A stretch of DNA of 64,000 bases from a bacterium (GTDB taxonomy: Bacteria > Electryoneota > RPQS01), in contig JAHDVH010000002.1 of the NCBI GenBank assembly GCA_023382385.1, forward strand, positions 448,219 to 512,218, given 5' to 3'. A program made the position numbers and the translations under genes. The notes beneath the pieces were generated by a model. It was given only the letters and a program-made list of their open reading frames with translations, did no database searches and was not told where the DNA came from. How positions within the stretch are numbered: the first letter of the stretch is position 1; every line of letters starts with the position of its first letter. Below, piece after piece: positions 1 through 64,000 of this stretch.

Positions 1-645
1 CGCCAGCGTCACCTTGCGCATCTCCTTCAGTTCACGGACAAACGTCAGAAGCTTGTCGAAACGCTTCTGCGATTCGAGCCGTCCCGCCGCGACAAGCAGC
101 AGCTCATCGTGAGCAAGATTCAATCTCCGTCGCAGTTCTCCCGCGTGCTGTTCCGTTTCGGTAACGCCGTTGGGAATCACGCTGACACCGCGTGGCGAGA
201 TTCCCAACTCGGCGTAGTGAGTGCGAATACTCTCAGCATTGACAATGACGTGCCGCACAATACGTTCGGCCAGAAACCGGTGATGCCGCTTGTGCGACCA
301 CACGGTGAAGCCGTGCCGCGCAACGACAGGAACACTCAGGAGTGCTCCGGCGAGTCCGAACTGCCAGCTCTCTTTATTAAAGTTGGTCAACACAATATCA
401 GGACGCGCACGCCGCAGCACGCCGACGGCATGCGCGAGGGCGAACGGATCGAAGTCGCCGCCGAACGTGCAGCTTTCACAGTGCACGCCGCGCTCCGTCG
501 CACGCAGGAGTAACTTGGAGTGCGGCCGGCAAATCAGCGTGACGTCGTGTCCGCGTGCAGCGAACCACAGCGAGCCTTCCACAAACCACTTTTCGCCGCC
601 CCCCCACAACTCCGGCGCGGCGGAATTGACCAACAGGAGATTCAC
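1..645 (-). CDS. Glycosyltransferase family 4, N-terminal part (runs off left edge)
   Basis: The frame is open from a GTG at 645 to the window edge (215 codons), so only the N-terminal half is seen. It starts VNLLLVNSAAPELWGGGEKW, the usual first beta-strand and glycine loop of a GT-B fold, and later has VIPNGV, typical of the GT4 acceptor/donor hinge. The GTG overlaps the stop of the ABC exporter upstream by a GTGA junction, so the two are translationally coupled. It resembles the glycosyltransferase at 4916-5989 (same WGGxEKW motif) and is probably a paralogue. Likely role: transfer of a sugar onto a lipid-linked surface glycan at the cytoplasmic membrane; donor and acceptor cannot be told. 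Confidence 0.85.
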   Translation of the reverse strand, partial: MNLLLVNSAAPELWGGGEKWFVEGSLWFAARGHDVTLICRPHSKLLLRATERGVHCESCTFGGDFDPFALAHAVGVLRRARPDIVLTNFNKESWQFGLAGALLSVPVVARHGFTVWSHKRHHRFLAERIVRHVIVNAESIRTHYAELGISPRGVSVIPNGVTETEQHAGELRRRLNLAHDELLLVAAGRLESQKRFDKLLTFVRELKEMRKVTLA

Positions 646-2480
646 TCGCCGCTGCTTTCGCGTTCGTAGAGTTGCGTGAGCGTGCGATAGAGGTCGCTGG
701 TCGCAAGCAGGGCGTCGTGTTTACCTTCAGCCTCAATCCGGCCTTCGTCGAGCACAATCACGCGGTCGGCGAAGCGAATCGAACTCAGGCGGTGCGCGAT
801 GATGATGACGGTGCGTGCCTGGAACAGCTCTTCGAGCGCTTGCTGAATCAGTCGTTCGGATTCATTGTCGAGCGCGGAGGTGGCTTCGTCGAAAATCAAC
901 AGCGGCGCGTCCTTCAGCAAGGCGCGGGCAATCGCGATGCGTTGTTTTTGTCCGCCGGAGAGTTGCGCTCCGCGTTCGCCGACGATGGTGTTGAGTCCCT
1001 GCGGCAGACGGTTGACAAATTCCGTGCATTGCGCGCGGCGCATAACCTCCTGCAGCCGTGCGTCCGGCACATCGTTCATTCCGTAGGTCAGATTGTAGCG
1101 CACGCTCTCATTGAAGAGAAAGACATCCTGACTGACGAGACTGATGTTGCGGCGCAGCGTGGACAGTGAGGCGTTCTGAATATCCTGACCGTCCCAAAGC
1201 ACGCGGCCGCGTTCGGGCGAGTAAAAGCGCGGCAGCAGATTGGCCATCGTGGTTTTGCCGCTGCCGGACCTGCCGACCAGCGCGATGCGTTCACCGCGGC
1301 GAATGTCCAGATGGACGTCGTGCAGCACCCAGCGTTCGGAAGTCGGATAGCGGAACCAAACATGGTCGAACGTCACGCCGCGCGACAAGCCGTCAATCTG
1401 CAGACCGCTCGTAACATCGCGTTCAATCGGTTCGGCGAGCAGCTTCTCGATTCGCGCGCCGGCTGCGGAACCGATTTGCAGATAGTTGTGCAGGCCGCCG
1501 ACCGCACGGGCCGGAGCGAGCATGGAGAACAGCACGACGATAAAGCGGATAAAATCTTCCGCGTCGAGCAGCGAACCGGAGAGCACCTGTTGTCCGCCAA
1601 GCAGAAGCACGGAAGCCAGAATAATGACGCCGATTGTTTCGGAAAGCGGTGACGCCAGCCGTTCGAGCCGCGCCAGCCTAAGAGAATTTTTGAAGAGCCG
1701 GAACGAGCGCGCTTCGAAGCGTTCCGTCTCGTGCGGTTCGGTGACCGATGACTTGATCAGCCGCGAGCCGCTGATGGTTTCCTGCAACGCGGCGGTGATT
1801 TCGGCCAAGCCTTCCTGAATGCGTCCCGACTTGCGTTTGAGACTTCCGCCGGTTTTGCGGTAAAGCACGCCGAACACGGGCACGATGACCAGCGCGGCGA
1901 GCGTCAACTGCCACGAAATACTGAACAACAGAATCAGCAGCGTGACGACGGTAATCGGGTCGCGCACGGCCTGTGTGAACACTCTTTGAAACGTCACCGA
2001 GACGGTGTTGACGTCGTTCATCACCGCGCTCATCAGTTCACCTGTAGAGCTTCGGTCATAGAATTCGTAGGGCTGGCGGATAACGTGCGTGTAGACGCGG
2101 TCGCGCAGGTCTTTAATCATGCGCTGTTCAACGAACGACACGAAGTGCAGTTGCAGATAGGCAAACAGGTTCTTCAACATGAAGACGATGACCAGCGCGA
2201 CACAGAGACGCGGCAGCACGACTTGCGGGTCGCCGCTGCCGAGCAGTTCCCACGACCACTGCTTCAAGCCGTCGTAGAGGCCGCGCAAACCGCCGGTGAG
2301 CACTTCGGTGTGCTGCGACGCGTCGGCTTTGTCGGGCAGAAAGATGAGATTCAGCACCGGAGCGATCAGCCAGATCGAGAGCGTGTTGAACACGACATAG
2401 CAGAGCGTCGCCAGCCCGGTCAGCACGAGGTGCCGCGGGTAGCGCTTGAAAGGATTTATGAAACGTAGGTAGGTGGTCAA
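642..2480 (-). CDS. MsbA-type ABC exporter (fused membrane and ATPase domains)
   Basis: A 612-residue half-transporter of the type I exporter family (MsbA/lipid A or lipid-linked glycan export). Residues about 1-330 carry the six-helix transmembrane domain. Residues about 360-610 carry the ATPase: Walker A GRSGSGKTT, Q-loop SQDVFLFN, signature LSGGQKQR, Walker B LLIFDEATSALD and the H-loop AHRL. Length is normal for a homodimeric MsbA-like protein. It is followed with a 4-base overlap by a glycosyltransferase, so its substrate is probably a lipid-linked saccharide, although drug or peptide export cannot be excluded from sequence alone. The gene lies just downstream of an AT-rich inserted gene (2512-4815). 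Confidence 0.93.
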   Translation of the reverse strand: MTTYLRFINPFKRYPRHLVLTGLATLCYVVFNTLSIWLIAPVLNLIFLPDKADASQHTEVLTGGLRGLYDGLKQWSWELLGSGDPQVVLPRLCVALVIVFMLKNLFAYLQLHFVSFVEQRMIKDLRDRVYTHVIRQPYEFYDRSSTGELMSAVMNDVNTVSVTFQRVFTQAVRDPITVVTLLILLFSISWQLTLAALVIVPVFGVLYRKTGGSLKRKSGRIQEGLAEITAALQETISGSRLIKSSVTEPHETERFEARSFRLFKNSLRLARLERLASPLSETIGVIILASVLLLGGQQVLSGSLLDAEDFIRFIVVLFSMLAPARAVGGLHNYLQIGSAAGARIEKLLAEPIERDVTSGLQIDGLSRGVTFDHVWFRYPTSERWVLHDVHLDIRRGERIALVGRSGSGKTTMANLLPRFYSPERGRVLWDGQDIQNASLSTLRRNISLVSQDVFLFNESVRYNLTYGMNDVPDARLQEVMRRAQCTEFVNRLPQGLNTIVGERGAQLSGGQKQRIAIARALLKDAPLLIFDEATSALDNESERLIQQALEELFQARTVIIIAHRLSSIRFADRVIVLDEGRIEAEGKHDALLATSDLYRTLTQLYERESSGE

Positions 2481-2511
2481 GATGAATCTGTCAATTATAT
2501 CGAATTCGACG

Positions 2512-4815
2512 CTACTGCTCTAACTTTTCTAACGAGTTCACCCAATCAAGAACATAGTTGTAGCTCTCATCAAACTTTTCAAATCCTGACTCAATCGGCG
2601 CATGGTGTGCCCACGCATTTCTAAAGGCACGCACACGACTTATGGCCGCGTTGAGCTCATCGTATTTGTGTTCAGTACTCTTGAAACACGGTAACACTTT
2701 AGGCTCACGGTTAGGACTAGCAACTCGATTCCGTATAGCGAATGCTAAGTCACTAAAGTTCGCAAAGTCCGCGAAGCTCTGCGCACAGATCTTCACACCA
2801 ATGGCGCGCATGTTAGTCTTAAACATTTTTTCCCTCTCTTGAATTTCACCCCAATTCCGCTCCGACCAGAGTTCAGAAGATTCAAGAACCTTTGGATTAT
2901 CAGAGAAGAGGTCCCGAAGTTTGGCTCTCATAGCTCGCTCGAGGGTTGCGAGTCTCTCGCCAATGTCTACCATTCTCACGTTGTGATCGCTAAAGACTTT
3001 AGTCGGGAGTAGACCAGAAAAGCTTCCGATTTCCACAAACTTCTCTTCCATATAATGCTGCGATTCAATCAGGCGCTGAAAGACTGTTAAGCTGAAGTCA
3101 TGTCCAAGCCCCTTGAGGCCCTCAAGTGTTTTGACGATATGGGGCACAGATAACTCGGGCCAATGATCATAGATTCGCCGTCGCAGTTCCTTACTAACTC
3201 CGTGTTCCAACGCGCGCGCTCCAGCCTTCCTTCCCAATTCTCTGTAGCGCGGGTGCATACTCAAAATACTGCGAGGAGTAGTTGAAAGCGACTGCGCCGT
3301 GCATGCATTTAGAATCTGGGTCAACGGGTAGAACTTGTCTAGAAAAGCTCCCAACTCATATGAAAGAGCACTACTCTCTTCCTTCTGGTCAGGCAAATAT
3401 CTCAAGACTGCTTCAATGGGATCTTCGGGTACTTGCAAAACCGCTGTTTCAAAGTCGGCCAGTATTGCATCCTCTTCGCCTTGACTCTTTGCTTCAGATA
3501 ATTCTTGAACATTTCTAAATATATCTATCAGCGCGCCAAAAGTGTCGACATGTCTAGCAAGCTCTGGCTTTGAGCGTACTGCCACTAATAGACTCTCCAA
3601 CGACTCACGAATCACGGCGAGATCCGATTTGTATGAAACTTTGGTCTCATTTGATAGGACACTTCTTGCAATACTTTGTACTTGTCCCAAGAGAAAATCT
3701 TCAACTGTTATCTCAAGTACGAATCCGTATTCTGCAAGATAACTCAGCGGATCACTGATTAGAGAACTCGAATGTACAGGATAGAGAATATACGCAGCTA
3801 CGCTTCTTGCTGCAGCACAGAGAATAGTCTCTGTAAAGCGTTCTGGATGTAAAAGGTAGCAAAGGCGCGCAATAAGAACGGCTTCAGCAACATTCAGGGA
3901 AGTGGTCAAAAGAGTGTCATCTATTTCAAATTCGTTTATTCGATCAAGAGTTGCTAACCAATCCCAAGTATGATAAGAGTCAAGCTCATCAAAAGGTGCT
4001 TCTTCGATCATATGAAAAGAATAGAGAAGCAAATGAACAAATTGGTCGTGAGCATTCCATAGGCCATACATTGATATTTCGCAATCGAGGCTTAGCAGAT
4101 CTACTGGTGCTTTTTCTTGTTCATCGCCAATCATATCATGCGAGACAAGCGTGTGAAGATTTGGGAAATTATGAAGGAGTTTCCATTCCATGATTAATAC
4201 TTCGACTACGCGCTGTCGGAATGTGCCAAGGAAATCCCATTCTTCGCGTAATCTATAGATTGGGTAATAAGTTTCCGGCGTTTCTATTTCAAGGAGTTCG
4301 CAGACCGCTTCATTAACCTTCGCCTTTGCCACATGCTGTACTTCTTCGTCAGACAACTCTGGCCATTTCTGTTTGATGTCCGGAAGTAATTTCTGTCTTT
4401 CCCGCTCAATGAACTCTACGGGATTGCCCTCGAGTTTCTCGAGCTTCTTCAGACTAATTCTTGCCTTGGCAAGAATCCACTCAAACAGATACTTGTCGGC
4501 TGTATCGAGTTCCTTCAACACAAATGCACAGAGCCTTGCCCTATCCATGTCCTTATATGAAAGCGCGCTCTTGTCTTGCTTCATGTACCAACGCAGATAC
4601 TGCCGGACGGATTGTTCGTGTCGCAGATTGAGAGCGGGCGGGATCATGCTTGGGGCTCGATGGCGACATACCTCACAAAGTCCGCCTTTCTGCATGGGGT
4701 TCAGGACGGGAGTGCCTTTCTGTTGAATGATCAAGATATCATCCAACGAAATTCTCATGGTTTCCCGTCCGCATGCAGGACATCTTAAGAAAGTGTAGTT
4801 ATTCTTGTCTATCAT
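2512..4815 (-). CDS. Large protein with N-terminal zinc ribbon and C-terminal HEPN-like RX4H motif
   Basis: Not a family I can name. The ATG at 4815 is preferred to the TTG at 4830; no strong ribosome-binding site is visible. The 767-residue product opens with a two-knuckle zinc ribbon (CPAC at 12-15, CEVC at 47-50). A long helical middle without ATPase motifs follows. The C-terminus has an RNAWAHH segment (R732, H737) in a predicted helical bundle, matching the RX4-6H signature of HEPN ribonucleases and Swt1-type HEPN domains. The gene is clearly AT-richer than the exporter and glycosyltransferases around it, which suggests transfer. It sits alone inside a glycan locus with a dispersed repeat 86 bases upstream of its start. 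Inference: a solitary defence or RNA-cleaving protein. The HEPN reading is tentative. Confidence 0.7.
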   Translation of the reverse strand: MIDKNNYTFLRCPACGRETMRISLDDILIIQQKGTPVLNPMQKGGLCEVCRHRAPSMIPPALNLRHEQSVRQYLRWYMKQDKSALSYKDMDRARLCAFVLKELDTADKYLFEWILAKARISLKKLEKLEGNPVEFIERERQKLLPDIKQKWPELSDEEVQHVAKAKVNEAVCELLEIETPETYYPIYRLREEWDFLGTFRQRVVEVLIMEWKLLHNFPNLHTLVSHDMIGDEQEKAPVDLLSLDCEISMYGLWNAHDQFVHLLLYSFHMIEEAPFDELDSYHTWDWLATLDRINEFEIDDTLLTTSLNVAEAVLIARLCYLLHPERFTETILCAAARSVAAYILYPVHSSSLISDPLSYLAEYGFVLEITVEDFLLGQVQSIARSVLSNETKVSYKSDLAVIRESLESLLVAVRSKPELARHVDTFGALIDIFRNVQELSEAKSQGEEDAILADFETAVLQVPEDPIEAVLRYLPDQKEESSALSYELGAFLDKFYPLTQILNACTAQSLSTTPRSILSMHPRYRELGRKAGARALEHGVSKELRRRIYDHWPELSVPHIVKTLEGLKGLGHDFSLTVFQRLIESQHYMEEKFVEIGSFSGLLPTKVFSDHNVRMVDIGERLATLERAMRAKLRDLFSDNPKVLESSELWSERNWGEIQEREKMFKTNMRAIGVKICAQSFADFANFSDLAFAIRNRVASPNREPKVLPCFKSTEHKYDELNAAISRVRAFRNAWAHHAPIESGFEKFDESYNYVLDWVNSLEKLEQ

Positions 4816-4900
4816 GCTATCAGGTGTCAAGTTTGGAGGGTGACGTTTTGAAACTGAAGGAGTCTTGACTCACAGTCTAAATTGGTTCGATCTATGGAGG

Positions 4901-4926
4901 GATCCTTCACTTCGTTCAGGATGACA
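4901..4926 (-). repeat. Dispersed repeat copy overlapping a glycosyltransferase stop codon
   Basis: On the minus strand this reads TGTCATCCTGAACGAAG followed by TGAAGGATC. Other copies or relatives are at 27941, 29727, 60279, 60352 and 60514. The TGA inside the repeat (4916-4918) is the stop codon of the glycosyltransferase upstream, whose last residues (LSS) are therefore repeat-encoded. It lies between that gene and the AT-rich HEPN-like gene. Confidence 0.75.
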
Positions 4927-5989
4927 GAAGTTCCGTGAAGAACTCTTCCATCTTCTTCGCCATGGTTGTCCAGTTATGTGTGGTTTCGATAGCCGACTTG
5001 CCGCCGGCAATGCAGGTGTCGCGCAGGGTTACGTCGCGCGCCATTTCGAGAATCGCTTCGCTCATCTTCTGCGCGTCGCCCGGTGGAACGAGCAGGCCGC
5101 GCTTCCGGTCGTGCACAATTTCCGCCGAGCCTTCGATGGCCGTAGCGACAATCGGCACACCGGCGGCCCAGGATTCGAGAATAAAATTTGAAACGCCTTC
5201 TCGATAGGACGAGGAAACGGAAAGCTGCGCGCGGGCGAGTTCACGTGAGAGATGCTGTGTGAAGCCGCGCAAGCGTACATATTCGGAGAGGTCGAGCCGC
5301 TCAATTTGCGCGTCCAGAATGTCCGCCTGATCACCGCTGCCCCAGATTTCGCAGATCAGGCGCGGTTCCTTTCGGACAGCCAGAGCCATCGCATCAATCA
5401 GAACATCAAAGCCCTTGTCGGTTTCCACGCGTCCGGCGGCTAAAACGAGAATCGGTTCGGCCGGTCCGGGGCGTTTGGCAGAAGATTGCGGATGCGCGTC
5501 GCTGTCCACTCCGTTATAAATGACGCGAATGCGTTCGCCTTTCACCCACGAATGCTTGACCAGCGACTCTTTGACAGCTTCGGCATTGACGATGATTCCA
5601 TCCGGCCAGACCCCATAGCGCAGTCGCTCTTTGATGGTGTCGGGCAGCGTGCGGGTGATTCCCATGCGCATGACATATTTGGCGCGCGTGCCAAGCGCGG
5701 CAAAGCCGCCCAGCCAGTAGTCGCGGCTGCGGGTTGGCAGAAAAATGTCGATCTTCTCACGCTTGAGAAAGCGGTGAAGGCTCCAGATGGTGCTTAGGTC
5801 GGCATCGTTCGTGAATGGTAGTTCGAGCCAACGCACATTCGGGGAGCTTTGGCGGCTTTCCCAGAGTTTAAGAGTGCGGACTGCAACGGTGACCTCATGA
5901 CCTCGCGAGGCCAGCGTGTCAGCGGCTTTCAGGGTCCATTTCTCGTTACCGCCCCACATCAGCGAGGCATTGGAAAACAAAATTCGCAA
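4916..5989 (-). CDS. Glycosyltransferase family 4
   Basis: A 357-residue GT-B enzyme with an N-terminal acceptor domain (MRILFSNASLMWGGNEKW) and a C-terminal Glycos_transf_1 domain. The latter shows VIYNGVD at the hinge, LAAGRVETDKGFDVLI as the first donor-domain strand, and the EGVSNFILESWAAGVPIVA segment holding the nucleotide-sugar EX7E-type motif. Expected reaction: retaining transfer of a hexose from a nucleotide sugar to a membrane-linked saccharide. It is closely similar in layout to the partial gene at 1-645. Its last codons and stop come from a dispersed repeat copy, so the native C-terminus may have been altered slightly. Confidence 0.9.
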   Translation of the reverse strand: MRILFSNASLMWGGNEKWTLKAADTLASRGHEVTVAVRTLKLWESRQSSPNVRWLELPFTNDADLSTIWSLHRFLKREKIDIFLPTRSRDYWLGGFAALGTRAKYVMRMGITRTLPDTIKERLRYGVWPDGIIVNAEAVKESLVKHSWVKGERIRVIYNGVDSDAHPQSSAKRPGPAEPILVLAAGRVETDKGFDVLIDAMALAVRKEPRLICEIWGSGDQADILDAQIERLDLSEYVRLRGFTQHLSRELARAQLSVSSSYREGVSNFILESWAAGVPIVATAIEGSAEIVHDRKRGLLVPPGDAQKMSEAILEMARDVTLRDTCIAGGKSAIETTHNWTTMAKKMEEFFTELLSS

Positions 5990-6079
5990 GGGAAGATTCG
6001 GGGGTCAATGACAATCTATAAATATCGACAAAATAGCAGGGAGAGTCAAAAGCCCGCATGTATCTAATACTACAGATTC

Positions 6080-6108
6080 TTGACTCATCGCGCTTTTTTT
6101 CGCATATT
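6080..6108 (+). promoter_or_regulatory. Promoter of the feo operon
   Basis: TTGACT (6080-6085), a 17-base spacer, then CATATT (6103-6108). This fits the -35/-10 pattern seen elsewhere in the window. Transcription would start near 6115, directly upstream of the operator, leaving a leader of about 50 bases to the feoA TTG. Confidence 0.6.
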
Positions 6109-6114
6109 GGGAGT

Positions 6115-6169
6115 CGTTAGGTTAGAAGCCTCGAAGATTACACAAAGAAAGTTAGATAAATCTAACTTT
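6115..6169 (+). promoter_or_regulatory. Iron-type operator region of feo: half site plus 22-bp palindrome
   Basis: 6148-6169 is a perfect inverted repeat, arms AAAGTTAGAT and ATCTAACTTT around AA. At 6115-6123 lies GTTAGGTTAG, like half of the DtxR/IdeR consensus (TTAGGTTAG). Both sit immediately downstream of the feo promoter, the position expected for a metal-responsive repressor. Whether the protein is of the DtxR/MntR or Fur type cannot be decided from the site alone. Confidence 0.65.
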
Positions 6170-6473
6170 GAAAACGCAATCCAAACATTATAAATGTCTT
6201 ACCTGCGAGCTTTCCGGCTCGTCGGACACTCTTTGCCATTTGGACTGCCTACCTGTGGGCAGTCGATGTCAGTTAATTGAGATTGAAGATCCCTCGGACA
6301 ACCTGCTCCGGCTGATGGAAATGGGGCTGGTGCCGGGGACGAATGTTGTGATTGAGCGGACGGCGCCCTTAAATAGTCCGTATAGCCTCCGTCTGCCGGG
6401 CTGCACATTGGCCGTCCGCCGCGAGGACGCCAAGCATCTTGTGGTTTCGCCGCTTCCCGACACTTCCGAATGA
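6168..6473 (+). CDS. feoA: FeoA, small SH3-like ferrous iron transport protein
   Basis: The C-terminal about 75 residues are a normal FeoA core: LPVGSRCQLIEIE, then LLRLMEMGLVPGTNV, VIERTAP and CTLAVRREDAKHLVV. FeoA is a cytoplasmic SH3-fold protein that binds and modulates FeoB. The start is uncertain. The TTG at 6168 gives 101 residues with an unusual cysteine-rich extension (CLTC, later CHLDC) but overlaps the operator by two bases; the TTG at 6240 would give a core-only protein. No ribosome-binding site decides this. The stop overlaps the feoB ATG, so the genes are coupled. Confidence 0.88.
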   Translation: MKTQSKHYKCLTCELSGSSDTLCHLDCLPVGSRCQLIEIEDPSDNLLRLMEMGLVPGTNVVIERTAPLNSPYSLRLPGCTLAVRREDAKHLVVSPLPDTSE

Positions 6474-8704
6474 CCGTAAGTCCACGCCCTGAAGTTCAGA
6501 CGCCGACGCAAACACGTCGGCTTATTGCTATTGCGGGTAACCCGAACTCGGGGAAGACGACGCTGTTCAACCGGTTGACGGGAGCACGGCAGAAGGTTGG
6601 CAACTATCCCGGAGTGACGGTCGAGCGCAAAACGGGCAGCATCACGTTAGCCTCCGGTGAAGTGATAGACCTTGTGGATTTGCCGGGCAGCTACAGTGTT
6701 GCGGCGCGCTCGCCGGAGGAGCAGATTTCGCACGACGTATTGTCGGGAGTGAGTCAGGGACTGCGGCGACCGGACGCGGTGGTGGTGGTATTGGATGCGA
6801 CAAACTTGCGGCGCAATCTGTATTTGGCGACTCAGTTGCGCGACATGGGCATGCCGCTGGTGGTTGCGTTAAATATGATGGATTTGGCGCGCGAGCGCGG
6901 GTTTCAAATTGACCCCGCGAAACTTGCGACTGCCATTGGCTGTCCGGTGATACCGATTGTGGCGCGGTCGGGTGAAGGAGTGGAGCAGCTATTAGCCAGT
7001 CTGGAACTTTCTCAGCGCGTCAGCGAGCCAAGCGGCACAATTCCTCGGTTCATTGATAAGCTGCCCGACACGTTGGAGGCGCCGGTTCAGGAACTTAGCG
7101 AGGGGTTGATTCAAAGCAAACTAACGGACGCAGAGCACGCACGTGCGGAAGCTCTGTGGCTGCTGATTTCCACTTTGGACGGTGACGAAGCGGTGAAGAT
7201 TCCACCGACCAAGGCCGCGCTGACGAAGCGGGTGCTCAACCGGTATGAATTGACCACGCGGGAAGTGCGGGCGATTGAAACGAGCGGCCGCTACCAATAT
7301 TTGAAAGATTTGATGGTGCTGTCGGCAGCCGTAGAGTTGGACCGCCCGCACCGGATTACGGAACTGCTCGACCGAGTTTTGCTGCACCGGCTGTTCGGCC
7401 CGCTGGTGTTTCTGGGGACGATGGCCTTTGTGTTTCAGTCGATATTTTCGTGGGCCGAACCGGCGATGGGGCTGACCGAAGAGCTGATTGGCGGGTTGTC
7501 GAACGGCATTGGAAGTCTGCTGCCGGAGGGTTTGTTCAGGAGTATGGTGGTGGACGGCGCGGTGGCTGGATTCGGGAATGTGGTGGTGTTTCTGCCGCAG
7601 ATACTGCTGCTGTTTTTCTTTATCGGAATACTGGAAGACTCCGGCTATATGGCGCGCGCGGCGTTTCTGATGGACCGTATCATGTCGAAAGTCGGTTTGG
7701 ACGGACGCGCCTTCGTGCCGTTGCTGTCGAGTTTCGCGTGCGCAATACCGGGGATTATGGCAACGCGAACGATTGCCTCGCGCAAGGACCGGCTGGTGAC
7801 CATTCTGGTCGCACCGTTGATGTCATGCAGTGCGCGCCTGCCGGTCTATACTTTGATTATCGGGACGGTGTTCGCGGCGAATCACCGGGTGCTGGGCGTG
7901 TTCACGGTGGGTGGACTTGTGCTGATGAGCATGTATTTGCTCTCGGTGTTTGCCGGCATCGGGATTGCGGCGCTGTTTAAGCAGACGATTCTCAGGAGTC
8001 CGCCGCCGCCGTTGTATTTGGAATTGCCGACCTATAAGTGGCCGTCTTTGCGTTCAGTAGTGATCAATCTGCTGGATCGCGCAAAGCTGTTTGTGGTGCG
8101 GGCGGGGACTGTGATTCTGGCGGCGACTGTGGTGCTGTGGGCACTGATGAATGTGCAGGTGAAGGAGACGGATGCGGCTCCTTTTGAGCGGGCGCGAGCA
8201 CAGGTTGAGGCGAACACCCGCTTGGACCGCTCGGCGCAGGATGCGGCCATTGCCGAGATTGACGCGCGGGAGTCTTCGCTGCGGCTTGAGCATTCGCTGG
8301 GCGGACAGATCGGCAAATTCATCGAACCGGTGCTGAAGCCGCTCGGCTTTGACTGGAGGATGGGTGTGGGAATTCTGGCGAGTTTTGCGGCACGGGAGGT
8401 CTTTGTAAGCTCGCTGGCGGTGGTACATGGAGTTACCTATTCGGAAGAGAACGACGTGACGCTGTGCGAGACACTGCGGACGGCACGGAGCGACAGCGGC
8501 ACGCTGATATACACGCCGTTAGTCGGCTTGGCGCTGATGGTGTTTTTCGTGCTGGCCTGCCAGTGCATGTCGACGGTGGCAATCGTGAGGCGTGAGACCA
8601 ATTCATGGCGGTGGCCGGCCTTTATGGTGACTTATATGAGCATCTTGGCCTGGTTAGGAGCGTTCGCGACCTATCAGGGCGGGCGCCTGTTGGGATATCA
8701 CTAA
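6470..8704 (+). CDS. feoB: FeoB, ferrous iron transporter with GTPase domain
   Basis: A 744-residue full-length FeoB. The N-terminal G domain has G1 GNPNSGKTTLFN, G3 DLPGSYS and G4 NMMD, followed by the helical GDI domain. The membrane part includes the gate segments (two Gate repeats, with LLSSFACAIPGIMATR and PLMSCSARLPVY) and a FeoB_C domain. It moves Fe(II) through the inner membrane. It follows feoA with an ATGA overlap, and a small Cys-containing membrane protein follows, the usual FeoAB plus accessory order. Regulation is probably by the palindrome upstream of feoA. Confidence 0.97.
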   Translation: MTVSPRPEVQTPTQTRRLIAIAGNPNSGKTTLFNRLTGARQKVGNYPGVTVERKTGSITLASGEVIDLVDLPGSYSVAARSPEEQISHDVLSGVSQGLRRPDAVVVVLDATNLRRNLYLATQLRDMGMPLVVALNMMDLARERGFQIDPAKLATAIGCPVIPIVARSGEGVEQLLASLELSQRVSEPSGTIPRFIDKLPDTLEAPVQELSEGLIQSKLTDAEHARAEALWLLISTLDGDEAVKIPPTKAALTKRVLNRYELTTREVRAIETSGRYQYLKDLMVLSAAVELDRPHRITELLDRVLLHRLFGPLVFLGTMAFVFQSIFSWAEPAMGLTEELIGGLSNGIGSLLPEGLFRSMVVDGAVAGFGNVVVFLPQILLLFFFIGILEDSGYMARAAFLMDRIMSKVGLDGRAFVPLLSSFACAIPGIMATRTIASRKDRLVTILVAPLMSCSARLPVYTLIIGTVFAANHRVLGVFTVGGLVLMSMYLLSVFAGIGIAALFKQTILRSPPPPLYLELPTYKWPSLRSVVINLLDRAKLFVVRAGTVILAATVVLWALMNVQVKETDAAPFERARAQVEANTRLDRSAQDAAIAEIDARESSLRLEHSLGGQIGKFIEPVLKPLGFDWRMGVGILASFAAREVFVSSLAVVHGVTYSEENDVTLCETLRTARSDSGTLIYTPLVGLALMVFFVLACQCMSTVAIVRRETNSWRWPAFMVTYMSILAWLGAFATYQGGRLLGYH

Positions 8705-8748
8705 GGGAAGTTGGGAGCGAAGAGGAGCAAATCGCAGGGTAACGCGCA

Positions 8749-8946
8749 ATGTCCGATACGGCAAACCTGATACTCGTGGCGCTCGGCGTCGGAGCCTCCT
8801 TGGCCTTCCTGGTGCTGCGGAAGCTGCGCCATTTGCGGCAGGGTCGACGGGACTGGTCGAGCGGGCATGCAGAAGCGTGCGACAGCTGTCCGATAATCGA
8901 GATACGCAAGGCTCAGGAGCGGCTGCGCATCACAATACAGAAATAG
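8749..8946 (+). CDS. FeoB-associated small membrane protein with a CxxC motif
   Basis: A 65-residue protein with one N-terminal membrane helix (about residues 6-22, LILVALGVGASLAFLVL), a basic stretch and a CDSC pair (about residues 45-48). Its size, topology and place 44 bases behind feoB match the FeoB-associated Cys-rich membrane proteins found in many feo operons. Their function is unsettled; a role like FeoC is often suggested. A strong hairpin terminator follows. Confidence 0.75.
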   Translation: MSDTANLILVALGVGASLAFLVLRKLRHLRQGRRDWSSGHAEACDSCPIIEIRKAQERLRITIQK

Positions 8947-8950
8947 CGAA

Positions 8951-8978
8951 CGGGCGCCGCACAGGCGCCCGCATTGTT
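8951..8978 (+). terminator. Terminator of the feo operon
   Basis: Arms CGGGCGCC (8951-8958) and GGCGCCCG (8964-8971) around GCACA, followed by CATTGTTT. It lies just after the small membrane protein and before a convergent gene, so it may work in both directions. Confidence 0.75.
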
Positions 8979-9011
8979 TGATGGTCCCCCGAGAGGTCGG
9001 CTGCGGGAAAC

Positions 9012-10145
9012 TCAGCGGGAGTGCCGTTCCCGAATCAATTCTTCGAGACGGTCCACATTCTTGTGCAAGTTAAATTCTTTAAGCGTAAATTCTCTGGCGC
9101 GCGCACCGATTTCACGGCGCAGCTGCGGGTTGGCCAGCAGTTCACGGACTTTTGCCTCCAGCTCGTCCATCGAACGCACGACAGCACCCAAGCGCTCGCG
9201 GCTGAGTAGGCCGTCGGGATCGACATTGAGAGAGACGACGGGAACGCCGTATTGCCAGGCCTGCACAAAGGTGTTGGGGAAGCCTTCGAGGGGTTGACTG
9301 GTTTTAACGTGCACATGCGACGCGGCGAAATAGCGGTCGATTTCCTGAAGTGGAACATGTCCGGCGTAACGAAAATTTTTCAGCTCCGCCGCGGCTTGCT
9401 CGAGCAGGACAGGATACTCTTTCTTGAAGACTTCGCCCGCGATGACAAACTCGCAGTCCACGTCCTGACAACGTCGCGCGAGTTCGATAAATAGTTCCGG
9501 CTGTTTCCACCGTTTGACCGATCCCGCCCAGAATACAGAGGGTCGGCCTTCATGTTTTTGAAGTGCGTCCGCATCGGTTGGCGGAAAGCTGTTGCGCAGG
9601 ACAATCGTTTCGATGCCAACCTTTTTCAGGTGCTGCTGTTGTTCGAAGTGCTGCGCGAGTCTGATTTGTGCGGCCAATGCTCCTTTACGTGCGAAGTAGC
9701 GGGCGTGAATCAGGCGCGGTGCCAAGACCAGCAGCTGCGGGATGGTTTTTGACCTGAACATTTCTTTGACAAAGCCGAGCACAGCCGCATCAGCATCGGA
9801 GGCTGCGGCCCAAATGGTGACGGCGTGTTTCGGCGCCAGCGACATGGCTTGCCACGTGTAGAGATTGAACACGCGGTTGTATACGACGTCGGGATTGACT
9901 TGGGAGATGACGGCGGCGATTCCCTCGCGATTGCCTTCCTTCCAGTAACCCACTTCCGGCAGATAGTGCAGCGTTACGCCGTCAAGCTGTTCGGGCATTC
10001 CGGGTTTGCTGTTCTCGCTGACGTAGTGAACATCCCAGCCGCGGCGGGCGAACTCGGTGGCCAGCATCCAGCACTGCAGCTCCGCGCCACCGGTGAACCG
10101 CAGGAAGTGATAGCGCGTGACGAAGAGAATTCTGCCTTTGCTCAC
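9012..10145 (-). CDS. Glycosyltransferase family 4
   Basis: A 377-residue GT-B protein. The start shows RILFVTRYHFLRFTGGAELQ, with the usual GGAE glycine loop. The C-terminal donor domain has SVFWAGSVKRWKQPELFIEL and the SQPLEGFPNTFVQAWQYGVPVV segment that matches the nucleotide-sugar binding EX7E region (E, GFPN, Q variant). The GTG start at 10145 overlaps the stop of the asparagine-synthase-like gene (GTGA), so the two form one transcriptional unit. Probable role: a step in surface-glycan assembly, with the neighbour possibly modifying the sugar. Confidence 0.88.
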   Translation of the reverse strand: MSKGRILFVTRYHFLRFTGGAELQCWMLATEFARRGWDVHYVSENSKPGMPEQLDGVTLHYLPEVGYWKEGNREGIAAVISQVNPDVVYNRVFNLYTWQAMSLAPKHAVTIWAAASDADAAVLGFVKEMFRSKTIPQLLVLAPRLIHARYFARKGALAAQIRLAQHFEQQQHLKKVGIETIVLRNSFPPTDADALQKHEGRPSVFWAGSVKRWKQPELFIELARRCQDVDCEFVIAGEVFKKEYPVLLEQAAAELKNFRYAGHVPLQEIDRYFAASHVHVKTSQPLEGFPNTFVQAWQYGVPVVSLNVDPDGLLSRERLGAVVRSMDELEAKVRELLANPQLRREIGARAREFTLKEFNLHKNVDRLEELIRERHSR

Positions 10146-11830
10146 TGCGCCGCTCCGTACTGATCATCCCACTGTGCAAGCGTAACGAGTCCTTTGAGAA
10201 CAGAAGAATCCAACGGCTTGCCGGCCGCGACATCGTCACGGAGAGTGCGCAGAGTGCGGGTCTCGAACGGCGGCAATTTCGACAATCGTTCAAGCGAGTG
10301 AATGACGAAGTCGCGGTGTGGATACGCAAGCCACTCGCGGGGGTGCGCGTAGTTGAGGCGCGGATGACGATAGAGGATTTTGCCGAAGCGCGCACCGAGA
10401 GTTTCGTCAATCGTGGAGAGCAGTTTGCGCCAACTGCGAATCAGCATGGTGCGCCGTGTATTGCGGAGTTCAGGCGGATAGCCGAAGCTTGACTTAAGGG
10501 GAAGATTCCAAAGCTCGGGGAAATGTTCGCGCACCATTGCGAAAAAGGCGGATTCATTGCGCCGTTCCTGAGCGGAAAGCGAATAGGCAAGCTGCAGCAC
10601 ATGGGCGTGCACAAAGGGCGTCGCGTAGCAGACATTACGTCGGTTTACGAAGAGTGCGAAATTAGTACGGTTCATCTGATGCGAGTCGTAGATAAACTGC
10701 TCGTACTGGCGAAGGAATGGCTCGCCCTCGTGAAAGGATGTGGCTTGAAGGACGTCGGCTGACACGTCGGAAAAGAGCCGCTGTACCACACTTTCCGGCA
10801 CGGCGCCAACCGTCTCATGCAGGTATTTGCGGGCGGAGTGCGAAGTTGCGAGTTCTTCGTCGGGTTCAAAGGAACCGAATACAACGTCGCCGATATAGCC
10901 GCTGAGAATAAGTGAACTCTCGGGCACAGCCTCGCGCAGCGATTGAACCGGATACTCGGGGATGACACAATACATTCCTTCCCCGACTGTGAAGTTTTCA
11001 GCGACCTGCTCGGCGAGCGGGCGAGTGTCCATCGGCAGCGCGGTATTTCTGACACCGAGCGCCTGCGCGACCTGTCTACCAATACGGAAATCGAGAGACG
11101 TGGGATGACCGAACGTCACAGTATGGATGGCTTCGCGTGGCAGCACGTCCAGCGCCAGACGCAATATGATGCGGGAATCCATTCCGCCGGAGATGGGGAC
11201 GACAACCGACTCAGAGTCACCGATGTCGTCACGGACGGCAGTGGCCAGAACATCTCGGATGTCCTGTGTAGAGACTTCCCGTGGCACACGGGCGGGGGGG
11301 ACCAGGGCCGCGCGTTCGACGGATGTATCTCCGTTACGCACACACAGCGTTTCACCACTGCGCAGACTGAAGATTTTTTCGAAGGGAGTATGCGCGCCTG
11401 TCAGATAGCCGAAGCGCAACACTTGCGGCGCCGAGTGCCAATTCAATGACAACTGATTTTTCTGATGACGCGCAAGGCAACGCAGAGAATTTGAGAGGAT
11501 GATTGCTTCGCCGATTTGTCCGAAATACCAGCGGAATTGCAGAAACGGGTCGCTGCGCGCAAGCAACTCATCGGTTTGCCTGTCGAACTGCAGAGCAAGC
11601 CAATTTCCGTCCGGAAAGTGTAGAGGACGCTTGAGGTCAGGCTCCTCGCGCCAGCGACCGGCGCAAAGCGAGAAGGCATGCGGTGTTTCCGCCTCGAGCC
11701 GCTGCGGAAACCACGGGCCGTCTTCTTCGTCGCGGAACTCGGCGAGCGAAAGGTTTCGTCCGCGGATGAGCCGAGGCGCGTTTTGCAGAATCGGGGACGA
11801 GTTGTGGGCTAAGATGTATAGGATATGCAC
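10142..11830 (-). CDS. Asparagine synthase-like amidotransferase/adenylating protein
   Basis: A 562-residue protein with the AsnB architecture. An N-terminal Ntn-like region (about 1-190) has the late landmarks (YLTGAHTPFEKIFSLRSGE), and a C-terminal synthetase domain has the PP-loop SGGMDSR near residue 215. No catalytic Cys at position 2 is present (the start is MHILYI from GTG), so glutamine hydrolysis is unlikely; the protein may use ammonia or act on another amine or acid. Such proteins are common in polysaccharide and exosortase-type loci, and here it is translationally coupled to a glycosyltransferase and divergent from a Wzx flippase 26 bases away. True asparagine synthesis is less likely. 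Confidence 0.85.
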   Translation of the reverse strand: MHILYILAHNSSPILQNAPRLIRGRNLSLAEFRDEEDGPWFPQRLEAETPHAFSLCAGRWREEPDLKRPLHFPDGNWLALQFDRQTDELLARSDPFLQFRWYFGQIGEAIILSNSLRCLARHQKNQLSLNWHSAPQVLRFGYLTGAHTPFEKIFSLRSGETLCVRNGDTSVERAALVPPARVPREVSTQDIRDVLATAVRDDIGDSESVVVPISGGMDSRIILRLALDVLPREAIHTVTFGHPTSLDFRIGRQVAQALGVRNTALPMDTRPLAEQVAENFTVGEGMYCVIPEYPVQSLREAVPESSLILSGYIGDVVFGSFEPDEELATSHSARKYLHETVGAVPESVVQRLFSDVSADVLQATSFHEGEPFLRQYEQFIYDSHQMNRTNFALFVNRRNVCYATPFVHAHVLQLAYSLSAQERRNESAFFAMVREHFPELWNLPLKSSFGYPPELRNTRRTMLIRSWRKLLSTIDETLGARFGKILYRHPRLNYAHPREWLAYPHRDFVIHSLERLSKLPPFETRTLRTLRDDVAAGKPLDSSVLKGLVTLAQWDDQYGAAQ

Positions 11831-11856
11831 AGTAGAATCGTAACAACCATTTCACA

Positions 11857-13380
11857 TTGACGAGCACTGCCGACCATAGCGCCAAACCGCGCCGCCGCAC
11901 GCTGCGCAATACGCTGTTCTCGCTGTTGGGGAAGGCACAAGCGGCGGTGTTCTCCTACATCATCATCCGTCTGCTGCTGGACGTGTTGACCGTAGAGGAG
12001 TACGGGCTGTATTCGCTGCTCTTCATCGGTGTGATGATCAACTTCTCGATGGTCTCGCAGTTCGGGATTCCGCATCTGCTCACGCGCTTCGTGCCGGAGC
12101 TGTTTTCCTCAGGCAACTGGCGCGGCATTCGCGAGATATTCGAAAAAGTCTTTCGGGTTCAGCTGCTGGCGGGCAGCGGACTCCTGTTGCTGGTGTATCT
12201 GTTCGCTCCGCAGATTTGCGCGTGGATCAATTTCCCGCACGATGTTGCGATTCTACGGCTGTTCAGTCTGTGCGCGCTGTTCTATCTGCTGAGCGAGGTC
12301 TATCACCTGCTGTTCAGCGCGGTCTTCCGGCAGTCCACAGTCTTCACGGTTACGATTGTCTACAACAGCGTCCGGCTGCTCCTGCTCGGCGGCATCTATT
12401 TCTACTTCCGCAGCTTCAGCGCGGTGGTGATTGCCGAGGGGATTTCGCTGGTCTGCTGTGTGCTGCTGTATGCCTTGAGCTATCACCGGACGGTGCGCAG
12501 AAACGTGACTGCGGACGGGCCTGCTTCCACTGGCCTCGAATGGCCGCGCATGCGCAAGTATGCGTCGCTTGCCTACGCGAATGAAATCGGCGTTTCGCTG
12601 CTGTCGGTCGCCACGGACTTCTTCTTGGTGTCGAGCATGCTGGGCGGCGTGGCCACGGGTTTCTACGGATTGGCAAACCGGATTAACGATTTCGCGCTGA
12701 AGCTGCTGCCGATGAAGATGCTCGGGCCGGTGATTCAGCCGCTGTTTTTCAGCGAGTACGGGGCCAACAAGGAGAAGGCCGAGTTTGGTTTTCGGATGCT
12801 GATGAAGGCAACACTTTTTCCCACCGTGGCCGTCGCAATATGGCTGGTCGTGATGTCGAAAGAGGTCATCATCTATCTATTCGATGCGCGCTACGCCGAG
12901 GCGTGGCCGGTCGTGGCGGTGATGGCATTGTTCCTGCCGTCGGTTTCGCTGCGCATGCCGCTCGGTCTGATGATGCAGAATCACGAGCGCGTGGACATAC
13001 TAATCTACGCCAAGACTGCTGGGCTGCTGAAGATTGTTGCCGGTGTGCTGCTGCTGCCCAAATACGGTTATGCGGTGATGCCGTGGATTACGGGATTTGC
13101 GGTGCTGGCACAGAACAATTTTGTATACTTCTTCGTCAAGCGCATCGCGAAAGCCCGAGTGGACTTCTGGGGCAATCTGCGTATCTGGCTGAACGCGGGC
13201 GCGGCAGGAGTCATTCTCTATTTTCTGAAGCCCTATCTGAGCAGTCTGGCCGGCGTGATTGCCAGCACACTGATTTTTGGCGGGCTGTTCATCGGATTCT
13301 CGATGCTCAATCGCGGATTCTCAAAAGAGGAGCGCGACTTTATCAACAGCAAGCTACCGAAACCACTCTGGAAATTCTAA
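11857..13380 (+). CDS. Wzx-type polysaccharide flippase (MOP superfamily)
   Basis: A 507-residue integral membrane protein with about 12-14 hydrophobic segments spread over its length. The opening RNTLFSLLGKAQAAVFSYII followed by EEYGLYSLLF is typical of polysaccharide biosynthesis (PST/Wzx) proteins of the MOP flippase superfamily. It would move lipid-linked oligosaccharide across the inner membrane. The TTG at 11857 is the only sensible start, just 26 bases from the divergent asparagine-synthase-like gene. The stop overlaps the stop of the convergent methyltransferase by four bases. Cells with both this and the ABC exporter at 642-2480 would have two export routes. Confidence 0.88.
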   Translation: MTSTADHSAKPRRRTLRNTLFSLLGKAQAAVFSYIIIRLLLDVLTVEEYGLYSLLFIGVMINFSMVSQFGIPHLLTRFVPELFSSGNWRGIREIFEKVFRVQLLAGSGLLLLVYLFAPQICAWINFPHDVAILRLFSLCALFYLLSEVYHLLFSAVFRQSTVFTVTIVYNSVRLLLLGGIYFYFRSFSAVVIAEGISLVCCVLLYALSYHRTVRRNVTADGPASTGLEWPRMRKYASLAYANEIGVSLLSVATDFFLVSSMLGGVATGFYGLANRINDFALKLLPMKMLGPVIQPLFFSEYGANKEKAEFGFRMLMKATLFPTVAVAIWLVVMSKEVIIYLFDARYAEAWPVVAVMALFLPSVSLRMPLGLMMQNHERVDILIYAKTAGLLKIVAGVLLLPKYGYAVMPWITGFAVLAQNNFVYFFVKRIAKARVDFWGNLRIWLNAGAAGVILYFLKPYLSSLAGVIASTLIFGGLFIGFSMLNRGFSKEERDFINSKLPKPLWKF

Positions 13381-14183
13381 TCGGGTTTGCGTGCTGTTGC
13401 CATTAGGCGGTGCTTGAGACCGGCGAACGGCGGGAGTTCAGCAAGCAACTCCATACACAGAAGCAGGAATAGAACCCACTTGGGCCGATACATGGCCGGC
13501 ACACCCCAGCGATAGATTTTGATATCCGTAAAGCCTGCCTCGCGCAGGTATTTCTTTAAGCGGCGCGCGGTATTAATGCGATACGGCGCGGGATAGGTGC
13601 CCTGACTGATGATTTTCGCTTTGCGCTTGATCCATTCACGAGCGCGGATCGAGAGAAACTTGTTGGGGAACATGAACGGGTTAAAGACGGAATTCGTGTT
13701 AATGATAATCCGTCCGCCCGGTTTCAGCACGCGGAATGCCTCATTGCAGCACTTGGCCGGATCGGTGATATGCTCGTAGACCGAATCGCTGTAGTAGCCT
13801 GCGAACTGTTCATCACGAAAGGGCAGGTCTTCGAGAACACCGACGCACTTGAATTTTAGACCCTGATTTTTCTTGATGTCGTCGGGCAACGGATCGATGC
13901 CCACCAGAAAGTGCATCTTCTTTTCGCGGCGCGTCAGGTCACTCGCATCCCCGCAACCCGCCTCGAGCACCGGTTCGTTCTCCAGTCCATTCCCCCATTC
14001 CTGCATGAACGTGCGGTTATAGTATCCGTTCCGCTCCGCCAGCGTCCTGTAATACCTCTTGAACGGCCACGGCACAAGCGCAAGCTGTTCGTCGTAGCTG
14101 AGCTTGAAGGCTCCTTTGGGCAGCGGTTTGTGTTCGGAATCCCGACTTGTTACGGGTGAATTCTGGGGAGCGGAAGACGTCAA
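13377..14183 (-). CDS. SAM-dependent methyltransferase (class I)
   Basis: 268 residues with motif I VLEAGCGDAS, then LVGIDPLP (post I), the DLPFRDEQF region and VLKPGGRIIINTNS, matching a Methyltransf_11-type fold. About 90 residues follow the core. The ORF begins with TTG at 14183; no ATG is near. It ends tail to tail with the flippase gene. The substrate is unknown; by location, methylation of a glycan or lipid-linked sugar is a fair guess. Confidence 0.85.
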   Translation of the reverse strand: MTSSAPQNSPVTSRDSEHKPLPKGAFKLSYDEQLALVPWPFKRYYRTLAERNGYYNRTFMQEWGNGLENEPVLEAGCGDASDLTRREKKMHFLVGIDPLPDDIKKNQGLKFKCVGVLEDLPFRDEQFAGYYSDSVYEHITDPAKCCNEAFRVLKPGGRIIINTNSVFNPFMFPNKFLSIRAREWIKRKAKIISQGTYPAPYRINTARRLKKYLREAGFTDIKIYRWGVPAMYRPKWVLFLLLCMELLAELPPFAGLKHRLMATARKPD

Positions 14184-14429
14184 ATTAGGAAAAGTGGTGT
14201 GGTGTTATTGCTGTCGGTAGTCCGGCTGGACAATCTCAAACAGGTAGTGGCAATAATTGCTGCGACGTGGTACGAACTAACCTTAACGATAACAATAGAT
14301 TGCAAATATCGCGCAGTCCGAATCCAACTGTAAGATAAAACAATAACTTCCTTGTGCAACAAAAGTACCATTGCCTCTGGGAAAGAGGAAGGGTATATTG
14401 GAAGGAAGCTACCAACGCAGGTTCCGCTC

Positions 14430-16109
14430 ATGTCACGCCTCTTCCTACTCCTCATATTCGCCGCCGCCGCATTCGCACGGGTAACCCCGCTGGAAGAATT
14501 TCAAAAGCCGCATTCGGTGTGGCGGCACGTTCCGCTGCAGCAGCGCGGCTTCATGCCTTCGTTCGACGAGCATCTCAATCAACGCGTGAATACAGACGAC
14601 TCGGGCGAGATTCAGAATGAAGAGATGATTTGTATCAATCCGCTCGATCCGGAAAATATGGTGGCAGTCTGGCGCGATTTCCGCGAGGGCTATCGCCGGA
14701 TTGGAGTCGGGTATACTCTTGACGGCGGGCAAACGTGGCATGACGAGCTATTCCCCGCGATGTATTACGCGTGGCAGAGTGATCCCGTGCTGGTCGTGGA
14801 TCACAACGGTGTGTTCACCGCCAACATGATCTCCTATGAAGCGGGCGGGAACGGAGATAACGGAATGCTCTCGGTATCGTCTTATGACGGCGGCGTGACG
14901 TGGCAGGACTCGGTGTGGGCGGTGTTGACAACGGACGAATCGGCATTCGAAGACAAGCAGATGCTGGCCGTGGATAATTCGCCGGACTCTCCCTATCAGG
15001 GGACGCACTATGTTGCATGGACGCGCTTTCACCGGAATCCGAATAACGGAAATTTCGATTCGACGCACGTGCACTTGGTCTATAAACGGCCCGGTCAGAA
15101 TTACAGCACACCACGACGCATCTCGTCGCGCCGTTCGGTGCAATGGACCAATGTGGCTACGGGACCGAACGGGGAAGTTTACGTGAGTTGGGTGACATAT
15201 CGCGACGACGGCGTCGCGTTCTCGCGCTCGCTGGACGGCGGAGTCACGTGGTCAAATGAGACGCGCATTTTCGAGGCGCGCATGATTCAGGCCAATGTGG
15301 ACCCGGACTTGCTCGTGTTTTCCTACATGGTGATGGCAGTGGATAATACGGACGGACCATATCGCGGCAGGATTTACGGACTATTTACCGATACCGACGC
15401 CGGATTCAATCAGACGGATGTCTATTTCGCTGCCAGCTCTAATCAGGGTGCGAGCTGGAGCGCGCCCGTGCTCATTCACGACGACGACACGTTCTACGAC
15501 GTGGATCAGTTTCATCCGTGGATAACCGTTGACGAGGCGGGCCGCGTGTGGTGCGCGTGGTATGATCGCCGCAACGATCCGAACAATCTGCTGATGGATG
15601 TCTATTTCACGGTTTCGGAAGACGGCGGCGCGACGTGGTGGCCCAACGAACGGATCAGTGACGTCTCGAGTCATCCCGGCGCGGGCACGCTGGACGCAGG
15701 AGTGATCGGCGAATACATCGGTTGGCACGCGGTGCACGGCAAGGCAGTTTGCGCGTGGACGGACACACGCTTGGGAAATCAGGATGTTTTTGTCGCTGTA
15801 ATTGATTCGTTGTTTCAGTCCGGTGCCGCCAATCCAGTCACGCTCTTACCTTCCTCGCTTCTTCTGAGCGCATATCCGAATCCGTTCAACGGGACCACGA
15901 CGCTCAGCTATTCACTGGCGCACGCCGCCGATGTTTCGCTGACCGTCTTTAACACCCTCGGCCAAGCGGTAGTGGAGCAATCACTCGGGCGTCATACGTC
16001 GGGCGAGCACAGACACGCGATTGAATTGACTCAACCCAGCGGCGTCTACTTTGCGAAGATTACCGCAGGCAGGCAGAGTGCAGTAGCTAAGTTGCTGTTG
16101 ATGAAGTAG
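14430..16109 (+). CDS. Secreted BNR/sialidase-like propeller protein with T9SS sorting domain
   Basis: The ATG at 14430 gives a clean signal peptide (MSRLFLLLIFAAAAFA); the longer frame from 14352 does not. The mature 559-residue protein carries several Asp-box repeats (SLDGGVTWSN, SSNQGASWSA, SEDGGATWWP), the hallmark of BNR/sialidase beta-propellers. It ends in a T9SS C-terminal domain (YPNPFN, then GVYFAKI and a terminal KLLLMK). Asp boxes occur in sialidases but also in many non-enzymatic propellers, and no sialidase Arg triad is evident. Best read as a cell-surface or exported propeller. Confidence 0.87.
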   Translation: MSRLFLLLIFAAAAFARVTPLEEFQKPHSVWRHVPLQQRGFMPSFDEHLNQRVNTDDSGEIQNEEMICINPLDPENMVAVWRDFREGYRRIGVGYTLDGGQTWHDELFPAMYYAWQSDPVLVVDHNGVFTANMISYEAGGNGDNGMLSVSSYDGGVTWQDSVWAVLTTDESAFEDKQMLAVDNSPDSPYQGTHYVAWTRFHRNPNNGNFDSTHVHLVYKRPGQNYSTPRRISSRRSVQWTNVATGPNGEVYVSWVTYRDDGVAFSRSLDGGVTWSNETRIFEARMIQANVDPDLLVFSYMVMAVDNTDGPYRGRIYGLFTDTDAGFNQTDVYFAASSNQGASWSAPVLIHDDDTFYDVDQFHPWITVDEAGRVWCAWYDRRNDPNNLLMDVYFTVSEDGGATWWPNERISDVSSHPGAGTLDAGVIGEYIGWHAVHGKAVCAWTDTRLGNQDVFVAVIDSLFQSGAANPVTLLPSSLLLSAYPNPFNGTTTLSYSLAHAADVSLTVFNTLGQAVVEQSLGRHTSGEHRHAIELTQPSGVYFAKITAGRQSAVAKLLLMK

Positions 16110-16156
16110 CGGTCTTCCGGTGCGGACGAATCTGCATCGGTTACACTTTCACGAAC

Positions 16157-17320
16157 ATGCGTTTCATCCTTCTCTGCACGCTTTCGCTCCTCCTTTTCGT
16201 CTCCTGCGCCGAGCTAAAACACACGCCGCCGCAGATTAATCCGGCATTGCGCGATGAACTGCAGAGCTATCTGGACACGCACAAGCTCGCACCTGTTGAC
16301 TACGTGATCAACAAGTTCATGGAACGCGACGTGGTGATTCTGGGCGAGTTTCATCGGGTGAAACAGAACGTGGAACTGGTTCAGGAATTGATACCGCGAC
16401 TCTACGGTCGCGGAATTCGTGTGTTGGCGACTGAGTTTGCGCGTCGGGAGGATCAGCCCTTGATTGACAGCCTGCTCACTGCCCGCGAGTATAGCGAATC
16501 TTTGGCGCGGCAGATAACTTTTAATCAGTTCGCCTTCTGGGGTTTTCAGGAGTATGTGGATATTTTCAGAGCGGCGTGGGAGTTGAATCACTCGTTACCC
16601 GAATCGCTGCCGAAGTTCCGGATTCTCGGAATGAACGATTCACCGGATTGGAGCTATATTCAGACGGAGGCGGATCGCGACGACGCCGAGAAGAAACGAA
16701 AAGTCTGGCAGGGTGGCGGTGAGCATCTGTGGGCGAAAGTCGTCACCGAGGCGGTTGCGGGGGGCGAGAAGGTGCTGGTCTACTGCGGCATTCATCACGG
16801 CTTCACAAGCTACCAGCAGCCGATTGTTGAGGACGGAGAATTCATACGTTTTGAAACCGAACGGATGGGCAACTTTGTCAAGCGCGAGCTCGGTGAGCGC
16901 GTGATGACCGTCTATCTGCATGCGATCTGGCCACCGCGCACGGGCTACGGCGGCATCTACGTCTATGCGGCGGACGGAGTCATCGATGCGCTGTTCCGGG
17001 AACTTGGGCAGTCCTACTATCCCGTCGCGTTCGATTTGCAGGATACTCCTTTCGGCAGACTCGGCGGCGAGACGTCGGTCTATAGTCAAGGCTACGAGCG
17101 ATTTACAATCTCGCAGTTTGCCGACGGCTGGATTTTTCAATGTCCGATTGCGCAGTATCACGGCGTGACACCGATTGAGAATTTCATCAACGGAACAAAC
17201 TACGAACGCGCCAAAGCGCAGTCGCCCAACCCGAGCCTGCGCAAACTTACGATCTCTGAACTCAACAAAGCCATCGCGCAGGACGCTAAGATGGCCTGGT
17301 GGCTGGGACGATACGAGTAA
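16157..17320 (+). CDS. Lipoprotein of the ChaN/erythromycin-esterase-like fold
   Basis: 387 residues with a lipoprotein signal (LLLFVSC, lipid Cys about residue 17). Motifs ILGEFHR (about 56-62), ATEFARREDQ and the later CGIHHGFTSY follow the pattern of ChaN/PMT-like and EreA-type proteins. In these, a Glu/His set near the first strand (GExH) and a later His bind metal or haem. The function of this subgroup is unclear. It is 47 bases behind the BNR protein and closed by a strong terminator, so the two may share a transcript. Confidence 0.65.
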   Translation: MRFILLCTLSLLLFVSCAELKHTPPQINPALRDELQSYLDTHKLAPVDYVINKFMERDVVILGEFHRVKQNVELVQELIPRLYGRGIRVLATEFARREDQPLIDSLLTAREYSESLARQITFNQFAFWGFQEYVDIFRAAWELNHSLPESLPKFRILGMNDSPDWSYIQTEADRDDAEKKRKVWQGGGEHLWAKVVTEAVAGGEKVLVYCGIHHGFTSYQQPIVEDGEFIRFETERMGNFVKRELGERVMTVYLHAIWPPRTGYGGIYVYAADGVIDALFRELGQSYYPVAFDLQDTPFGRLGGETSVYSQGYERFTISQFADGWIFQCPIAQYHGVTPIENFINGTNYERAKAQSPNPSLRKLTISELNKAIAQDAKMAWWLGRYE

Positions 17321-17357
17321 GGCTTGAGGGGCTGCGCCCATTTTCGAAATGAAAGAG

Positions 17358-17388
17358 AAGCCGAGGTAATTGCCTCGGCTTTCTGTTC
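17358..17388 (+). terminator. Hairpin terminator (bidirectional)
   Basis: Perfect 9-bp arms AAGCCGAGG (17358-17366) and CCTCGGCTT (17373-17381) around TAATTG, followed by TCTGTT. It separates the convergent lipoprotein and beta-barrel genes. Confidence 0.8.
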
Positions 17389-17437
17389 GTATAATGATCA
17401 CCAGAGTCTGTCGGCCGACTCTGGAAACTATGATCGA

Positions 17438-18016
17438 CTAATCCTGCGGAAGAAATCCGGCCAAGCCGATTCCCAGCATGATGGTGGTTCCGGACTCTCC
17501 TTCCATGCTTTCCAAATTGAATGAGAGTTCCGGTGTGATGGCAAAGGTGTTGCTCAAATAGAACGCCAGTCCTCCCGCCAACTGAATGGCCGAGCCGCTC
17601 TGGGACTCTTCGTTCGTGGCCGGGTTTCCATCGTCAAACGACATCGAGCGCAACAGAACAGCGGCTCCGAGATACGGATTGAAGCTTCCTGTATGCGGGT
17701 CCTTGTCCTTGCCGAAGAAGTAGCGCGCGGACGGCCCGATCATCATTGAAGTGTTGCTGACATCGCCGTGACTTCTCGACGTGAGATCCAGTTTGCCGCC
17801 AAGAGCAAGTTTGTCCATGAAGGTGTAGTGAGCGGTCGGCGCCAAGGAGATGACTGTTAGAGCATCATCGCCGTAGAGGTCGCCACTCGAACTTGAAAAT
17901 GCGGCATTCCCTTGCAATATCCACGTCTTCTTCATCACGTGCGCGTCTGCCGATGTAGCGCTTAATACCAGCACCGCGAGCGCCATTACTCCCAGAAAGA
18001 ATCTTTGGATTCCCAT
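17438..18016 (-). CDS. Small outer-membrane beta-barrel protein
   Basis: 192 residues with a signal peptide (cleavage after SADA, about residue 25). About 160 residues follow of alternating hydrophobic strands separated by glycine/serine turns, e.g. APTAHYTFMDKLALGGKLDL and FNPYLGAAVLLRSMSF. This is the pattern of an eight-stranded outer-membrane barrel of the OmpA/OmpW type. The C-terminus does not end in a classical Phe. A GAGGAG ribosome-binding site lies 7 bases before the ATG. An 8-bp inverted repeat lies 35 bases upstream. Confidence 0.7.
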   Translation of the reverse strand: MGIQRFFLGVMALAVLVLSATSADAHVMKKTWILQGNAAFSSSSGDLYGDDALTVISLAPTAHYTFMDKLALGGKLDLTSRSHGDVSNTSMMIGPSARYFFGKDKDPHTGSFNPYLGAAVLLRSMSFDDGNPATNEESQSGSAIQLAGGLAFYLSNTFAITPELSFNLESMEGESGTTIMLGIGLAGFLPQD

Positions 18017-18050
18017 TTTCTGCTCCTCGATCTATTTGTGTAGTTTCGTT

Positions 18051-18072
18051 CATGACCTTATGGGGTCATGAT
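18051..18072. promoter_or_regulatory. Inverted repeat upstream of the barrel gene
   Basis: TCATGACC (18051-18058) and GGTCATGA (18065-18072) form a perfect 8-bp inverted repeat with a 6-base gap, in the leader or promoter of the gene at 17438-18016. It could be an operator or a leader hairpin; no -10/-35 pair is obvious beside it. Confidence 0.4.
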
Positions 18073-18168
18073 GTTCGTGCGTCTTTTGTGTTAACTGATA
18101 TTCCGTCGATAAAGTTTCGATGCTTCAGAAAGTGCAGTCTTTTCAGGACAATACGACTCCTGATGTGG

Positions 18169-19278
18169 TCACTCACAGAGTTGCGGAGCGTAGAGATCTC
18201 CGTTGTACATCAGCTCGGTAATCCGTCCGCCTTGTCCGCGATTGTAGACCGTGGCCACTCCCGTGGAGCCGTCAGTAAACATCAAATGCACTTCGTTGCC
18301 GACAACCCGGTAAGTGCCTCCCCCATCATTCCCGCCGCCGTATGCCAGCCCTTCGGGGCTGTTGAACGACGCTTCGGATCCCGTCGTAAAGCGGCCCTGT
18401 CCGTCGAAATACACACGCTCGGAATGCGAATAGCTGCTGCCCGTATACGAAGAGGACGAACCACCCCAGTGACAGAACTGCCCGCTCAGCAGGGATTCAT
18501 TACCAGAGCTTTGCGGCGCGGACGGCTGCGGGGCATATTCATTCCGATCATAGTCACCGTAGTCCTGCGGCGCGCTGCGTGGTGCTCCGCTGCATCCGGT
18601 CCGCGTGCAGCGAAGCTGATACCCTCCCGGAAACTCCAGCGTCAACAGATTACCGGACAGCGAGTACGGATAGTCAATCGGCCCGAACTCGGTTTCCATC
18701 TGAATTGCAGTATTTGTCTTGCTGTAGCGTGCCGCGTCGCCGTCATACAACATCACGTTGTCTTCGCGAAATTCAATAAGAGACGATTCCCCCGCGTCTT
18801 CGCATCTCCAGCAGCCGATCAGGGTCGGGGACGCCGACTCCGCTCTGACTGGCTCCGATTTCGACGCCACTTTGAAGGGCACACTCGTAACGAATGTGTC
18901 GTCCACATACAGTAAGACCTGATAATCGCCCGCCGGCCAGCCGTTATTGGGCCGAGAGAGTTGAAAGTGCAGCCGCGACTCAGGTTCATTGGCGACAACT
19001 TCAGTCGAGTCGATCGCGAAATTCGGGACTTCTATTGCATTCACGGACATCCAGACAGCTTTCACCCGCGCCGCTTTCGCGACATCGCTCATCACCGCCA
19101 CAAGATGAATTGCCGGTGCGGTCGTGGCAAACTCGTCCTGCACCGCGATGGGTATCATGCCTTGCGGATTGACATCGCCGCACGTCATCGCGGAAACCAG
19201 TCGTGCCGCATAGCTCGTCGCGGCGCAGAAAATGCAAAATAGAATTGCAAGTAGGACACATATCTTCAGCGATCGCAT
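18169..19278 (-). CDS. Secreted protein of unknown function
   Basis: I do not recognise the family. The ATG at 19278 has a good ribosome-binding site (AAGGAG, 8 bases before) and a signal peptide (about residues 1-24, ending ATSYA), so the longer frame to 19392 is not the start. The mature protein has an N-terminal Ig-like region with a strand pattern (DYQVLLYVDDTFVTSVPFKV), then two lipocalin-like beta segments. One begins LIGCWRCEDAG; the other holds RVYFDGQGRFTTGS and GGTYRVVGNEVHLMF. These resemble the short barrels of Lipocalin_5/META-type domains. Between them is a proline/glutamine-rich linker (about 280-300). Likely periplasmic or surface-located. Confidence 0.65.
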   Translation of the reverse strand: MRSLKICVLLAILFCIFCAATSYAARLVSAMTCGDVNPQGMIPIAVQDEFATTAPAIHLVAVMSDVAKAARVKAVWMSVNAIEVPNFAIDSTEVVANEPESRLHFQLSRPNNGWPAGDYQVLLYVDDTFVTSVPFKVASKSEPVRAESASPTLIGCWRCEDAGESSLIEFREDNVMLYDGDAARYSKTNTAIQMETEFGPIDYPYSLSGNLLTLEFPGGYQLRCTRTGCSGAPRSAPQDYGDYDRNEYAPQPSAPQSSGNESLLSGQFCHWGGSSSSYTGSSYSHSERVYFDGQGRFTTGSEASFNSPEGLAYGGGNDGGGTYRVVGNEVHLMFTDGSTGVATVYNRGQGGRITELMYNGDLYAPQLCE

Positions 19279-19411
19279 GTTTAGAACTCCTTGACTTTTG
19301 TCCTGACGCAAGAACCCGGAGTGTGCGGTTTCGGAGAAGCGGATTGGTTCCCAAAGCAAAGAAAAGGTCGGGAGAAATCCCGACCTTTTCAAACCAGCAC
19401 AGGAGACAAAG

Positions 19412-20110
19412 TCACGCTAAGTCAAACAACAGCCACTCGCCTCCCCCTTGTCCGCCGACGAACGCGAGTGCCGTTTCGTCTGAAACCGCCGCGCCGTCTC
19501 CGGCGGAAAGCTCGATGCCATTGACGGAGAGCTGTCCCTTCGTCACTTGCACCCATGCGTGGCGCGTATCCGCAATCGCATAGTCGAGGGTCTTGCCCTG
19601 ATCAAGTTTGCCTAAGAACAGACTCGCATCCTGGTAGATCTGCATCGTCCCGTTGCGGCCGTCCGGCGAGACAATCAGATTGAGCTTATTTGCCGAGTCG
19701 CCGTTCAGCGCGGGCCGCTGGTCGTAACCGGGCGTACGCCCCTTCTGGTCCGGGAAGATCCAGATTTGATAGAGGTGGGTGCGCTCCGAGGACTTGTTCT
19801 GCTCGCTATGCAGAATCCCGGTCCCTGCGTGCATCATCTGAAATTCACCTGCACGAATCGCACCCTCATTGCCCATGCTGTCCTTGTGAGTCAACTCGCC
19901 TTCCATGACATAGGTGATAATCTCCATATTGTCATGCGGATGGGTCCCGAAACCCGTGTGCGAGGCCACTTTGTCATCATTGATGACCCGCAGGCTACGG
20001 AAATGGACGTGTTCGCGGTCCACGTAGCTCGCAAAGCTGAAGGTGTGGTAAGTTTCGAGCCAGCCGTGATTTGCATAGCCTCTGTCGGTTGCTTTTCGAA
20101 CCCGAATCAT
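19412..20110 (-). CDS. Pirin family protein (YhhW-type bicupin)
   Basis: 232 residues, the normal length for bacterial pirins such as YhhW. The N-terminal cupin has the metal ligands in THPHDNMEIITYVMEGELTHKD, then FQMMHAGTGILHSE. The family binds Fe and some members are quercetin dioxygenases; others are regulators. A ribosome-binding site AGGAG precedes the ATG. A nearly perfect 33-bp palindrome 23 bases upstream probably governs it. Confidence 0.93.
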   Translation of the reverse strand: MIRVRKATDRGYANHGWLETYHTFSFASYVDREHVHFRSLRVINDDKVASHTGFGTHPHDNMEIITYVMEGELTHKDSMGNEGAIRAGEFQMMHAGTGILHSEQNKSSERTHLYQIWIFPDQKGRTPGYDQRPALNGDSANKLNLIVSPDGRNGTMQIYQDASLFLGKLDQGKTLDYAIADTRHAWVQVTKGQLSVNGIELSAGDGAAVSDETALAFVGGQGGGEWLLFDLA

Positions 20111-20133
20111 GAGTTGCTCCTGTCTTTGAAAAG

Positions 20134-20166
20134 TAGTTTGATGTAGATTAGTTCTACATTAAACTA
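20134..20166. promoter_or_regulatory. 33-bp palindromic operator upstream of pirin
   Basis: TAGTTTGATGTAGA (20134-20147) and TCTACATTAAACTA (20153-20166) are inverted copies with one mismatch and a 5-base centre. Length and position directly upstream of a pirin gene suggest a MarR- or HxlR-type redox or quinone sensor site. No such regulator gene is adjacent. Confidence 0.65.
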
Positions 20167-20199
20167 ACTCGCGAATCCACGAAATGTTCCCGAAAACAG

Positions 20200-20223
20200 A
20201 ACGCCGACCTTCAGGCCGGCGTT
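20200..20223 (-). terminator. Terminator of the sigma factor gene
   Basis: Arms AACGCCGACCT and AGGCCGGCGTT pair with one mismatch. On the minus strand the stem is followed by CTGTTTTC. It lies 21 bases past the rpoD-type stop codon. Confidence 0.65.
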
Positions 20224-20243
20224 TAGACTCATTTAGGCTAAAC

Positions 20244-21080
20244 CTACCCGAGATAGGTTCTGAGTGAATTTGAGCGGGAGGCGTGGCGCAGGCGGCGCAG
20301 GGCCTTTTCCTTGATTTGGCGGACGCGCTCGCGGGTCAGCTTGAAGAGTTCGCCGATTTCCTCAAGCGTGAGCGGATGCTCGCGGTCGAGGCCGAAATAG
20401 AGGCGAATGACTTCGGCTTCGCGGGGAGTGAGCGACGAGAGCGAACGCTCGATGTCCTGCCGCAGTGACTCCTTCATCAGATTGGAATCAGGCGGCGGCT
20501 GGGAGTCGTTATGCACGATGTCCAGCAGGCGGTTATCTTCGCCTTGCGCGAATGGTGCGTCAATCGAGAGATGCCGCCCCGACATACGCAGCGTATCGGT
20601 CACTTCGTAGGCCGAAATATCCAGTGCATCGGCGATTTCGTTGGGCGTCGGTTCACGCTCGTATTCCTGCTCAAGCGAGGAGAAGGTCTTGCCGATCTTG
20701 TTCAGCGCGCCGACGCGGTTGAGCGGCAGGCGCACGACGCGGGACTGCTCGGCCAGAGCCTGCAAAATGCTCTGGCGAATCCACCACACGGCGTAGGAGA
20801 TGAACTTGTAGCCGCGCGTTTCGTCGAAGCGCTTGGCAGCCTTAATCAATCCCAGATTGCCTTCGTTGATGAGGTCACCGAGCGACAGCCCCTGATTCTG
20901 ATACTGCTTGGCCACCGACACCACGAACCGCAGATTGGCCTTGGTCAGCTTCTCCAGAGCGATCTGGTCACCCTTGCGAATCCGCTTGGCAAGCTTGATT
21001 TCCTCATCTGGAGTCAGAAGAGGAACCTCGCCGATTTCCTGAAGGTATCGTTCCAGACTTTGGTTGGCTCGAATATTCAT
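20244..21080 (-). CDS. rpoD: Primary sigma factor of the short RpoD/SigA type
   Basis: 278 residues covering region 1.2 ([20 protein letters not shown]), region 2 with the core and -10 binding segment ([20 protein letters not shown], then WWIRQSI), region 3 and region 4 with the helix-turn-helix [20 protein letters not shown]. Region 1.1 and the non-conserved insert are missing, the form seen in Bacteroidetes and relatives. It would direct RNA polymerase to the TTGAnn/TATATT promoters seen in this window. Confidence 0.93.
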
Positions 21081-21137
21081 GTAAATAATTATTAAGGAGT
21101 GGTTTAGGGGCTGACTGTGTGGGCAAAACGAACTAAC

Positions 21138-21165
21138 CCATTACTCACAGAACGCTCCTTGTCAA
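21138..21165 (-). promoter_or_regulatory. Probable promoter of the sigma factor gene
   Basis: On the minus strand, TTGACA (21165-21160), a 16-base spacer, then TAATGG (21143-21138). The -35 is perfect and the -10 weak; the leader to the ATG would be about 50 bases. Confidence 0.4.
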
Positions 21166-21235
21166 GCGAAGGTTCCCGAGGGGGACCGGAGTTTAGTGAT
21201 TTCCTCTCAAAGGTGCAAGGGCGAATGTTAGATAC

Positions 21236-21264
21236 TTGAATTAGAGAACCCGAACTTTTATCTT
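21236..21264 (+). promoter_or_regulatory. Promoter of the repeat-containing lipoprotein
   Basis: TTGAAT (21236-21241), 17 bases, TATCTT (21259-21264); start expected near 21271, 38 bases before the ATG at 21309. The same TATCTT -10 occurs upstream of the superoxide dismutase gene. Confidence 0.55.
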
Positions 21265-21308
21265 ACTCCGTATCGCTCTTCTTTTCACAAATCTGTTAGA
21301 GTTTAGTT

Positions 21309-22538
21309 ATGATTAACTTCAATAAGCTCCGATTCTTGCTTATTACGGCAGGGTTGGCAATTGCCGCAGTATTGGTCTTGCCGGGCTGCGAGGACGACGA
21401 TGAGAAGCAGCCTCCCTCGACCGGCACGCTCAACGGCAACGTGATTTTCCACGGTGACTGGCCGGATTCGGGAACGGTTCAACTTTCGATTTTTGAGAAC
21501 TGGAACAACGAAGGCACAGGCTGCTGGTGGTGCGCGATGTCTGCAGGTGGGCCGCCGTCATATTACACGCATTCGGCTCATTTTCAGGACCCGGACCCGA
21601 CCAACACTTCACCGGCGGACACGCTGTCCTTTGACATTTCGGGGATTACGCTGGGGAGCTACGACGTCGTTGTGATCGGCTGGCGCACACCCACGCAAAC
21701 GGGCAACGTCGAGTGTGACGAACCGGTCATCGGGATGTACGGTGCCGTGGCGGGTACAAGCGATAGCATCCCTGAGTCTATCACATTTGCGCAGAACAGC
21801 GCCACGCAGACGATTGAGATTCACGTCTGGTTTGACCGCCGCCTGCCGGTTGCGGGGTGCAACAATCTTGGCAGAATCGAAGGGACAGTCAACTTCAGCG
21901 GCACTTGGCCGGCAGCGGGTGTCGCGGCGATTATCACGACGATGCCTTACACGATTTGGGAGCCGGGCGGCATCGCAGGCTATCGCGGCCGCTCCGCAAT
22001 GACGAATCAGAACAATCTTTACTACTCGTTCTCGCAGCCCTACGGGACCTACTTCGTGTCCTTCTGGACGAACGAGCAGCCGCCGAATAACAAGTTTCTC
22101 GGTGCCTACGGCGTGGTGACGAGCGTCGCTTCACCTCCGGGAACGCATAACGCGGCGAGCACTCCGATTGTGATTTCATCGGGTGATCCCGAAGCCGCTC
22201 TTGGCGCAACGGCACTTTCCGGTCCGGCACCGCACTACATCGCGGGTGTCATTACATTTACCGGCGATCGTCCGGCAGCGGGAATTGCCGTCGCACTTAG
22301 CTTGACGCCGACGTTGATGGGTCCGCCCGCCGGTTGGTATGCACTTGACCCGACCGAAACGGTCTACGCGCTGACGGGTATGGCCGAAGGGACCTATTAC
22401 GCATTGCTCTATGAGAACTCGACCAGTCCCTCGGCGATTCTGTACGGCAGCTACGACGCGAACGAAGACGGCCAGGCCGATCCGATTGTGATTGATGCCA
22501 GCAACTACGGTTACACGGGCATCAACATTTCCAACTGA
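21309..22538 (+). CDS. Lipoprotein with three repeated beta domains
   Basis: 409 residues with a lipoprotein signal (LVLPGC, Cys about residue 27), followed by an acidic stretch EDDDEKQ. The mature part holds three similar domains of about 120 residues. They start GTLNGNVIFHGDWPDSGTV, GRIEGTVNFSGTWPAAGV and HYIAGVITFTGDRPAAGIAV, and each ends with a GSYDV/GTYFV/GTYYAL strand and a YGxY/AYG motif. The design resembles carboxypeptidase-regulatory or Ig-like folds used in surface proteins; no enzyme motif is seen. A hairpin terminator follows. Confidence 0.72.
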   Translation: MINFNKLRFLLITAGLAIAAVLVLPGCEDDDEKQPPSTGTLNGNVIFHGDWPDSGTVQLSIFENWNNEGTGCWWCAMSAGGPPSYYTHSAHFQDPDPTNTSPADTLSFDISGITLGSYDVVVIGWRTPTQTGNVECDEPVIGMYGAVAGTSDSIPESITFAQNSATQTIEIHVWFDRRLPVAGCNNLGRIEGTVNFSGTWPAAGVAAIITTMPYTIWEPGGIAGYRGRSAMTNQNNLYYSFSQPYGTYFVSFWTNEQPPNNKFLGAYGVVTSVASPPGTHNAASTPIVISSGDPEAALGATALSGPAPHYIAGVITFTGDRPAAGIAVALSLTPTLMGPPAGWYALDPTETVYALTGMAEGTYYALLYENSTSPSAILYGSYDANEDGQADPIVIDASNYGYTGINISN

Positions 22539-22571
22539 GTTTCAGATTTCGTTCAGAATTGCTATCTTCAG

Positions 22572-22598
22572 GGGCCGTCTTGTGACGGCCCTTGTTGT
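22572..22598 (+). terminator. Terminator after the repeat lipoprotein
   Basis: GGGCCGTC (22572-22579), loop TTGT, GACGGCCC (22584-22591), then TTGTTGT. Confidence 0.75.
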
Positions 22599-22647
22599 CA
22601 TGTCAAGCCTTATCGGGGACGGCAGATCTGTTGCCCCAAAATCCCTT

Positions 22648-24867
22648 ATGCACAGATTCATATTCTCTTTCTTCATCGCGATAGTTATTTCATCCGCCGC
22701 GTTCGCCGCGCCCGTTCTGCGCGGGACGATTACTCATCAACACACAGGCGAAGGCCTGCTCGGTGTGAATATTCAGTTGGTCGGGACGCTGCGCGGAACG
22801 TCCACGAATGAGCAGGGTAGTTTTCTTCTGCATTTGCCGAAGTCGGGCAATTGGACTTTGCGCATCACGAGCATCGGTTTTCGCACATTGGAACACTCGT
22901 TTGAAATAGGCGAGGGCGACACGCTCGACGTTTCATTGAAACTGGACCCTGATTATTTGCAGGCCGACGAAGTGGTGATTACAGCTCAGGCGCGTGAGAC
23001 CACAGCGCGACTTTCGACGACACGTGTGGAAGTGGTTCGCGCACCGGAGATTCAGGCGCGCGCTCCGAGTTCGCTGGACCGCGTGCTGGAAGCGGTGCCG
23101 GGTGTGGACGTCCATCGCACGGGTGGCGCGGTGGTGTCGAATGTTTCGATTCGCGGTTCATCGGACAAGTTGGGCGGCGGTGTGGGCAACCGCACGCTGC
23201 TGCTGGTGGACGGTCGTCCGGCGGTGATTTCCGACACGGACGGCGCGAGCTGGCAGCTTTATCCGGAGGATGTGATTGCGCGCATCGAAGTGGTGAAGGG
23301 TGCCTACAGCGCGCTCTACGGTTCCAACGCGATGGGCGGCGTGGTGAACGTCCTGACGCATTCTCCGACGCACCGCGAATACACGCGCATTCGCGCGGGC
23401 TACGGAATGTATGAACGTCCGGCGGGGTGGGCACGCTATACCGAACGGTTGACCACGCGCAGCGATTTGTCATTCAGCCACTCAAATTCGATTGGACGAC
23501 TGGGTTACTTTTCGAACTTCACGCGGCGCAACTCGGGCGGCTGGCGGCAGACGTCCGCGCTGGAGAATGTCACCGCGTTCACGAAGCTTGTGTATGACTA
23601 CACTCCCGAGCGCAATCTGACGCTCTCGACGATTTATCTGAGTGGAGAGAACGACTATCCGCACCCGTGGCAAAGCTCGGCGCAGCCATTGCGCGTGCGC
23701 GATATATATACGAACGACGTGCAGCGCAAGCAGACTTTTTCAACGGATTTGGTCTATCGGAGAGTGGAGTCGCCGCGCTCGAACTACACGCTACGATTTT
23801 TCTACAATCGTGACTTGACGCGTTCGCTGTTCAATCCGTCGAGCGACCCGCGCCCGGGAGACGTGGCACTCAATTTGGAAACGCGTTCGACGTCGCAGAA
23901 ATTCGGGATACTTGAACAATCCACGAAGATTCTGCCGGGCGGTCACACGTTGGTGTTCGGGTTTGACGCGGTGATGGATTTGGTGGACGGTGTGCCGGAG
24001 TCGTATCTCTACGGCAGACAGCAGGCGAATTCGCTGGCGGGATTCGCGCAGGACGATTGGAGTATACACGAACGGGTCAACTTCACGGTCGGTGCGCGCT
24101 ACGATTTTCGGCACCTCGTGAGTGGAAAGACGGCACAGCAGCTTTCGCCGAAAGCGGGACTGTCGTATGAAGCGGCACGGAATGTCGTGCTGCGCGGGTC
24201 GGTCGGTCATGCGTTTCGCAATCCATCGATTGCGGAGATGTTCCTGAAGCGCGTGGGCACGCAGGATTATGAATTCGAGCCGAATCCCGAGTTGGATCCG
24301 GAGACGGTGGACTTCGGTGAAATCGGCGTGAACTATCGCATCAACGACCACGTCGTGGCGGACGCCGCAGCGTTTCACTACGATTACAATGACATTATCC
24401 GATGGCAGGTGCTGGCGGGAGGAAGATTCAAGACGGAGAATTTAGCAGAGGCGCAGATTCAGGGTGCGGAGTTCGGTTTGAAGTCGGTCTGGCCGCGCAA
24501 TCTGAACACGGCGTTTTCGACGACGTATCTGCACACGGATATCAACGACATGGGGCCGCTGACATACGTTCCCGAATGGCGGTTTTTCGCCGGTGCGGAA
24601 TACACTCATCGGCGCACAACCTACAGTCTGGAGATGCGGCACGTGAGCAAGACGGACACGGTGGTGTTCTATCAGAACGATGCGCCGGACGCATACACGC
24701 TGTGGACCGGACGGGTGGCGTTTCAATTCCGCCAGAGCACGCGTCTGAGCTTGATTCTGGAGAACATCACGAACGAACAATACGAAGAGATGGAGCGCTA
24801 CCGCATGCCGCCGCGCACGTATCGCATCGAGCTGCTTTATGACTTCGATATCGGGAAACGGAATTAG
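22648..24867 (+). CDS. TonB-dependent outer-membrane receptor
   Basis: The ATG at 22648 starts a signal peptide (ending SSAAFA), giving 739 residues. It has an N-terminal carboxypeptidase-regulatory-like domain (GTITHQHTGEGLLGVNIQLV), the plug (LDRVLEAVPGVDVHRTGGAV; RIEVVKGAYSALYGSNAMGG) and a 22-strand barrel ending RTYRIELLYDFDI. The substrate may be a siderophore, cobalamin or vitamin-like compound; nothing adjacent specifies it. The extra N-terminal domain is typical of FCB receptors. It is monocistronic between two terminators. Confidence 0.93.
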   Translation: MHRFIFSFFIAIVISSAAFAAPVLRGTITHQHTGEGLLGVNIQLVGTLRGTSTNEQGSFLLHLPKSGNWTLRITSIGFRTLEHSFEIGEGDTLDVSLKLDPDYLQADEVVITAQARETTARLSTTRVEVVRAPEIQARAPSSLDRVLEAVPGVDVHRTGGAVVSNVSIRGSSDKLGGGVGNRTLLLVDGRPAVISDTDGASWQLYPEDVIARIEVVKGAYSALYGSNAMGGVVNVLTHSPTHREYTRIRAGYGMYERPAGWARYTERLTTRSDLSFSHSNSIGRLGYFSNFTRRNSGGWRQTSALENVTAFTKLVYDYTPERNLTLSTIYLSGENDYPHPWQSSAQPLRVRDIYTNDVQRKQTFSTDLVYRRVESPRSNYTLRFFYNRDLTRSLFNPSSDPRPGDVALNLETRSTSQKFGILEQSTKILPGGHTLVFGFDAVMDLVDGVPESYLYGRQQANSLAGFAQDDWSIHERVNFTVGARYDFRHLVSGKTAQQLSPKAGLSYEAARNVVLRGSVGHAFRNPSIAEMFLKRVGTQDYEFEPNPELDPETVDFGEIGVNYRINDHVVADAAAFHYDYNDIIRWQVLAGGRFKTENLAEAQIQGAEFGLKSVWPRNLNTAFSTTYLHTDINDMGPLTYVPEWRFFAGAEYTHRRTTYSLEMRHVSKTDTVVFYQNDAPDAYTLWTGRVAFQFRQSTRLSLILENITNEQYEEMERYRMPPRTYRIELLYDFDIGKRN

Positions 24868-24878
24868 GACAGTTTGGG

Positions 24879-24903
24879 AACGGGCAGCCATTGGCTGCCC
24901 GTT
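24879..24903. terminator. Bidirectional terminator between convergent genes
   Basis: AACGGGCAGCCA (24879-24890) and TGGCTGCCCGTT (24892-24903) form a long stem, with TTTCAATTTC after it. It serves the TonB receptor (+) and the propeller gene (-). Confidence 0.8.
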
Positions 24904-24932
24904 TCAATTTCGAGAGGGAGTGAAACGGGCTA

Positions 24933-26210
24933 CTACTTGGGTTTTCCGACTTTAATCAGATACATGTCGGTATCGCCGTTGCCATAGGAGGTGGTGGTTC
25001 CGGAGAGCACGTATCCGTCGAGCGCAGTCTGCACATCATAACAGATTTCGCTGCCGGGACCGCCGTAGGCGGTGCTCCAGAGGAGCGAGCCTTTGCCATC
25101 GATTTTGAAGAGCAGCGCGTCACTTTCTCCGGCGCCCCACGAGCGCGTGCTTCCGGCGATGAGGAAGCCGCCGTCGGATTCCGCAATGACGGAGTAGGCA
25201 TGGTCTTCATAGTTGCCGCCGAAGGTGCGTGTCCAAAGTGTATCGCCGGAGCTGATGGTGCGCACAATCCAGCAGTCATAGCCGCGCGGGTCGGCGGGAC
25301 AGCCTCCGGCGGAGCCTACGAGCAGAAATCCGCCGTCGGGAGTCTGCAGGAGCGCGTTGCCGATGTCGTATTTGCTCTTCCAGTAAACGCGTTCACTGAG
25401 CACGACGCCTTTCCAATCCACTTCAGTGAAGAGCCACGCGGCTTCTTCCTTGCAGAGTTCTTTGGGTTCGCGCTTGGGTGAACCGACCCACGGGAAGTGC
25501 AGGTCTTTTGCGGGTTCGGCAGGTCGAGCGTATGCGGGAATATCTTTGGTGACACCGAGCGCGGCAATTTTGCCGTCACTGATTTCGATGATGGCGTTGG
25601 CCTGTTCGCCCGGGAAGTTGCGGGTCCAGACGACGACGCCGGGCTTATTCATTTTGACCAGATTGTATGCGCCCTTTTGGTCGAGGGCGTTGCGTCCGGC
25701 GCTGATGAAACCGCCGCCGCGAGCGTGCAGAATATCTTCGGTGAAGTCGCCGCCGCGGTCTTCGGATATGCGCGACCACTCAACATCGCCTTCGTAATCG
25801 GTTTTGACCACGTAGAGGTCGGTGCCGGAGCCGCCGGGTCCTCGGGTGGAGCCGCCGAGCACAAAGCCGCCGTCGTTGGTCGTGCGCAGTGAGCGGGCAG
25901 AAGAGACGCCGGCGCCCGGATAGCTTTTCTGGAAGATCAGGTCGCCGTAGAGTCCGAGCTTGAGAAGGCACATTTGGCGAGTGCCGGATTGCGAAATGCA
26001 ATCACCGGCGAGCACAAAACCACCGTCTTCGAGGGCAAGCACCGCGTAGGCACCGTCATCCTCCGGGCCACCGAAATGGCGTGCCCAGCGTGGTTCCGGC
26101 GCGCGGTCATAGCCCTGCATTGTGGAGGCGGGTGCCTGCGCAAACGCCTGCAACGTTACGCAACCGAGCAGCGCGAACGACAGCAATAAATTTTGCAAAT
26201 GCTTTTTCAA
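24933..26210 (-). CDS. Secreted beta-propeller protein
   Basis: Six or so repeats with the pattern DGGFVLAGSTxS...D..L.K.D..G...W...YGG (for example TNDGGFVLGGST, ESDGGFLIAGSTRSWG, LDGYVLSGTTTSYGNGDTDM). This is a bladed propeller type common in FCB secreted proteins. The TTG at 26210 gives a signal peptide (LLLSFALLGCVTLQAFAQA); the in-frame ATG at 26261 would overlap tsaB by 41 bases and spoil the signal, so it is less likely. No T9SS tail is present. It is the last gene of the dinB-tsaE-tsaB run. Confidence 0.75.
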   Translation of the reverse strand: MKKHLQNLLLSFALLGCVTLQAFAQAPASTMQGYDRAPEPRWARHFGGPEDDGAYAVLALEDGGFVLAGDCISQSGTRQMCLLKLGLYGDLIFQKSYPGAGVSSARSLRTTNDGGFVLGGSTRGPGGSGTDLYVVKTDYEGDVEWSRISEDRGGDFTEDILHARGGGFISAGRNALDQKGAYNLVKMNKPGVVVWTRNFPGEQANAIIEISDGKIAALGVTKDIPAYARPAEPAKDLHFPWVGSPKREPKELCKEEAAWLFTEVDWKGVVLSERVYWKSKYDIGNALLQTPDGGFLLVGSAGGCPADPRGYDCWIVRTISSGDTLWTRTFGGNYEDHAYSVIAESDGGFLIAGSTRSWGAGESDALLFKIDGKGSLLWSTAYGGPGSEICYDVQTALDGYVLSGTTTSYGNGDTDMYLIKVGKPK

Positions 26211-26220
26211 GTCGTGATAC

Positions 26221-26850
26221 TTAAAGTACTCCGAAGTCCAAGCCATAGTCGGGCAGCACATCGCTGATTCTCAGCCGCTCCCGATCCTGCCATTGCTTCT
26301 GTGCCAGACGAATCAGAACTTCCGCGTGTGGACGATGCGCGTGCGGGTCATCCGGAATGCGCGTGTTCCACAGTGATTTCAATTCCTGCGGCAAGGTCGT
26401 GCAACCGGGACCGCAGAGGATGCAATCGTCGGGCATCCAAGCCGCAAGACCTGCGGCATCGAGCACGGCGCGGGGTTTGGGGTTTGACCCCAGAACCTCG
26501 GCAAACCAGCGCTCTTTGCGAGCCTGCACGAGCACGGCGACGCGGTTGTGATTCGGCAACAGAAATTGTGCCAGCACCTCGAACGAGGGGACCGGCCACA
26601 GCGGTACATCCAAACCACGTGCCAAGCCGTGCGCGAAGGCAAAACCCACACGTAAACCCGTAAAAGAGCCGGGTCCGGCACCGATGGCAATTGCGGCAAA
26701 CTGTGCCGGACGAGCGTCATTCTGCACGAGCAGCTCTTCAAAGGCACTTTTTAGTTGGTCGCGGTCCGGCAACAGGAGTTCACGAGTGCCGTTAGGCGTA
26801 GCGAGACCGAGGAGCGTTTCGCGGCCTGAGGAATCTATAGCAAATATCAT
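26221..26850 (-). CDS. tsaB: TsaB, tRNA threonylcarbamoyladenosine biosynthesis protein
   Basis: 209 residues with the ASKHA start IFAIDSSGRETLLGL and the FAAIAIGAGPGSFTGLRVG segment that marks TsaB. TsaB is the non-catalytic partner of TsaD in t6A37 formation on tRNA. The gene overlaps tsaE by four bases (ATGA), the usual TsaE-TsaB pairing; tsaD is not in the window. Confidence 0.95.
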   Translation of the reverse strand: MIFAIDSSGRETLLGLATPNGTRELLLPDRDQLKSAFEELLVQNDARPAQFAAIAIGAGPGSFTGLRVGFAFAHGLARGLDVPLWPVPSFEVLAQFLLPNHNRVAVLVQARKERWFAEVLGSNPKPRAVLDAAGLAAWMPDDCILCGPGCTTLPQELKSLWNTRIPDDPHAHRPHAEVLIRLAQKQWQDRERLRISDVLPDYGLDFGVL

Positions 26851-27263
26851 GAATGAGGTTCACTCAGGAGGATGGAGCGATGCAGCGGGTCGTCGAGGAA
26901 TTGCAGGTGGATTTGGTAGCAGGAGTCGGGGAGGAGTTCGGCGATGCGTTCTGGCCATTCAATCAACAGGATGCCGTCGCGTTCGAAATATTCTTCGAGG
27001 CCCATTGCCATGAACTGATGCGCATTTTCGATACGGTAGAGGTCGGCGTGATAGAGCGGCACACGGCCGACATATTCGAGCACATAGTTGAAGGTCGGAG
27101 AGAGAATTTCTTCGCGCACGCCGAGACCGCTGCCGATGCCGCGGGCGACTACGGATTTTCCCGCACCGAGTTCACCGGAGAGACAGACGACATCGCCCGG
27201 GCGGAGCCGCTGTGCGAATTCCTCCGCCCAGACGAGAGTTTCTTCCGGTGAACGGGAGATCAT
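26847..27263 (-). CDS. tsaE: TsaE, tRNA threonylcarbamoyladenosine biosynthesis ATPase
   Basis: 138 residues with P-loop GELGAGKSVVARGIGSGLG, SPTFNYVLEY, the YHADLYRIE motif and IEWPERI, all diagnostic for TsaE. It drives the TsaBD complex cycle. It overlaps both the DinB gene upstream and tsaB downstream by four bases, so the three are one operon. Confidence 0.96.
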   Translation of the reverse strand: MISRSPEETLVWAEEFAQRLRPGDVVCLSGELGAGKSVVARGIGSGLGVREEILSPTFNYVLEYVGRVPLYHADLYRIENAHQFMAMGLEEYFERDGILLIEWPERIAELLPDSCYQIHLQFLDDPLHRSILLSEPHS

Positions 27264-27724
27264 TGATAGTCGTAGATCATGATCGGCGCGATGCCGTTCA
27301 TGCGCAGATAGACGGTGAGCGCGCCGCGATGATGCCAGTGTTCATCGACGGCGAAGAGGGGCAATTGCCACGCGTCGAAGGAGGTTCCCCACGCATCGAC
27401 TTTTTGATTCAGGTCGGCGTCGGTGATCGAGTCCCAAGTCTGCATGGCGCTGGCGAACATTTTATCGACAAAGGCATTGAGGTCGGCCTTCGACTTGAAG
27501 TTGCCGCTGGTGTCCTCGTAGAACTTACCGTCTTTCGCCATTTTCATCAAGGCATCGAGCGCGCCGTACATGTGTTGAACGAGTTCGGTATATGAGCGGA
27601 CTTCAGGGGTGGGCTTGTAGTTCAGCTTGTCCTCAGGCATTTGGTCAATGATTCTGCGGGTGACACCGTGAACCATTTTGAAGTAGTCAATGCGGGGCTG
27701 AAGCATAGCCTTCTGCATGTGCAT
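27260..27724 (-). CDS. DinB family protein
   Basis: 154 residues of the DinB/YfiT four-helix fold. The putative metal-binding His residues are in VQHMYGALDALM and DEHWHHRGALTVYLRMNG. The ATG at 27724 has AGGA 7 bases upstream. Family members act as thiol-dependent transferases or hydrolases, and the substrate is not predictable. It is coupled to tsaE by an ATGA overlap. Confidence 0.88.
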   Translation of the reverse strand: MHMQKAMLQPRIDYFKMVHGVTRRIIDQMPEDKLNYKPTPEVRSYTELVQHMYGALDALMKMAKDGKFYEDTSGNFKSKADLNAFVDKMFASAMQTWDSITDADLNQKVDAWGTSFDAWQLPLFAVDEHWHHRGALTVYLRMNGIAPIMIYDYQ

Positions 27725-27988
27725 GAGTGGGTCCTGTCAGATTTTGGTTTTATGGGATTTAGGGGGAAATGGGTAGATTGGGACCCACAATATATGAACA
27801 TTTGGGCAAAGAGTCAAGGGGGGAGGCGAAAAATCTTCTAAGCGCAGTCTTTTCTTGAATTTACCGGATGGATTCTGTGCCTGAGATGACGACCTGCTCA
27901 GGCGGTCGGCTGTGCATTCGAGTGGCAAACCACTTTGACAAGATTCTTCAGCCGCAGACGGCTTCAGAATGACAAGGTGTTTGAAAGG
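27725..27988. other. Intergenic stretch with a relative of the dispersed repeat
   Basis: About 260 bases with no supported gene. A short purine-rich part (27768-27830) is followed at 27941-27974 by a divergent relative of the dispersed repeat (AGATTCTTCAGCCGC, then GGCTTCAGAATGACA). Confidence 0.5.
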
Positions 27989-28324
27989 TCAACCAACATC
28001 GACGGGCGTTTCCATGAGATAATGCACGCCGGAGAGAACTGCACCGATGATGACGAAATACAAGAGGACGCGGAAGACCGTTGAACGGTTGTAGCCCAGA
28101 AAAGCGAGATAGAGATAGAGCGGGATAAGCCCTGCGGCGAGACTGGCCGTCAACATGAACCAGAGCGGCTGGCGCGCATTTTCCAGCAGCAGGTAAACGA
28201 CGAATCGAACGGCACCGCTGATGACGACGACAAAGAGCGCCTGCCGGAAGCTGAAGAGGTCATCTTTTTCGAGAATGACAATCAACAGCCACAGCAGCGC
28301 GGCGCCGCCAAGTATGCCCCACAT
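27989..28324 (-). CDS. Small integral membrane protein, function unknown
   Basis: 111 residues with four hydrophobic segments (about 2-18, 27-44, 54-72 and 84-104) and little else; no family recognised. It begins 59 bases after the aceF stop on the same strand and may be the tail of the pyruvate dehydrogenase operon. Confidence 0.6.
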   Translation of the reverse strand: MWGILGGAALLWLLIVILEKDDLFSFRQALFVVVISGAVRFVVYLLLENARQPLWFMLTASLAAGLIPLYLYLAFLGYNRSTVFRVLLYFVIIGAVLSGVHYLMETPVDVG

Positions 28325-28382
28325 GGGAGCTCCTGAAGTTGAGTTGCGCGATGGGCAGCACGATGGCCGCCCCTACAATTTT

Positions 28383-29693
28383 CTATCCCTCGACGGACAA
28401 CACGAACGGCTCTTCGAGCGCCAGACAAACCCAGCGGAGGAAGCGCGCGGCATCGGCTCCGTCAATCAGCCGATGGTCATAGGAGAGCGCGAGCGGGAGA
28501 ATGCGGCGCGGTTCGAACTCCTTGCCGTTCCAGACGGGCTTGGTCTGCGTGCGCGAGACACCGAGAATTGCGGCGTCGGGCTGATTGACAATCGGAGTGA
28601 AATTGGTGCCGCCGATACCGCCGAGATTCGAGATGGTGAAGACGCTGCCCTGCATTTCGTCGAGTGCGAGTTTTCGGTCACGGGCGCGCGCGGCGAGCGT
28701 CGTAAGTTCTATGGAGAGCTCAGTGAGATTTTTCTTGTCCACGTCGCGCACAACGGGCACGAGCAGACCGCGTTCGGTGTCGACGGCAACGCCGATGTGA
28801 AAGTAGTCCTTGAAGACGACTTCTTCAGAGGCGAAATCGAGACTGCCGCGGAAGTTCGGAAAGACTTTCAACGCGGCGGCGGAAATTTTCAAGAGAATCG
28901 CAGTCATGGTCAGCGCGCCGCCGGCTTTTTCGACACGCGGAGCGAACTGTTTGCGCAGCGCTTCAAGCTGCGTGACGTCGGCTTCATCGAACTGCGTGAC
29001 CTGCGGGCCGGTACTCCAGTCGCGCGAGAGTTTTGTGGCGGTGGCGCGGCGCACATTGGACATCGGTTCGCGGTGTGTGTCGCCCCACTTCGTGAAGTCG
29101 GGCAGCGGCTGCGGTGCGAGCGAGCCGACTGCGGCTCCGCCTGTCTGCGGAATTTTGGCAGACGAGCGCACGTAGAGCTTGACGTCGTCAATCAGAATTC
29201 TTCCGCCCGGACCGGTGCCGGAGACTTGCCCGAGGTCGACGCCGAGTTCGCGCGCGAATTTGCGCACGGCGGGACCGGCGGGCAGCACGCGGTCGTCCTT
29301 GACGTGTCCGTTGGTTTCGGGTTTAGCCGTGAACGGCTGCGCGGCAGGTGCGGGTTCCGTCTTGACCGCAATCGGTTCAGGTTTTTGCACGGGCGCGGGC
29401 GTCGCTGCCGGTTGAGGCGGAGCAGGTACGGCAACCGGAGCGGAAGTCTGCGCCTGCACGGCTCCTTCGATCTGCATCACGACCTGATCGATCGCGACCT
29501 TGTCGCCCTGCTTAATCAGAATCTTCGTGACTTTACCTTCGACATCCGACGGCACTTCCATCACGGCCTTGTCGGTTTCGAGTTCGAAGAGCGGCTGCTC
29601 TTTTTTGACGGCGTCGCCTTCCTTGACGAGCAGCTTGACGACGTCGCCTTTGGTGATGCCGTCTCCGAGGAATGGTATTTTGAAATCAGGCAT
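28383..29693 (-). CDS. aceF: Dihydrolipoamide acetyltransferase (E2) of pyruvate dehydrogenase
   Basis: 436 residues. It has a single lipoyl domain with the lipoylation Lys in ELETDKAVMEVPSD (about residue 42), then a Pro/Ala-rich linker (about 80-130). A peripheral subunit-binding domain follows (PAGPAVRKFARELGVDLGQV), and a catalytic core ends with SYDHRLIDGADAARFL (catalytic His, Asp). It transfers acetyl groups to CoA within the pyruvate dehydrogenase complex. Its E1 gene lies upstream but is separated by a 2.2-kb foreign-looking gene. No E3 gene is in the window. Confidence 0.95.
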   Translation of the reverse strand: MPDFKIPFLGDGITKGDVVKLLVKEGDAVKKEQPLFELETDKAVMEVPSDVEGKVTKILIKQGDKVAIDQVVMQIEGAVQAQTSAPVAVPAPPQPAATPAPVQKPEPIAVKTEPAPAAQPFTAKPETNGHVKDDRVLPAGPAVRKFARELGVDLGQVSGTGPGGRILIDDVKLYVRSSAKIPQTGGAAVGSLAPQPLPDFTKWGDTHREPMSNVRRATATKLSRDWSTGPQVTQFDEADVTQLEALRKQFAPRVEKAGGALTMTAILLKISAAALKVFPNFRGSLDFASEEVVFKDYFHIGVAVDTERGLLVPVVRDVDKKNLTELSIELTTLAARARDRKLALDEMQGSVFTISNLGGIGGTNFTPIVNQPDAAILGVSRTQTKPVWNGKEFEPRRILPLALSYDHRLIDGADAARFLRWVCLALEEPFVLSVEG

Positions 29694-29726
29694 GGTTTAG
29701 TTCGCCTTGATGTTATTCTTGTTATG

Positions 29727-29785
29727 TCGTCATTCTGAACGAAGGCTTGGCGTAGTGAAGAATCCCTCAGGAATTCTGCGCGTGC
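29727..29785. repeat. Dispersed repeat copy between the inserted gene and aceF
   Basis: TCGTCATTCTGAACGAAG, then GCTTGGCGTAGTGAAGAATCCC. It closely matches the inverted right arm at 60561-60600 (which contains CACGCCAAGCCTTCATTCAG). It fills most of the 112 bases between the nuclease-methyltransferase gene and aceF. Confidence 0.75.
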
Positions 29786-29805
29786 GTGACATAGAATAGC
29801 TTGAT

Positions 29806-32049
29806 TCAACGAAGGTCCAGCTCAAGATTTCCATCCTGGCGGAGTCTCCACTGGTTTTCTCCAACATGTTCACCAACCGCTGCGAGCTCGTTAAGTATCG
29901 TTTGATTCTCGGGGGTGATTCCGTTCTTCAACAGAGGCATGATGTAGAGAATTACCTCATCAGTTGTGGGACTCTTTCGTTCAGCACCACACCTTCTTAA
30001 GTAGGAAATCAAGAAGTATCTTATTCGGAGCTCAACGGGTAACTGCGCTCTAAACTTCTTTTCCTTCCTCATGTGAAACTTATCTTCGTCTTCATGATAC
30101 TCGAAGTTATCCATAAGGAGAGGTGTCAAGTCTTTATACTCTTTGCTAAGAATATCAAGAAAACCCATTTCAAGTCCCTTCATGATCAACTCATCATTTA
30201 TGTCTTCAAGTCGAGCCCCATTCTTGCTCGCTATGACAGACTCAATGGTCTCGATGATTAGGTCATAAACGCTCGTACCTTGTACAATTCTAGCAATACG
30301 TCGTGGATTCCTGACTTTCCTAAAATTGATGATTAGCTGCCCTTGTAACACCGAGAACGGGTTTTGCCGTTTCTTGAAACTCGCAGCCCCATTGCCTTGC
30401 GCAACAGTGCCAACGTACTCAAATCCACAAGCTTCAGCAGTTTCGAGAATAAAATGCCAATATTTGGGATCCTTGTGGGCAAATACGAAACTCATCCACC
30501 TGTCGTACTTCATGACGCGATACATTTCACGTATGGCGGCACCAAGAGAATCCTTGTATGATTCAACCGTGTGGTTTCTCGACCCATCTTCAATCGTTTC
30601 GCGCTTGTAGTCGCTTTCGCTTACCGGAAGTCCAAGCCATTCATTCCACATGACGGACAAATCAAGGTAATTGATTTTTGACCCATACGGTGGGTCAGTG
30701 TAAACATAATCTATCGATTCCGAATTCACGGAATCAAGTAATGCGGCGTCCCCTTTCAATACTACCGACTCCCTTAGGCTCTTCTCGTCTATTGCCGCAT
30801 TTAACTCTTTTTGCGCTGCAATGATCTTCTTAATTTTGGTCCGAAAAACACCAGCAACGTTGAGATGAACCTCAGCGGGTGCGAGTCTGTATCGAAAATA
30901 GCGGAATGGGCCGTTATCGCCGCCGCCTTCGGCTCTCGCTTTTGAGGGATGATAAGTTCTGTTAACCTTGCTAATCGTACCTGAGAAGGCCAACAACAAG
31001 ACTTTGCGAATATCCTTATCTCTGGTCTTTAGAATCTCTTTCCGCAATATGGCAAGTTCGCACAATTGTTGGGTTGTAAATAGCTCCTCGATATGTTCAA
31101 CATCAGAGGTAGGAGGTAGCAACGTTCCTTTGGGGTACTTAAGTGTCTTGAGCAACGCTTGAGCGTGACGCTTCGATTTGGGGCGTTGGGATTCAAATCG
31201 TTCGAGTAGTCTTTCCACGGACGACGTCAACTCGTGAGGCACAACAATTGTCAGGAGCGACTGCACGAGGAATTGTGACATTGGATTTAAGTCAATGTGA
31301 ATTGCCTTTCGTCCGGTCACAATTGCTTCAATCGCAGTAACACCGCTTCCACCAAAAGGATCAAGCACAGTGTCGCCTGGTTGACTATAGTACTTAATGT
31401 ACTCTTGAACGACGTTCCACGCTTGTTTTGTAAAATAGCCGTGTACCCCGAAATGTCTTCTTGCTTGTTGCTTCTTCACCACGATTTCCGGTAAGAGCGA
31501 GCGTGTTGAGTAAAACTGAGAGTCTTTTTCTGATCGCTTGGTTGCTTGCGAATGTTTCACTGCCCGAGCACCAAAGGCACTTGGCGACAACAGTTCGATC
31601 ACATCATTCCAGTGCTTATCTAGATCTTTGATTCTCCAAGAATTAAGGGGTTTTACTCCTTCGCGATTCCAAACAACAAAGTCTATTCCATTTGAGATCG
31701 CATATAGATTCACATTTATTTCGGGGTGCAATGCGTAGAAGTAAGCCTGCTCTCTGTGCTTTGCTTTTGACGCCAGTTCTTTTGGCCCCTTGGCATCAAG
31801 TACCCAGGCTGGTTTCCCGTCTACCTCCATCAAGTAGTCAGGAATCGATGTCACCTTTCGACTCTTTGAACCAATCTGCACAATAGGGTGCGTGATTCGT
31901 GGATTGCGACGTACACGGGTTTTGCCCCTGTGTCCATATCCAAGCGCCTGCAATATTGGACTCAGAATAAGTTCACGAACGGACTCTTCGGTGAAGTCGT
32001 CTGCGTTAACTGAATCAAAATCAAAGTCATTCAGAGGATACGTGTTCAT
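29806..32049 (-). CDS. Fused PD-(D/E)xK nuclease and DNA methyltransferase (restriction-modification-like)
   Basis: 747 residues. Residues 1-150 look like the HsdR_N nuclease domain: E21/E22 in helix 1, PDYLMEVDG (D71), AWVLDAKG (D85, K87), then a Gln in EQAYFYALHPEI. Residues about 190-560 are an amino-methyltransferase with SAM motif DPFGGSG (230-236) placed before the catalytic motif TDPPYGSKINY (DPPY 452-455). The roughly 210 C-terminal residues may read DNA sequence. This would allow methylation and cleavage by one protein, as in Type IIG enzymes. The gene is AT-rich, starts 16 bases after the aceE stop, and splits the aceE-aceF operon. A pure modification or phage-defence role is also possible. 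Confidence 0.82.
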   Translation of the reverse strand: MNTYPLNDFDFDSVNADDFTEESVRELILSPILQALGYGHRGKTRVRRNPRITHPIVQIGSKSRKVTSIPDYLMEVDGKPAWVLDAKGPKELASKAKHREQAYFYALHPEINVNLYAISNGIDFVVWNREGVKPLNSWRIKDLDKHWNDVIELLSPSAFGARAVKHSQATKRSEKDSQFYSTRSLLPEIVVKKQQARRHFGVHGYFTKQAWNVVQEYIKYYSQPGDTVLDPFGGSGVTAIEAIVTGRKAIHIDLNPMSQFLVQSLLTIVVPHELTSSVERLLERFESQRPKSKRHAQALLKTLKYPKGTLLPPTSDVEHIEELFTTQQLCELAILRKEILKTRDKDIRKVLLLAFSGTISKVNRTYHPSKARAEGGGDNGPFRYFRYRLAPAEVHLNVAGVFRTKIKKIIAAQKELNAAIDEKSLRESVVLKGDAALLDSVNSESIDYVYTDPPYGSKINYLDLSVMWNEWLGLPVSESDYKRETIEDGSRNHTVESYKDSLGAAIREMYRVMKYDRWMSFVFAHKDPKYWHFILETAEACGFEYVGTVAQGNGAASFKKRQNPFSVLQGQLIINFRKVRNPRRIARIVQGTSVYDLIIETIESVIASKNGARLEDINDELIMKGLEMGFLDILSKEYKDLTPLLMDNFEYHEDEDKFHMRKEKKFRAQLPVELRIRYFLISYLRRCGAERKSPTTDEVILYIMPLLKNGITPENQTILNELAAVGEHVGENQWRLRQDGNLELDLR

Positions 32050-32065
32050 GTTGCTGCCTGTTCCC

Positions 32066-34801
32066 CTATGACACCCAGGGGTCGCGTTTGTCGCCGGTGA
32101 TGTTGAACTCTTTCATGTGCGCGGCGACGACTTCGGGTTTGACTTTTCCTTGCAGCGCGAGTTTACTGAGCGCGGCCTGCACGATGTAGGGTGCGCTGAC
32201 TTCGAAGAAATCGCGGAGTGCGGTGCGGCTTTCGCTCCGGCCGTAGCCGTCGGTGCCGAGAGAGTGGAATTCGCCGGGGACGTAGCTGCGCACAAGGTCG
32301 GGCAGCGTTTTCATGTAGTCGGAAGCCGCGACGGTCACATCCGCGCCGTCCTTTAGGGCTTGCGTGATGAACGGCACGCGCGGCGGCTCGGTCGGATTCA
32401 GCATGTTGTGCCGCTCGCAGGCCAGCGCATCGGTGTAGAGGGTCTTGTAGCTGGTGACGCTGTAGACATCCGCAGCGACTCCGTATTTCTCGGACAGCAG
32501 CTTCTGCGCTTCGAGCACGGAGAGCATGATGGAACCGGAGCCGAACAGATTGACGCGCGGCCGCGCCTTCTTGTCCTCGGCTTTCTTATAGAGGTAGATT
32601 CCCTTCAGCACGCCTGCTTCAACGCCTTTCGGCATTTCGGGATGCGTGTAGTTCTCATTCTGGATGGTCAGGTAGTAGAAGATGTCCTCCTGCTCCTGAT
32701 ACATGCGGCGCAGACCGTCGCGGATGATGAGCGCGAGTTCGTAGCCGAAGGCGATATCATAGACCATGAGATTGGGCACAGGCAGCGTCAAAACGGGACT
32801 GTGGCCGTCTTCGTGCTGCAGCCCTTCGCCGTTCAGAGTCGTGCGTCCGGCGGTCGCTCCCATCATGAAGCCTTTGCAACGGATGTCGCCGGCAGCCCAG
32901 ACGAGGTCGCCGATACGCTGCGGGCCGAACATCGAGTAGAAGGTGAAGAAGGGGACGGTGTTCAGTCCGTGCGTGGCGTAAGCGGTTCCCGCGGCGACAA
33001 AGCTCGACATGGAACCTGCTTCGGTGATGCCTTCTTCGAGAATCTGTCCGTCGGTGGCTTCTTTATAATAGAGAAGGGACGCGCGGTCCACAGGTTCGTA
33101 GAGCTGTCCGATGCTGGAATAGATGCCGACCTGCCGGAACAGCGCTTCCATGCCGAAGGTGCGCGCTTCATCGGGAACGATGGGGACGACGAGTTTGCCC
33201 CAAATGTCGTCTTTCAGGAGTTTGGCCAAAATGCGTACAAAGACCATCGTGGTGGAGACTTCGCGGTCGCCGCTGCTCTCGAAGAACTCCTGCCAGAACT
33301 CTTTTTTCGGCGGTTCCAGCGGCTGGACTTCCACTCTGCGCTGGGGCATTGGTCCGCCGAGTTTTTCGCGGCGCTCTTTGATGTAGACCATCTCGGGGCT
33401 GTCCTGCGGCGGCTTGTAGAACGGCGTGGCGGCAATGGCTTCATCGGAAATGGGAATGCCGAAGCGCGTGCGGAAGTGCATCAACTCGCTGTCATTGAGC
33501 TTTTTCTGTTGATGCGTGATATTGCGGCCCTCTCCGGCTTCACCAAGACCGTAGCCTTTGATAGTCTTGGCCAGAATCACGGTGGGCTGTCCCTTGTGTT
33601 CGACGGCGGCTTTGAATGCGGCATAGACTTTTTCGGGGTCGTGTCCGCCGCGCCGCATCTTGGAGAGCTGTTCGTCCGAGAGATGGTCGACCAGTTTGAG
33701 CAGTTCGGGGTCCGCTCCGAAGAAGTGCTGGCGGATATAGGCACCGGACTCGACGGTGTATTTCTGGTAGTCGCCGTCGACGGCCTCGCCCATCCGTCTG
33801 ACAAGTTTGCCGTGCGTGTCTTCGGAGAGCAGGAAATCCCAGTCATTGCCCCAGATCACTTTGATGACGTTCCAGCCGGCACCTCGGAAGATGGTTTCGA
33901 GTTCCTGAATGATTTTGCCGTTGCCGCGAACCGGGCCGTCAAGCCGCTGCAGATTGCAGTTGACGACGAAGATGAGGTTGTCGAGTTTTTCGCGTCCGGC
34001 CAGACCGATTGCGCCGAGCGCTTCGGGTTCATCGGTTTCGCCGTCACCGAGGAAGGCCCAGACGTGCGAATCGGTATGCGGTTTGAGTTGACGGTTTTCG
34101 AGATAGCGATTAAAGCGGGCCTGATAGATGGCCATAATCGGGCCGAGTCCCATCGACACGGTGGGGAACTGCCAGAAGTTGGGCATCAGCCATGGATGCG
34201 GATAGGAGCTGAGTCCGCCTTCGGGTCGAAGTTCATGTCGGAAATTGCGCAGTTGCTCAATTGAGAGTCGTCCTTCGAGGAAGGCGCGCGCGTAGATGCC
34301 GGGGGACGCATGCCCTTGGAAGAAGATCTGGTCCGCTCCGTCGGGGTGCTCCGGTCCTTTAAAGAAATGGTTGAAACCGATTTCGAAAAGGGTGGCGGAC
34401 GACGCATAGGTGGAGATATGTCCGCCGATTCCGTCTTCGGCGCGATTGGCCCGCACGACCATTGCCATAGCGTTCCAGCGAATGATGCTCTTGATGCGGC
34501 GCTCGATTTCGCGGTTTCCGGGAAATGCGGGCTGTCGGTCGGCGGGAATCGTATTGACGTAGGGAGTGGTCAGGGGGAACGGCGCAGAGACGCCGCGCTT
34601 TTGGGCATGAATCTGCAGCCAATGCATTAGCTCTCGCACACGCTCGGGGCCGCCATGCCGATATTCGTATTCAAGCGAGTCAATCCACTCTTGAATTTCG
34701 ATGTCTTCAGGCTGGGCCAGTCCGCGGTATGGATTGTAGGCGGAACCGTCGTGGATATTCTCCAGAGTCATGGCCGGTTCAGCCGGAGTGGGAACACTCA
34801 T
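32066..34801 (-). CDS. aceE: Pyruvate dehydrogenase E1, homodimeric type
   Basis: 911 residues, close to the 887 of E. coli AceE and of the same single-chain type (RHGGPERVRELMHWLQ, then GGHISTYASSATLFEIGFNH). The ThDP motif is GDGETDEPEALGAIGLAGRE followed by NLIFVVNCNLQRLDGPVRGN. It decarboxylates pyruvate and acetylates the E2 lipoyl arm. The ATG at 34801 is preferred because AAAGGA lies 7 bases upstream; the frame is open further to 35179, but that part is not protein-like. A good promoter lies 77-105 bases upstream. Confidence 0.96.
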   Translation of the reverse strand: MSVPTPAEPAMTLENIHDGSAYNPYRGLAQPEDIEIQEWIDSLEYEYRHGGPERVRELMHWLQIHAQKRGVSAPFPLTTPYVNTIPADRQPAFPGNREIERRIKSIIRWNAMAMVVRANRAEDGIGGHISTYASSATLFEIGFNHFFKGPEHPDGADQIFFQGHASPGIYARAFLEGRLSIEQLRNFRHELRPEGGLSSYPHPWLMPNFWQFPTVSMGLGPIMAIYQARFNRYLENRQLKPHTDSHVWAFLGDGETDEPEALGAIGLAGREKLDNLIFVVNCNLQRLDGPVRGNGKIIQELETIFRGAGWNVIKVIWGNDWDFLLSEDTHGKLVRRMGEAVDGDYQKYTVESGAYIRQHFFGADPELLKLVDHLSDEQLSKMRRGGHDPEKVYAAFKAAVEHKGQPTVILAKTIKGYGLGEAGEGRNITHQQKKLNDSELMHFRTRFGIPISDEAIAATPFYKPPQDSPEMVYIKERREKLGGPMPQRRVEVQPLEPPKKEFWQEFFESSGDREVSTTMVFVRILAKLLKDDIWGKLVVPIVPDEARTFGMEALFRQVGIYSSIGQLYEPVDRASLLYYKEATDGQILEEGITEAGSMSSFVAAGTAYATHGLNTVPFFTFYSMFGPQRIGDLVWAAGDIRCKGFMMGATAGRTTLNGEGLQHEDGHSPVLTLPVPNLMVYDIAFGYELALIIRDGLRRMYQEQEDIFYYLTIQNENYTHPEMPKGVEAGVLKGIYLYKKAEDKKARPRVNLFGSGSIMLSVLEAQKLLSEKYGVAADVYSVTSYKTLYTDALACERHNMLNPTEPPRVPFITQALKDGADVTVAASDYMKTLPDLVRSYVPGEFHSLGTDGYGRSESRTALRDFFEVSAPYIVQAALSKLALQGKVKPEVVAAHMKEFNITGDKRDPWVS

Positions 34802-34877
34802 GTTGGGTCCTTTCATAACTTTAATGCCACCGTAGCGGTTAGCCATCTGGGGCGTAATCTCGCTTGGGACAGCCCCT

Positions 34878-34906
34878 AATATACCCATTTTCAGCTCGAG
34901 ATTCAA
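34878..34906 (-). promoter_or_regulatory. Promoter of the pyruvate dehydrogenase operon
   Basis: On the minus strand TTGAAT (34906-34901), 17 bases, TATATT (34883-34878). Start expected near 34871, so a leader of about 70 bases to the aceE ATG. The same promoter would read the inserted nuclease-methyltransferase gene and aceF. Confidence 0.65.
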
Positions 34907-35452
34907 ACCACGGGAGTCAGGGCATGGTTCCACGGGTGCTACGGAATCGATTTTGGTCGGGCTTTTGTCGACGCCTACTCCACATATCGGCTGGTGAATT
35001 GAACTCGATTTTAGCAGGACGTATTCGCGGGAAGAGGCATTCCCCACTGAAAATTTTTGAATTGCTCGCGCGCGCAACGGAGAATTTTCGCATTGCGCAG
35101 CAAGCATTTCACTTGTATGCGCGTGCCGAAGCAGGGGAGCTTCGCAGTCCGTTCGCCCGAATATCCGGTGCGGCTTCATGCCGATTGCAGAGCAGCGCGA
35201 GTCCCGCAGAAGTTGCGGAATCCGCCCTGCGAACCGACACTCAACTTACTCTGTTTTAATAACTTCTCTGCCTGCGTGCGTACGACGGCTCGGTCGCAGT
35301 GACTCACGCGCGGAGCACTTTGCAAGCGGGGGGCTTGCACTCGGCGAAAGCTCCGCGGGTGTCTTCAGCAGTCTGCAAAACGAGCGTTGAGGCGGGAGAG
35401 CATGGACGAAATCGGGAATGAATTTCAGTCTTATGCGGAGCGCTCGACCCTC
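34907..35452. other. Gene-free stretch between divergent aceE and the SWIB gene
   Basis: About 550 bases. Frames are open here by composition, but none has a start with a ribosome-binding site or protein-like sequence. No repeat or RNA was recognised. Confidence 0.5.
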
Positions 35453-35480
35453 TTGACAAGAATTACAAAGTGCATATATT
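35453..35480 (+). promoter_or_regulatory. Promoter of the lysine-rich SWIB gene
   Basis: TTGACA (35453-35458), 16 bases, TATATT (35475-35480). The start would be near 35487, leaving an unusually long leader of about 208 bases before the ATG at 35695. Confidence 0.65.
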
Positions 35481-35694
35481 TGCGAGTGTGTATTGTCGCG
35501 TGTGCCATGCGCGTGACATTCTCCTTTGGATTCGTGCCCGCGTCACCTGTCGGAGCGGGCCTTGATGATAGATCACTTGGACCGCCGCACGGTCCGAAAC
35601 ATCACACGGGGCGCAGTCCGTCCCCCTGTCGGGCCATTTACTGACTGCAAGATAATCCCTGACGAAAACAACCCTCGCACAAAGGAGACAATCC

Positions 35695-36210
35695 ATGGCG
35701 ACGAAGAAGAAGGCAAAGGCCGCCAAGAAGGCCCCCAAGAAGAAAGCCACGGCCAAGAAGGCCGCGCCGAAGAAGGCTACGAAGAAGAAAGCTACGGCTA
35801 AGAAGGCCGCCAAGAAGGCCACGAAGAAGAAAGCTACGGCCAAGAAGGCCGCCAAGAAGGCCACGAAGAAGAAAGCCGCCCCGAAGAAGGCCGCCAAGAA
35901 GGCGACAAAGAAGAAAGCCGCCCCGAAGAAGGCCGCCAAGCCCAAGGTGAAGCGTAAACCCAATGCCGCGTTCATGGCTCCCATGATGCCGTCGGCCACG
36001 CTGGGCGACGTAATTGGCGCAAAGCCGATGCCGCGCACGGATGTGACCAAGAAGATTTGGGACTACATCAAGAAGAACGGCCTGCAGGACAAGACGAACA
36101 AGCGGATGATCAATGCCGACGACAAGCTGATGAAGCTGTTCGGCAAGAAGCAGGTCTCCATGTTCGAGATGACCAAGCTCGTCAGCAAGCACCTCTCCCC
36201 CGCCAAGTAA
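35695..36210 (+). CDS. Histone H1-like lysine/alanine tail fused to a SWIB domain
   Basis: 171 residues. Residues 2-83 are a low-complexity tail of KKATAKKAAKKATKKKA-type repeats, as in bacterial H1-like proteins (HC1/HC2, AlgP). Residues about 100-168 are a SWIB/MDM2 domain (TKKIWDYIKKNGLQDKTNKR, then LMKLFGKKQVSMFEMTKLV). The tail should bind DNA non-specifically. SWIB domains are common in eukaryotic chromatin remodellers and are known in Chlamydiae and some other bacteria. The DNA of the tail is itself tandemly repetitive, so copy number may vary. It has its own promoter, a long leader and a strong terminator. Confidence 0.88.
   Translation: MATKKKAKAAKKAPKKKATAKKAAPKKATKKKATAKKAAKKATKKKATAKKAAKKATKKKAAPKKAAKKATKKKAAPKKAAKPKVKRKPNAAFMAPMMPSATLGDVIGAKPMPRTDVTKKIWDYIKKNGLQDKTNKRMINADDKLMKLFGKKQVSMFEMTKLVSKHLSPAK
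35716..35943 (+). repeat. Tandem coding repeats of the lysine-rich tail
   Basis: Imperfect repeats built on AAGAAGGCC and ACGAAGAAGAAAGC units, encoding KKA/TKKK steps. Internal copies are nearly identical at the DNA level (for example around 35800-35870), so slippage is likely. Confidence 0.75.
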
Positions 36211-36239
36211 GTGCTCTAAGCACCCCCGCCTGATAGAAA

Positions 36240-36272
36240 GCCCCGCAACGCACGTTGCGGGGCTGCTTTTTT
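36240..36272 (+). terminator. Strong terminator after the SWIB gene
   Basis: GCCCCGCAAC (36240-36249), loop GCAC, GTTGCGGGGC (36254-36263), then TGCTTTTTT. Confidence 0.9.
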
Positions 36273-36290
36273 CCGCTGGAAGGAAACCAG

Positions 36291-38477
36291 CTACGGATTC
36301 GCCAAGACCTGATAGAATCTCTGTTCAGTCGCCGTGCTGTCCACGAAAACGGTGTTTAGGACGGTGGCAATCACTTCCGAGTTCAAGAAGTCGGGGTCGG
36401 TCGCGGCCACGATATCATAGCTGGCCGCTCCGGCCACGGCCTGCCAGCGCAACGTGACGGTGCTGTCGTCGTTAGCATGAATCGTCAGCGCTTGCGGCGG
36501 CTCAAGAATAGAACTCACGTTCAGAACAAGCAGAGTGGTGTCGGCCTGATTGTTCGTGTCGCGCACACGCAAGGTCAACGGAAAACTGCCTCCCGTGCCC
36601 GGCGTTCCCGTCAAGTGTCCGTTAGCAGCCAGCGCAATGCCATCTGGCAGCGTGCCGCCAATCAGGGAGAAGGTATAGTTGCCGTTGCCGCCGATGGCCA
36701 CCAGCGTGTCCGCATACGGGGAAAGCTGCGTCCCTTGTGTGAGGGAGCTGTTCAGAAAGACGGGCTGCAACGCTTCGTTGGAGACAGTCTTCAGAAACCA
36801 CGAGTTCGGGTCGAAGCTCAGCGAAGAGGGAGAATAGCCGAGGTCAAACAAGTATTCCGTCCGGTAGGCGCTGCAGACTACAGTGTGCGTGACCGTTTGT
36901 GCTCCGCCGAAACGCAGCTCGACTCTGTTGGTAAACGGAAGCGGCGGGACGTTGTGAATCTGGCGCAGCCGCACGGCGGTTTTGAGCGCGCCGTCCACCG
37001 TTCCGGTTCCGTATGACACGCGGTAGCTCGGGCGATTGGTTGCGTAGAGGTAGGCGTAGACAAACGGTGTGACGTCATAGCCCACCACATCTGACATGGC
37101 CAGCAGGAACTCTTCCGTGTCGGCGTTTCCGTACTCAAACCGTGCGCGGTACTCGCGCAGACCGGCAAAGAACAGCGAGTCGTTTTGAATTGCGCCGCGC
37201 AGCGTATGCAGCACCCATGCGCCTTTGTTATAGACGGTATTGCCGCTGAACAGGTCGGAGGGGTTCACAATCGGCCCCGAGGGATCGGTGACGGGCTGTG
37301 AACTGACCATGTAGCTTTGCAGCGCCGAAGCTCCGCCAAGGTGCTCGAACCACAGTGCCTCGCTGTAGCTGGCAAAGCCCTCGTTCAACCAGATGTGCGG
37401 CCAATCGGCGAGCGTGACCATGTCGCCCCACCACTGATGCGCGAGTTCGTGGACGAGAATCCAGTCGTAGGTGCCCGCGCCGTTCACAAGGCCTCTGCCG
37501 TACGACGTGTTGCACTGATGCTCCATGGCACCGCTCCAGCGGAACATGGAATGGCCGTATTTTTCGCCCATGAACGGATACTCGCCGAAGAGTTCCGCGA
37601 AGAGCGCGATGGCATCGGGCATAATGTCAAAGTCCGCGATGGACTGCGTCAGCTTTTCGGGATAGACATAATATTCGAGCGGCAGACTGTCGCCGGAAGT
37701 CGAGACATACCAGTCGTCAAATTGAACGTAGTTGGTGGCGTTCGCGACAATCAGGTAACTCGAAATCGGATACTTTTCGAACCAGCTGAAGCGTTTCGCG
37801 CTGGCAGGGAGCACGGTGACAGATTCCAGCACGCCGTTGGATGTGGCGGTCAGAGTATCTGCAACGGTCAGATGAATGCGCGCGCTGTCGGCTTTGTCGT
37901 CCGGCAGGTCCTTACACGGCCACCAGTCGCGCGCGCCCAGCGGTTCGGAGAGTGTGGAGATGGAAGGCACGTAGTAGCCGGGAGACACCAAGCGGTCGAA
38001 CCAGTCAAATGTGGAAATCCCTCCGCCGAGACAGGGTCTTCCGTGATAGTAAACGGAGAGCAGAAACTCTTCGTCAAGCGCGTAGTCACGTTCCAGCGAA
38101 GCCACGATCTGATAGTTGGAGTGCACGAAACTCAGCACTTCCCCGCCGGCCCCGCGCACGGAGTCAACAGTCAGCGTGTCACAGAAGTCGAGCACCACAT
38201 CACGGAAATTAGTCAGCAGAGCGCGTCCGTGAACATCCGTGCGTCCTGTGATCTGTTGCCCCGTGAAATCACGCAAATCAATCCAAAGTTCGTAATACAG
38301 GACATCAAAGTCGTTTTGCGTTTCATCCAGCGTAGCATGTTCGCGGTTTTCCAGCACGCGCTGCCAGCGGCGTGCTTCCCGGTTATGAAAATCCGTCGGG
38401 TTAGCAGGCGGAGTTTCATCCAACTGAGCACGAAGTGTCAGCGGAGCGAGCAGAATCAGTAGTAGGGTCCAGATCAT
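36291..38477 (-). CDS. Secreted M1 family metallopeptidase
   Basis: 728 residues with a signal peptide (about 1-18, LLLILLAPLTLRAQ). An aminopeptidase-N-type N-terminal beta domain is followed by the catalytic domain with zinc motif HELAHQWWGD (343-352) and the third ligand in LNEGFASYSEA (E366). The usual GxMEN substrate motif reads GAMEH (316-320), an oddity that may change exopeptidase specificity. After about residue 560 come a putative Ig/cadherin-like domain (NGNYTFSLIGGTLPDGIALA) and a fibronectin III-like segment. There is no T9SS tail; the end is FYQVLANP. Likely periplasmic or secreted protein breakdown. Confidence 0.92.
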   Translation of the reverse strand: MIWTLLLILLAPLTLRAQLDETPPANPTDFHNREARRWQRVLENREHATLDETQNDFDVLYYELWIDLRDFTGQQITGRTDVHGRALLTNFRDVVLDFCDTLTVDSVRGAGGEVLSFVHSNYQIVASLERDYALDEEFLLSVYYHGRPCLGGGISTFDWFDRLVSPGYYVPSISTLSEPLGARDWWPCKDLPDDKADSARIHLTVADTLTATSNGVLESVTVLPASAKRFSWFEKYPISSYLIVANATNYVQFDDWYVSTSGDSLPLEYYVYPEKLTQSIADFDIMPDAIALFAELFGEYPFMGEKYGHSMFRWSGAMEHQCNTSYGRGLVNGAGTYDWILVHELAHQWWGDMVTLADWPHIWLNEGFASYSEALWFEHLGGASALQSYMVSSQPVTDPSGPIVNPSDLFSGNTVYNKGAWVLHTLRGAIQNDSLFFAGLREYRARFEYGNADTEEFLLAMSDVVGYDVTPFVYAYLYATNRPSYRVSYGTGTVDGALKTAVRLRQIHNVPPLPFTNRVELRFGGAQTVTHTVVCSAYRTEYLFDLGYSPSSLSFDPNSWFLKTVSNEALQPVFLNSSLTQGTQLSPYADTLVAIGGNGNYTFSLIGGTLPDGIALAANGHLTGTPGTGGSFPLTLRVRDTNNQADTTLLVLNVSSILEPPQALTIHANDDSTVTLRWQAVAGAASYDIVAATDPDFLNSEVIATVLNTVFVDSTATEQRFYQVLANP

Positions 38478-38554
38478 CGAGAGGCATTTCCAGTTACATC
38501 GTCGTCATTGCAATAATTTAGTCTGTTCTGAGTGCGTGCGCAAGTCAAAACTCG

Positions 38555-38583
38555 TTGCTCAAAATTCGGTTCTGTAGTATATT
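38555..38583 (+). promoter_or_regulatory. Promoter of the glyoxalase-family gene
   Basis: TTGCTC (38555-38560), 17 bases, TATATT (38578-38583); start near 38590, about 30 bases before the ATG. Confidence 0.5.
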
Positions 38584-38620
38584 AATCTATCTGACCATCA
38601 CACTTGCCGGAGGATTACCC

Positions 38621-39010
38621 ATGGGTTGCTTGAAAGGTCTCCTCGAAGTTATTCTGTATGTTGAGAATATGCAGGAAATGGTGGAGTTTTACCGCGATGC
38701 CATGGGGCTTCGGGTCAGCTATCCTCCGAATGCCTCTGACTATCGCAAAGAGGAGTGGGTTGTCTTCAGCACAGGTCCGTGCAGCCTGTGCCTCCATTCC
38801 GGCGGCAAGCGGCGGATTGGTAAGGATGCTCCCTCTTTAGTATTTAGAGTCAATGACATAGAGGTCGCGCGGGATGAGCTGACGGAGCGGGGTGTCCCGA
38901 TGGGCGAGCCTCGTGTGGTTGCGCCGGAAATCTGGATTTGCGAGGGTGAGGACCCTGAGGGGAATCGATTTTCGATTGAATATACATCTAAAAAACAATC
39001 TGTTATGTAG
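38621..39010 (+). CDS. Glyoxalase/bleomycin-resistance (VOC) family protein
   Basis: 129 residues from the ATG at 38621, which has GGAGG 7 bases upstream; the longer frame from 38555 lies in the promoter. It shows the two beta-alpha-beta-beta-beta modules of the VOC fold (LLEVILYVENMQEMVEFYRD; SLVFRVNDIEVARDELTERG) and ends DPEGNRFSIEYTS. The substrate is unknown. It lies directly upstream of the arsR-arsM pair but is separated by a hairpin and a promoter. Confidence 0.85.
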   Translation: MGCLKGLLEVILYVENMQEMVEFYRDAMGLRVSYPPNASDYRKEEWVVFSTGPCSLCLHSGGKRRIGKDAPSLVFRVNDIEVARDELTERGVPMGEPRVVAPEIWICEGEDPEGNRFSIEYTSKKQSVM

Positions 39011-39020
39011 ATAGTTTTTT

Positions 39021-39049
39021 AAGCGGTTCGCAAACCGCTTGACTTTTTG
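39021..39049 (+). terminator. Hairpin between the VOC gene and arsR
   Basis: AAGCGGTT (39021-39028), CGCA, AACCGCTT (39033-39040), then GACTTTTTG. The -35 of arsR overlaps its right arm, so it may serve both as terminator and promoter boundary. Confidence 0.5.
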
Positions 39050-39074
39050 AAAATCATTTCGTAGTTTTACGAAA
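39039..39074 (+). promoter_or_regulatory. arsR promoter with overlapping palindromic operator
   Basis: TTGACT (39039-39044), 17 bases, TAGTTT (39062-39067). A perfect inverted repeat TTTCGTA (39057-39063) / TACGAAA (39068-39074) covers the -10. This is where an ArsR-family repressor should bind to block its own promoter. Confidence 0.65.
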
Positions 39075-39087
39075 GACGAAACAAGCT

Positions 39088-39414
39088 ATGCAAAACGCAC
39101 CAACATTTACGGTCCATCCACCGGATTCCTCTCGCGAGGATCAGGAACTTGCCAAGCTGGCACGGGCTTTAGGTCACCCGCATCGTGTGGCCATCATCCG
39201 CTTTCTGCTGCAGAGTCCCGGATGTATCGTGGGCGATATTGTGGAGCACTTGCCTGTGGCTCCTTCCACTGTGTCGCAACACCTGCGCAAGTTGAAAGAA
39301 GCGGGGTGGATTCACGGGGAGATTGACGGGCCGAAGATCTGCTACTGCATAGAGACGCGCGCGCTGCAGCGCTTCAAAAAGGTCTTTGACCTGTTGACGG
39401 AGTCGTGTTGTTAG
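39088..39414 (+). CDS. ArsR/SmtB family repressor
   Basis: 108 residues with the winged helix of ArsR repressors: LAKLARALGHPHRVAIIRFL, then VAPSTVSQHLRKLKEAGWI. It lacks the classical CVCDL metal site in the recognition helix. The only cysteines are C50 (SPGC), C90 (KICYC, two) and a C-terminal CC (107-108), which could form an As(III) site of the C-terminal type. It precedes arsM by about 100 bases. Confidence 0.9.
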   Translation: MQNAPTFTVHPPDSSREDQELAKLARALGHPHRVAIIRFLLQSPGCIVGDIVEHLPVAPSTVSQHLRKLKEAGWIHGEIDGPKICYCIETRALQRFKKVFDLLTESCC

Positions 39415-39511
39415 AGGATTCCTGACGTCAGACAAACGCGCTAATAGCGCATGGAAGACCTTGCCGGAGAGTCTTCCGGTAAGACATACGAGCAGAAACA
39501 GAAGGAAGGCT

Positions 39512-40330
39512 ATGGAAACTGAACTGAACATTCGCGAGGTTGTGCGCGAAAAGTACGGGCAGGCGGCACGAGGCGAGAGCTGTTGCGGAACCTCGGGCTG
39601 CTGCGGCGCAACCAATGTTGAAGATATTGCAGCTGCCATCGGCTACTCGGAGGAAGATCTGAAAGCGGTGCCGGACGGTGCGAATCTCGGGCTTGGCTGC
39701 GGTAACCCGTTGGAGTTTGCCGATGTGAAGCCGGGTGAGACAGTCTTGGACTTGGGCAGCGGAGCGGGCTTCGACGCCTTCCTTGCGGCACGTAAGGTGG
39801 GACCACTGGGCCGCGTCATCGGTGTGGATATGACTCCGGACATGCTGGCCAAAGCGCGTGCAAATGCAGAAAGCATTCAAGCCCGCAACGTCGAGTTTCG
39901 TGAAGGAATCATTGAGGATTTGCCGCTCAAGGATAACGCGGTGGATTTGGTGATTTCGAACTGCGTCATCAATCTTTCAACCGACAAGCCGAGAGTCTTC
40001 AACGAGATTGCACGAGTGCTGCGGCCCGGCGGACGCATGCTCGTCTCCGATCTTGTGCTCAATCGCCCGCTGTCGGAAGCGTTGAAGAACAACGTCGAAG
40101 CGTACGTGGGTTGTGTGGCGGGCGCGTCCCTGAAGGAAGACTATTTACGCTATGCACGCGAAGCCGGCTTGACGGACGTCGAAATTGTCAACGAAATTCA
40201 ATATGACGTGGGACTGTCCGAAATCGGCGAGGCGCTTCGCAGCGAAGCACTGGATGCCGTCGCTTCGGTGAAAGTGCGTGCCTTTAAGCCGAAGAGCGGA
40301 GCCTGCTGCGGGAGCGATTGCTGTCAATAA
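39512..40330 (+). CDS. arsM: Arsenite S-adenosylmethionine methyltransferase
   Basis: 272 residues from the ATG at 39512 (AAGGAAGG just upstream). It has the N-terminal Cys motif SCCGTSGCCG, SAM motif LDLGSGAGFDAF, GVDMTPDMLAKA, the SNCVINLSTDKPRVFNEI segment with the conserved Cys, and VGCVAGAS with another; the end is GACCGSDCCQ. These cysteines bind As(III) in ArsM. It methylates arsenite to di- or trimethyl forms. No arsenite pump or arsenate reductase is nearby, so methylation is the visible resistance route. Confidence 0.93.
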   Translation: METELNIREVVREKYGQAARGESCCGTSGCCGATNVEDIAAAIGYSEEDLKAVPDGANLGLGCGNPLEFADVKPGETVLDLGSGAGFDAFLAARKVGPLGRVIGVDMTPDMLAKARANAESIQARNVEFREGIIEDLPLKDNAVDLVISNCVINLSTDKPRVFNEIARVLRPGGRMLVSDLVLNRPLSEALKNNVEAYVGCVAGASLKEDYLRYAREAGLTDVEIVNEIQYDVGLSEIGEALRSEALDAVASVKVRAFKPKSGACCGSDCCQ

Positions 40331-40379
40331 ACTGCAATATCTCACTTCGTTTCAGACTGAAATGAAGGAAGATATCGAG

Positions 40380-40410
40380 AAAGACCCGGCACTTGTCGGG
40401 TCTTTCTGTG
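40380..40410 (+). terminator. Terminator of the arsR-arsM unit
   Basis: AAAGACCCG (40380-40388) and CGGGTCTTT (40397-40405) around an 8-base loop, followed by CTGTG. Confidence 0.75.
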
Positions 40411-40411
40411 C

Positions 40412-40440
40412 TTGAAAATGTCCTTTGAATTGCGTATCTT
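40412..40440 (+). promoter_or_regulatory. Promoter of the superoxide dismutase gene
   Basis: TTGAAA (40412-40417), 17 bases, TATCTT (40435-40440); start near 40447, a leader of about 60 bases. Confidence 0.6.
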
Positions 40441-40506
40441 AAGAAATTGAATATTGCCGACGCACGTGCTCAATTCAATGAAAATAAACCAATAGAGGTC
40501 CATCCC

Positions 40507-41097
40507 ATGGCTTTCACCGCCAAAGATTTCGGCACCAAGATTCTTGAACTCGACGGCATTTCCAAAAAGACCTGCGAAGAGCATCTAAAGCTCTACAACG
40601 GATATGTAAATAAGACGAACGAAGTGCTTGAAAAGCTTGCCGCGCATGATGGCGCGGGAGCGAATCAGGTGTATTCCGAGATTCGCGGACTGAAGGTGGA
40701 CTTGAGTTTTGCGATAGCCGGAATGCAGAATCACGAAGTCTATTTCGCGCACTTGACGCCGGGCGGCAGCGCGCTTTCGGGCGACCTCAAGAAGCAGATA
40801 GAGAAGGATTTCGGAAACTACGACAAATACATCGCGGATTTGAAAGCTTCCGGCATGGCCGCGCGCGGCTGGGTTTGGCTGGTGTGGTGGGAGGACGGCA
40901 AGCGTCTGCTCAACTGGGTAGGCGACGCGCAGAATTCATATCTTGCGTGGAACATGAAGCCGATTATGGCGATGGACGTTTATGAGCACGCCTACTTTAT
41001 CGATTACGGCGCGGCACGTCCCGCCTACATTGAGGCGTTCATCAAGAATCTGTGCTGGGAAACCGTCGCAAAGAATTTTGATGGCGCGCGCCGCTGA
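40507..41097 (+). CDS. Iron/manganese superoxide dismutase
   Basis: 196 residues from the ATG at 40507 (the longer frame from 40447 lies in the leader). The metal ligands are visible in order: His in EEHLKLYNGYVNK, His in MQNHEVYFAHL, Asp and His in MAMDVYEHAYFIDYG. The conserved WVWLVWW segment is also present. It converts superoxide to peroxide and oxygen. Fe versus Mn preference cannot be decided safely. It indicates at least occasional oxygen exposure. Confidence 0.94.
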   Translation: MAFTAKDFGTKILELDGISKKTCEEHLKLYNGYVNKTNEVLEKLAAHDGAGANQVYSEIRGLKVDLSFAIAGMQNHEVYFAHLTPGGSALSGDLKKQIEKDFGNYDKYIADLKASGMAARGWVWLVWWEDGKRLLNWVGDAQNSYLAWNMKPIMAMDVYEHAYFIDYGAARPAYIEAFIKNLCWETVAKNFDGARR

Positions 41098-41145
41098 GCA
41101 CCACGGCTGACCTGCGGATCACGCGTTTCACTTTTGCAGGTATAG

Positions 41146-41172
41146 GGGCGTGCCGTGAGGTGCGCCCTTTTG
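41146..41172 (+). terminator. Weak terminator after superoxide dismutase
   Basis: GGGCG (41146-41150) and CGCCC (41163-41167) with a 12-base loop, then TTTT. Confidence 0.4.
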
Positions 41173-41200
41173 GTGTCACCAGAGAAGAGGATACTATTTC

Positions 41201-41650
41201 ATGAAGTTTTTGTTCATTACGATTATTGGAGCTATGCTCATGTCCACGGCGTCTGCACAAATCAACTATGGCTGGGTGAAGGAACTGCCCGACACCGGCT
41301 ATGATGACGCCATCGCGCGCGTCACCGAACTGTTGAAGGAAGAAGGATTCGGAGTGCTTACGGAGATTGATGTTCAAAGCACGTTGAAGAAGAAGATCGA
41401 CATGGATTTCCGTAAGTACGTCATCCTCGGCGCGTGCAATCCGCATCTTGCCTCGCAGGCTCTGCTCGCGGAACCGCAAATAGGGTTGATGCTGCCCTGT
41501 AATGTCGTCGTGCAGGAGCGGGAAGGCGGCGGATCGATCGTGTCCATCATTGATCCCAAGGCGATGTTCCTTTTCATTGAGAACGAGAACCTGAAACCCG
41601 TCGCCGCGTCGGCCGAGGAAAAACTGCAGAACGTGCTGAAGAAGCTGTAG
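41201..41650 (+). CDS. Secreted DUF302 family protein
   Basis: 149 residues with a signal peptide (about 1-19, ending TASA) and a DUF302 domain: DDAIARVTELLKEEGFGVLT, the YVILGACNPHLASQAL strand with its conserved Cys and His, and LMLPCNVVVQE. The family is widespread and structurally a dimeric alpha/beta barrel; the function is unknown, sometimes linked with thiol or metal stress. The export signal is unusual for the family, most of which are cytoplasmic. AGAGGA lies 9 bases before the ATG. Confidence 0.88.
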   Translation: MKFLFITIIGAMLMSTASAQINYGWVKELPDTGYDDAIARVTELLKEEGFGVLTEIDVQSTLKKKIDMDFRKYVILGACNPHLASQALLAEPQIGLMLPCNVVVQEREGGGSIVSIIDPKAMFLFIENENLKPVAASAEEKLQNVLKKL

Positions 41651-41676
41651 AAATTACTTTTGATTACCAAAACAAC

Positions 41677-41712
41677 AAGCGGGGCGCATTAAAGCGTCTC
41701 GCTTTCTGTTTG
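41677..41712 (+). terminator. Terminator after the DUF302 gene (also faces the T9SS pseudogene)
   Basis: AAGCGGGGCGC (41677-41687), loop ATTAAA, GCGTCTCGCTT (41694-41704) with two G-T pairs, then TCTGTTT. Confidence 0.65.
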
Positions 41713-41726
41713 TCTAAATAACGCTA

Positions 41727-43340
41727 TTAGCGCAGTAAGAGCAGTTTTGTCGTAGCGAGAGTTTTGCCGTGTGCGTGCAGCGCCGCGAAGTAGACGCCGC
41801 TGGCGAGCCGGTTCATGTCCAAACGGACGGAGCTTTTCGATCTTATATGTTCAGCGTGTATTCGCACAGCCTCGCGGCCCGTCACGTCATAGAGAACCAC
41901 GTCATAAGTCCCCGGCGTGCGAACGAATATTGACAGTTGCGCAACCGCATTGAACAGATTCGGAAACACTTCGAGTCGAAATTCGCTTGGCAAAATCGGC
42001 AGTATGTCGTTCACTAAAACTTCACTCGTATCCGCACTATCCGGCGAAGAAGTCAGCCAGGGGATGAACTCGACGCCGTTGCCGACCTCCGAACCCATGC
42101 CATTGGGATTCTACGCACTGTTGAATGGTCCCGTCGAATCTCCCCACCAATTCTCCCGCGCATCGAAATTGTTTCCCGAACCTCGAGCGGCCAGCCCTTG
42201 CGGCAGAAAGGAGTTGTTGCGCGCGATAACCGGATTCTGCGACCCGCCGCTTGCCAGAACATCCGGCAAATCTTGAGGCTGAAGGTTCAAAAACGTATTG
42301 CCGGTCAGCGTGCCCGCGCCATTCAGATAGATCCCCGTAGCCAGCGCATGATTCAACCCCAAGCAGTCTACGAACTCGTTGTCTTCGATGACTGCGAGAT
42401 TGCCTGACGTCTGGTTCATGCAATTGGCGTTGATCTGGATCATGCCGCTCTGATTCGCGGTCATTCGATTGTTTCTGAATACATTATTGCGAATCACAAT
42501 TGGCGGATCTTCGACTATCGAACAATTGACCCCGACTTCGATAACCCACATCGCGTTCTCAATTCCCTCGAAGACGTTGTTCCCAATTCTCATTCCACCC
42601 GTAGGAAAGGCAACCAAAACGGAAAATGCCGTCACGCTTGGGCCGAACCGGCAGTTGCGAATCGTGATGTCTTCACCAATCGCGTTCAAGAAATGACCGT
42701 ACTGGGCGTTACGTTTGAATTCGCAATCTTCAATTAGCGATCTGCTGTAGCCTGTGACCATTGCGTACGCGCTTGCTTCAAACATGCAACGATTCACTTG
42801 AATTCGACCGTTGCTTGAGGGCCGAATGGCATCTCGAACACAACCAAGAAAGCGGGAGTCGGTGACCTTGATGTCCATTCCACCTCGAATGGCTGCCGAC
42901 ACTGAATCAAATCGGCAATTTTCAATAAACAACGCGAATGCCGAGTTTTGAACTCCGCCCGATCTTGTTGCGAAACTTTGTCGAAGCTCAGGGCGGTTGA
43001 GGAAAGCAATGTTCTTGACAGTGGTCGTGTCCCCGCGCGCCTCAAACGTCGAGGGCGTATCCAGTCCTGCGGCGATCGGATCAAGCACGGTTCTTAACTC
43101 TTCGGTTGTGTCGGCCTGAAACTCTCCAAGCAGCGTGACCGAGTGCAGTGGACCAATTAAGAACTCATGGTAAGTTCCCGGTGATACAAGCACCGTGTCT
43201 CCGGCCGCCGTTGCGTCCAAGGCAGATTGAATGGTTGCGTACTCCGAAGGAACCGGCAGCACTGCGGCGCGCACGGCGACCGCAAGGCCACTCAATATCA
43301 ACCAAAGGAGTGTGGATTTGAGATTCCTTATGGAGTGCAT
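41727..43340 (-). pseudogene. Secreted right-handed beta-helix protein with T9SS tail, broken by an in-frame TAG
   Basis: From the ATG at 43340 a signal peptide (about residues 6-25, LKSTLLWLILSGLAVAVRA) leads into a parallel beta-helix: SEYATIQSALDATAAGDTVL, then repeated NCRF/NNVF/NTFL strands. It closes with NNFDARENWWGDSTGPFNSA and a TAG at 42113-42111. The same frame continues without a gap through NPNG, EVGNGVEFIPWLTSS (the usual end of such helices) and a T9SS domain to 41727. The CAG-to-TAG reading (SAQNPNG) is a likely single mutation. The sorting motif is also changed (FPNLFN instead of YPNPFN). Without the tail the product could not be sorted by T9SS. A sequencing error is the main alternative. 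Confidence 0.82.
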
Positions 43341-43842
43341 GAGCTGACTCCATAAGAAAGACACGCCCAGGCCTTGCAATCTGACGCGCATTCGTTCTCG
43401 TCGTCGCCGCATCCGGACGCGTTTGGGCACGGGATCAAGCAAACGTAAGGGACATAGGTCCTGTTTGAGTCCAGCAGGTACATCGATGGTCCCGAAGTGT
43501 CGCAGCCGCCACTCTCGCAATTGTTAGAGTGGTTGTTCGTGAGATAGTTCTCCGTTGCGCCGCTGAGAATAAGGAGGTTTGCGCAGGATTGACAGTCGGA
43601 GCACTCGCCGCCGCTGTAACAGATAGCCTCTGTCGAAAGTGTATATGTTCCATCGCACGCAACCGTGAATTCATGGCGGGTGCAATTTGTTGTCTAGCCC
43701 GGTGTGCACTCCGCCTCAGAACAACCAGTGTCACAAAAACACTGACAGTCTGTGCAGGCCACACTCGAGGTGTGCAAAAAACGATGCACAAAAAAACCGC
43801 AAGAATCGTCTTTGCGGTGAAGGTGAATGTTGCTTTGTTCAG
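43328..43842 (-). pseudogene. Decayed gene for a secreted cysteine-rich protein
   Basis: Not visible as one frame. A signal peptide is encoded from CTG 43842 (AAGGGAGG 5 bases upstream): LNKATFTFTAKTILAVFLC and on to TPRVWPA. A frame change near 43755 leads to CTDCQCFCDTGCSEAECTPG, a TAG at 43696-43694, then TTNCTRHEFTVACDGTYTLS. The frame stays open to TAA 43330-43328, passing CYSGGECSDCQSC, CESGGCDTS, CLIPCPNASGCGDDENEC and CKAWACLSYG. About 20 cysteines are in one frame. The TAA overlaps the beta-helix ATG by 13 bases, so the two genes once formed an operon. One frameshift, one stop and a missing ATG suggest true decay; the family is not recognised. Confidence 0.68.
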
Positions 43843-44008
43843 GACGGCCTCCCTTCTTATTGGGAGAACCCCTCGGCAGAAGCGCGGAGTTGCCGATACA
43901 CCATCAGAATATACGCCGTCAATCCGGTCAAGTCAAGCGATTATTGCAGGACTCTCAAATTTGTGACATAAAACAGTATTACAATCACTTGGAGAACCTC
44001 TTTGCCGA

Positions 44009-44413
44009 TCACTCCTTCCGAAAATACACCTCGAAAACTGTGCCTTGTTTCGCATACGTCACACGCAACGGCCACTCGGCGGTGTCCGGCAGCATGCGGA
44101 ATTTGCGAGAGTAACTATTCTGTTTCAATTCGCCGTTCACCAACTCTGTTGCAAACAGAAGCGAGTCCCCTCTCACGCTATAGTATCCCCCTTCCGTGTA
44201 GTCATCCCCCGTTTCCTGATCCGCGCGCGGCGCAAGCCGATAGAAGTAACGGTAGCTTGAGTCCGCGCGCAGATCGAGAGCCATGTGCTGCAGGTTGAGG
44301 AAGTTGATGGAGTTCGCGTTGGCATACCACGTGGCTGCAAGCGAAGGCGGCTGCTGAGTCGTCGCTCTTTGACACGCAAAGAAAAGCAGCGATATCAGAA
44401 GCACTCGCATCAT
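44009..44413 (-). CDS. Small lipoprotein, function unknown
   Basis: 134 residues with a lipoprotein signal (LLISLLFFAC, Cys about 14). The mature part is beta-rich (MALDLRADSSYRYFYRL, then GGYYSVRGDSLLFATELVNG), resembling the lipocalin-like domains of the DUF/META group, but I cannot name it. The ATG overlaps the stop of the multihaem gene (ATGA), so the pair is co-translated. Confidence 0.7.
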   Translation of the reverse strand: MMRVLLISLLFFACQRATTQQPPSLAATWYANANSINFLNLQHMALDLRADSSYRYFYRLAPRADQETGDDYTEGGYYSVRGDSLLFATELVNGELKQNSYSRKFRMLPDTAEWPLRVTYAKQGTVFEVYFRKE

Positions 44414-46275
44414 TTGAGCAGAATCACCCTCTGCGAGTGCTTTGTATCTCCGGCGCGAGCCTGCAGCATGTAAACCCCACTGGGTAATCCCGAACCGTCA
44501 ATTTCGAATTCAGTTCTTCCTGCGGAGAAATATTGGCCGTAAAGCATGACTCTTCGCCCGCGAATGTCATACAAACTCAGTTCCACTTGCATGCCGCGCG
44601 CAAGTTCAAGGGGAAGGCGCGCTGTATTATTAAAGGGATTGGGATACAGGGGTCGAAGGGAAAAATCCTGCGGCAACGGGAGCGGCGCGACTTCTCCACT
44701 TGCAAGTATCACGGTCTCTGATGTCACGAAGATCGGTTCGTGGGACTGAGTACTGTACATGGCCATAAAGGCGTTCGTCTCCGGCAAGTTGTGTGCTGCG
44801 AGGTAATTCACCAAACCCGGCTGCACAGTCTGAAACAGCACAGAAACGGTAACCGTCGCGGAGCGCGGCAAACGATAAGTCACGATGTCGCTTCCGCTGC
44901 CTTCCGCGCCGCCCACTCGGTTGAAATTGGTGTCCGAGGGCGGCACGCCGTAGACGGCGACACTGTCATACGAGAGATGTTCGCTCGTAAACATCAATGG
45001 CGGCAGACGATTGTCCTTGGGATGCGACACAGCGCGCAGCAGCGTCCATGTCCGCCGGCCTTGGTCATCTCCCATCACCGCTTCGTAAACCTGCACCTGA
45101 CTCTCTTCGGAAATCACGTCATGATGAGGTTCAAACGGATCGTCGTAGCCGATGATTTCGCCCTGATCGTTCCACGCCCCTGATTCGAAAATCACATTTC
45201 CCGTGTCGTCTTGTGATCTCACATGCAGCCACATCCGGCGGAGCGGGATTCCCGTTGGCAGCTTGTGTCCCGCCAAATTTGTAACTGTGACCTGCAGAAT
45301 CGTCGAATCGCCGTCATGCTCTGCGTGCAAATCGAGCGCACATGTCTGAGTTTGCAGGTTTCTTTGCGTCTCGGCGATGGTCGTGTCAAACTGCGCCGCC
45401 AGCGCGGTCACACCCAACGTTTGTGCATGATCACGCAGTAGCCGCAGCATCGTCACATTGGCGCCGACAAACAAATGCTGAAAGTAGGGAGAGCGCAATT
45501 CCTGATGCCACGGCGGCACGAGTGCGATGTCCTGTGGGGAAGTGGAGACGCGCATATGACAAGCCTGACAGCTCACGTTTCCTGCTTGCCCGTAGAAACT
45601 GTTCTTCCACTCGATGTAAGGCGTCTGCTCAGGGAACTCGCCGATGATGTTGCCTTCCACGTCGAGGGAAGGAGTGAAAAGCGTATGACACGTCGCACAC
45701 AGCTCGGCGTCGTTCGTGTGTGCACCGAGCACCGGAGTGTATCCCACATTGTTAATCATCGGGGCCTGCAAGGGATTTGCATACGGCCCGAAAATGAGCC
45801 GCTCATCTGTAATCTCGTAGCCCCCGCTGTAGCTCGCCGGCTCGCCAAGATTGTCCGGTTGGACCTGGTGACACACGGTACAGCTCACACCGTCGCGCGC
45901 CAGCGGATCGCTCGGCAGGGCGGAAAGGTCATAATGCTCAAAACCGTCATACCGAACTTGAGTGTGACCGATCGGCACATGACAGACGGTACAGCGCTGT
46001 TGAATCAGCGCAGAATGCTGCGGGAAAGCTGCAAGCTCGGTGGCCACTTTCGCCCGCCAGAACGGGTCTTTGGAGCTGTTCGCCATCATCGTTGAGCGCC
46101 ACTGCGTGATTGGAGATATGTCCGTTCCGTTCTCGGTCATAATATTGCCGTTCGAAACATGGCACATCTGGCAATTCCCCGAACCGGAAAACAGCGTGGT
46201 CGTGTGTGTCGGCAGATTTTGGGCAAAGAGCTGGCCGGACAGCAACCAAACAACAAATAGAATTAATAATCTCAT
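44410..46275 (-). CDS. Secreted pentahaem cytochrome c with T9SS sorting domain
   Basis: 621 residues with a signal peptide (ending GQLFA). Five CXXCH haem sites are visible: CQMCH and CTVCH (first 110 residues), CTVCH, CATCH and CQACH (to about 240), as in the multihaem cytochrome c554/NrfH-like folds. A beta-rich region (about 310-520, LDLHAEHDGDSTILQVTVTN, then LAGHKLPTGIP) is followed by a T9SS domain (YPNPFN, terminal RVILLK). T9SS-sorted cytochromes would sit on the cell surface and could serve extracellular electron transfer; oxidation or reduction of a nitrogen species is another option. Confidence 0.88.
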   Translation of the reverse strand: MRLLILFVVWLLSGQLFAQNLPTHTTTLFSGSGNCQMCHVSNGNIMTENGTDISPITQWRSTMMANSSKDPFWRAKVATELAAFPQHSALIQQRCTVCHVPIGHTQVRYDGFEHYDLSALPSDPLARDGVSCTVCHQVQPDNLGEPASYSGGYEITDERLIFGPYANPLQAPMINNVGYTPVLGAHTNDAELCATCHTLFTPSLDVEGNIIGEFPEQTPYIEWKNSFYGQAGNVSCQACHMRVSTSPQDIALVPPWHQELRSPYFQHLFVGANVTMLRLLRDHAQTLGVTALAAQFDTTIAETQRNLQTQTCALDLHAEHDGDSTILQVTVTNLAGHKLPTGIPLRRMWLHVRSQDDTGNVIFESGAWNDQGEIIGYDDPFEPHHDVISEESQVQVYEAVMGDDQGRRTWTLLRAVSHPKDNRLPPLMFTSEHLSYDSVAVYGVPPSDTNFNRVGGAEGSGSDIVTYRLPRSATVTVSVLFQTVQPGLVNYLAAHNLPETNAFMAMYSTQSHEPIFVTSETVILASGEVAPLPLPQDFSLRPLYPNPFNNTARLPLELARGMQVELSLYDIRGRRVMLYGQYFSAGRTEFEIDGSGLPSGVYMLQARAGDTKHSQRVILLK

Positions 46276-46351
46276 AACTATATACCTGAGTTTCCTCCAT
46301 TATAAGAGAAATTCCCAAACAAGCAATTTGCTGCGAATTCGCTGGAGACAA

Positions 46352-46378
46352 AAGAGGCAGCCTACGCGGCTGCCTCTT
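46352..46378 (-). terminator. Terminator of the P-domain T9SS gene
   Basis: AAGAGGCAGCC (46352-46362) and GGCTGCCTCTT (46368-46378) around TACGC; on the minus strand TTTTGTCTCC follows. Confidence 0.8.
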
Positions 46379-46397
46379 GAGCAATAGTGATTTTTCG

Positions 46398-47189
46398 TTA
46401 CTTCTGAAGCACCATCCGGGCCGTCTGTGATTTGCCGTTGCTCTCCACTTTCGCAAAGTAGCTTCCTGAACTCCAGCCGCTACCATCGATAGGCAGCGCG
46501 TGCTCGCCTGCACTGAGCGAATGCCGGGAATTCAAAACCGTTTGACCCATCCCATTGAATACGCGCAGAGAAACCGTCGCAGGTCGCGACAGCGCAATCG
46601 GCAGAATGGTCGTCGGGTTGAAGGGGTTCGGGTAATTCTGGCCGACGGAGAACTCGGTCACGAGCGGCGCCGGTTCGCGCGCCGAAACAGCGGCATACGT
46701 CAACTCCAATGCCCACGACTGGATCGAACCGACATCCTGCGGCGCATTGTCCGTCACGCGCAGAATCCATGTGCCTGCCGACGAGATTTGATCAAACAGC
46801 GTCAGAGCCTGATCCGGTTGATAGCGGCCGGTGAACGGTGGACTGCCGTCACAGATGAACTCCGAGGCCTCGTCGTCAAACACGGTCGAAATGTAGTTAT
46901 TGCCCGACAGTCCGCATTGATTGGCCAGTCGCACGACGTCTTCGTTAGGCGCTTCGAGATAGATTCTCAGGTCCTGGTCAAACGTATGATGAATTGTGAC
47001 GATGACATTGACATCTATGATATCGTAGGCGTCAAAGATCTCCATGGCCGACTCGGCGATGCCGCTCGGACCGTCCGGGATGGAAACCGGAACATTGGTC
47101 GCGGAATACGTGATGGTCGTGTCGGCTAAAGCGGACGCGTTCCATGTCACGAACACGAAGAAGACTAAGTAAACCGATTTCGATGCCAT
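46398..47189 (-). CDS. T9SS cargo with a P-domain-like module
   Basis: 263 residues from the ATG at 47189 (GGAGGG 5 bases upstream; signal peptide ending ASALA). The core reads like a proprotein-convertase P domain: SIPDGPSGIAESAMEIFDA, then VNVIVTIHHTFDQDLRIYLE, GTWILRVTDNAPQDVGSIQS and WALELTY. It is followed by a T9SS tail (NYPNPFN, SSGSYFAKV, terminal RMVLQK). P domains usually stabilise an attached protease; here none is fused, so binding or adhesion is likely. The tail is a close paralogue of the next gene's. Confidence 0.85.
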   Translation of the reverse strand: MASKSVYLVFFVFVTWNASALADTTITYSATNVPVSIPDGPSGIAESAMEIFDAYDIIDVNVIVTIHHTFDQDLRIYLEAPNEDVVRLANQCGLSGNNYISTVFDDEASEFICDGSPPFTGRYQPDQALTLFDQISSAGTWILRVTDNAPQDVGSIQSWALELTYAAVSAREPAPLVTEFSVGQNYPNPFNPTTILPIALSRPATVSLRVFNGMGQTVLNSRHSLSAGEHALPIDGSGWSSGSYFAKVESNGKSQTARMVLQK

Positions 47190-47233
47190 ATTGCCCTCCA
47201 GGAAACAATATGAAATCAGTTGCGAAACTGAAA

Positions 47234-47262
47234 GGGGCGGCACGCTTTGCGCATGCCGCCCC
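47234..47262 (-). terminator. Terminator of the upstream T9SS gene
   Basis: GGGGCGGCA (47234-47242) and TGCCGCCCC (47254-47262); CTTTCAGTTT follows on the minus strand. Confidence 0.65.
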
Positions 47263-47269
47263 TCAATCG

Positions 47270-48301
47270 TTACTTGACCAGCACCATGCGTGCGGTCTGC
47301 ACTTCGTTTCCGGCCATTACCTTCGCAAAATAGCTGCCGCTGCTCCATGCGCTACCGTCAATCGGAAGCTCATGCTGTCCCGCGCCAAGCTCCACACTAT
47401 ACTCATACACCACCTGGCCCGTTTCATTGTATACCGTCAGCTGAATCGACGTCTGCTTGTCAAGCTGAATCGGCAAATTCGTCGTCGGGTTGAACGGATT
47501 CGGATAGTTCTGAGACAGCTTGAAGCTCTCCGCCACCGGACCGCGCACGGGGCCGGCGTCAACGGTTCCTGTATTCGTGTAGCTGACCACTCCCGTCGTG
47601 TAGTTCGGACCCGTCGCATCATAATTGGAGAAACTTGCACCGCGTCCGGTAGCTTGCGTCAGCCACTGATATTGCCAATCTTCTGTGGTATCCCCAATGG
47701 GCGTGCCGTTGAAGTAGACCGTGAAGTAGCCGTGACGCGTCACTCGCAGCGCGGCTTCGGACCACGCCGGTGTCGTCAATGTTCCCCAGCCGTCTACGGT
47801 GTAAATCGCGCTATCCACATTTGTGGTTGTAAAACCAGGCATCAGTTCTACGGTCATGCGCAGCACACCGGTCCATGTCGTGCCGTTGGTGCACGGGAAC
47901 CGCACCACCAGAACATCCTGATCGGGATCTTGAACGTACGGCACGGAGTCCGTCGTCACCGCGAATCCGAGAAAATACAGGCCGTCGGACGCCACTCTGT
48001 AGTACGAAAACTCAAGTCCGTTGTCGTAGGTTTGGCAGAGCGTCGCATTCGGGAATAGATCATAGTAAGGGGTTCCGACAGGCGAGATGTACATCTGAAC
48101 ATCCCAGGGGATATAGTTGAATCCTGAGATGTTCCAAGTCTGGTTTCCGCCCGAACCGGGGCTGAAACTTACGTCGGCATCGGTCTCGAAACTCACGACG
48201 GTCGTGCCTGCGGACGGCATGTGGTTCTGATTGACCGTGATTTGAGCGATTGCACCGCTGACAAGCAGTGCGGACAACACAATTCCTAACAAGGCTTTCA
48301 T
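47270..48301 (-). CDS. T9SS-sorted secreted protein, unknown core
   Basis: 343 residues with a signal peptide (ending SGAIA), a beta-rich core I cannot assign (FSPGSGGNQTWNISGFNYIP, then CTNGTTWTGVLRMTVEL), and a T9SS tail (SQNYPNPFNPTT, SGSYFAKV, terminal RMVLVK). Its last 80 residues match those of the neighbour at 46398-47189, so the tails, or the whole genes, arose by duplication. AGGGAG lies before the ATG. Confidence 0.8.
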   Translation of the reverse strand: MKALLGIVLSALLVSGAIAQITVNQNHMPSAGTTVVSFETDADVSFSPGSGGNQTWNISGFNYIPWDVQMYISPVGTPYYDLFPNATLCQTYDNGLEFSYYRVASDGLYFLGFAVTTDSVPYVQDPDQDVLVVRFPCTNGTTWTGVLRMTVELMPGFTTTNVDSAIYTVDGWGTLTTPAWSEAALRVTRHGYFTVYFNGTPIGDTTEDWQYQWLTQATGRGASFSNYDATGPNYTTGVVSYTNTGTVDAGPVRGPVAESFKLSQNYPNPFNPTTNLPIQLDKQTSIQLTVYNETGQVVYEYSVELGAGQHELPIDGSAWSSGSYFAKVMAGNEVQTARMVLVK

Positions 48302-48328
48302 GGTTTTCTCCCTCTTTGGGTTATCTGA

Positions 48329-49453
48329 CTAAGCTTCAATCTTCTCGATATTCGCACGTGGCAGCAGGACGATTTCGTTGCTATTTTCGAGTTTTACCTT
48401 TAAGACTCGGACTTTCGCCTCGGTATCCAACGCGGTAAGTTCGGGCGGCAGGTCTTCCACTGTGCCGATCTGACCGAACCACGGCTCGCGAATGATGCGC
48501 ACGACATCCCCCTTTTCCAACCCCGACGGTTCATGCGCATCCGGTTCGTGATGCGTCACGTCCTTCTTCGCAATGATAATCTCAGGCCGCATGACGCCCG
48601 CGCGAATCTGCGTCGCGCCCGACACAGAGGCATTGTGCCCTTCATTACGCTTCAGGAGCTCAAATGTCCGCCGCGCCATCGTGATTCTTCCGAAACCCTC
48701 CGTCAGCACGAGCGTGACACCAATCTGCTCCCCGCCCGTGATCGCAACACCCTGCTCATAACCCAACAGCTTCTTCAAATCCAGGCTGTCGAAGCCTCCC
48801 ACCACCAGCGCGGCGGCACCTCCCGCAATCGCTTTCTTTACAGCTTCCAGCGTCCCCAGCGCACCTCCGACCAGCACTTTGTGCTTGCAATCTGAAGGTA
48901 TCTTGCTCTCATCCGTCACTTCATCCGGCGATTGCGCAATCATTTGAATCGTTCCGTAAGTCTCTCCGCCGATACCGAAAATCCCTTGAATGAACGTTCC
49001 GACGGCCTGCACTTCCACGCCTTCCTGCGGAAAGATTTTCGTGACTCTGCCCTCAATATACGATTCGATCTCGACCGGAATGGGCGGGTCACGCAAGATC
49101 AACTGCCCCGTTATCTCTGAAACCGCTTCGAGCGAACCTGTTATCGGTGACTTCAATTTATTCTTGAACAGGCCGAAAAAAGACTTTGCTTCGGCAATGA
49201 CTTGATCCTTCTCGATCTTGTCGCCCTCTTTGACAATCAGTGCCCCGCGCACATCGCCCGGCAGGACGCCAAGCAGGTTTGCCGCGTTCAGCGGAGTCAC
49301 GTTGCCCGGCAGATCCGTGCGTGCCACGACTTGCTCTGCGGCCATATGCTCGCCGACGTGAACCGTCACGTTGCCGCGCAGCGGCAGGATTCTGTCCTTC
49401 GTAATCAGCGTTGTTTCCGACACCCGAAGTCCGGGCGTAAATGATGTTGCCAT
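48329..49453 (-). CDS. Protein with hybrid-motif-like and C-terminal KOW-like segments
   Basis: 374 residues, family not recognised. The N-terminal half has repeated barrel-sandwich signatures like lipoyl/RnfC hybrid motifs (GALIVKEGDKIEKDQVIAEA, LKSPITGSLEAVSEITGQLI, EGRVTKIFPQEGVEVQAVGT). The middle contains LVGGALGTLEAVKKAIAGGA and a QGVAITGG segment. The C-terminus has a KOW-like strand pair (GDVVRIIREPWFGQIGTVED, then RVLKVKLENSNEIVLLPRAN). It is cytoplasmic and co-directional with pyrophosphatase and, further up, glmL. Possibly a scaffold or membrane-complex subunit; no catalytic motif is evident. Confidence 0.6.
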   Translation of the reverse strand: MATSFTPGLRVSETTLITKDRILPLRGNVTVHVGEHMAAEQVVARTDLPGNVTPLNAANLLGVLPGDVRGALIVKEGDKIEKDQVIAEAKSFFGLFKNKLKSPITGSLEAVSEITGQLILRDPPIPVEIESYIEGRVTKIFPQEGVEVQAVGTFIQGIFGIGGETYGTIQMIAQSPDEVTDESKIPSDCKHKVLVGGALGTLEAVKKAIAGGAAALVVGGFDSLDLKKLLGYEQGVAITGGEQIGVTLVLTEGFGRITMARRTFELLKRNEGHNASVSGATQIRAGVMRPEIIIAKKDVTHHEPDAHEPSGLEKGDVVRIIREPWFGQIGTVEDLPPELTALDTEAKVRVLKVKLENSNEIVLLPRANIEKIEA

Positions 49454-49506
49454 TGCTCTCGCTGTTGTTTATCTTCAATTACTCAAATTCAAAGTCGTGT
49501 CGTCTG

Positions 49507-50292
49507 TTACTTTGGCTCGGTGAATAACTCACGGAAGAAGGCGCGCATCTCTTCCATCGAAGCCTTGTCCGCCTCTTCATTATAGGCGACGCCGTTCAGT
49601 CCGGCCTTGTCCGCATTGGGATTCGTGAAGGCATGCACCGCGAACGGATACGCGACAAACTTGTAATTCACCTTGGCCTCGTCCATCTCCTTCTTAAAGG
49701 CATCAACCTGCTCGGCAGGCACAAACGGATCGTCCGCGCCGTGCAGGACCAGCACTCTGCCTTTAATGTTCTTCGCGGTCTCCGGAGTCGGGTTGCTCAA
49801 ATTCCCGTGAAAGCTCACGATGCCGTTCAGATCCGCTCCGCTGCGCGCAAGTTCGAGCGCACACGTCCCGCCGAAACAGAATCCGATTGCCGCCGTCCGC
49901 GACGCATCCACATTCGGCTGCTTCAGCATCTCATCGTATGCGGCTTTGGCAAGCTTGGCAAATAGGCTGCGGTCCTGATAAAATGGTCCGGCCAGCGCTC
50001 CGGCCTCGTCTGCCTTGGTGGTCGAAACGCCTTTGCCAAACATATCGGCGGCAAACGCCACAAAACCGAGATTGGCCAATTCACGCGCCCGCTGTTTGGC
50101 GTAGTCGTTCAAACCCCACCATTCATGAAACACAAGCACTCCGGGGCGGATCCCCTGCTGCTGCGTATTCCAGGCCACATACGCCTCGTAAGTCTTGCCG
50201 TCGACTTGATATTCAACATACGTTGACGAGACCGACGCGGCCGCCATGGAAACTCCCAGCATGAACAGGATGGAAAAAGCAAGTGATTTCAC
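49507..50292 (-). CDS. Exported dienelactone hydrolase family protein
   Basis: 261 residues with a signal peptide (ending SMAAAS). The alpha/beta hydrolase core shows PGVLVFHEWWGLNDYAK, the nucleophile elbow GFCFGGTCALE (Cys), acid in LHGADDPFVP and catalytic His in VHAFTNP. The Cys-His-Asp triad is that of dienelactone hydrolases. A periplasmic location and unknown ester substrate set it apart from catabolic DLH. It overlaps the pyrophosphatase gene by 4 bases. Confidence 0.92.
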   Translation of the reverse strand: MKSLAFSILFMLGVSMAAASVSSTYVEYQVDGKTYEAYVAWNTQQQGIRPGVLVFHEWWGLNDYAKQRARELANLGFVAFAADMFGKGVSTTKADEAGALAGPFYQDRSLFAKLAKAAYDEMLKQPNVDASRTAAIGFCFGGTCALELARSGADLNGIVSFHGNLSNPTPETAKNIKGRVLVLHGADDPFVPAEQVDAFKKEMDEAKVNYKFVAYPFAVHAFTNPNADKAGLNGVAYNEEADKASMEEMRAFFRELFTEPK

Positions 50293-50873
50293 TTCGATAC
50301 CTTTCTTGACTTCGACTTGACGGCTTTTGTTGCACTCTTGCGCTTTGCCGATGCGGATTTCCCTTTCGCGCGCTTAATGCAATCCTTGATAATCTGTTCG
50401 GCCTGCCAGCGATCCTGCCAGCCAATAGATGAAACGTGCTTGCCTTCGAGCTCCTTGTACACACGAAAGAAGTGGTCCATCTCACGCAGAAAGTGCGGCG
50501 GAACATCCGACAGACTGTGATATGTCTCAAAAGTCGGATCCGTCACGGGCACGGCAAGCAGCTTTTCGTCGCTGCCTTTCTCGTCTTCCATCATCAGCAC
50601 GCCCAGCGGTCGCGCGGCGACGACACAGCCCGGAAACGTCGGAGTTTTCACCAACACGAGCACGTCGAGCGGATCACCGTCTTCCGCCAGAGTGCCCGGC
50701 ACAAAACCGTAGTCTCCCGGATAGTGCACCGGTGAAAAGAGTGGCCGGTCGAGTACGATCGCTCCGAGGTCACTGTCGTACTCATACTTATTGCGATGGC
50801 CGTATGGAACTTCCACCACAACGTAAATTTCATTGGGAACGCGCCGCCCGGACGGCAATTCATGGAGCTTCAA
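50289..50873 (-). CDS. ppa: Inorganic pyrophosphatase, family I
   Basis: 194 residues with the family I signature EDGDPLDVLVL (three Asp ligands), YPGDYGFVPGT and the KYEYD start region. It hydrolyses pyrophosphate to drive biosynthesis. A lysine-rich C-terminal tail of about 20 residues (KGKSASAKRKSATKAVKSKS) is unusual and might bind nucleic acid or polyphosphate. Confidence 0.95.
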   Translation of the reverse strand: MKLHELPSGRRVPNEIYVVVEVPYGHRNKYEYDSDLGAIVLDRPLFSPVHYPGDYGFVPGTLAEDGDPLDVLVLVKTPTFPGCVVAARPLGVLMMEDEKGSDEKLLAVPVTDPTFETYHSLSDVPPHFLREMDHFFRVYKELEGKHVSSIGWQDRWQAEQIIKDCIKRAKGKSASAKRKSATKAVKSKSRKVSK

Positions 50874-50887
50874 GGATGGTCCTGGTT

Positions 50888-51757
50888 TTATAGTTGCGGC
50901 CGCTTCGGCACACGATGAGGTAATCCCATGCCGCGCAGGAGTGCGCCTTGCACTTCACCGCAGATTTGATTAATCATTTTCAGTCCGCCGGAGTCTTTGC
51001 GCAATGCCACGCGCAGCGGACGTTCGCCTGCCGGCATCTCCACGACACGCAGCATCATTCCCGTCACCTCGTGCGGATCCGGCGCCATTTCGCTCCGCAG
51101 CATCTCCACCACATTGTTATGCACACGCTGCGCTTCGTCCGTTTCAATCGGATACTCCGCGACCCGCTCTGCATCGTCCGGAGTCAGAATACTCGCGCGA
51201 AACTTGGTCGGAAACGCTCCCGGCTGCAGGATAGTCGAATCAATCCCGTGAGTCGTCAATTCATAAGACAGCGATTCGGCGTAGGCTTCGAGCGCGTATT
51301 TGCTTGCGCAGTAAGCCGACATGTACGGCAGCACCGTCCGCCCCAGTCCGCTCGAAACATAAATGAGTAACCCGCGTCTCCGCGCCCGCATCTTGGGCAG
51401 CACCGCGCGGTTCAGACGATGCACGCCGATCAGATTGACATTCATGATGTGCTCAAGCTGCTCCGCTGTGCTGCCTTCCGCCACGCCATTCACGCCGAGT
51501 CCCGCGTTATGCACGACCACGTCCAATTCGGAGTGAGCGTGGATGTTGTCTACCGCGCGTTCGACGGACAGCTCATCCGTGACATCCAACTCGATCACAT
51601 GCACGTTCGGCAAAGCGGAAAGTTCGGCGGCGATGCTCTGATTTCGCTCGCCCGGATCGCGCATGCTTGCGAATACGGTATGACCCGCCTGCGCAAAGTC
51701 CTGCGCGGCCAGCTTGCCGAAGCCGGACGAACAGCCCGTAATCAACACAACCGCCAT
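50888..51757 (-). CDS. Short-chain dehydrogenase/reductase
   Basis: 289 residues with the nucleotide motif TGCSSGFGKLAA (TGxxxGxG), NAG in VVHNAGLGVNG, and the catalytic Tyr-Lys pair in YMSAYCASKYALE. The sequence FPTKFRAS and length resemble classical SDRs acting on retinol-like or sugar alcohols; the substrate is unknown. One base separates it from the TerC gene upstream. Confidence 0.93.
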   Translation of the reverse strand: MAVVLITGCSSGFGKLAAQDFAQAGHTVFASMRDPGERNQSIAAELSALPNVHVIELDVTDELSVERAVDNIHAHSELDVVVHNAGLGVNGVAEGSTAEQLEHIMNVNLIGVHRLNRAVLPKMRARRRGLLIYVSSGLGRTVLPYMSAYCASKYALEAYAESLSYELTTHGIDSTILQPGAFPTKFRASILTPDDAERVAEYPIETDEAQRVHNNVVEMLRSEMAPDPHEVTGMMLRVVEMPAGERPLRVALRKDSGGLKMINQICGEVQGALLRGMGLPHRVPKRPQL

Positions 51758-51758
51758 G

Positions 51759-52688
51759 CTACTTCGCCTTTCGTTCGGGGATCACCAGCGAGAGAATCAC
51801 CGAGGTGGTCAGCACTCCCGCCACCACGCCGAGCGACCAGCCGATCGGAATCGCATACGCCGTGTGTCCCAACAGCATTTTCACACCAACAAAGGTCAGC
51901 ACGATCGACAGCCCGTACTTCAGGTAACGGAACTTGTGCATCACCCCCGACAGTGCGAAGTAGAGTGAGCGCAGTCCGAGAATCGCGAACACGTTGGACG
52001 TAAACACCACGAACGGGTCACGCGTGACGGCGAACACCGCCGGAATCGAATCCACTGCAAAAATGACATCCGAGAGTTCCACGACCAGCAAGGCGACCAT
52101 CAGCGGCGTCGCGTGGCGGACGCCGTTTTCCATGACAAAGAACTTTTTCCCGTGATACTTCGTCGTCACCGGCATGAACTTGCGAAGCATCCTGACCGCC
52201 GGATTCTTCTCGGGGTCCACGCCGTGCTCGTCCGTCACCGCCATCCGGATTCCCGTGAAGATCAGAAACGCACCGAAGACGTAAATGATCCATTCGAAAT
52301 TCTGGATCAGCGCGGTCCCGACTCCGATCATGATCCCGCGCATGACCAGCGCGCCGATGATTCCCCAGAACAGCACGCGGTGCTGATATTCCGCGGGAAC
52401 CTTGAAGTAGGAAAAGATCAGAATGAAGACGAATATATTATCGACCGAAAGCGATGCCTCGATAATGTACCCGGTCAGAAACTCAATGGCGGTGCGTTCT
52501 CCTTTCCACCACCAGACAAACCCGCAATAGCTCATGGCCAGCAGAAACCAGAACACCACCCAGCCCATGGCTTCCTTGTGGTTTACTGCGTGCGGCCGTT
52601 TGTGGAAAACTCCGAGGTCGAGCAGCAATAACGCCAGAATCCCGACCGTGAAGATTACCCACTTAATGGTTTCGAATTCAAAGCTCAT
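51759..52688 (-). CDS. TerC/Alx family integral membrane protein
   Basis: 309 residues with about eight membrane helices and the TerC signatures FLTGYIIEASLSVDNIFVFI, VELSDVIFAVDSIPAVFAVT and the conserved acidic residues in these helices. The family includes tellurium resistance proteins and Alx, a manganese exporter. Mn export is the current favoured role. Confidence 0.92.
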   Translation of the reverse strand: MSFEFETIKWVIFTVGILALLLLDLGVFHKRPHAVNHKEAMGWVVFWFLLAMSYCGFVWWWKGERTAIEFLTGYIIEASLSVDNIFVFILIFSYFKVPAEYQHRVLFWGIIGALVMRGIMIGVGTALIQNFEWIIYVFGAFLIFTGIRMAVTDEHGVDPEKNPAVRMLRKFMPVTTKYHGKKFFVMENGVRHATPLMVALLVVELSDVIFAVDSIPAVFAVTRDPFVVFTSNVFAILGLRSLYFALSGVMHKFRYLKYGLSIVLTFVGVKMLLGHTAYAIPIGWSLGVVAGVLTTSVILSLVIPERKAK

Positions 52689-52718
52689 GTAGTGAGCGGG
52701 ACAACCTCACAATATTTG

Positions 52719-54020
52719 TTAATCTGTGCTGCACATGCTCGTTTGTCCCGGACACATGTAGCGCGTTGGATTATAGGATGAGTTTTCGTCTTCAAGATTC
52801 AGCCAGCGATCTCCGAGGTCACCGATGCGGCCGTCGCCATCGTAGTCCTCGTCGTGCGCTTCGGCCCAGTCTTCCGTGCCGGAGTCCGTCGGCCCCAGAC
52901 CGGACGGCGTTGAGTTGCTCGCATCACACGTTGTGATCAAGGTGAAGCCACAGTCTCCGCGCGAGTTGCATTGGCCGGCCAGCGCAGTTTGTGCGCTTCC
53001 CGCTTTACAAATGTCGAGGAACACGATCACTTTCACGCAGGGCGGAAAACGCGACAGCCACGTATTCAATTCGGAATACTTGAACCAGCCCCAGCCCGTC
53101 TTGCCCGGTTCATAAATGGTAACCGTCCCGCTGTCGCCGTGTGCGCAGATATATAAGAAGAACTCGTGGCAACCTGGATCGCCATCGCACGGACATTCAA
53201 ACTGAGTGGCGAAGTTCTCTATCGTTCTCCGTAACTGACCTGCCAGATCCCCGTTGGTCGCGAAGTATCCCGGAAGCGTGTTCTTGGCGTATTGGCTGAT
53301 GCGCGTGACCGCAAAGCCGTTGTCCGTCAGGAAAGTGTTTACCAGATTGGCGTTGTCCGCCATCGCACCAGCGGAGAAGCCCTCCTTGCCCCACATGTCG
53401 CTCCATTCGCCGCCGTCAAACACAAACCCGATCTTCTTGCACGGCGCGTCCAGTCGTCCCGAAGGTTCGACGCGCTCTTGCCGGATCGGCCCGCCTAACG
53501 TATCCGCAGGCTTCCCGGGTGTCTCCATGTCATGCAGACTGCCGCCGCCTGTTCCGAAGCGAAAACTCACGCCCTCCAGCGTCTCTTCAGCAGTCTGCGC
53601 AAACGGACTCTCTGCCCCCGAAGGCAAATCCACAAACATCGGCCAGCGCGCGTCAACATGTCCCACGCTGCCTGACTCCGTCGCCACCCACGCGTAACGC
53701 ACCGGATGCGACCAACTCATCAGTCGCTGATCATTGATAAAGAATCCGTACATCGCGCCGCTGTGATTCGGCAGCGTCAGCACCGCCGCCGTGTCATTCA
53801 ACGTGTCCGGCACGAACTCCCGCAATACCGTCCCGCTCGGCAGCGGCCCGACCACAAACACCTCGGCACTTGCATCAATCTGCAGACTGTCCAACAGAAT
53901 CTCTGCGGCCCTCCGCACTTCGGTGGGCAGGCCACCTGATCCGCTGCTCTTGTCATCTTCGCACGACAGCACCAGCAATATGCCTGCTAATCCCAGGACT
54001 CCCCACAGAATCTTTCCCAT
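52719..54020 (-). CDS. Lipoprotein with caspase-like (clan CD) peptidase domain
   Basis: 433 residues from the ATG at 54020 (GGAGG 5 bases upstream), with a lipoprotein signal (ILLVLSC, Cys about 20). The C-terminal part shows the two catalytic segments of clan CD peptidases: FFLYICAHGDSG (His about 294) and VKVIVFLDICKAG (Cys about 338). This is the His-Gly / Asp-X-Cys-X-Ala-Gly pattern of C13/C14 enzymes. A further hallmark is the preceding NLVNTFLTDNGFAVTRIS helix. An Asp-rich stretch (DYDGDGRIGDLGD, about 392-404) looks like a Ca-binding loop. Substrate and targets are unknown; cysteines in the last 20 residues may form disulphides. Confidence 0.8.
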   Translation of the reverse strand: MGKILWGVLGLAGILLVLSCEDDKSSGSGGLPTEVRRAAEILLDSLQIDASAEVFVVGPLPSGTVLREFVPDTLNDTAAVLTLPNHSGAMYGFFINDQRLMSWSHPVRYAWVATESGSVGHVDARWPMFVDLPSGAESPFAQTAEETLEGVSFRFGTGGGSLHDMETPGKPADTLGGPIRQERVEPSGRLDAPCKKIGFVFDGGEWSDMWGKEGFSAGAMADNANLVNTFLTDNGFAVTRISQYAKNTLPGYFATNGDLAGQLRRTIENFATQFECPCDGDPGCHEFFLYICAHGDSGTVTIYEPGKTGWGWFKYSELNTWLSRFPPCVKVIVFLDICKAGSAQTALAGQCNSRGDCGFTLITTCDASNSTPSGLGPTDSGTEDWAEAHDEDYDGDGRIGDLGDRWLNLEDENSSYNPTRYMCPGQTSMCSTD

Positions 54021-54045
54021 GATTCCTCCCCTGATTTGCGTAGAA

Positions 54046-54822
54046 CTATTGAACAATCACAACATGAAATCTGTTCCGGAAGCGCACGGCCCCGTCCGCT
54101 CCGATGAACGGCGCACTGGCCTGCCGCATCGTTTCGCGCACCAGCTCTTCGCCCAGCACGCTGACGGAATAGCGCGTCGCACCCGTTCCCGCCTGCGTCC
54201 CCCAGAATACATCGAAACTCTCAAACTCCCGTGTCAAGTCAATATCGTCCGACTCGACCACCCGCAATCCTGCACGTGCAATCACTTCGTAGAGTTTTTC
54301 CGGAGGCGACAGCGAAAACGGCCCTTCGACTTGCGGCGGGTCCTTGAACAGCTTACGCACTGCCGCGCCCACTGTTGCGAATTCGGAATGTTCCGCCGCT
54401 CCAAAACAAACAACACCTGTCTTCGCGCCCGGCTTTGCCACCCGCGCAAATTCGCGCAGAGCGTTTTCCGGCGTCTCGGTGAATTGCAGCGAGTTAACTG
54501 CAATGACTGCGTCAAAGGTGTTGTCCCCAAACGGCAGATTCTCAGAGTCGGCCACAACAAACTCGCCCTGTGGCACTCGCTCTTTGCACAGCTCCAGCAT
54601 TTCACGGGCGACATCTGTTCCCGTCACACGCGCACCGCGTTGTGCGGCAAGTTCAAGCGCTCCCCCCGAACCGCAGCCCGCATCGAGCAAATGCACCGCG
54701 TGTCCGTTCAGCACTCGCTCAAGCACCCACTCCGCCAGCGGCAGGCTGTACGCTTCGTGCTTCTCCCGCCACAGCCGCGCACTCGGCCCCCAGAAACTCG
54801 CCTGTCGTTCGCCTGAACCCAT
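54046..54822 (-). CDS. SAM-dependent methyltransferase (UbiE/Methyltransf_11 type)
   Basis: 258 residues with motif I LLDAGCGSGGALELA, TGTDVAREMLELC (post I), NLPFGDNTFDAVIAVNSL (motif II) and VAKPGAKTGVV (motif III). The ATG overlaps the stop of the META lipoprotein gene. The substrate is unknown; its size and motifs resemble quinone or small-molecule methyltransferases. Confidence 0.9.
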   Translation of the reverse strand: MGSGERQASFWGPSARLWREKHEAYSLPLAEWVLERVLNGHAVHLLDAGCGSGGALELAAQRGARVTGTDVAREMLELCKERVPQGEFVVADSENLPFGDNTFDAVIAVNSLQFTETPENALREFARVAKPGAKTGVVCFGAAEHSEFATVGAAVRKLFKDPPQVEGPFSLSPPEKLYEVIARAGLRVVESDDIDLTREFESFDVFWGTQAGTGATRYSVSVLGEELVRETMRQASAPFIGADGAVRFRNRFHVVIVQ

Positions 54823-55652
54823 TATTTCGGATTCACCGCTTCAAACTTCATCACACGCTTGCCGTCCCGTGTCAGCCACATCCCGTTGTCACCTTCGAAT
54901 TTGTAGCCGTTCACCACCGCAAGCTCCCGCAAAAACGGTTCTTCTATCTTCATCGCTTCCGGGCACATCATCTTGGTCGAAGCGAATCCACTAAAGGACA
55001 CTTTCTCGCCCTCAATTGTATACTTGCAGCCAAAACGGTTGCAGCCTCCGCTGCCCGTCATCTTGTCCGAACGCGCCGCCAATGTGATATACGGTTCAGT
55101 CCTGAATTCGTCCGTCACCGTAATACTCTCGCCGTTCATCTGCACGAGCTTCCAACGCTTATTGATGAGCGTCGGTTCCGCGCGCTTCTGCGGTTTCACT
55201 TGCGCCGCAGTATCCGTCGGCAACGTTGGCCGTTCGGCCACCGGTGCGGGAACCGCCGTCGTGGTATCCGGCACAGCCTCCTCGGGCTTCTTCAAACAGC
55301 TTGTGTCCGGACGCATGTTCAGAATCTCTTCTATCACCACACCCGCGTGCACGCGTCCGTCCGTCGTGTCGTTTTCCATCCGGCCGCGAAATTCCACATA
55401 GGTCGGCGCGCCGTTCAGCCGCATACTGACGTAAGCCCGCTCCACCTCCAGCCAATCCCCCTTGAACTTCACGACATACTGCTCGTTCGTCGCGCAGTCC
55501 ACCAGCGACGCCGCATCCGCCATGTAACGAAGCATCCCGCTCATCGGCACCGCTTCCGCCTGATGCTGCTTCTTCAGCTCCCGCGCTTCGCGCGCCTTCT
55601 GACAACCGAAGAACAGAACCGCAAGTGAAAGGAATATGAGAATTGTCTTCAT
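54822..55652 (-). CDS. META-domain lipoprotein
   Basis: 276 residues from the ATG at 55652, with a lipoprotein signal (LAVLFFGC). Residues about 25-125 form a first beta module; after a Pro/Thr linker comes a META/HslJ domain (INKRWKLVQMNGESITVTDE, MTGSGGCNRFGCKYTIEGE, then FASTKMMCPEAM). META proteins are linked with stress and novobiocin resistance in E. coli (HslJ); the exact role is unknown. The extended frame beyond 55652 overlaps the HNH gene and is not used. Confidence 0.85.
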   Translation of the reverse strand: MKTILIFLSLAVLFFGCQKAREARELKKQHQAEAVPMSGMLRYMADAASLVDCATNEQYVVKFKGDWLEVERAYVSMRLNGAPTYVEFRGRMENDTTDGRVHAGVVIEEILNMRPDTSCLKKPEEAVPDTTTAVPAPVAERPTLPTDTAAQVKPQKRAEPTLINKRWKLVQMNGESITVTDEFRTEPYITLAARSDKMTGSGGCNRFGCKYTIEGEKVSFSGFASTKMMCPEAMKIEEPFLRELAVVNGYKFEGDNGMWLTRDGKRVMKFEAVNPK

Positions 55653-55713
55653 AGTATGGAGCGAAAGGCCTTCCGCCCGAGCTGTGTTTTGGTGCTGCGG
55701 TTCCCCGCTGGCT

Positions 55714-56775
55714 TCAGGAATTCCTGCGGCGCGCATCTTCAACAATCTTGCGCAACTCCTCAACGGTCAGCATTTCACGTCCTCGATGTATCATACGGTG
55801 GCAGTTGGAACATAATAGAGCAATATAGTCCTTTACTGAGGCCTCGTCACTCAGATCTATTTCCCTTGCGCCGTTTGAGAGCGGGTCGATATGGTGTGCT
55901 TCGATGAAGTCTCTGCCTAGTTCACCGTAGGCTTCTTCAAAGGACATTTTGCAAGCTTGACATCGAAGTTTGCCAGCACTATCTCGTAGTGCGATCTCAA
56001 TCGCTAAACGCCGTATTCTTGAATCTCGTTCGCGCCGATCTACCTCTATTCTTTGTATAGCACCCTCGCAACATGCTCCAAATGATCCTTCTGCATGTAA
56101 TTCTTGCTCTGCTATTTGTTCAATTGGAGCTTGCGTCACAACCGCTGTCGAGTCGGGAGCCTCGTCTGCGATCTTCTTAACGCGTGTGCGCGCCACTGAA
56201 ATTGACCAGAAATGTTCAGCCAAGGCCTCGGGCGACGCAAACTCCTTGAACCTGGACGAATGCTTCCAGTTCTTTGACTTATCGTACTTCCGAAGCTTCT
56301 TCGCTGGATCATATCGCTTATCTTGATAGCCTAACATCTCCCTCAATTCACTCCACTTGAGGTCGACGAAACTTGACTCAACAAGAACAATGTTGGGGTA
56401 TTCATCTGTTTTCCATAGCTTCATCGAAAGACTTTTCGACTCTAAGCACGGACTTAATATCCTGCAGCACCATGGTACTTCAGCTACTGCCTCAATACCA
56501 TTCTCTATCTTCATGTTTCGTATCAAGAACAGGTAATCGCCTGGGTCTGCCTTCGCGATTTCTCCCCCTTGGTCCATCGTTGATCCCCAGATCTGAAAGG
56601 AGTCAACAGAAAAGTCTTTCAATGCAGACTCAATACGGATCAGCATACCAGCCGACACTTGGTCCGCTATGTCCGCCATTGTAAACTGACGGAAACTATC
56701 GTTCCTGCCATTTGTAATCGAGCAAGCGACATTCCATTGCCCCTTTTTGCCGATGGACTGATAAAATATGGACAT
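55714..56775 (-). CDS. HNH endonuclease with N-terminal protein domain of unknown type
   Basis: 353 residues. Residues about 275-335 are an HNH nuclease with zinc ribbon: CQAC, EAHHIDPLSNG (catalytic HH) and LLCSNCHRMIHRG. The N-terminal about 200 residues (SFVDLKWSELREMLGYQDKR) look like a DNA- or ligand-binding part I cannot name. The gene is AT-richer than both neighbours and begins 10 bases after the glmL stop. A restriction or defence nuclease, or a homing-type element, is likely. No methyltransferase partner is adjacent. Confidence 0.85.
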   Translation of the reverse strand: MSIFYQSIGKKGQWNVACSITNGRNDSFRQFTMADIADQVSAGMLIRIESALKDFSVDSFQIWGSTMDQGGEIAKADPGDYLFLIRNMKIENGIEAVAEVPWCCRILSPCLESKSLSMKLWKTDEYPNIVLVESSFVDLKWSELREMLGYQDKRYDPAKKLRKYDKSKNWKHSSRFKEFASPEALAEHFWSISVARTRVKKIADEAPDSTAVVTQAPIEQIAEQELHAEGSFGACCEGAIQRIEVDRRERDSRIRRLAIEIALRDSAGKLRCQACKMSFEEAYGELGRDFIEAHHIDPLSNGAREIDLSDEASVKDYIALLCSNCHRMIHRGREMLTVEELRKIVEDARRRNS

Positions 56776-56785
56776 TTGATCCCCC

Positions 56786-58651
56786 CTACTTCCTCACCGT
56801 CGCCACACCGTGGTCGTCCGCACCTTCCAGAATGAAGTCCTGAATCTTCGTCCACTTCTGAATCTTCGCCACGCGATTCTCCGTCTGCGGCGACAATTCA
56901 AGCGGACGCCCGCGCGTGTCGATAATCAATCCGACAACCCCGCCCTGCAGCGTCGCTTCGATTTCCTTGCCCGCGCCCGCGCCGACGTCAAAACCTTTTT
57001 CAGGTTTGATTTTCGCCTTGATTTCCTGTCCCGGTCCAAGCGGATAGAGATTCAATTCACCGAACGGCACGCTTTCATTAAACGTCTGTCCGTTCGGCAG
57101 CGTCCCCGTCACCGTCACACACGGCCGGCCTTCCTTGCCCTTGCCCACCGGACACACGCACGTCCCCAGCCGCACCAGACAGTCCTTCTCGAACACCTGA
57201 ATCGCGGCCTCTTCGTGCACGCTCGCCAGCACACCCAGATGCGGCATCATGAAAATCGAGTCCACCGCAAGCTCCGTCACACCCTCCGGCTGAAATGCGT
57301 CAATCATCATATGCGCGGCCTGACTGCGGCGCGGCGCGTGCGACAGCACTCCGCCCGACCCCACGATGATATTCAAATCCATCATGTTCACTACCGTCTC
57401 GCCCGAACCGGTCTGGTCGAAGGTGTCGGAAATCGTCCGCTCCTGCTGAATACCCTTGAGTGATGTCGCGAAATTCTTATGCTGAACAAACGCCAGCCGC
57501 AATGCTTCTCTGGCGATGGCCTGCTCGATCTGCAGCTCCTGCTTCGTCTGCGGAATTGTCGTCGGTCGAATCATCTTGTTCGCGATACGGTTGCGCAGCT
57601 CCCGCTCGTCAATCTCAAACGGCACCCAGCGTAGGATATTCTCGATTCCCGCTTCGGCCAGCACGTTCATCACCGAATAGCTCATACCCAGATTCGCCGA
57701 CACCGTGCGGTTGAACACCGTCTCGCGCGTCTCCGTTCCCGGCACTCGGAAAATCGAAAACACGTCCGTCGTCGCGCCGCCGATGTCCACACCGACCAGC
57801 GTGATGTCCCGCGCCTTCGCCACCCGCTGCATAATATCTCCCACCGCGCCCGGCGTCGGCATGATCGGAGCATCCGTCCACGCCATCAGCTTGCGATAGC
57901 CCGGCGCCTGCGCCATCACGTGCTCCATGAACAGGTCGTGAATCGCATCACGTGCCGGACCGAGATTCTCACGCTCGAGCACCGGACGCAGATTGTCCAC
58001 GATCAGCAAATCCACCTCTTCGCCGAGCACGCGCTTGATTTCGTCGCGCGCCTCTTTGTTGCCCGCATAAATCACCGGCAGCTTATACGACGAACCCAAA
58101 CGCGGACGCGGTCGCGCGGCTTTCAGGAGTTCCGCAAGTTCAATCACGTGCTTCGTCGTCCCGCCGTCAATTCCACCCGAGAGCAGAATCATGTCCGGAC
58201 GCAGTTTGCGAATCCGCTCAATCTTCTGATGCGGCAGCCGTCCGTCGTTCGAGGCCATCGTGTCCATCACAATCGCTCCCGCGCCAAGCGCCGCGCGCTC
58301 CGCCGATTCGGCGGTCATCGCCTTCACCACACCCGACACCATCATCTGCAATCCGCCGCCTGCCGACGACGTCGAGATATACGTGTCGCAGCCGCGGTCG
58401 CCCGTTTTGGTTTTGATGATGCCGTCTTTCTCGGTGAATTCGCGCCCCATGATTTCACCGATTTCCGATATTGCGTTGAGCACGCCCTTCGTCACGTCCT
58501 CAAACGGCGCTTCTACGGTCGTCGGCGCCTCGCCGCGACACACCAGCCGGTACTCATCTCCCTGCTTCTCAATCAAAATGGCTTTCGTCGTCGTCGAACC
58601 GCAGTCCGTCGCCAGAATCGTCGTAATCTCGGAAGGTTTCTTTGTGCTCAT
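56786..58651 (-). CDS. GlmL/MutL-family ATPase (methylaspartate mutase accessory protein)
   Basis: 621 residues of the ASKHA fold: TTILATDCGSTTTKAILIEK, then SSAGGGLQMMVSGV, VGVDIGGATTDVFSIF and LIVDNLRPVLERENLGPA. This is the GlmL/MutL family found with B12-dependent glutamate or ornithine mutases (GlmS/GlmE, OraS/OraE), where it is thought to reactivate the enzyme. No mutase subunit lies in the window; the neighbours are a ferredoxin and P450 on one side and an HNH gene on the other. Confidence 0.9.
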   Translation of the reverse strand: MSTKKPSEITTILATDCGSTTTKAILIEKQGDEYRLVCRGEAPTTVEAPFEDVTKGVLNAISEIGEIMGREFTEKDGIIKTKTGDRGCDTYISTSSAGGGLQMMVSGVVKAMTAESAERAALGAGAIVMDTMASNDGRLPHQKIERIRKLRPDMILLSGGIDGGTTKHVIELAELLKAARPRPRLGSSYKLPVIYAGNKEARDEIKRVLGEEVDLLIVDNLRPVLERENLGPARDAIHDLFMEHVMAQAPGYRKLMAWTDAPIMPTPGAVGDIMQRVAKARDITLVGVDIGGATTDVFSIFRVPGTETRETVFNRTVSANLGMSYSVMNVLAEAGIENILRWVPFEIDERELRNRIANKMIRPTTIPQTKQELQIEQAIAREALRLAFVQHKNFATSLKGIQQERTISDTFDQTGSGETVVNMMDLNIIVGSGGVLSHAPRRSQAAHMMIDAFQPEGVTELAVDSIFMMPHLGVLASVHEEAAIQVFEKDCLVRLGTCVCPVGKGKEGRPCVTVTGTLPNGQTFNESVPFGELNLYPLGPGQEIKAKIKPEKGFDVGAGAGKEIEATLQGGVVGLIIDTRGRPLELSPQTENRVAKIQKWTKIQDFILEGADDHGVATVRK

Positions 58652-58698
58652 TACTCAATCAGTTTATGGTGAAAATGAAAAATCCAAACAGTAAGTCC

Positions 58699-58926
58699 CT
58701 AACTCCTCGGCCACACCCGTTGTCCCGTCTCCTTCTCCTCGACCAGAATCGCCAGCATCGGGCAGGCGTGCGCCGCAGCCAGCACCCCCTCGTCGTCGAG
58801 CGTCTCCGGATCAATCACCTGTGCTTGACGCTCTGGATCCAGCCCGAAAATATCCGGCGCTTCCATCATGCACAGTGTCGAACCCACACAGCGGTTCTTG
58901 TCTATCGTAATCTTGTATTTGGACAT
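58699..58926 (-). CDS. P450-type ferredoxin
   Basis: 75 residues with CVGSTLC (Cys-X5-Cys) and a later ACPMLAI, i.e. three cysteine positions, the pattern of small [3Fe-4S] or [4Fe-4S] ferredoxins that serve P450s. It lies 30 bases downstream of the P450 gene and surely delivers its electrons. Confidence 0.9.
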   Translation of the reverse strand: MSKYKITIDKNRCVGSTLCMMEAPDIFGLDPERQAQVIDPETLDDEGVLAAAHACPMLAILVEEKETGQRVWPRS

Positions 58927-58956
58927 AGTCGGCAGAGATTGAAAAAAAAACTTGGA

Positions 58957-60204
58957 TTATGCGTGGTGCGCCACCGGACACGTTGCCCAGCTGACCGGAA
59001 ACTCGTTTAACGCGCGCGACACAATCGCCGGCTGATATTCCAGCATGTTCGCTTCCAGCGTCGGCAGATCCATTCTTTCCGCCATGATGCGGAACGTCTC
59101 CGCGGCTTCCATGCGCGCCAGCGGCCCGCCGATGCACACGTGAATGCCGTGCGCGAACGCCACATGCGGATTCGGATTGCGCGTGATGTCCAGCTTGTCG
59201 GGATTCGCAAAAATCTCCGGATCGCGGTTCGCTGCCGTTAACGCCAGCAGCAGCCGTTGATCCTTCTTGACCAGCTTGTCGCCCACCATAATATCTTCCT
59301 TCGCCCAGCGCACCGTCGCCTTCACCGACGTGTCGTAGCGCAACAGTTCTTCCACCGCGCTTTCCGCTAAACTCGGGTTCTTCTTCAACAGTTCCCACTG
59401 ATCCGGATTCTGAATAAAGGCCAGCGAACCGTTGTTGATCAGATTCGTCGTCGTCTCGTGTCCGCCGAACACCAGCAGAATCGTCGTGGAAATCACTTCG
59501 TCGCTGCTCAAAATCCCCTGCTTCTCCGCTTCGGTGAGAATGCTGATCATATCCTCTTTGGGATTCTTTCTGCGCTCCTCGACCAGCGGCGACAGGTAGT
59601 TCACGAACGACGTGATCCCCTCGCACGCGATCTCGCGCCGCTTCGGTTCGTCCGCGCGAATGAAGAACAGCAGTCCGATCTGCTCCGACCAATACTTGAT
59701 GTCGTCGCGATCCTTGTCCGCTTCGGGAATCCCCAGCATATTCAAAATCACCGTCAGCGGAATCAGATACGAGAACTCCTTCACCATATCGTACTTCTTG
59801 CCCGCTTCGATCCGGTCGATCACCGAGTGCACGATCTGCTGAATGCGCGGCTTATATTTCTCCAGCGCGAACGGCGTCATGTGCGGATTCAGCAAACGTC
59901 TGATCCGCGTGTGATCCGGCTGATCCTTGAAGATAAACCAGTTGGCCAGCACGTCGAAGATCGGCTTGAAGCGCACTTCGTCGCCCGGCCGCATCTCTTC
60001 GCTCAAGTATTTGATTCGCTGCGATGACCACCCCGCCGGATCGCGCAGCACTTTCACGATATCGTTATACCGCGTGAGCACCCAACCGCCCCACTTCTCG
60101 TTCCAATAGACCGGATCGTGCGCGCGCAGGTGATGGTAATACGTATGCGGATCGTTCATCACGTCCCGCGTCATCATGTCGTTGAAATACTCAGTCGTGT
60201 GCAT
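58957..60204 (-). CDS. Cytochrome P450
   Basis: 415 residues, the normal length of a soluble bacterial P450. The I-helix motif is FGGHETTTNLI, the EXXR motif is in EELLRYD (ELLR), and the haem loop is FAHGIHVCIGGPLARME with the thiolate Cys. The start ATG at 60204 gives MHTTEYFNDMM. It hydroxylates an unknown substrate. The only electron partner seen is the adjacent ferredoxin; a reductase must be elsewhere. Confidence 0.94.
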   Translation of the reverse strand: MHTTEYFNDMMTRDVMNDPHTYYHHLRAHDPVYWNEKWGGWVLTRYNDIVKVLRDPAGWSSQRIKYLSEEMRPGDEVRFKPIFDVLANWFIFKDQPDHTRIRRLLNPHMTPFALEKYKPRIQQIVHSVIDRIEAGKKYDMVKEFSYLIPLTVILNMLGIPEADKDRDDIKYWSEQIGLLFFIRADEPKRREIACEGITSFVNYLSPLVEERRKNPKEDMISILTEAEKQGILSSDEVISTTILLVFGGHETTTNLINNGSLAFIQNPDQWELLKKNPSLAESAVEELLRYDTSVKATVRWAKEDIMVGDKLVKKDQRLLLALTAANRDPEIFANPDKLDITRNPNPHVAFAHGIHVCIGGPLARMEAAETFRIMAERMDLPTLEANMLEYQPAIVSRALNEFPVSWATCPVAHHA

Positions 60205-60278
60205 GCTTAATTATCCAAAATGAAGTAAGAATCAAGAAACTGCGAACGCCGACACCTTGTAACCTGAACTGCTTCTCT

Positions 60279-60385
60279 GTCATCCTGAGCGAAGTGAAGG
60301 ATCGCGCCAACGCAGGCAACCACTTCACGCGCATCCCAACCAACCAATCCAGTCGTCATCCTGAGCGCAGCGAAGGATCTCTCTG
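60279..60385 (+). repeat. Two direct copies of the dispersed repeat
   Basis: 60279-60304 reads TGTCATCCTGAGCGAAG then TGAAGGATCG. 60352-60385 reads GTCGTCATCCTGAGCGCAGC then GAAGGATCTCTCTG. Both face the same way and differ at only a few positions. Confidence 0.8.
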
Positions 60386-60513
60386 CTTCCGTTCTCCCCC
60401 TAAATCTGTCTTCAGATTTGGGGGACCAGGGTGTTTCTGAAATTCTGTCATCCTATGTTGGGATGTATTCAAGGGACGCAACCATCAGAAGCTCACACCA
60501 CCCAACTCAAACA

Positions 60514-60600
60514 GTCGTCATGTTGAACGTAGTGAAACATCTCTCTGGAGAACCCCAGAGAGATTCCTCACCACGCCAAGCCTTCATTCAGAATGACGAC
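60514..60600. repeat. Inverted pair of repeat copies forming a long hairpin
   Basis: GTCGTCATGTTGAACGTAG and onward to CATCTCTCTGG (60514-60548), then AGAACC, then CCAGAGAGATTCCTCACC and onward to GAATGACGAC (60555-60600). The outer 8 and inner 11 bases pair fully. This looks like a REP-like unit in back-to-back form. Confidence 0.75.
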
Positions 60601-61100
60601 AAGATGATTGTTCGCCGAGCCGAGTTAGGTCTGCGCAACTTGGCCGAAATCTAGTTCCGAATCTAGCGCCCGCTTTCGCGGGCAAAGTCCCCCAGGCAAA
60701 TCTCAAGCGCATGCGCGGCGGCAGGTGTCTTCACCTGCCTCGCACTCGTTATGCGCACTCTTGACGGCCCGCTAAGTCTTCGGTGGGCGAGTTTCTTTTC
60801 TTTCTGTTTGGTAATTATCCAAAAAACTCTTACATTGGCGAATCGAGAGTCTATCGTGGCAAAAAGGAGTCGGATAGATTTTATTTCGGTAATATTGGAA
60901 ATGCGCGCTGAATTATAAGTTTATAAATCATAAATATTTAAAACTATCTTGCCGATGTCTTACAGAGATTACTGATTTAATATCTGACTGATCAGAAATA
61001 ATTCGCAGGCCTCCTCGGTTCTTGCAATTCGACATAGATGTTCATAGTAACAACAGTATTTACAAATATTTGCATTTAGATAGATTTTGAGTTACGTCAC

Positions 61101-61129
61101 TTGACAAAGCGTACGTTTGAACCTATATT
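61101..61129 (+). promoter_or_regulatory. Promoter of the DUF5343-like gene
   Basis: TTGACA (61101-61106), 17 bases, TATATT (61124-61129), the best promoter in the window; start near 61136, leader of about 35 bases. Confidence 0.75.
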
Positions 61130-61170
61130 CAGAGAATTTCGGTTGGTCAGATAAAATAAAGGAGAAGGCA

Positions 61171-61959
61171 ATGTCGAACGATTCGCTTCCACTCGAGCTT
61201 GGTGGTGTTAAAAAGCAACGGGAAAGGTCACGTAACCATCCAGGCATCAACCTTGAGCGCGCTCTTGAGTTCTTGGCGGAGTTCAAGGTAAAAGTTGGAT
61301 CCAAAGCAACTTCGCGAAACTCGATTGCACACGTTTTTGGAGTTTCGCCATCGTCGGGGGCATTTTCTACAAAAATAGCAGCTTGCTATCAATACAATCT
61401 ACTCGATGGGCGTGGAGAAGGTATTGCTATAACAGCGCTCGGCAAGCGTATGCTACATCCACTGTCGCCAGAAGATAAACAAGCCGCAATCATGGAGGCA
61501 TTTCGTTCACCTGACTTGTACAGCCAGCTCATTGCTGACTATGCAGGTGATAAGTTGCCAACCGAACTCGCAAATCTATTGTTTCACAACTACGATATTT
61601 CAGAATCTGCGAAGGAAAATGCGGCGAGGTGCTTTGTTGAGTCTGCAAGGTTCGCTGGTTACTTGGATGCCAACGACAGACTAATTGCCCAAGACACGAA
61701 GGCCGTAAGCATTGTCTCTAAGGACTCTGAGCAATATCAAGATGCCGTTATTGTTGACGAGCGAAATGAACCAACTGAATCGAGTCGGGTTTCTCATAGT
61801 GGTCAGAATATTACCCTCGCTGTGACAGCGGGTAGAAAAGTAACATTACTTCTGCCAGACGAATTAACGGAGGCGGACATTAAGATTCTGAAAGCCCAAC
61901 TCGATGTAATTGGTCTACAGATCCAGCTTAACAAGGACTTGTCATCGTTGACTGAGTAG
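61171..61959 (+). CDS. DUF5343-like protein
   Basis: 262 residues from the ATG at 61171 with GGAG 8 bases upstream. The N-terminal about 150 residues resemble winged-helix-containing DUF5343 proteins (SPSSGAFSTKIAACYQYNLL, then GIAITALGKRMLHPLSPEDK). The C-terminal part has a linker rich in Asp/Glu/Ser (QYQDAVIVDERNEPTESSRV) and a short strand-helix tail (KVTLLLPDELTEADIKILKA) seen in some bacterial DNA-associated or antiphage operons. The gene is AT-rich with its own strong promoter. Function is unknown; the DUF assignment is by resemblance. Confidence 0.6.
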   Translation: MSNDSLPLELGGVKKQRERSRNHPGINLERALEFLAEFKVKVGSKATSRNSIAHVFGVSPSSGAFSTKIAACYQYNLLDGRGEGIAITALGKRMLHPLSPEDKQAAIMEAFRSPDLYSQLIADYAGDKLPTELANLLFHNYDISESAKENAARCFVESARFAGYLDANDRLIAQDTKAVSIVSKDSEQYQDAVIVDERNEPTESSRVSHSGQNITLAVTAGRKVTLLLPDELTEADIKILKAQLDVIGLQIQLNKDLSSLTE

Positions 61960-61963
61960 TTTT

Positions 61964-62202
61964 CCAAGGTGGGCGCCGACCCAGCAAACTCCCTTCATTT
62001 CCATTCACAGGCTGGCCAGCCGATGACAAAGGGAGGTTCCAAATGGAACAGCCGCCGAAAGCCGGATATGTACTGATCTACTGTCGCTACATTGTCCGGA
62101 AGGGTAGAAGAATCTACCCGAAGAATGCGCGTTTTTTCCGTTTCTGGGTCAAGCCCAAGAAGCAGAAGTAGCGTAGTGGTCGTGCGCCCACCTTGGTTTT
62201 TT
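61964..62202 (+). ncRNA. Candidate structured RNA element closed by a 13-bp stem and T6
   Basis: CCAAGGTGGGCGC (61964-61976) and its perfect inverted copy GCGCCCACCTTGG (62184-62196) enclose about 207 bases, directly followed by TTTTTT. Inside are CTCCCTT (61989-61995) able to pair with AAGGGAG (62029-62035), the 12-base palindrome at 62010-62021, GTTCC-AAAT-GGAAC (62036-62049) and GGGTAGA-AGAA-TCTACCC (62102-62119). The alternative is a mobile inverted-repeat unit. A 42-codon ORF overlaps. Confidence 0.5.
62043..62171 (+). CDS. Small basic protein of 42 residues
   Basis: ATG 62043 to TAG 62169-62171. GGGAGG lies 6 bases upstream, a good ribosome-binding site. The product MEQPPKAGYVLIYCRYIVRK and on to NARFFRFWVKPKKQK is very basic and aromatic, more like a ribosomal-type or DNA-binding mini-protein than random sequence. 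The start codon sits in the loop of a 5-bp hairpin and the ribosome-binding site can pair with CTCCCTT upstream, so translation may be switched by RNA folding. No family is recognised. Confidence 0.55.
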   Translation: MEQPPKAGYVLIYCRYIVRKGRRIYPKNARFFRFWVKPKKQK

Positions 62203-62269
62203 CAATGAACTCAGAGCAACTTCATTCTAAGTGCTTAGAACAAGTATCTGCATTAGATACGAGACAAAA

Positions 62270-62464
62270 TCATGTTGCGGCCCAACTGCTGCAGTCTCCC
62301 AGAATAACAATCTCCGCAATCAACTCGTCCGCAATCGGCCCCGGTCCAGAGGGCATCTTCGCCACCAGCCCAATCGCCCACGCGCCATGCGCAATCGCAA
62401 GCTCCGCTTCCTCAACCGATGCAATGCAGCAAATCTTGACGCGCGTCACGCGGCTACTTTCCAA
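62270..62464 (-). pseudogene. Truncated TrpF-like (phosphoribosylanthranilate isomerase family) fragment
   Basis: The first about 50 residues match the start of TrpF-family barrels: VTRVKICCIASVEEAELAIA, then WAIGLVAKMPSGPGPIADEL and IAEIV, with KICCI instead of the classical KICGI. After this the frame runs only 10 more codons of unrelated sequence (LGDCSSWAAT) to a stop. A complete enzyme needs about 200 residues, so the gene is cut at about 62300, exactly where AT-rich foreign DNA begins. Its ATG (62464) overlaps the upstream gene's stop. Confidence 0.72.
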
Positions 62465-63269
62465 ACATCGTCCCCGGATTCAATTCCGCCAGCGCATCCC
62501 AATACGGACTCTTGCGCAATTGCGCGTGCAGATCCGCCAGATACTGCTCTTTCCCCAGAATAAACGGCGGCCAGCCCGTGTCCAGCAGTTCCAATCCGAG
62601 CCTTGCGTTCCCCGTGTAAATCATCTCCACAAAGTAACGATGAATCACCGCCATCGACGCGGGCATGAACTCCTGATCGATATGCGGCCCGTAATCTTTC
62701 CACGCCTTGCCATCCCGCGTCTCCCGCAGCATCCGTAGCACTTCGGATGCGTCAGGCTCCGGCGCGCGCATCAATTCCGGTGCGGCCTTGAATCCCGTGC
62801 GCGACGCTTCCAGCACCACCGCCGGAATCGGCGACTCACTGTGCGGCAGCTTCCAATAGTCGAGCGTCAAATCCCCTGCCGTCACGTCCCACTGCCGGTC
62901 TCCGTCGCGGTCGCCCCACGCGCCCGGATGATCGATCGTGTCAATCACCTCAAAATTGAATCCAAGCGACAGCACGTAGTGCGCCAGACAGCAATGCGCA
63001 CCGCCCGAATACGTCTCGACGATCACATCCTGAATCTTATCTCCCGTCAGGTCTTTCGGCATCTTCAGCGAGTCCTGATCGAGCACGCGCACGATGTAGT
63101 CGCTGATACTCCACACGCTCTTCTCCCGCTTCGTCACGGTAAGCTCTTTCATCACTCCGTCGGCAGCCGGCGCAATCGTGAAGGTGTGGTCGCCAATCGT
63201 CCTCACCATCAGCGGCTCGGCGGCGAGTACGTGCGCGCTGATCAGGCAACACACTAAAACTATGAGCAT
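62454..63269 (-). CDS. Secreted protein, unknown function
   Basis: 271 residues with a signal peptide (MLIVLVCCLISAHVLAA). The first half has a DLTGDKIQDVIVETYSGGAH segment with a Ca-binding-like DxTGDxxxD loop, as in FG-GAP or repeat-in-toxin-like domains, then CCLAHYVLSLGFNFE. The second half is helical. I do not recognise a family. It overlaps the downstream trpF-like fragment (11 bases) and the upstream 75-codon gene (10 bases), so the three were an operon. Confidence 0.65.
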   Translation of the reverse strand: MLIVLVCCLISAHVLAAEPLMVRTIGDHTFTIAPAADGVMKELTVTKREKSVWSISDYIVRVLDQDSLKMPKDLTGDKIQDVIVETYSGGAHCCLAHYVLSLGFNFEVIDTIDHPGAWGDRDGDRQWDVTAGDLTLDYWKLPHSESPIPAVVLEASRTGFKAAPELMRAPEPDASEVLRMLRETRDGKAWKDYGPHIDQEFMPASMAVIHRYFVEMIYTGNARLGLELLDTGWPPFILGKEQYLADLHAQLRKSPYWDALAELNPGTMFGK

Positions 63270-63487
63270 GGTTCAGATCCTTTCGGTCCAAAACTCGCAT
63301 ACACGAGGCCGTCCTTGCCCGTCACGTCCGTCGTTTCCCACTTCGCTCGTGCCGCCCACTCGCGCACCACGATATTGCGCTCCGTCTGCGAAAGCGCATA
63401 GAGCTCTTCCAATGCGGCGCGCGTCGGCTTTGCGCCGAACGCAGCCTCATACAAATCCGCAAAGCTATACTGACAATGTGAAGACAT
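63260..63487 (-). CDS. Small protein of unknown function
   Basis: 75 residues from the ATG at 63487 (a start at 63502 is possible). The sequence (YSFADLYEAAFGAKPTRAAL, then LEELYALSQTERNIVVREWA) is helical and cytoplasmic; family unknown. It overlaps the next gene by 10 bases. Confidence 0.6.
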   Translation of the reverse strand: MSSHCQYSFADLYEAAFGAKPTRAALEELYALSQTERNIVVREWAARAKWETTDVTGKDGLVYASFGPKGSEPCS

Positions 63488-63949
63488 AAGGGGTGAGGGC
63501 AACTACTGGAGACCGGAACCGCACGCTGGACAATCCCTTAAATACCTTATCTCCATAGCCTAAAAAAATACAAATTTGTCCGCCTATAGTCAATCAAATC
63601 GCTATGCTAAATTACAGCGCAAAGAGAAGTTTACGTCTCCCCGGAACACCCTTCGCACATGCAGCCTGACTCAAATCCGCCCCCGATTCGCTATCCTCAA
63701 ATCCTTGCTTGAGCAGTTTCAGGATTCTCTCTTTTTCAAGTATATCCTAAATACAACAAACTAACTATCTCCAGCAATTTCAACCGCAACCAGCTTAATA
63801 ACAAAAATATAAGTAGTTATCTCTAAACACCTGTTTTCCTATAAGCCTCAAGAAGAGGCATACCGCCTCTCTTTCGCCTCCAAATTCGTAAATTCAATAT
63901 AATATAAATGAAATATTTTCAAAAAATAAAATATCAATCTGGTACTTGA
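63488..63949. other. AT-rich gene-free stretch at the right edge
   Basis: About 460 bases with no open frame of note. 63854-63870 holds a hairpin AGAGGC-ATACC-GCCTCT. Base composition drops sharply from about 63550 on, unlike the coding part. It could be the leader of the element noted at 63950-63985. Confidence 0.5.
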
Positions 63950-63985
63950 TAATTGAACAAACGGGCAAATAAGCCCCGTTGAAAC
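63950..63985 (+). CRISPR. Possible first CRISPR repeat at the window edge (single copy)
   Basis: The last 36 bases before AATGACTTG end in CCCCGTTGAAAC, the form of the GTTGAAAC 5' handle of many type I/III repeats. They contain an internal stem AACGGG (63960-63965) / CCCGTT (63975-63980), and an AT-rich leader-like stretch precedes. Only one copy fits in the window, so this is a guess from shape. Confidence 0.25.
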
Positions 63986-64000
63986 AATGACTTGTGCTTT

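What the first reader, a model, noticed from the sequence alone, without database searches (positions are those of the whole stretch)
29806..32049. Nuclease-methyltransferase gene wedged between aceE and aceF
Seen: an AT-rich 747-codon gene starts 16 bases after the aceE stop and ends 112 bases before aceF, all on one strand and behind one promoter. It combines an HsdR_N-like PD-(D/E)xK region (D71, D85xK87) with a methyltransferase whose SAM motif (230-236) precedes DPPY (452-455). Known: Type IIG enzymes combine both activities in one chain. Inference: the gene rides on the essential pyruvate dehydrogenase transcript, which would give steady expression and make its loss by recombination costly. 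I know of no described R-M gene in this position.
Basis: partly seen in the sequence, partly recalled or inferred. Interest (0 to 1): 0.75.

Follow-up and report, generated by a model that had tools for sequence, protein, structure and literature searches.

The report
Horizontally acquired one-piece restriction-modification enzyme gene
A single foreign gene that joins a DNA-cutting domain, a DNA-marking domain and a swappable target reader has landed between two pyruvate dehydrogenase genes; it belongs to a widespread, little-described family, but the landing site itself looks ordinary.

Summary
An intact 747-codon gene lies on the minus strand between aceE and aceF (gaps 16 and 112 nt; GC 45%, GC3 47% against about 70% in neighbours). 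The N-terminus is a PD-(D/E)xK nuclease (D71, D85, K87, Q101xxxY105). The methyltransferase carries DPFGGSG before DPPY. In 54 full-length relatives from about ten phyla these residues are essentially invariant.
New here: close relatives, including a tandem pair 93% identical, differ sharply at residues about 361-400. A specificity region therefore lies between the SAM motif and DPPY, as in Dam-like (alpha-class) enzymes, and it diversifies. This supports a true one-chain restriction-modification enzyme that works like Type IIG/IIC but is not a classical gamma-class Type IIG.
The 'riding an essential operon' inference is not supported. Across the family, neighbour orientation and spacing equal those of other genes in the same loci. 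In Endomicrobium a copy between ruvA and ruvB is decaying in place. The aceE-aceF gap is permissive in this host family; one relative carries a TcmP/radical-SAM pair there. No cutting or methylation activity has been shown.

The parts
29806..32049 (-). single-chain restriction-modification gene, 747 aa
31570..32049 (-). residues 1-160: PD-(D/E)xK nuclease domain, HsdR/RecB-like
   Evidence: AlphaFold pLDDT 90.9; Foldseek hits 9y1l, SSO0001, DrdV, EcoR124I HsdR; weak Pfam HSDR_N
31837..31839 (-). D71 of the nuclease motif, invariant in 55/55
31789..31797 (-). D85-A86-K87 (residue 85: D 51/55, E 4/55; K87 55/55)
31735..31749 (-). Q101xxxY105, QxxxY motif of HsdR/RecB-type nucleases, invariant
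   Evidence: meaning of QxxxY from general knowledge
31342..31362 (-). DPFGGSG (230-236), SAM-binding motif I
30835..30969 (-). residues 361-405: core of the inferred target-recognition region
   Evidence: identity 0.53 in 361-400 against about 0.97 in the flanks between tandem copies; dips in most other close pairs
30685..30696 (-). DPPY (452-455), catalytic motif IV of an amino-methyltransferase
29809..30309 (-). residues 581-747: conserved C-terminal helical region, function unknown
32066..35179 (-). aceE, pyruvate dehydrogenase E1; listed start probably too far upstream, since relatives match only from about residue 121-160
28383..29693 (-). aceF, dihydrolipoamide acetyltransferase E2
29725..29777 (.). 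intergenic repeat between the gene and aceF; a second copy (87% identical) lies around window 60562 on the other strand, a shorter third match elsewhere in the genome

Best explanation
The gene encodes a one-chain restriction-modification enzyme. The N-terminal PD-(D/E)xK domain would cut DNA lacking the mark. The central amino-methyltransferase (motif I, then an inserted target-recognition region, then DPPY; alpha-class order) would mark the host's own sites, most likely with N6-methyladenine. One target-reading region (about 281-440, core 361-405) would serve both activities, so that swapping it changes both together. The gene came by horizontal transfer as a bare cassette and settled in a permissive interval between aceE and aceF, probably expressed by read-through from aceE. 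Shown: gene, position, composition, invariant catalytic residues, nuclease fold prediction, localised specificity-type divergence, patchy cross-phylum spread. Inferred: cleavage, methylation, the base marked, the target, expression.
For: Catalytic residues of both active sites are essentially invariant in 55 sequences. Nuclease fold: model pLDDT 90.9, with matches to DrdV and EcoR124I HsdR. The full model's best PDB match is E. coli Dam, an alpha-class enzyme, and 222 residues separate motif I from DPPY. Target-recognition region: two tandem Thiospirillum copies are 93% identical overall and 0.53 in 361-400; most of the closest pairs show the same dip, while a Capnocytophaga pair (0.98) and a Prevotellaceae pair (0.85) share the region. 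Transfer: Prevotellaceae against Treponema 86% identical; phylum labels scattered on the tree; the gene has lower GC than its flanks in 45 of 49 loci; absent from the other family members. Empty sites: aceE-aceF about 50 nt in G003 and 195 nt in G007; ruvA-ruvB 2-132 nt in most Endomicrobium genomes, with the gene in G093.
Against: No biochemistry or methylome. Foldseek matches for the nuclease domain are weak (best E 2e-3), and the whole-protein match to Dam has low TM-score (0.16-0.20 of the query). The window protein is on a long branch (1.3) and departs from near-invariant positions at 34 of 278 sites, so it may be under relaxed constraint. No clean same-genus empty site: G001's contig ends in repeats next to aceE.
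Confidence: 0.75

Rival explanations
1. A methyltransferase whose nuclease domain is no longer used for restriction: an epigenetic or anti-restriction enzyme retained for methylation alone.
For: The methyltransferase core (451-580) is the most conserved part; homologues keep the core with a different terminus.
Against: D71, D85/E, K87, Q101 and Y105 of the nuclease site are as invariant as the methyltransferase motifs, which is not expected if cutting were dispensable.
Confidence: 0.12
2. A defence effector resembling BREX type 3 PglXI or other DUF1156-type methyltransferases that needs partner proteins.
For: PADLOC's best single hit is PglXI, 2.2e-39 over 316-578; mad2 model matched by 34 of 54 members.
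Against: No BREX or MADS partner was seen to recur beside the gene in the contexts inspected (neighbours read by eye, not all searched); the window gene is flanked by aceE and aceF only.
Confidence: 0.08
3. The position is adaptive: insertion into an essential operon is selected because it gives steady expression and hinders loss.
For: Several homologues also lie in tight housekeeping operons: ruvA/ruvB, hisS/speA, the ftsI-murE cluster, lepB/WbqC (neighbour names mostly by inspection).
Against: Same rate of co-directional tight placement as background genes (21% against 22%); copy decaying in place at ruvA-ruvB; the aceE-aceF interval is loose in this host family.
Confidence: 0.05

Closest known systems
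Type IIG / IIC enzymes of the gamma class (BpuSI, MmeI, DrdV, Eco57I)
   Same: One chain; N-terminal PD-(D/E)xK domain; methyltransferase and cutting share one target reader; diversification through the specificity region. Foldseek links the N-terminal domain to DrdV.
   Different: Those have a gamma-class NPPY/F/W methyltransferase and a C-terminal or separate specificity module (PMC3874165, PMC4081073). Here DPPY, alpha-type order, specificity region inside the methyltransferase, and only about 750 aa.
BtgZI (GCGATG 10/14), the Type IIC exception
   Same: Described as a combined enzyme with an alpha-class methyltransferase (PMC4081073).
   Different: BtgZI has the methyltransferase first and the nuclease at the C-terminus; the window protein has the reverse order. 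Sequences were not compared.
E. coli Dam and other alpha-class adenine methyltransferases
   Same: Best fold match of the full model; motif I - recognition region - DPPY order.
   Different: Dam has no nuclease domain and is far smaller.
PglXI (BREX type 3) / DUF1156 methyltransferases
   Same: Similar core around DPPY.
   Different: Part of multi-gene systems; the match does not cover the nuclease domain; no such partners here.

Membership tests
Type IIC (combined) restriction-modification enzymes | nuclease and methyltransferase in one polypeptide | tested here: met
   intact ORF with both sets of invariant motifs; the activities themselves not tested
Type IIG, classical | N-terminal PD-(D/E)xK cleavage domain | tested here: met
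Type IIG, classical | gamma-class methyltransferase (NPPY/F/W) with C-terminal or separate specificity module | tested here: not met
   DPPY (not NPPY/F/W) in the family, and a variable specificity-like region at 281-440 between motif I and DPPY
Type IIG, classical | cleavage stimulated by or dependent on AdoMet, at fixed distance from the site | not testable with these tools
   biochemical
alpha-class amino-methyltransferases | order motif I - target-recognition region - motif IV | tested here: met
BREX type 3 (PglXI) | presence of BREX partner genes | tested here: not met
   neighbours in window and relatives

The most novel reading that the evidence does not exclude
A widespread, previously undescribed class of one-chain restriction-modification enzymes (alpha-class methyltransferase with an N-terminal HsdR-like nuclease and an internal swappable target region) that travels between phyla as a bare single gene, sometimes settling inside tight housekeeping operons and in one case carrying a poly-G tract that could switch the nuclease off.
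Probability: 0.4. Interest if true: 0.55.

Novelty: new variant of a known kind. Interest (0 to 1): 0.4.

Why it matters
Combined restriction-modification enzymes are almost all gamma-class; the review read here names only one alpha-class exception, with the opposite domain order. A large family with the N-terminal nuclease order and a compact internal target region gives a second design for coupling cutting and marking to one reader. The tandem copies that differ mainly in about 50 residues make a direct specificity-swap experiment possible. The controls also show that a striking operon position need not mean selection.

Tried and rejected
Operon-riding as a family strategy: rejected by a background comparison. 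Plasmid or phage carrier near the window gene: the best plasmid and phage matches to the whole protein cover at most 63% of it, mostly under 32% identity; one Nostoc plasmid protein matches only the nuclease domain, at 46%. Two full-length copies sit in viral contigs, but nothing mobile flanks the window gene. Same-genus empty site: not resolvable, contig ends in repeats. Direct repeats bracketing the window gene: none found. Relatives of the same phylum with a C-terminal extension: conserved EQID..FD and FEIE suggest a nuclease at the other end, but no solved-structure match was found, so left open. Nostoc plasmid nuclease-only protein: no methyltransferase annotated beside it.

Full report
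Observation. aceE and aceF are secure. The gene is compositionally foreign: GC 0.455, GC3 0.47, against GC3 0.69-0.72 for aceE, aceF and two nearby large genes. It is single-copy in its 2.9 Mb genome.

Relatives. No homologue above threshold was found in the other ten genomes of the host family. Several genomes in the same phylum hold homologues of the methyltransferase part; the three read closely (L055, L056, L058) lack the N-terminal nuclease and have a C-terminal extension. A 50%-identical full-length homologue lies in Endomicrobiellum. A scan of GTDB species genomes found many more at 38-55% identity, across Bacteroidota, Ignavibacteriota, Spirochaetota, Cyanobacteriota, Pseudomonadota, Elusimicrobiota, Fibrobacterota, Planctomycetota and others. 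On the tree phylum labels are scattered: Ignavibacteriota needs 4 changes for 4 rows, Spirochaetota 3 for 3. Contamination of bins and paralogues are caveats. A Prevotellaceae and a Treponema copy are 86% identical.

Protein anatomy. In 55 aligned sequences D71, A86, K87, Q101, D230, G234, G236, D452, P454 and Y455 are invariant, and residue 85 is D (51) or E (4). The N-terminal model is confident. Its structural matches include HsdR, Cas4-like SSO0001 and DrdV at modest E-values. The full model matches E. coli Dam best.

Target-recognition region. Restriction enzymes diversify at the specificity domain. In the tandem Thiospirillum pair, sequence is nearly identical up to about residue 360 and again after about 415, and only 0.53 identical in 361-400. 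Most of the closest pairs behave likewise, with values of 0.35-0.50 where flanks are 0.86-0.96, and a few pairs share the block (0.85-0.98). This places a recognition region between motif I and DPPY. That is the alpha-class layout, and it argues for restriction-modification rather than a fixed-specificity regulatory methylase.

Position. I tested whether the family favours co-directional tight placement. With 43 family copies and 155 other genes of at least 250 aa in the same loci, both neighbours co-directional and both gaps <=100 nt: 21% against 22% (crude ORF calling, no gene finder). Striking cases exist (ruvA-gene-ruvB, hisS-gene-speA, ftsI cluster-gene-murE overlapping by 4 nt), but they fit random placement in gene-dense genomes. 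In the Endomicrobiellum genus the ruvA-ruvB gap is 2-132 nt in most genomes. It holds the intact gene in G093 and an eroded copy, missing residues 1-261 and the DPPY region, in G406.

The aceE-aceF interval. In the host family it is about 50 nt in G003 and 195 nt in G007. It holds a small-molecule-type methyltransferase gene in G010, remnants of that gene and a 106-aa ORF in G008, about 7.8 kb in G002, and unrelated low-GC DNA beside aceF in G006. In G005 a TcmP gene (TIGR04474, 4.5e-50) and a DUF5131 radical-SAM gene follow aceE up to the contig end. In another family of the phylum it is short. So the site is permissive rather than unique, though contig ends limit several comparisons.

Literature. 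Type IIG enzymes are described as gamma-class with an N-terminal cleavage domain (PMC3874165). Type IIC is broader, with BtgZI as a named alpha-class exception of opposite order (PMC4081073). Complete restriction-modification systems are often transferred autonomously (PMC4176335), in line with the bare-gene insertion seen here. Only open-access papers were searched, so prior description of this family cannot be excluded.

Verdict. A real, probably functional one-chain restriction-modification enzyme of an under-described variant, acquired horizontally. The operon placement is not evidence of a strategy.

Noticed in passing
L165:660-680: In a Treponema relative a run of about 14 G lies in the linker between nuclease and methyltransferase and the gene is split there into 182- and 562-aa ORFs: a possible phase-variable switch, or an assembly error (single MAG contig).
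   Followed up: partly
L129:5977-10549: Two tandem copies of the gene after an ettA-like gene in Thiospirillum jenense, 93% identical, differing mainly in the inferred target-recognition region.
   Followed up: yes
L051:2-1048: TcmP and a DUF5131 radical-SAM gene start right after aceE in G005 of the same family.
   Followed up: partly
L047:1-484: Tandem repeat of roughly 120 bases directly after aceE in the same-genus genome G001, ending the contig.
   Followed up: no
L055:9462-11816: Same methyltransferase core with a C-terminal extension bearing conserved EQID..FD and FEIE, possibly a nuclease at the opposite end; its start overlaps the end of an ispG-like gene by 4 nt.
   Followed up: partly
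window 2512-4830 (-) and 61117-61959 (+): Two further AT-rich (about 45% GC) ORFs of unknown function, 772 and 280 aa, in the window.
   Followed up: no

Follow-up and report, generated by a model that had tools for sequence, protein, structure and literature searches.

Why does a frame rich in cysteines run through positions 43328-43842 of this stretch (the window, 64,000 nucleotides in full) when the list of open reading frames holds no single gene that covers it? The original prediction answered that a secreted protein had recently been inactivated here. Could the lesions be errors of the assembly instead, or does the cell have a way to read across them? We favor inactivation, and extend it: at a probability of roughly 0.75, the locus is best explained as a recently inactivated unit of two genes, with a proposed attenuator, a proposed order of events and a proposed joint function of the two products. 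A decayed gene by itself is ordinary. The larger finding is the family to which it belongs, the T9SS partner of that family and an element embedded in the coding sequence of its leader.

An interrupted pair of genes

Each part of the predicted gene could be located on the minus strand. The frame of 121 codons, with 15 cysteines, occupies 43693-43331 and is directly preceded by an in-frame TAG; upstream of this stop, ACTDCQCFCDTGCSEAECTPG follows in the unchanged frame from 43759, and a signal peptide beginning LNKATFTFTAKTILAVFL lies in the neighboring frame with a CTG as its first codon. The distance from this CTG to the first mature cysteine codon (43756) is 86 nt, which gives a net shift of -1. 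The arrangement had been called too regular for chance, and it is: the 121 codons match four uninterrupted paralogs in the same genome, with E values of 2.8e-25, 6.7e-19, 1.8e-16 and 6.9e-10. At the site of the TAG, the paralogs have a sense codon.

The broken unit does not end where the prediction placed its boundary, but reaches into an adjoining beta-helix gene that is interrupted as well. The ATG of this second gene (43340-43338) overlaps the end of the cysteine-rich frame by 13 nt. Aligned with a paralog, its translation shares 238 of 546 residues, with one stop inside and a homologous frame on both sides of it; past the TAG, the frame continues into a T9SS tail. The window copy matches Beta_helix PF13229 (E 2.4e-11) and, just under the cut-off of 27 bits, Por_Secre_tail PF18962 (E 7.6e-6, 26.6 bits), whereas an intact partner scores 36.7 bits for PF18962 and also matches PF13229. 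A signal peptide (recognized by eye) and a C-terminal PF18962 sorting domain mark the second gene as coding for a T9SS substrate. Because it too carries an in-frame TAG, the whole two-gene unit, and not the cysteine-rich gene alone, appears to have decayed.

The assembled unit thus holds a CTG where a start codon is expected, a net shift of -1 and one TAG in each gene, and homology to intact genes runs on past TAG and shift in the first gene and past the TAG in the second. CTG is able to initiate translation, albeit weakly, and its presence here may not be a lesion at all. The paralogs show AGGAGG, GGAGG or a similar motif at the place of the Shine-Dalgarno-like sequence, with about equal spacing, and most of the seven that were aligned have a TTGAC block at the place of the promoter-like site; sites of such quality number 4 in the stretch scanned, against 1.8 expected.

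Features of the two-gene unit, with positions in the window
Feature	Position	Strand	Basis or detail
Promoter-like TTGACT-17-TATATT	43936-43908	-	10 of 12 consensus positions match (consensus match alone); upstream of the pair
Shine-Dalgarno-like GGGAGG	43853-43848	-	5 nt before the CTG
CTG at start-codon position	43842-43840	-	alignment: ATG in 6 of 7 paralogs, GTG in 1 of 7
Signal-peptide coding part	43842-43757	-	frame next to that of the mature domain; homologous to signal peptides of intact paralogs
Terminator-like hairpin in the signal-peptide code	43818-43790	-	stem 43818-43812 / 43802-43796 (7 bp), 9-nt loop, T7 43796-43790
Interval holding the net -1 frameshift	43789-43757	-	frame listing and paralog alignment; assignable to the interval, not to an exact site
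Mature cysteine-rich domain	43759-43331	-	interrupted by TAG 43696-43694; terminal TAA 43330-43328
Premature TAG, cysteine-rich gene	43696-43694	-	sole internal stop in the 36 family matches
Partner gene, secreted right-handed beta-helix with T9SS tail	43340-41727	-	homology, Pfam
Premature TAG, beta-helix gene	42113-42111	-	sense codon here in both paralogs compared
T9SS sorting domain of the beta-helix gene, beyond its TAG	41969-41742	-	Pfam

A family of cysteine-rich proteins and its beta-helix partners

What kind of protein did the first gene encode? A search profile made from 17 intact members and the window fragment yielded 36 matches, the window copy included, in 6 of the 39 genomes of the phylum; with distant genomes added, the same 36 matches came from 6 of 242 genomes, and all 6 belong to one taxonomic family. 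Ten matches fall in the window's own 2.9-Mb genome (nine besides the window copy) and 13 in its congener G001; the remainder are spread over the other four genomes. Two weak matches, G001:C21 and G003:C227, were omitted from the tree of the cysteine-rich protein and from the hairpin scan, and are counted among the 35 other loci. Members have a signal peptide, about 165 aa and mostly 16-24 cysteines. No C-terminal sorting domain was found in the cysteine-rich protein, whose members end in CTP, CP or similar after the cysteine-rich domain. None of 18 members matched Pfam or NCBIfam at E 0.01, a sequence search of the PDB gave one chance-level match (E 0.44), and among the articles listed by our literature search there was no report of the family. 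To judge from the 242 genomes searched, these appear to be unnamed secreted proteins confined to one bacterial family.

The AlphaFold2 model of an intact paralog is an all-beta sandwich (pLDDT 84.5, pTM 0.76). Its strand arrangement is like that of an agarase CBM6, of the C-terminal domain of C. perfringens enterotoxin and of a collagenase PPC domain, and no sequence relation to these beta-sandwich domains was found. The best structural matches reach Z 7.6 (rmsd 2.9, 98 aligned), and the best Foldseek TMq is 0.44. A Z below 8 may reflect a common strand arrangement and would give no ground for a function; since it never reached 8, assignment to a known fold was set aside. So was a lipoprotein signal peptide, because the cysteine is not fixed at position +1 (FAQC in some copies, by eye), and so was a phage origin, as no relative was found in viral_contigs. 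Models of defense systems gave no match.

The original prediction had proposed to look for an intact homolog with the cysteine pattern upstream of a T9SS beta-helix, and such homologs exist: of the 35 other loci, 27 have a beta-helix homolog directly downstream. The exceptions are G000:C5, four loci on G008:C5, G008:C10 and the two weak matches. For 25 of the 27 pairs, a candidate start of the beta-helix gene falls within -20 to +12 nt of the stop of the cysteine-rich gene. At G008:C5:732544-734675, four cysteine-rich genes stand in tandem with no beta-helix directly downstream, a variant arrangement.

An intact partner is modeled as a right-handed beta-helix (pLDDT 84.7). Its fold aligns with the AlgE6 epimerase module at Z 31.2 (rmsd 3.0, 319 aligned), with similar Z values for phage tailspikes, and its tail resembles the CTDs of the T9SS substrates 8glk and 8gl6 (Foldseek). 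It matches both families found in T9SS-exported PF13229 and PF18962 proteins. What sets the present partner apart from known T9SS beta-helix proteins is that its gene forms an overlapping operon with that of a small cysteine-rich protein; in the window, its frame also contains a stop. The modeled fold suggests that the beta-helix acts on polysaccharides.

In its intact form, then, the first gene would encode an exported, probably disulfide-rich beta-sandwich protein of about 165 aa that lacks a T9SS tail, and the second gene, which overlaps the end of the first or abuts it, a secreted right-handed beta-helix that carries a T9SS sorting domain. The two products would most likely cooperate at the cell surface, the beta-helix being the body that T9SS exports and the small cysteine-rich protein accompanying it, either in the periplasm or by co-export. 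The accessible part of an article on the T9SS translocon (PMC10994853) says nothing about partners that lack a sorting domain. For research on T9SS cargo, so close a gene partnership offers a testable pair.

At two loci of the congener, G001:C8:26028 and G001:C16:121801, the cysteine-rich gene is intact and its beta-helix partner shifts frame near the T9SS tail; at G006:C74 the partner is cut short. Decay of the partner is therefore not unique to the window.

A terminator-like hairpin in the signal-peptide code

Within the coding sequence of the signal peptide lies a hairpin followed by a run of T residues. Is this a coincidence of codon choice? Hairpin and T-run are present in 12 of the 33 intact members examined, and these are all 12 members of the two closest clades; the window copy has them too. 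They were seen in none of the 21 more distant members, whose start codons were approximated near the profile match. Under stricter criteria, 10 of 11 leaders of the family have the hairpin as compared with 1 of 174 control ORFs. When the genes are recoded at random with synonymous codons, it is retained in 0.25-10.6% of trials per gene. Predicted energies range from -5.7 to -13.6 kcal/mol, the window copy standing at -9.7.

Across 11 intact members of the two close clades, the leader is conserved at the nucleotide level from the Shine-Dalgarno sequence to about codon 20. Identical residues are encoded by identical codons 77% of the time (n = 663), whereas the codon usage of long ORFs would predict 33%; for the mature part the value is 41% (n = 2947) against 43% expected, that is, saturated. 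Signal peptides of the beta-helix partners show no such conservation, with a codon identity of 29% (46/161). Ungapped identity is 0.95 in the 3' arm, 0.93 in the T-run, 0.75 in the 5' arm and 0.49 in the loop, and drops to 0.28-0.31 in the region from -100 to -21 upstream. A covariance model run on 11 genomes of the family recovers the 12 sites from which it was built at E 3e-12 or better and nothing else that convinces; the next sites have E values of 0.012 in G002, 0.059 in G005 and 0.093 for the divergent G000:C1:843344.

The leaders of the two close clades show what one looks for in an attenuator: a G+C-rich hairpin with a T-run directly behind it, at a conserved position near the beginning of the transcript. 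The promoter-like site, the early terminator-like hairpin and the overlapping second gene together suggest that transcription of the operon depends on translation of the signal peptide. If the first gene is translated, the ribosome would keep the hairpin open and both genes would be made; if its translation fails, transcription would stop early at the hairpin and U-run.

Might the leader be no regulator at all, its DNA kept alike by gene conversion or by another constraint at the RNA level? We take this as a serious contender at somewhat less than even odds. Codons 2-8, which lie outside the stem, are conserved too (codon identity 0.69), so that another nucleotide-level constraint may act, and covariation adds little: 96.4% of cells are paired as compared with 95.4% in shuffles, with a single double change, and 72 of 500 shuffles reach the score. 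Yet the conserved block is short and sharply bounded, falling from its peak in the 3' arm to the low upstream values given above; the stem survives the double change, in G001:C11, and it is present in a different form in G000:C1:843344.

A close likeness for attenuation is the pil1 locus of Streptococcus gallolyticus, where, in the accessible part of the report, translation across a 5' stem-loop terminator permits transcription of a surface-protein operon (PMC3894217); we propose the same for the present leader hairpin. At pil1 a separate leader peptide with GCAGA repeats precedes the terminator (PMC3894217), whereas here the hairpin forms part of the code for the signal peptide in the first structural gene, and repeats of the GCAGA type were not seen. 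It is established that there are gene families with 5' terminators, that RNA ends occur within ORFs and that ribosomes can keep terminator hairpins from forming (PMC2965389, PMC7815308, PMC5021804), and translation generally affects such hairpins (PMC5021804); the accessible parts of these three articles describe no paralogous family that keeps a terminator in its signal-peptide code. Likewise, among the articles listed by our literature search there was no report of a terminator inside a signal-peptide code. In this leader element, conserved down to the codon, a terminator-like RNA signal is superimposed on coding sequence. If the hairpin terminates transcription, it would be a compact device that ties an operon to translation of its signal peptide, and one that gene finders and terminator predictors would both be prone to overlook.

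History of the locus and its surroundings

When did the unit decay, and from what source did it come? In the tree of the cysteine-rich protein (34 rows), the window copy stands beside G001:C9:26348 with support 82/80, and in that of the beta-helix (28 rows) it stands beside the G001:C9 partner with support 81/63. The G001:C9 pair thus appears, with modest support, to be the sister of the window pair. Both cysteine-rich copies lack the same two cysteines, at the NCHT and TTNC positions, which suggests that these form one disulfide and were lost together. The two loci are not syntenic: the window's own genome has no pair at the G001:C9 site, and the congener has none at the site syntenic to the window, where the orthologs of 44009-44413 and 41201-41650 converge about 72 bp apart. 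From such comparisons, pairs seem to have been gained and lost often. The convergent gene 41201-41650 has a terminator-like hairpin at 41677-41704 (+), and a similar one occupies the congener's short intergenic gap; the pair therefore sits between this terminator and gene 44009-44413.

How far constraint has been relaxed was assessed by a leave-one-out comparison with the seven intact members of the closest clade. The window copy of the cysteine-rich protein breaks 10% of otherwise invariant positions, as against 0-7.7% in intact copies, and that of the beta-helix breaks 7%, as against 4.2-13.5%. Because conserved sites are altered about as often as in intact copies, relaxation appears slight at most and the decay recent. 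Together with the intact homologs, this supports the original claim of a recent inactivation.

Near-normal constraint would also fit a live gene, however, and the unit may be alive behind sequencing or assembly errors: conserved positions are kept nearly as in intact copies, and every one of the lesions is single-base in kind. We consider this unlikely. Two stops, a frameshift and a CTG are concentrated in one 2.1-kb unit and strike both genes of one operon, whereas 13 flanking genes conserved in the congener each align in one frame, uninterrupted. Nor is a collapse of paralogs a likely source, as the copies are only about 50% identical.

The unit could also be alive if the cell recoded it: the T7 run (U UUU UUG) beside the hairpin might be a slippage site that joins the two frames, and TAG might be read through. 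Sites with a hairpin and U-run are known to promote transcriptional slippage, the slippery run is situated between the signal-peptide and mature frames, and the step from one frame to the other is exactly -1. For the T-run, we also considered the replication-slippage switch described in the accessible part of a study of bifidobacterial pili (PMC9187656) as a model. We nevertheless hold recoding to be very improbable. Two separate TAGs would both need to be read through, and TAG is the most used stop, ending 37 of 93 ORFs of at least 200 aa in the DNA of the window's own genome that was examined. By the same count, and because the next in-frame stop after TAG is as distant as after other stops, a change of the genetic code was rejected; TAG is an ordinary stop here. 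The 64-kb window yielded no tRNA genes. A programmed shift as the normal mode of the family was likewise rejected, since intact copies have a single frame, need no shift, and do not conserve other frames as open past the T-run.

For the favored reading, inactivation of the pair, we propose an order of events. In the window copy, the first lesion would have been at the start codon, weakened or lost, or else the -1 shift; this lesion would have silenced the second gene through the overlap, and possibly through the attenuator, and both genes would then have acquired their TAGs. Silencing of both genes by one loss of start or frame would explain why there are stops in both. A broader picture, which we put forward tentatively and would not rate at even odds, is that of a multi-copy surface system in which the cysteine-rich beta-sandwich is usually coupled to a T9SS beta-helix, a subset of copies has a translation-sensitive terminator in the signal-peptide code, and the window copy records silencing followed by joint decay.

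Two further observations concern the neighborhood. A gene at 46275-44410 (-), absent like the broken pair from the syntenic region of the congener, encodes a secreted protein of 621 aa that has a T9SS tail and several CxxCH motifs, by eye a multihaem-like pattern. At 38555-40330 (+), and conserved in the congener, there are a glyoxalase-like gene, an ArsR-like regulator and a methyltransferase with the motif CCGTSGCCG, which by eye look like an arsenic methylation cluster.
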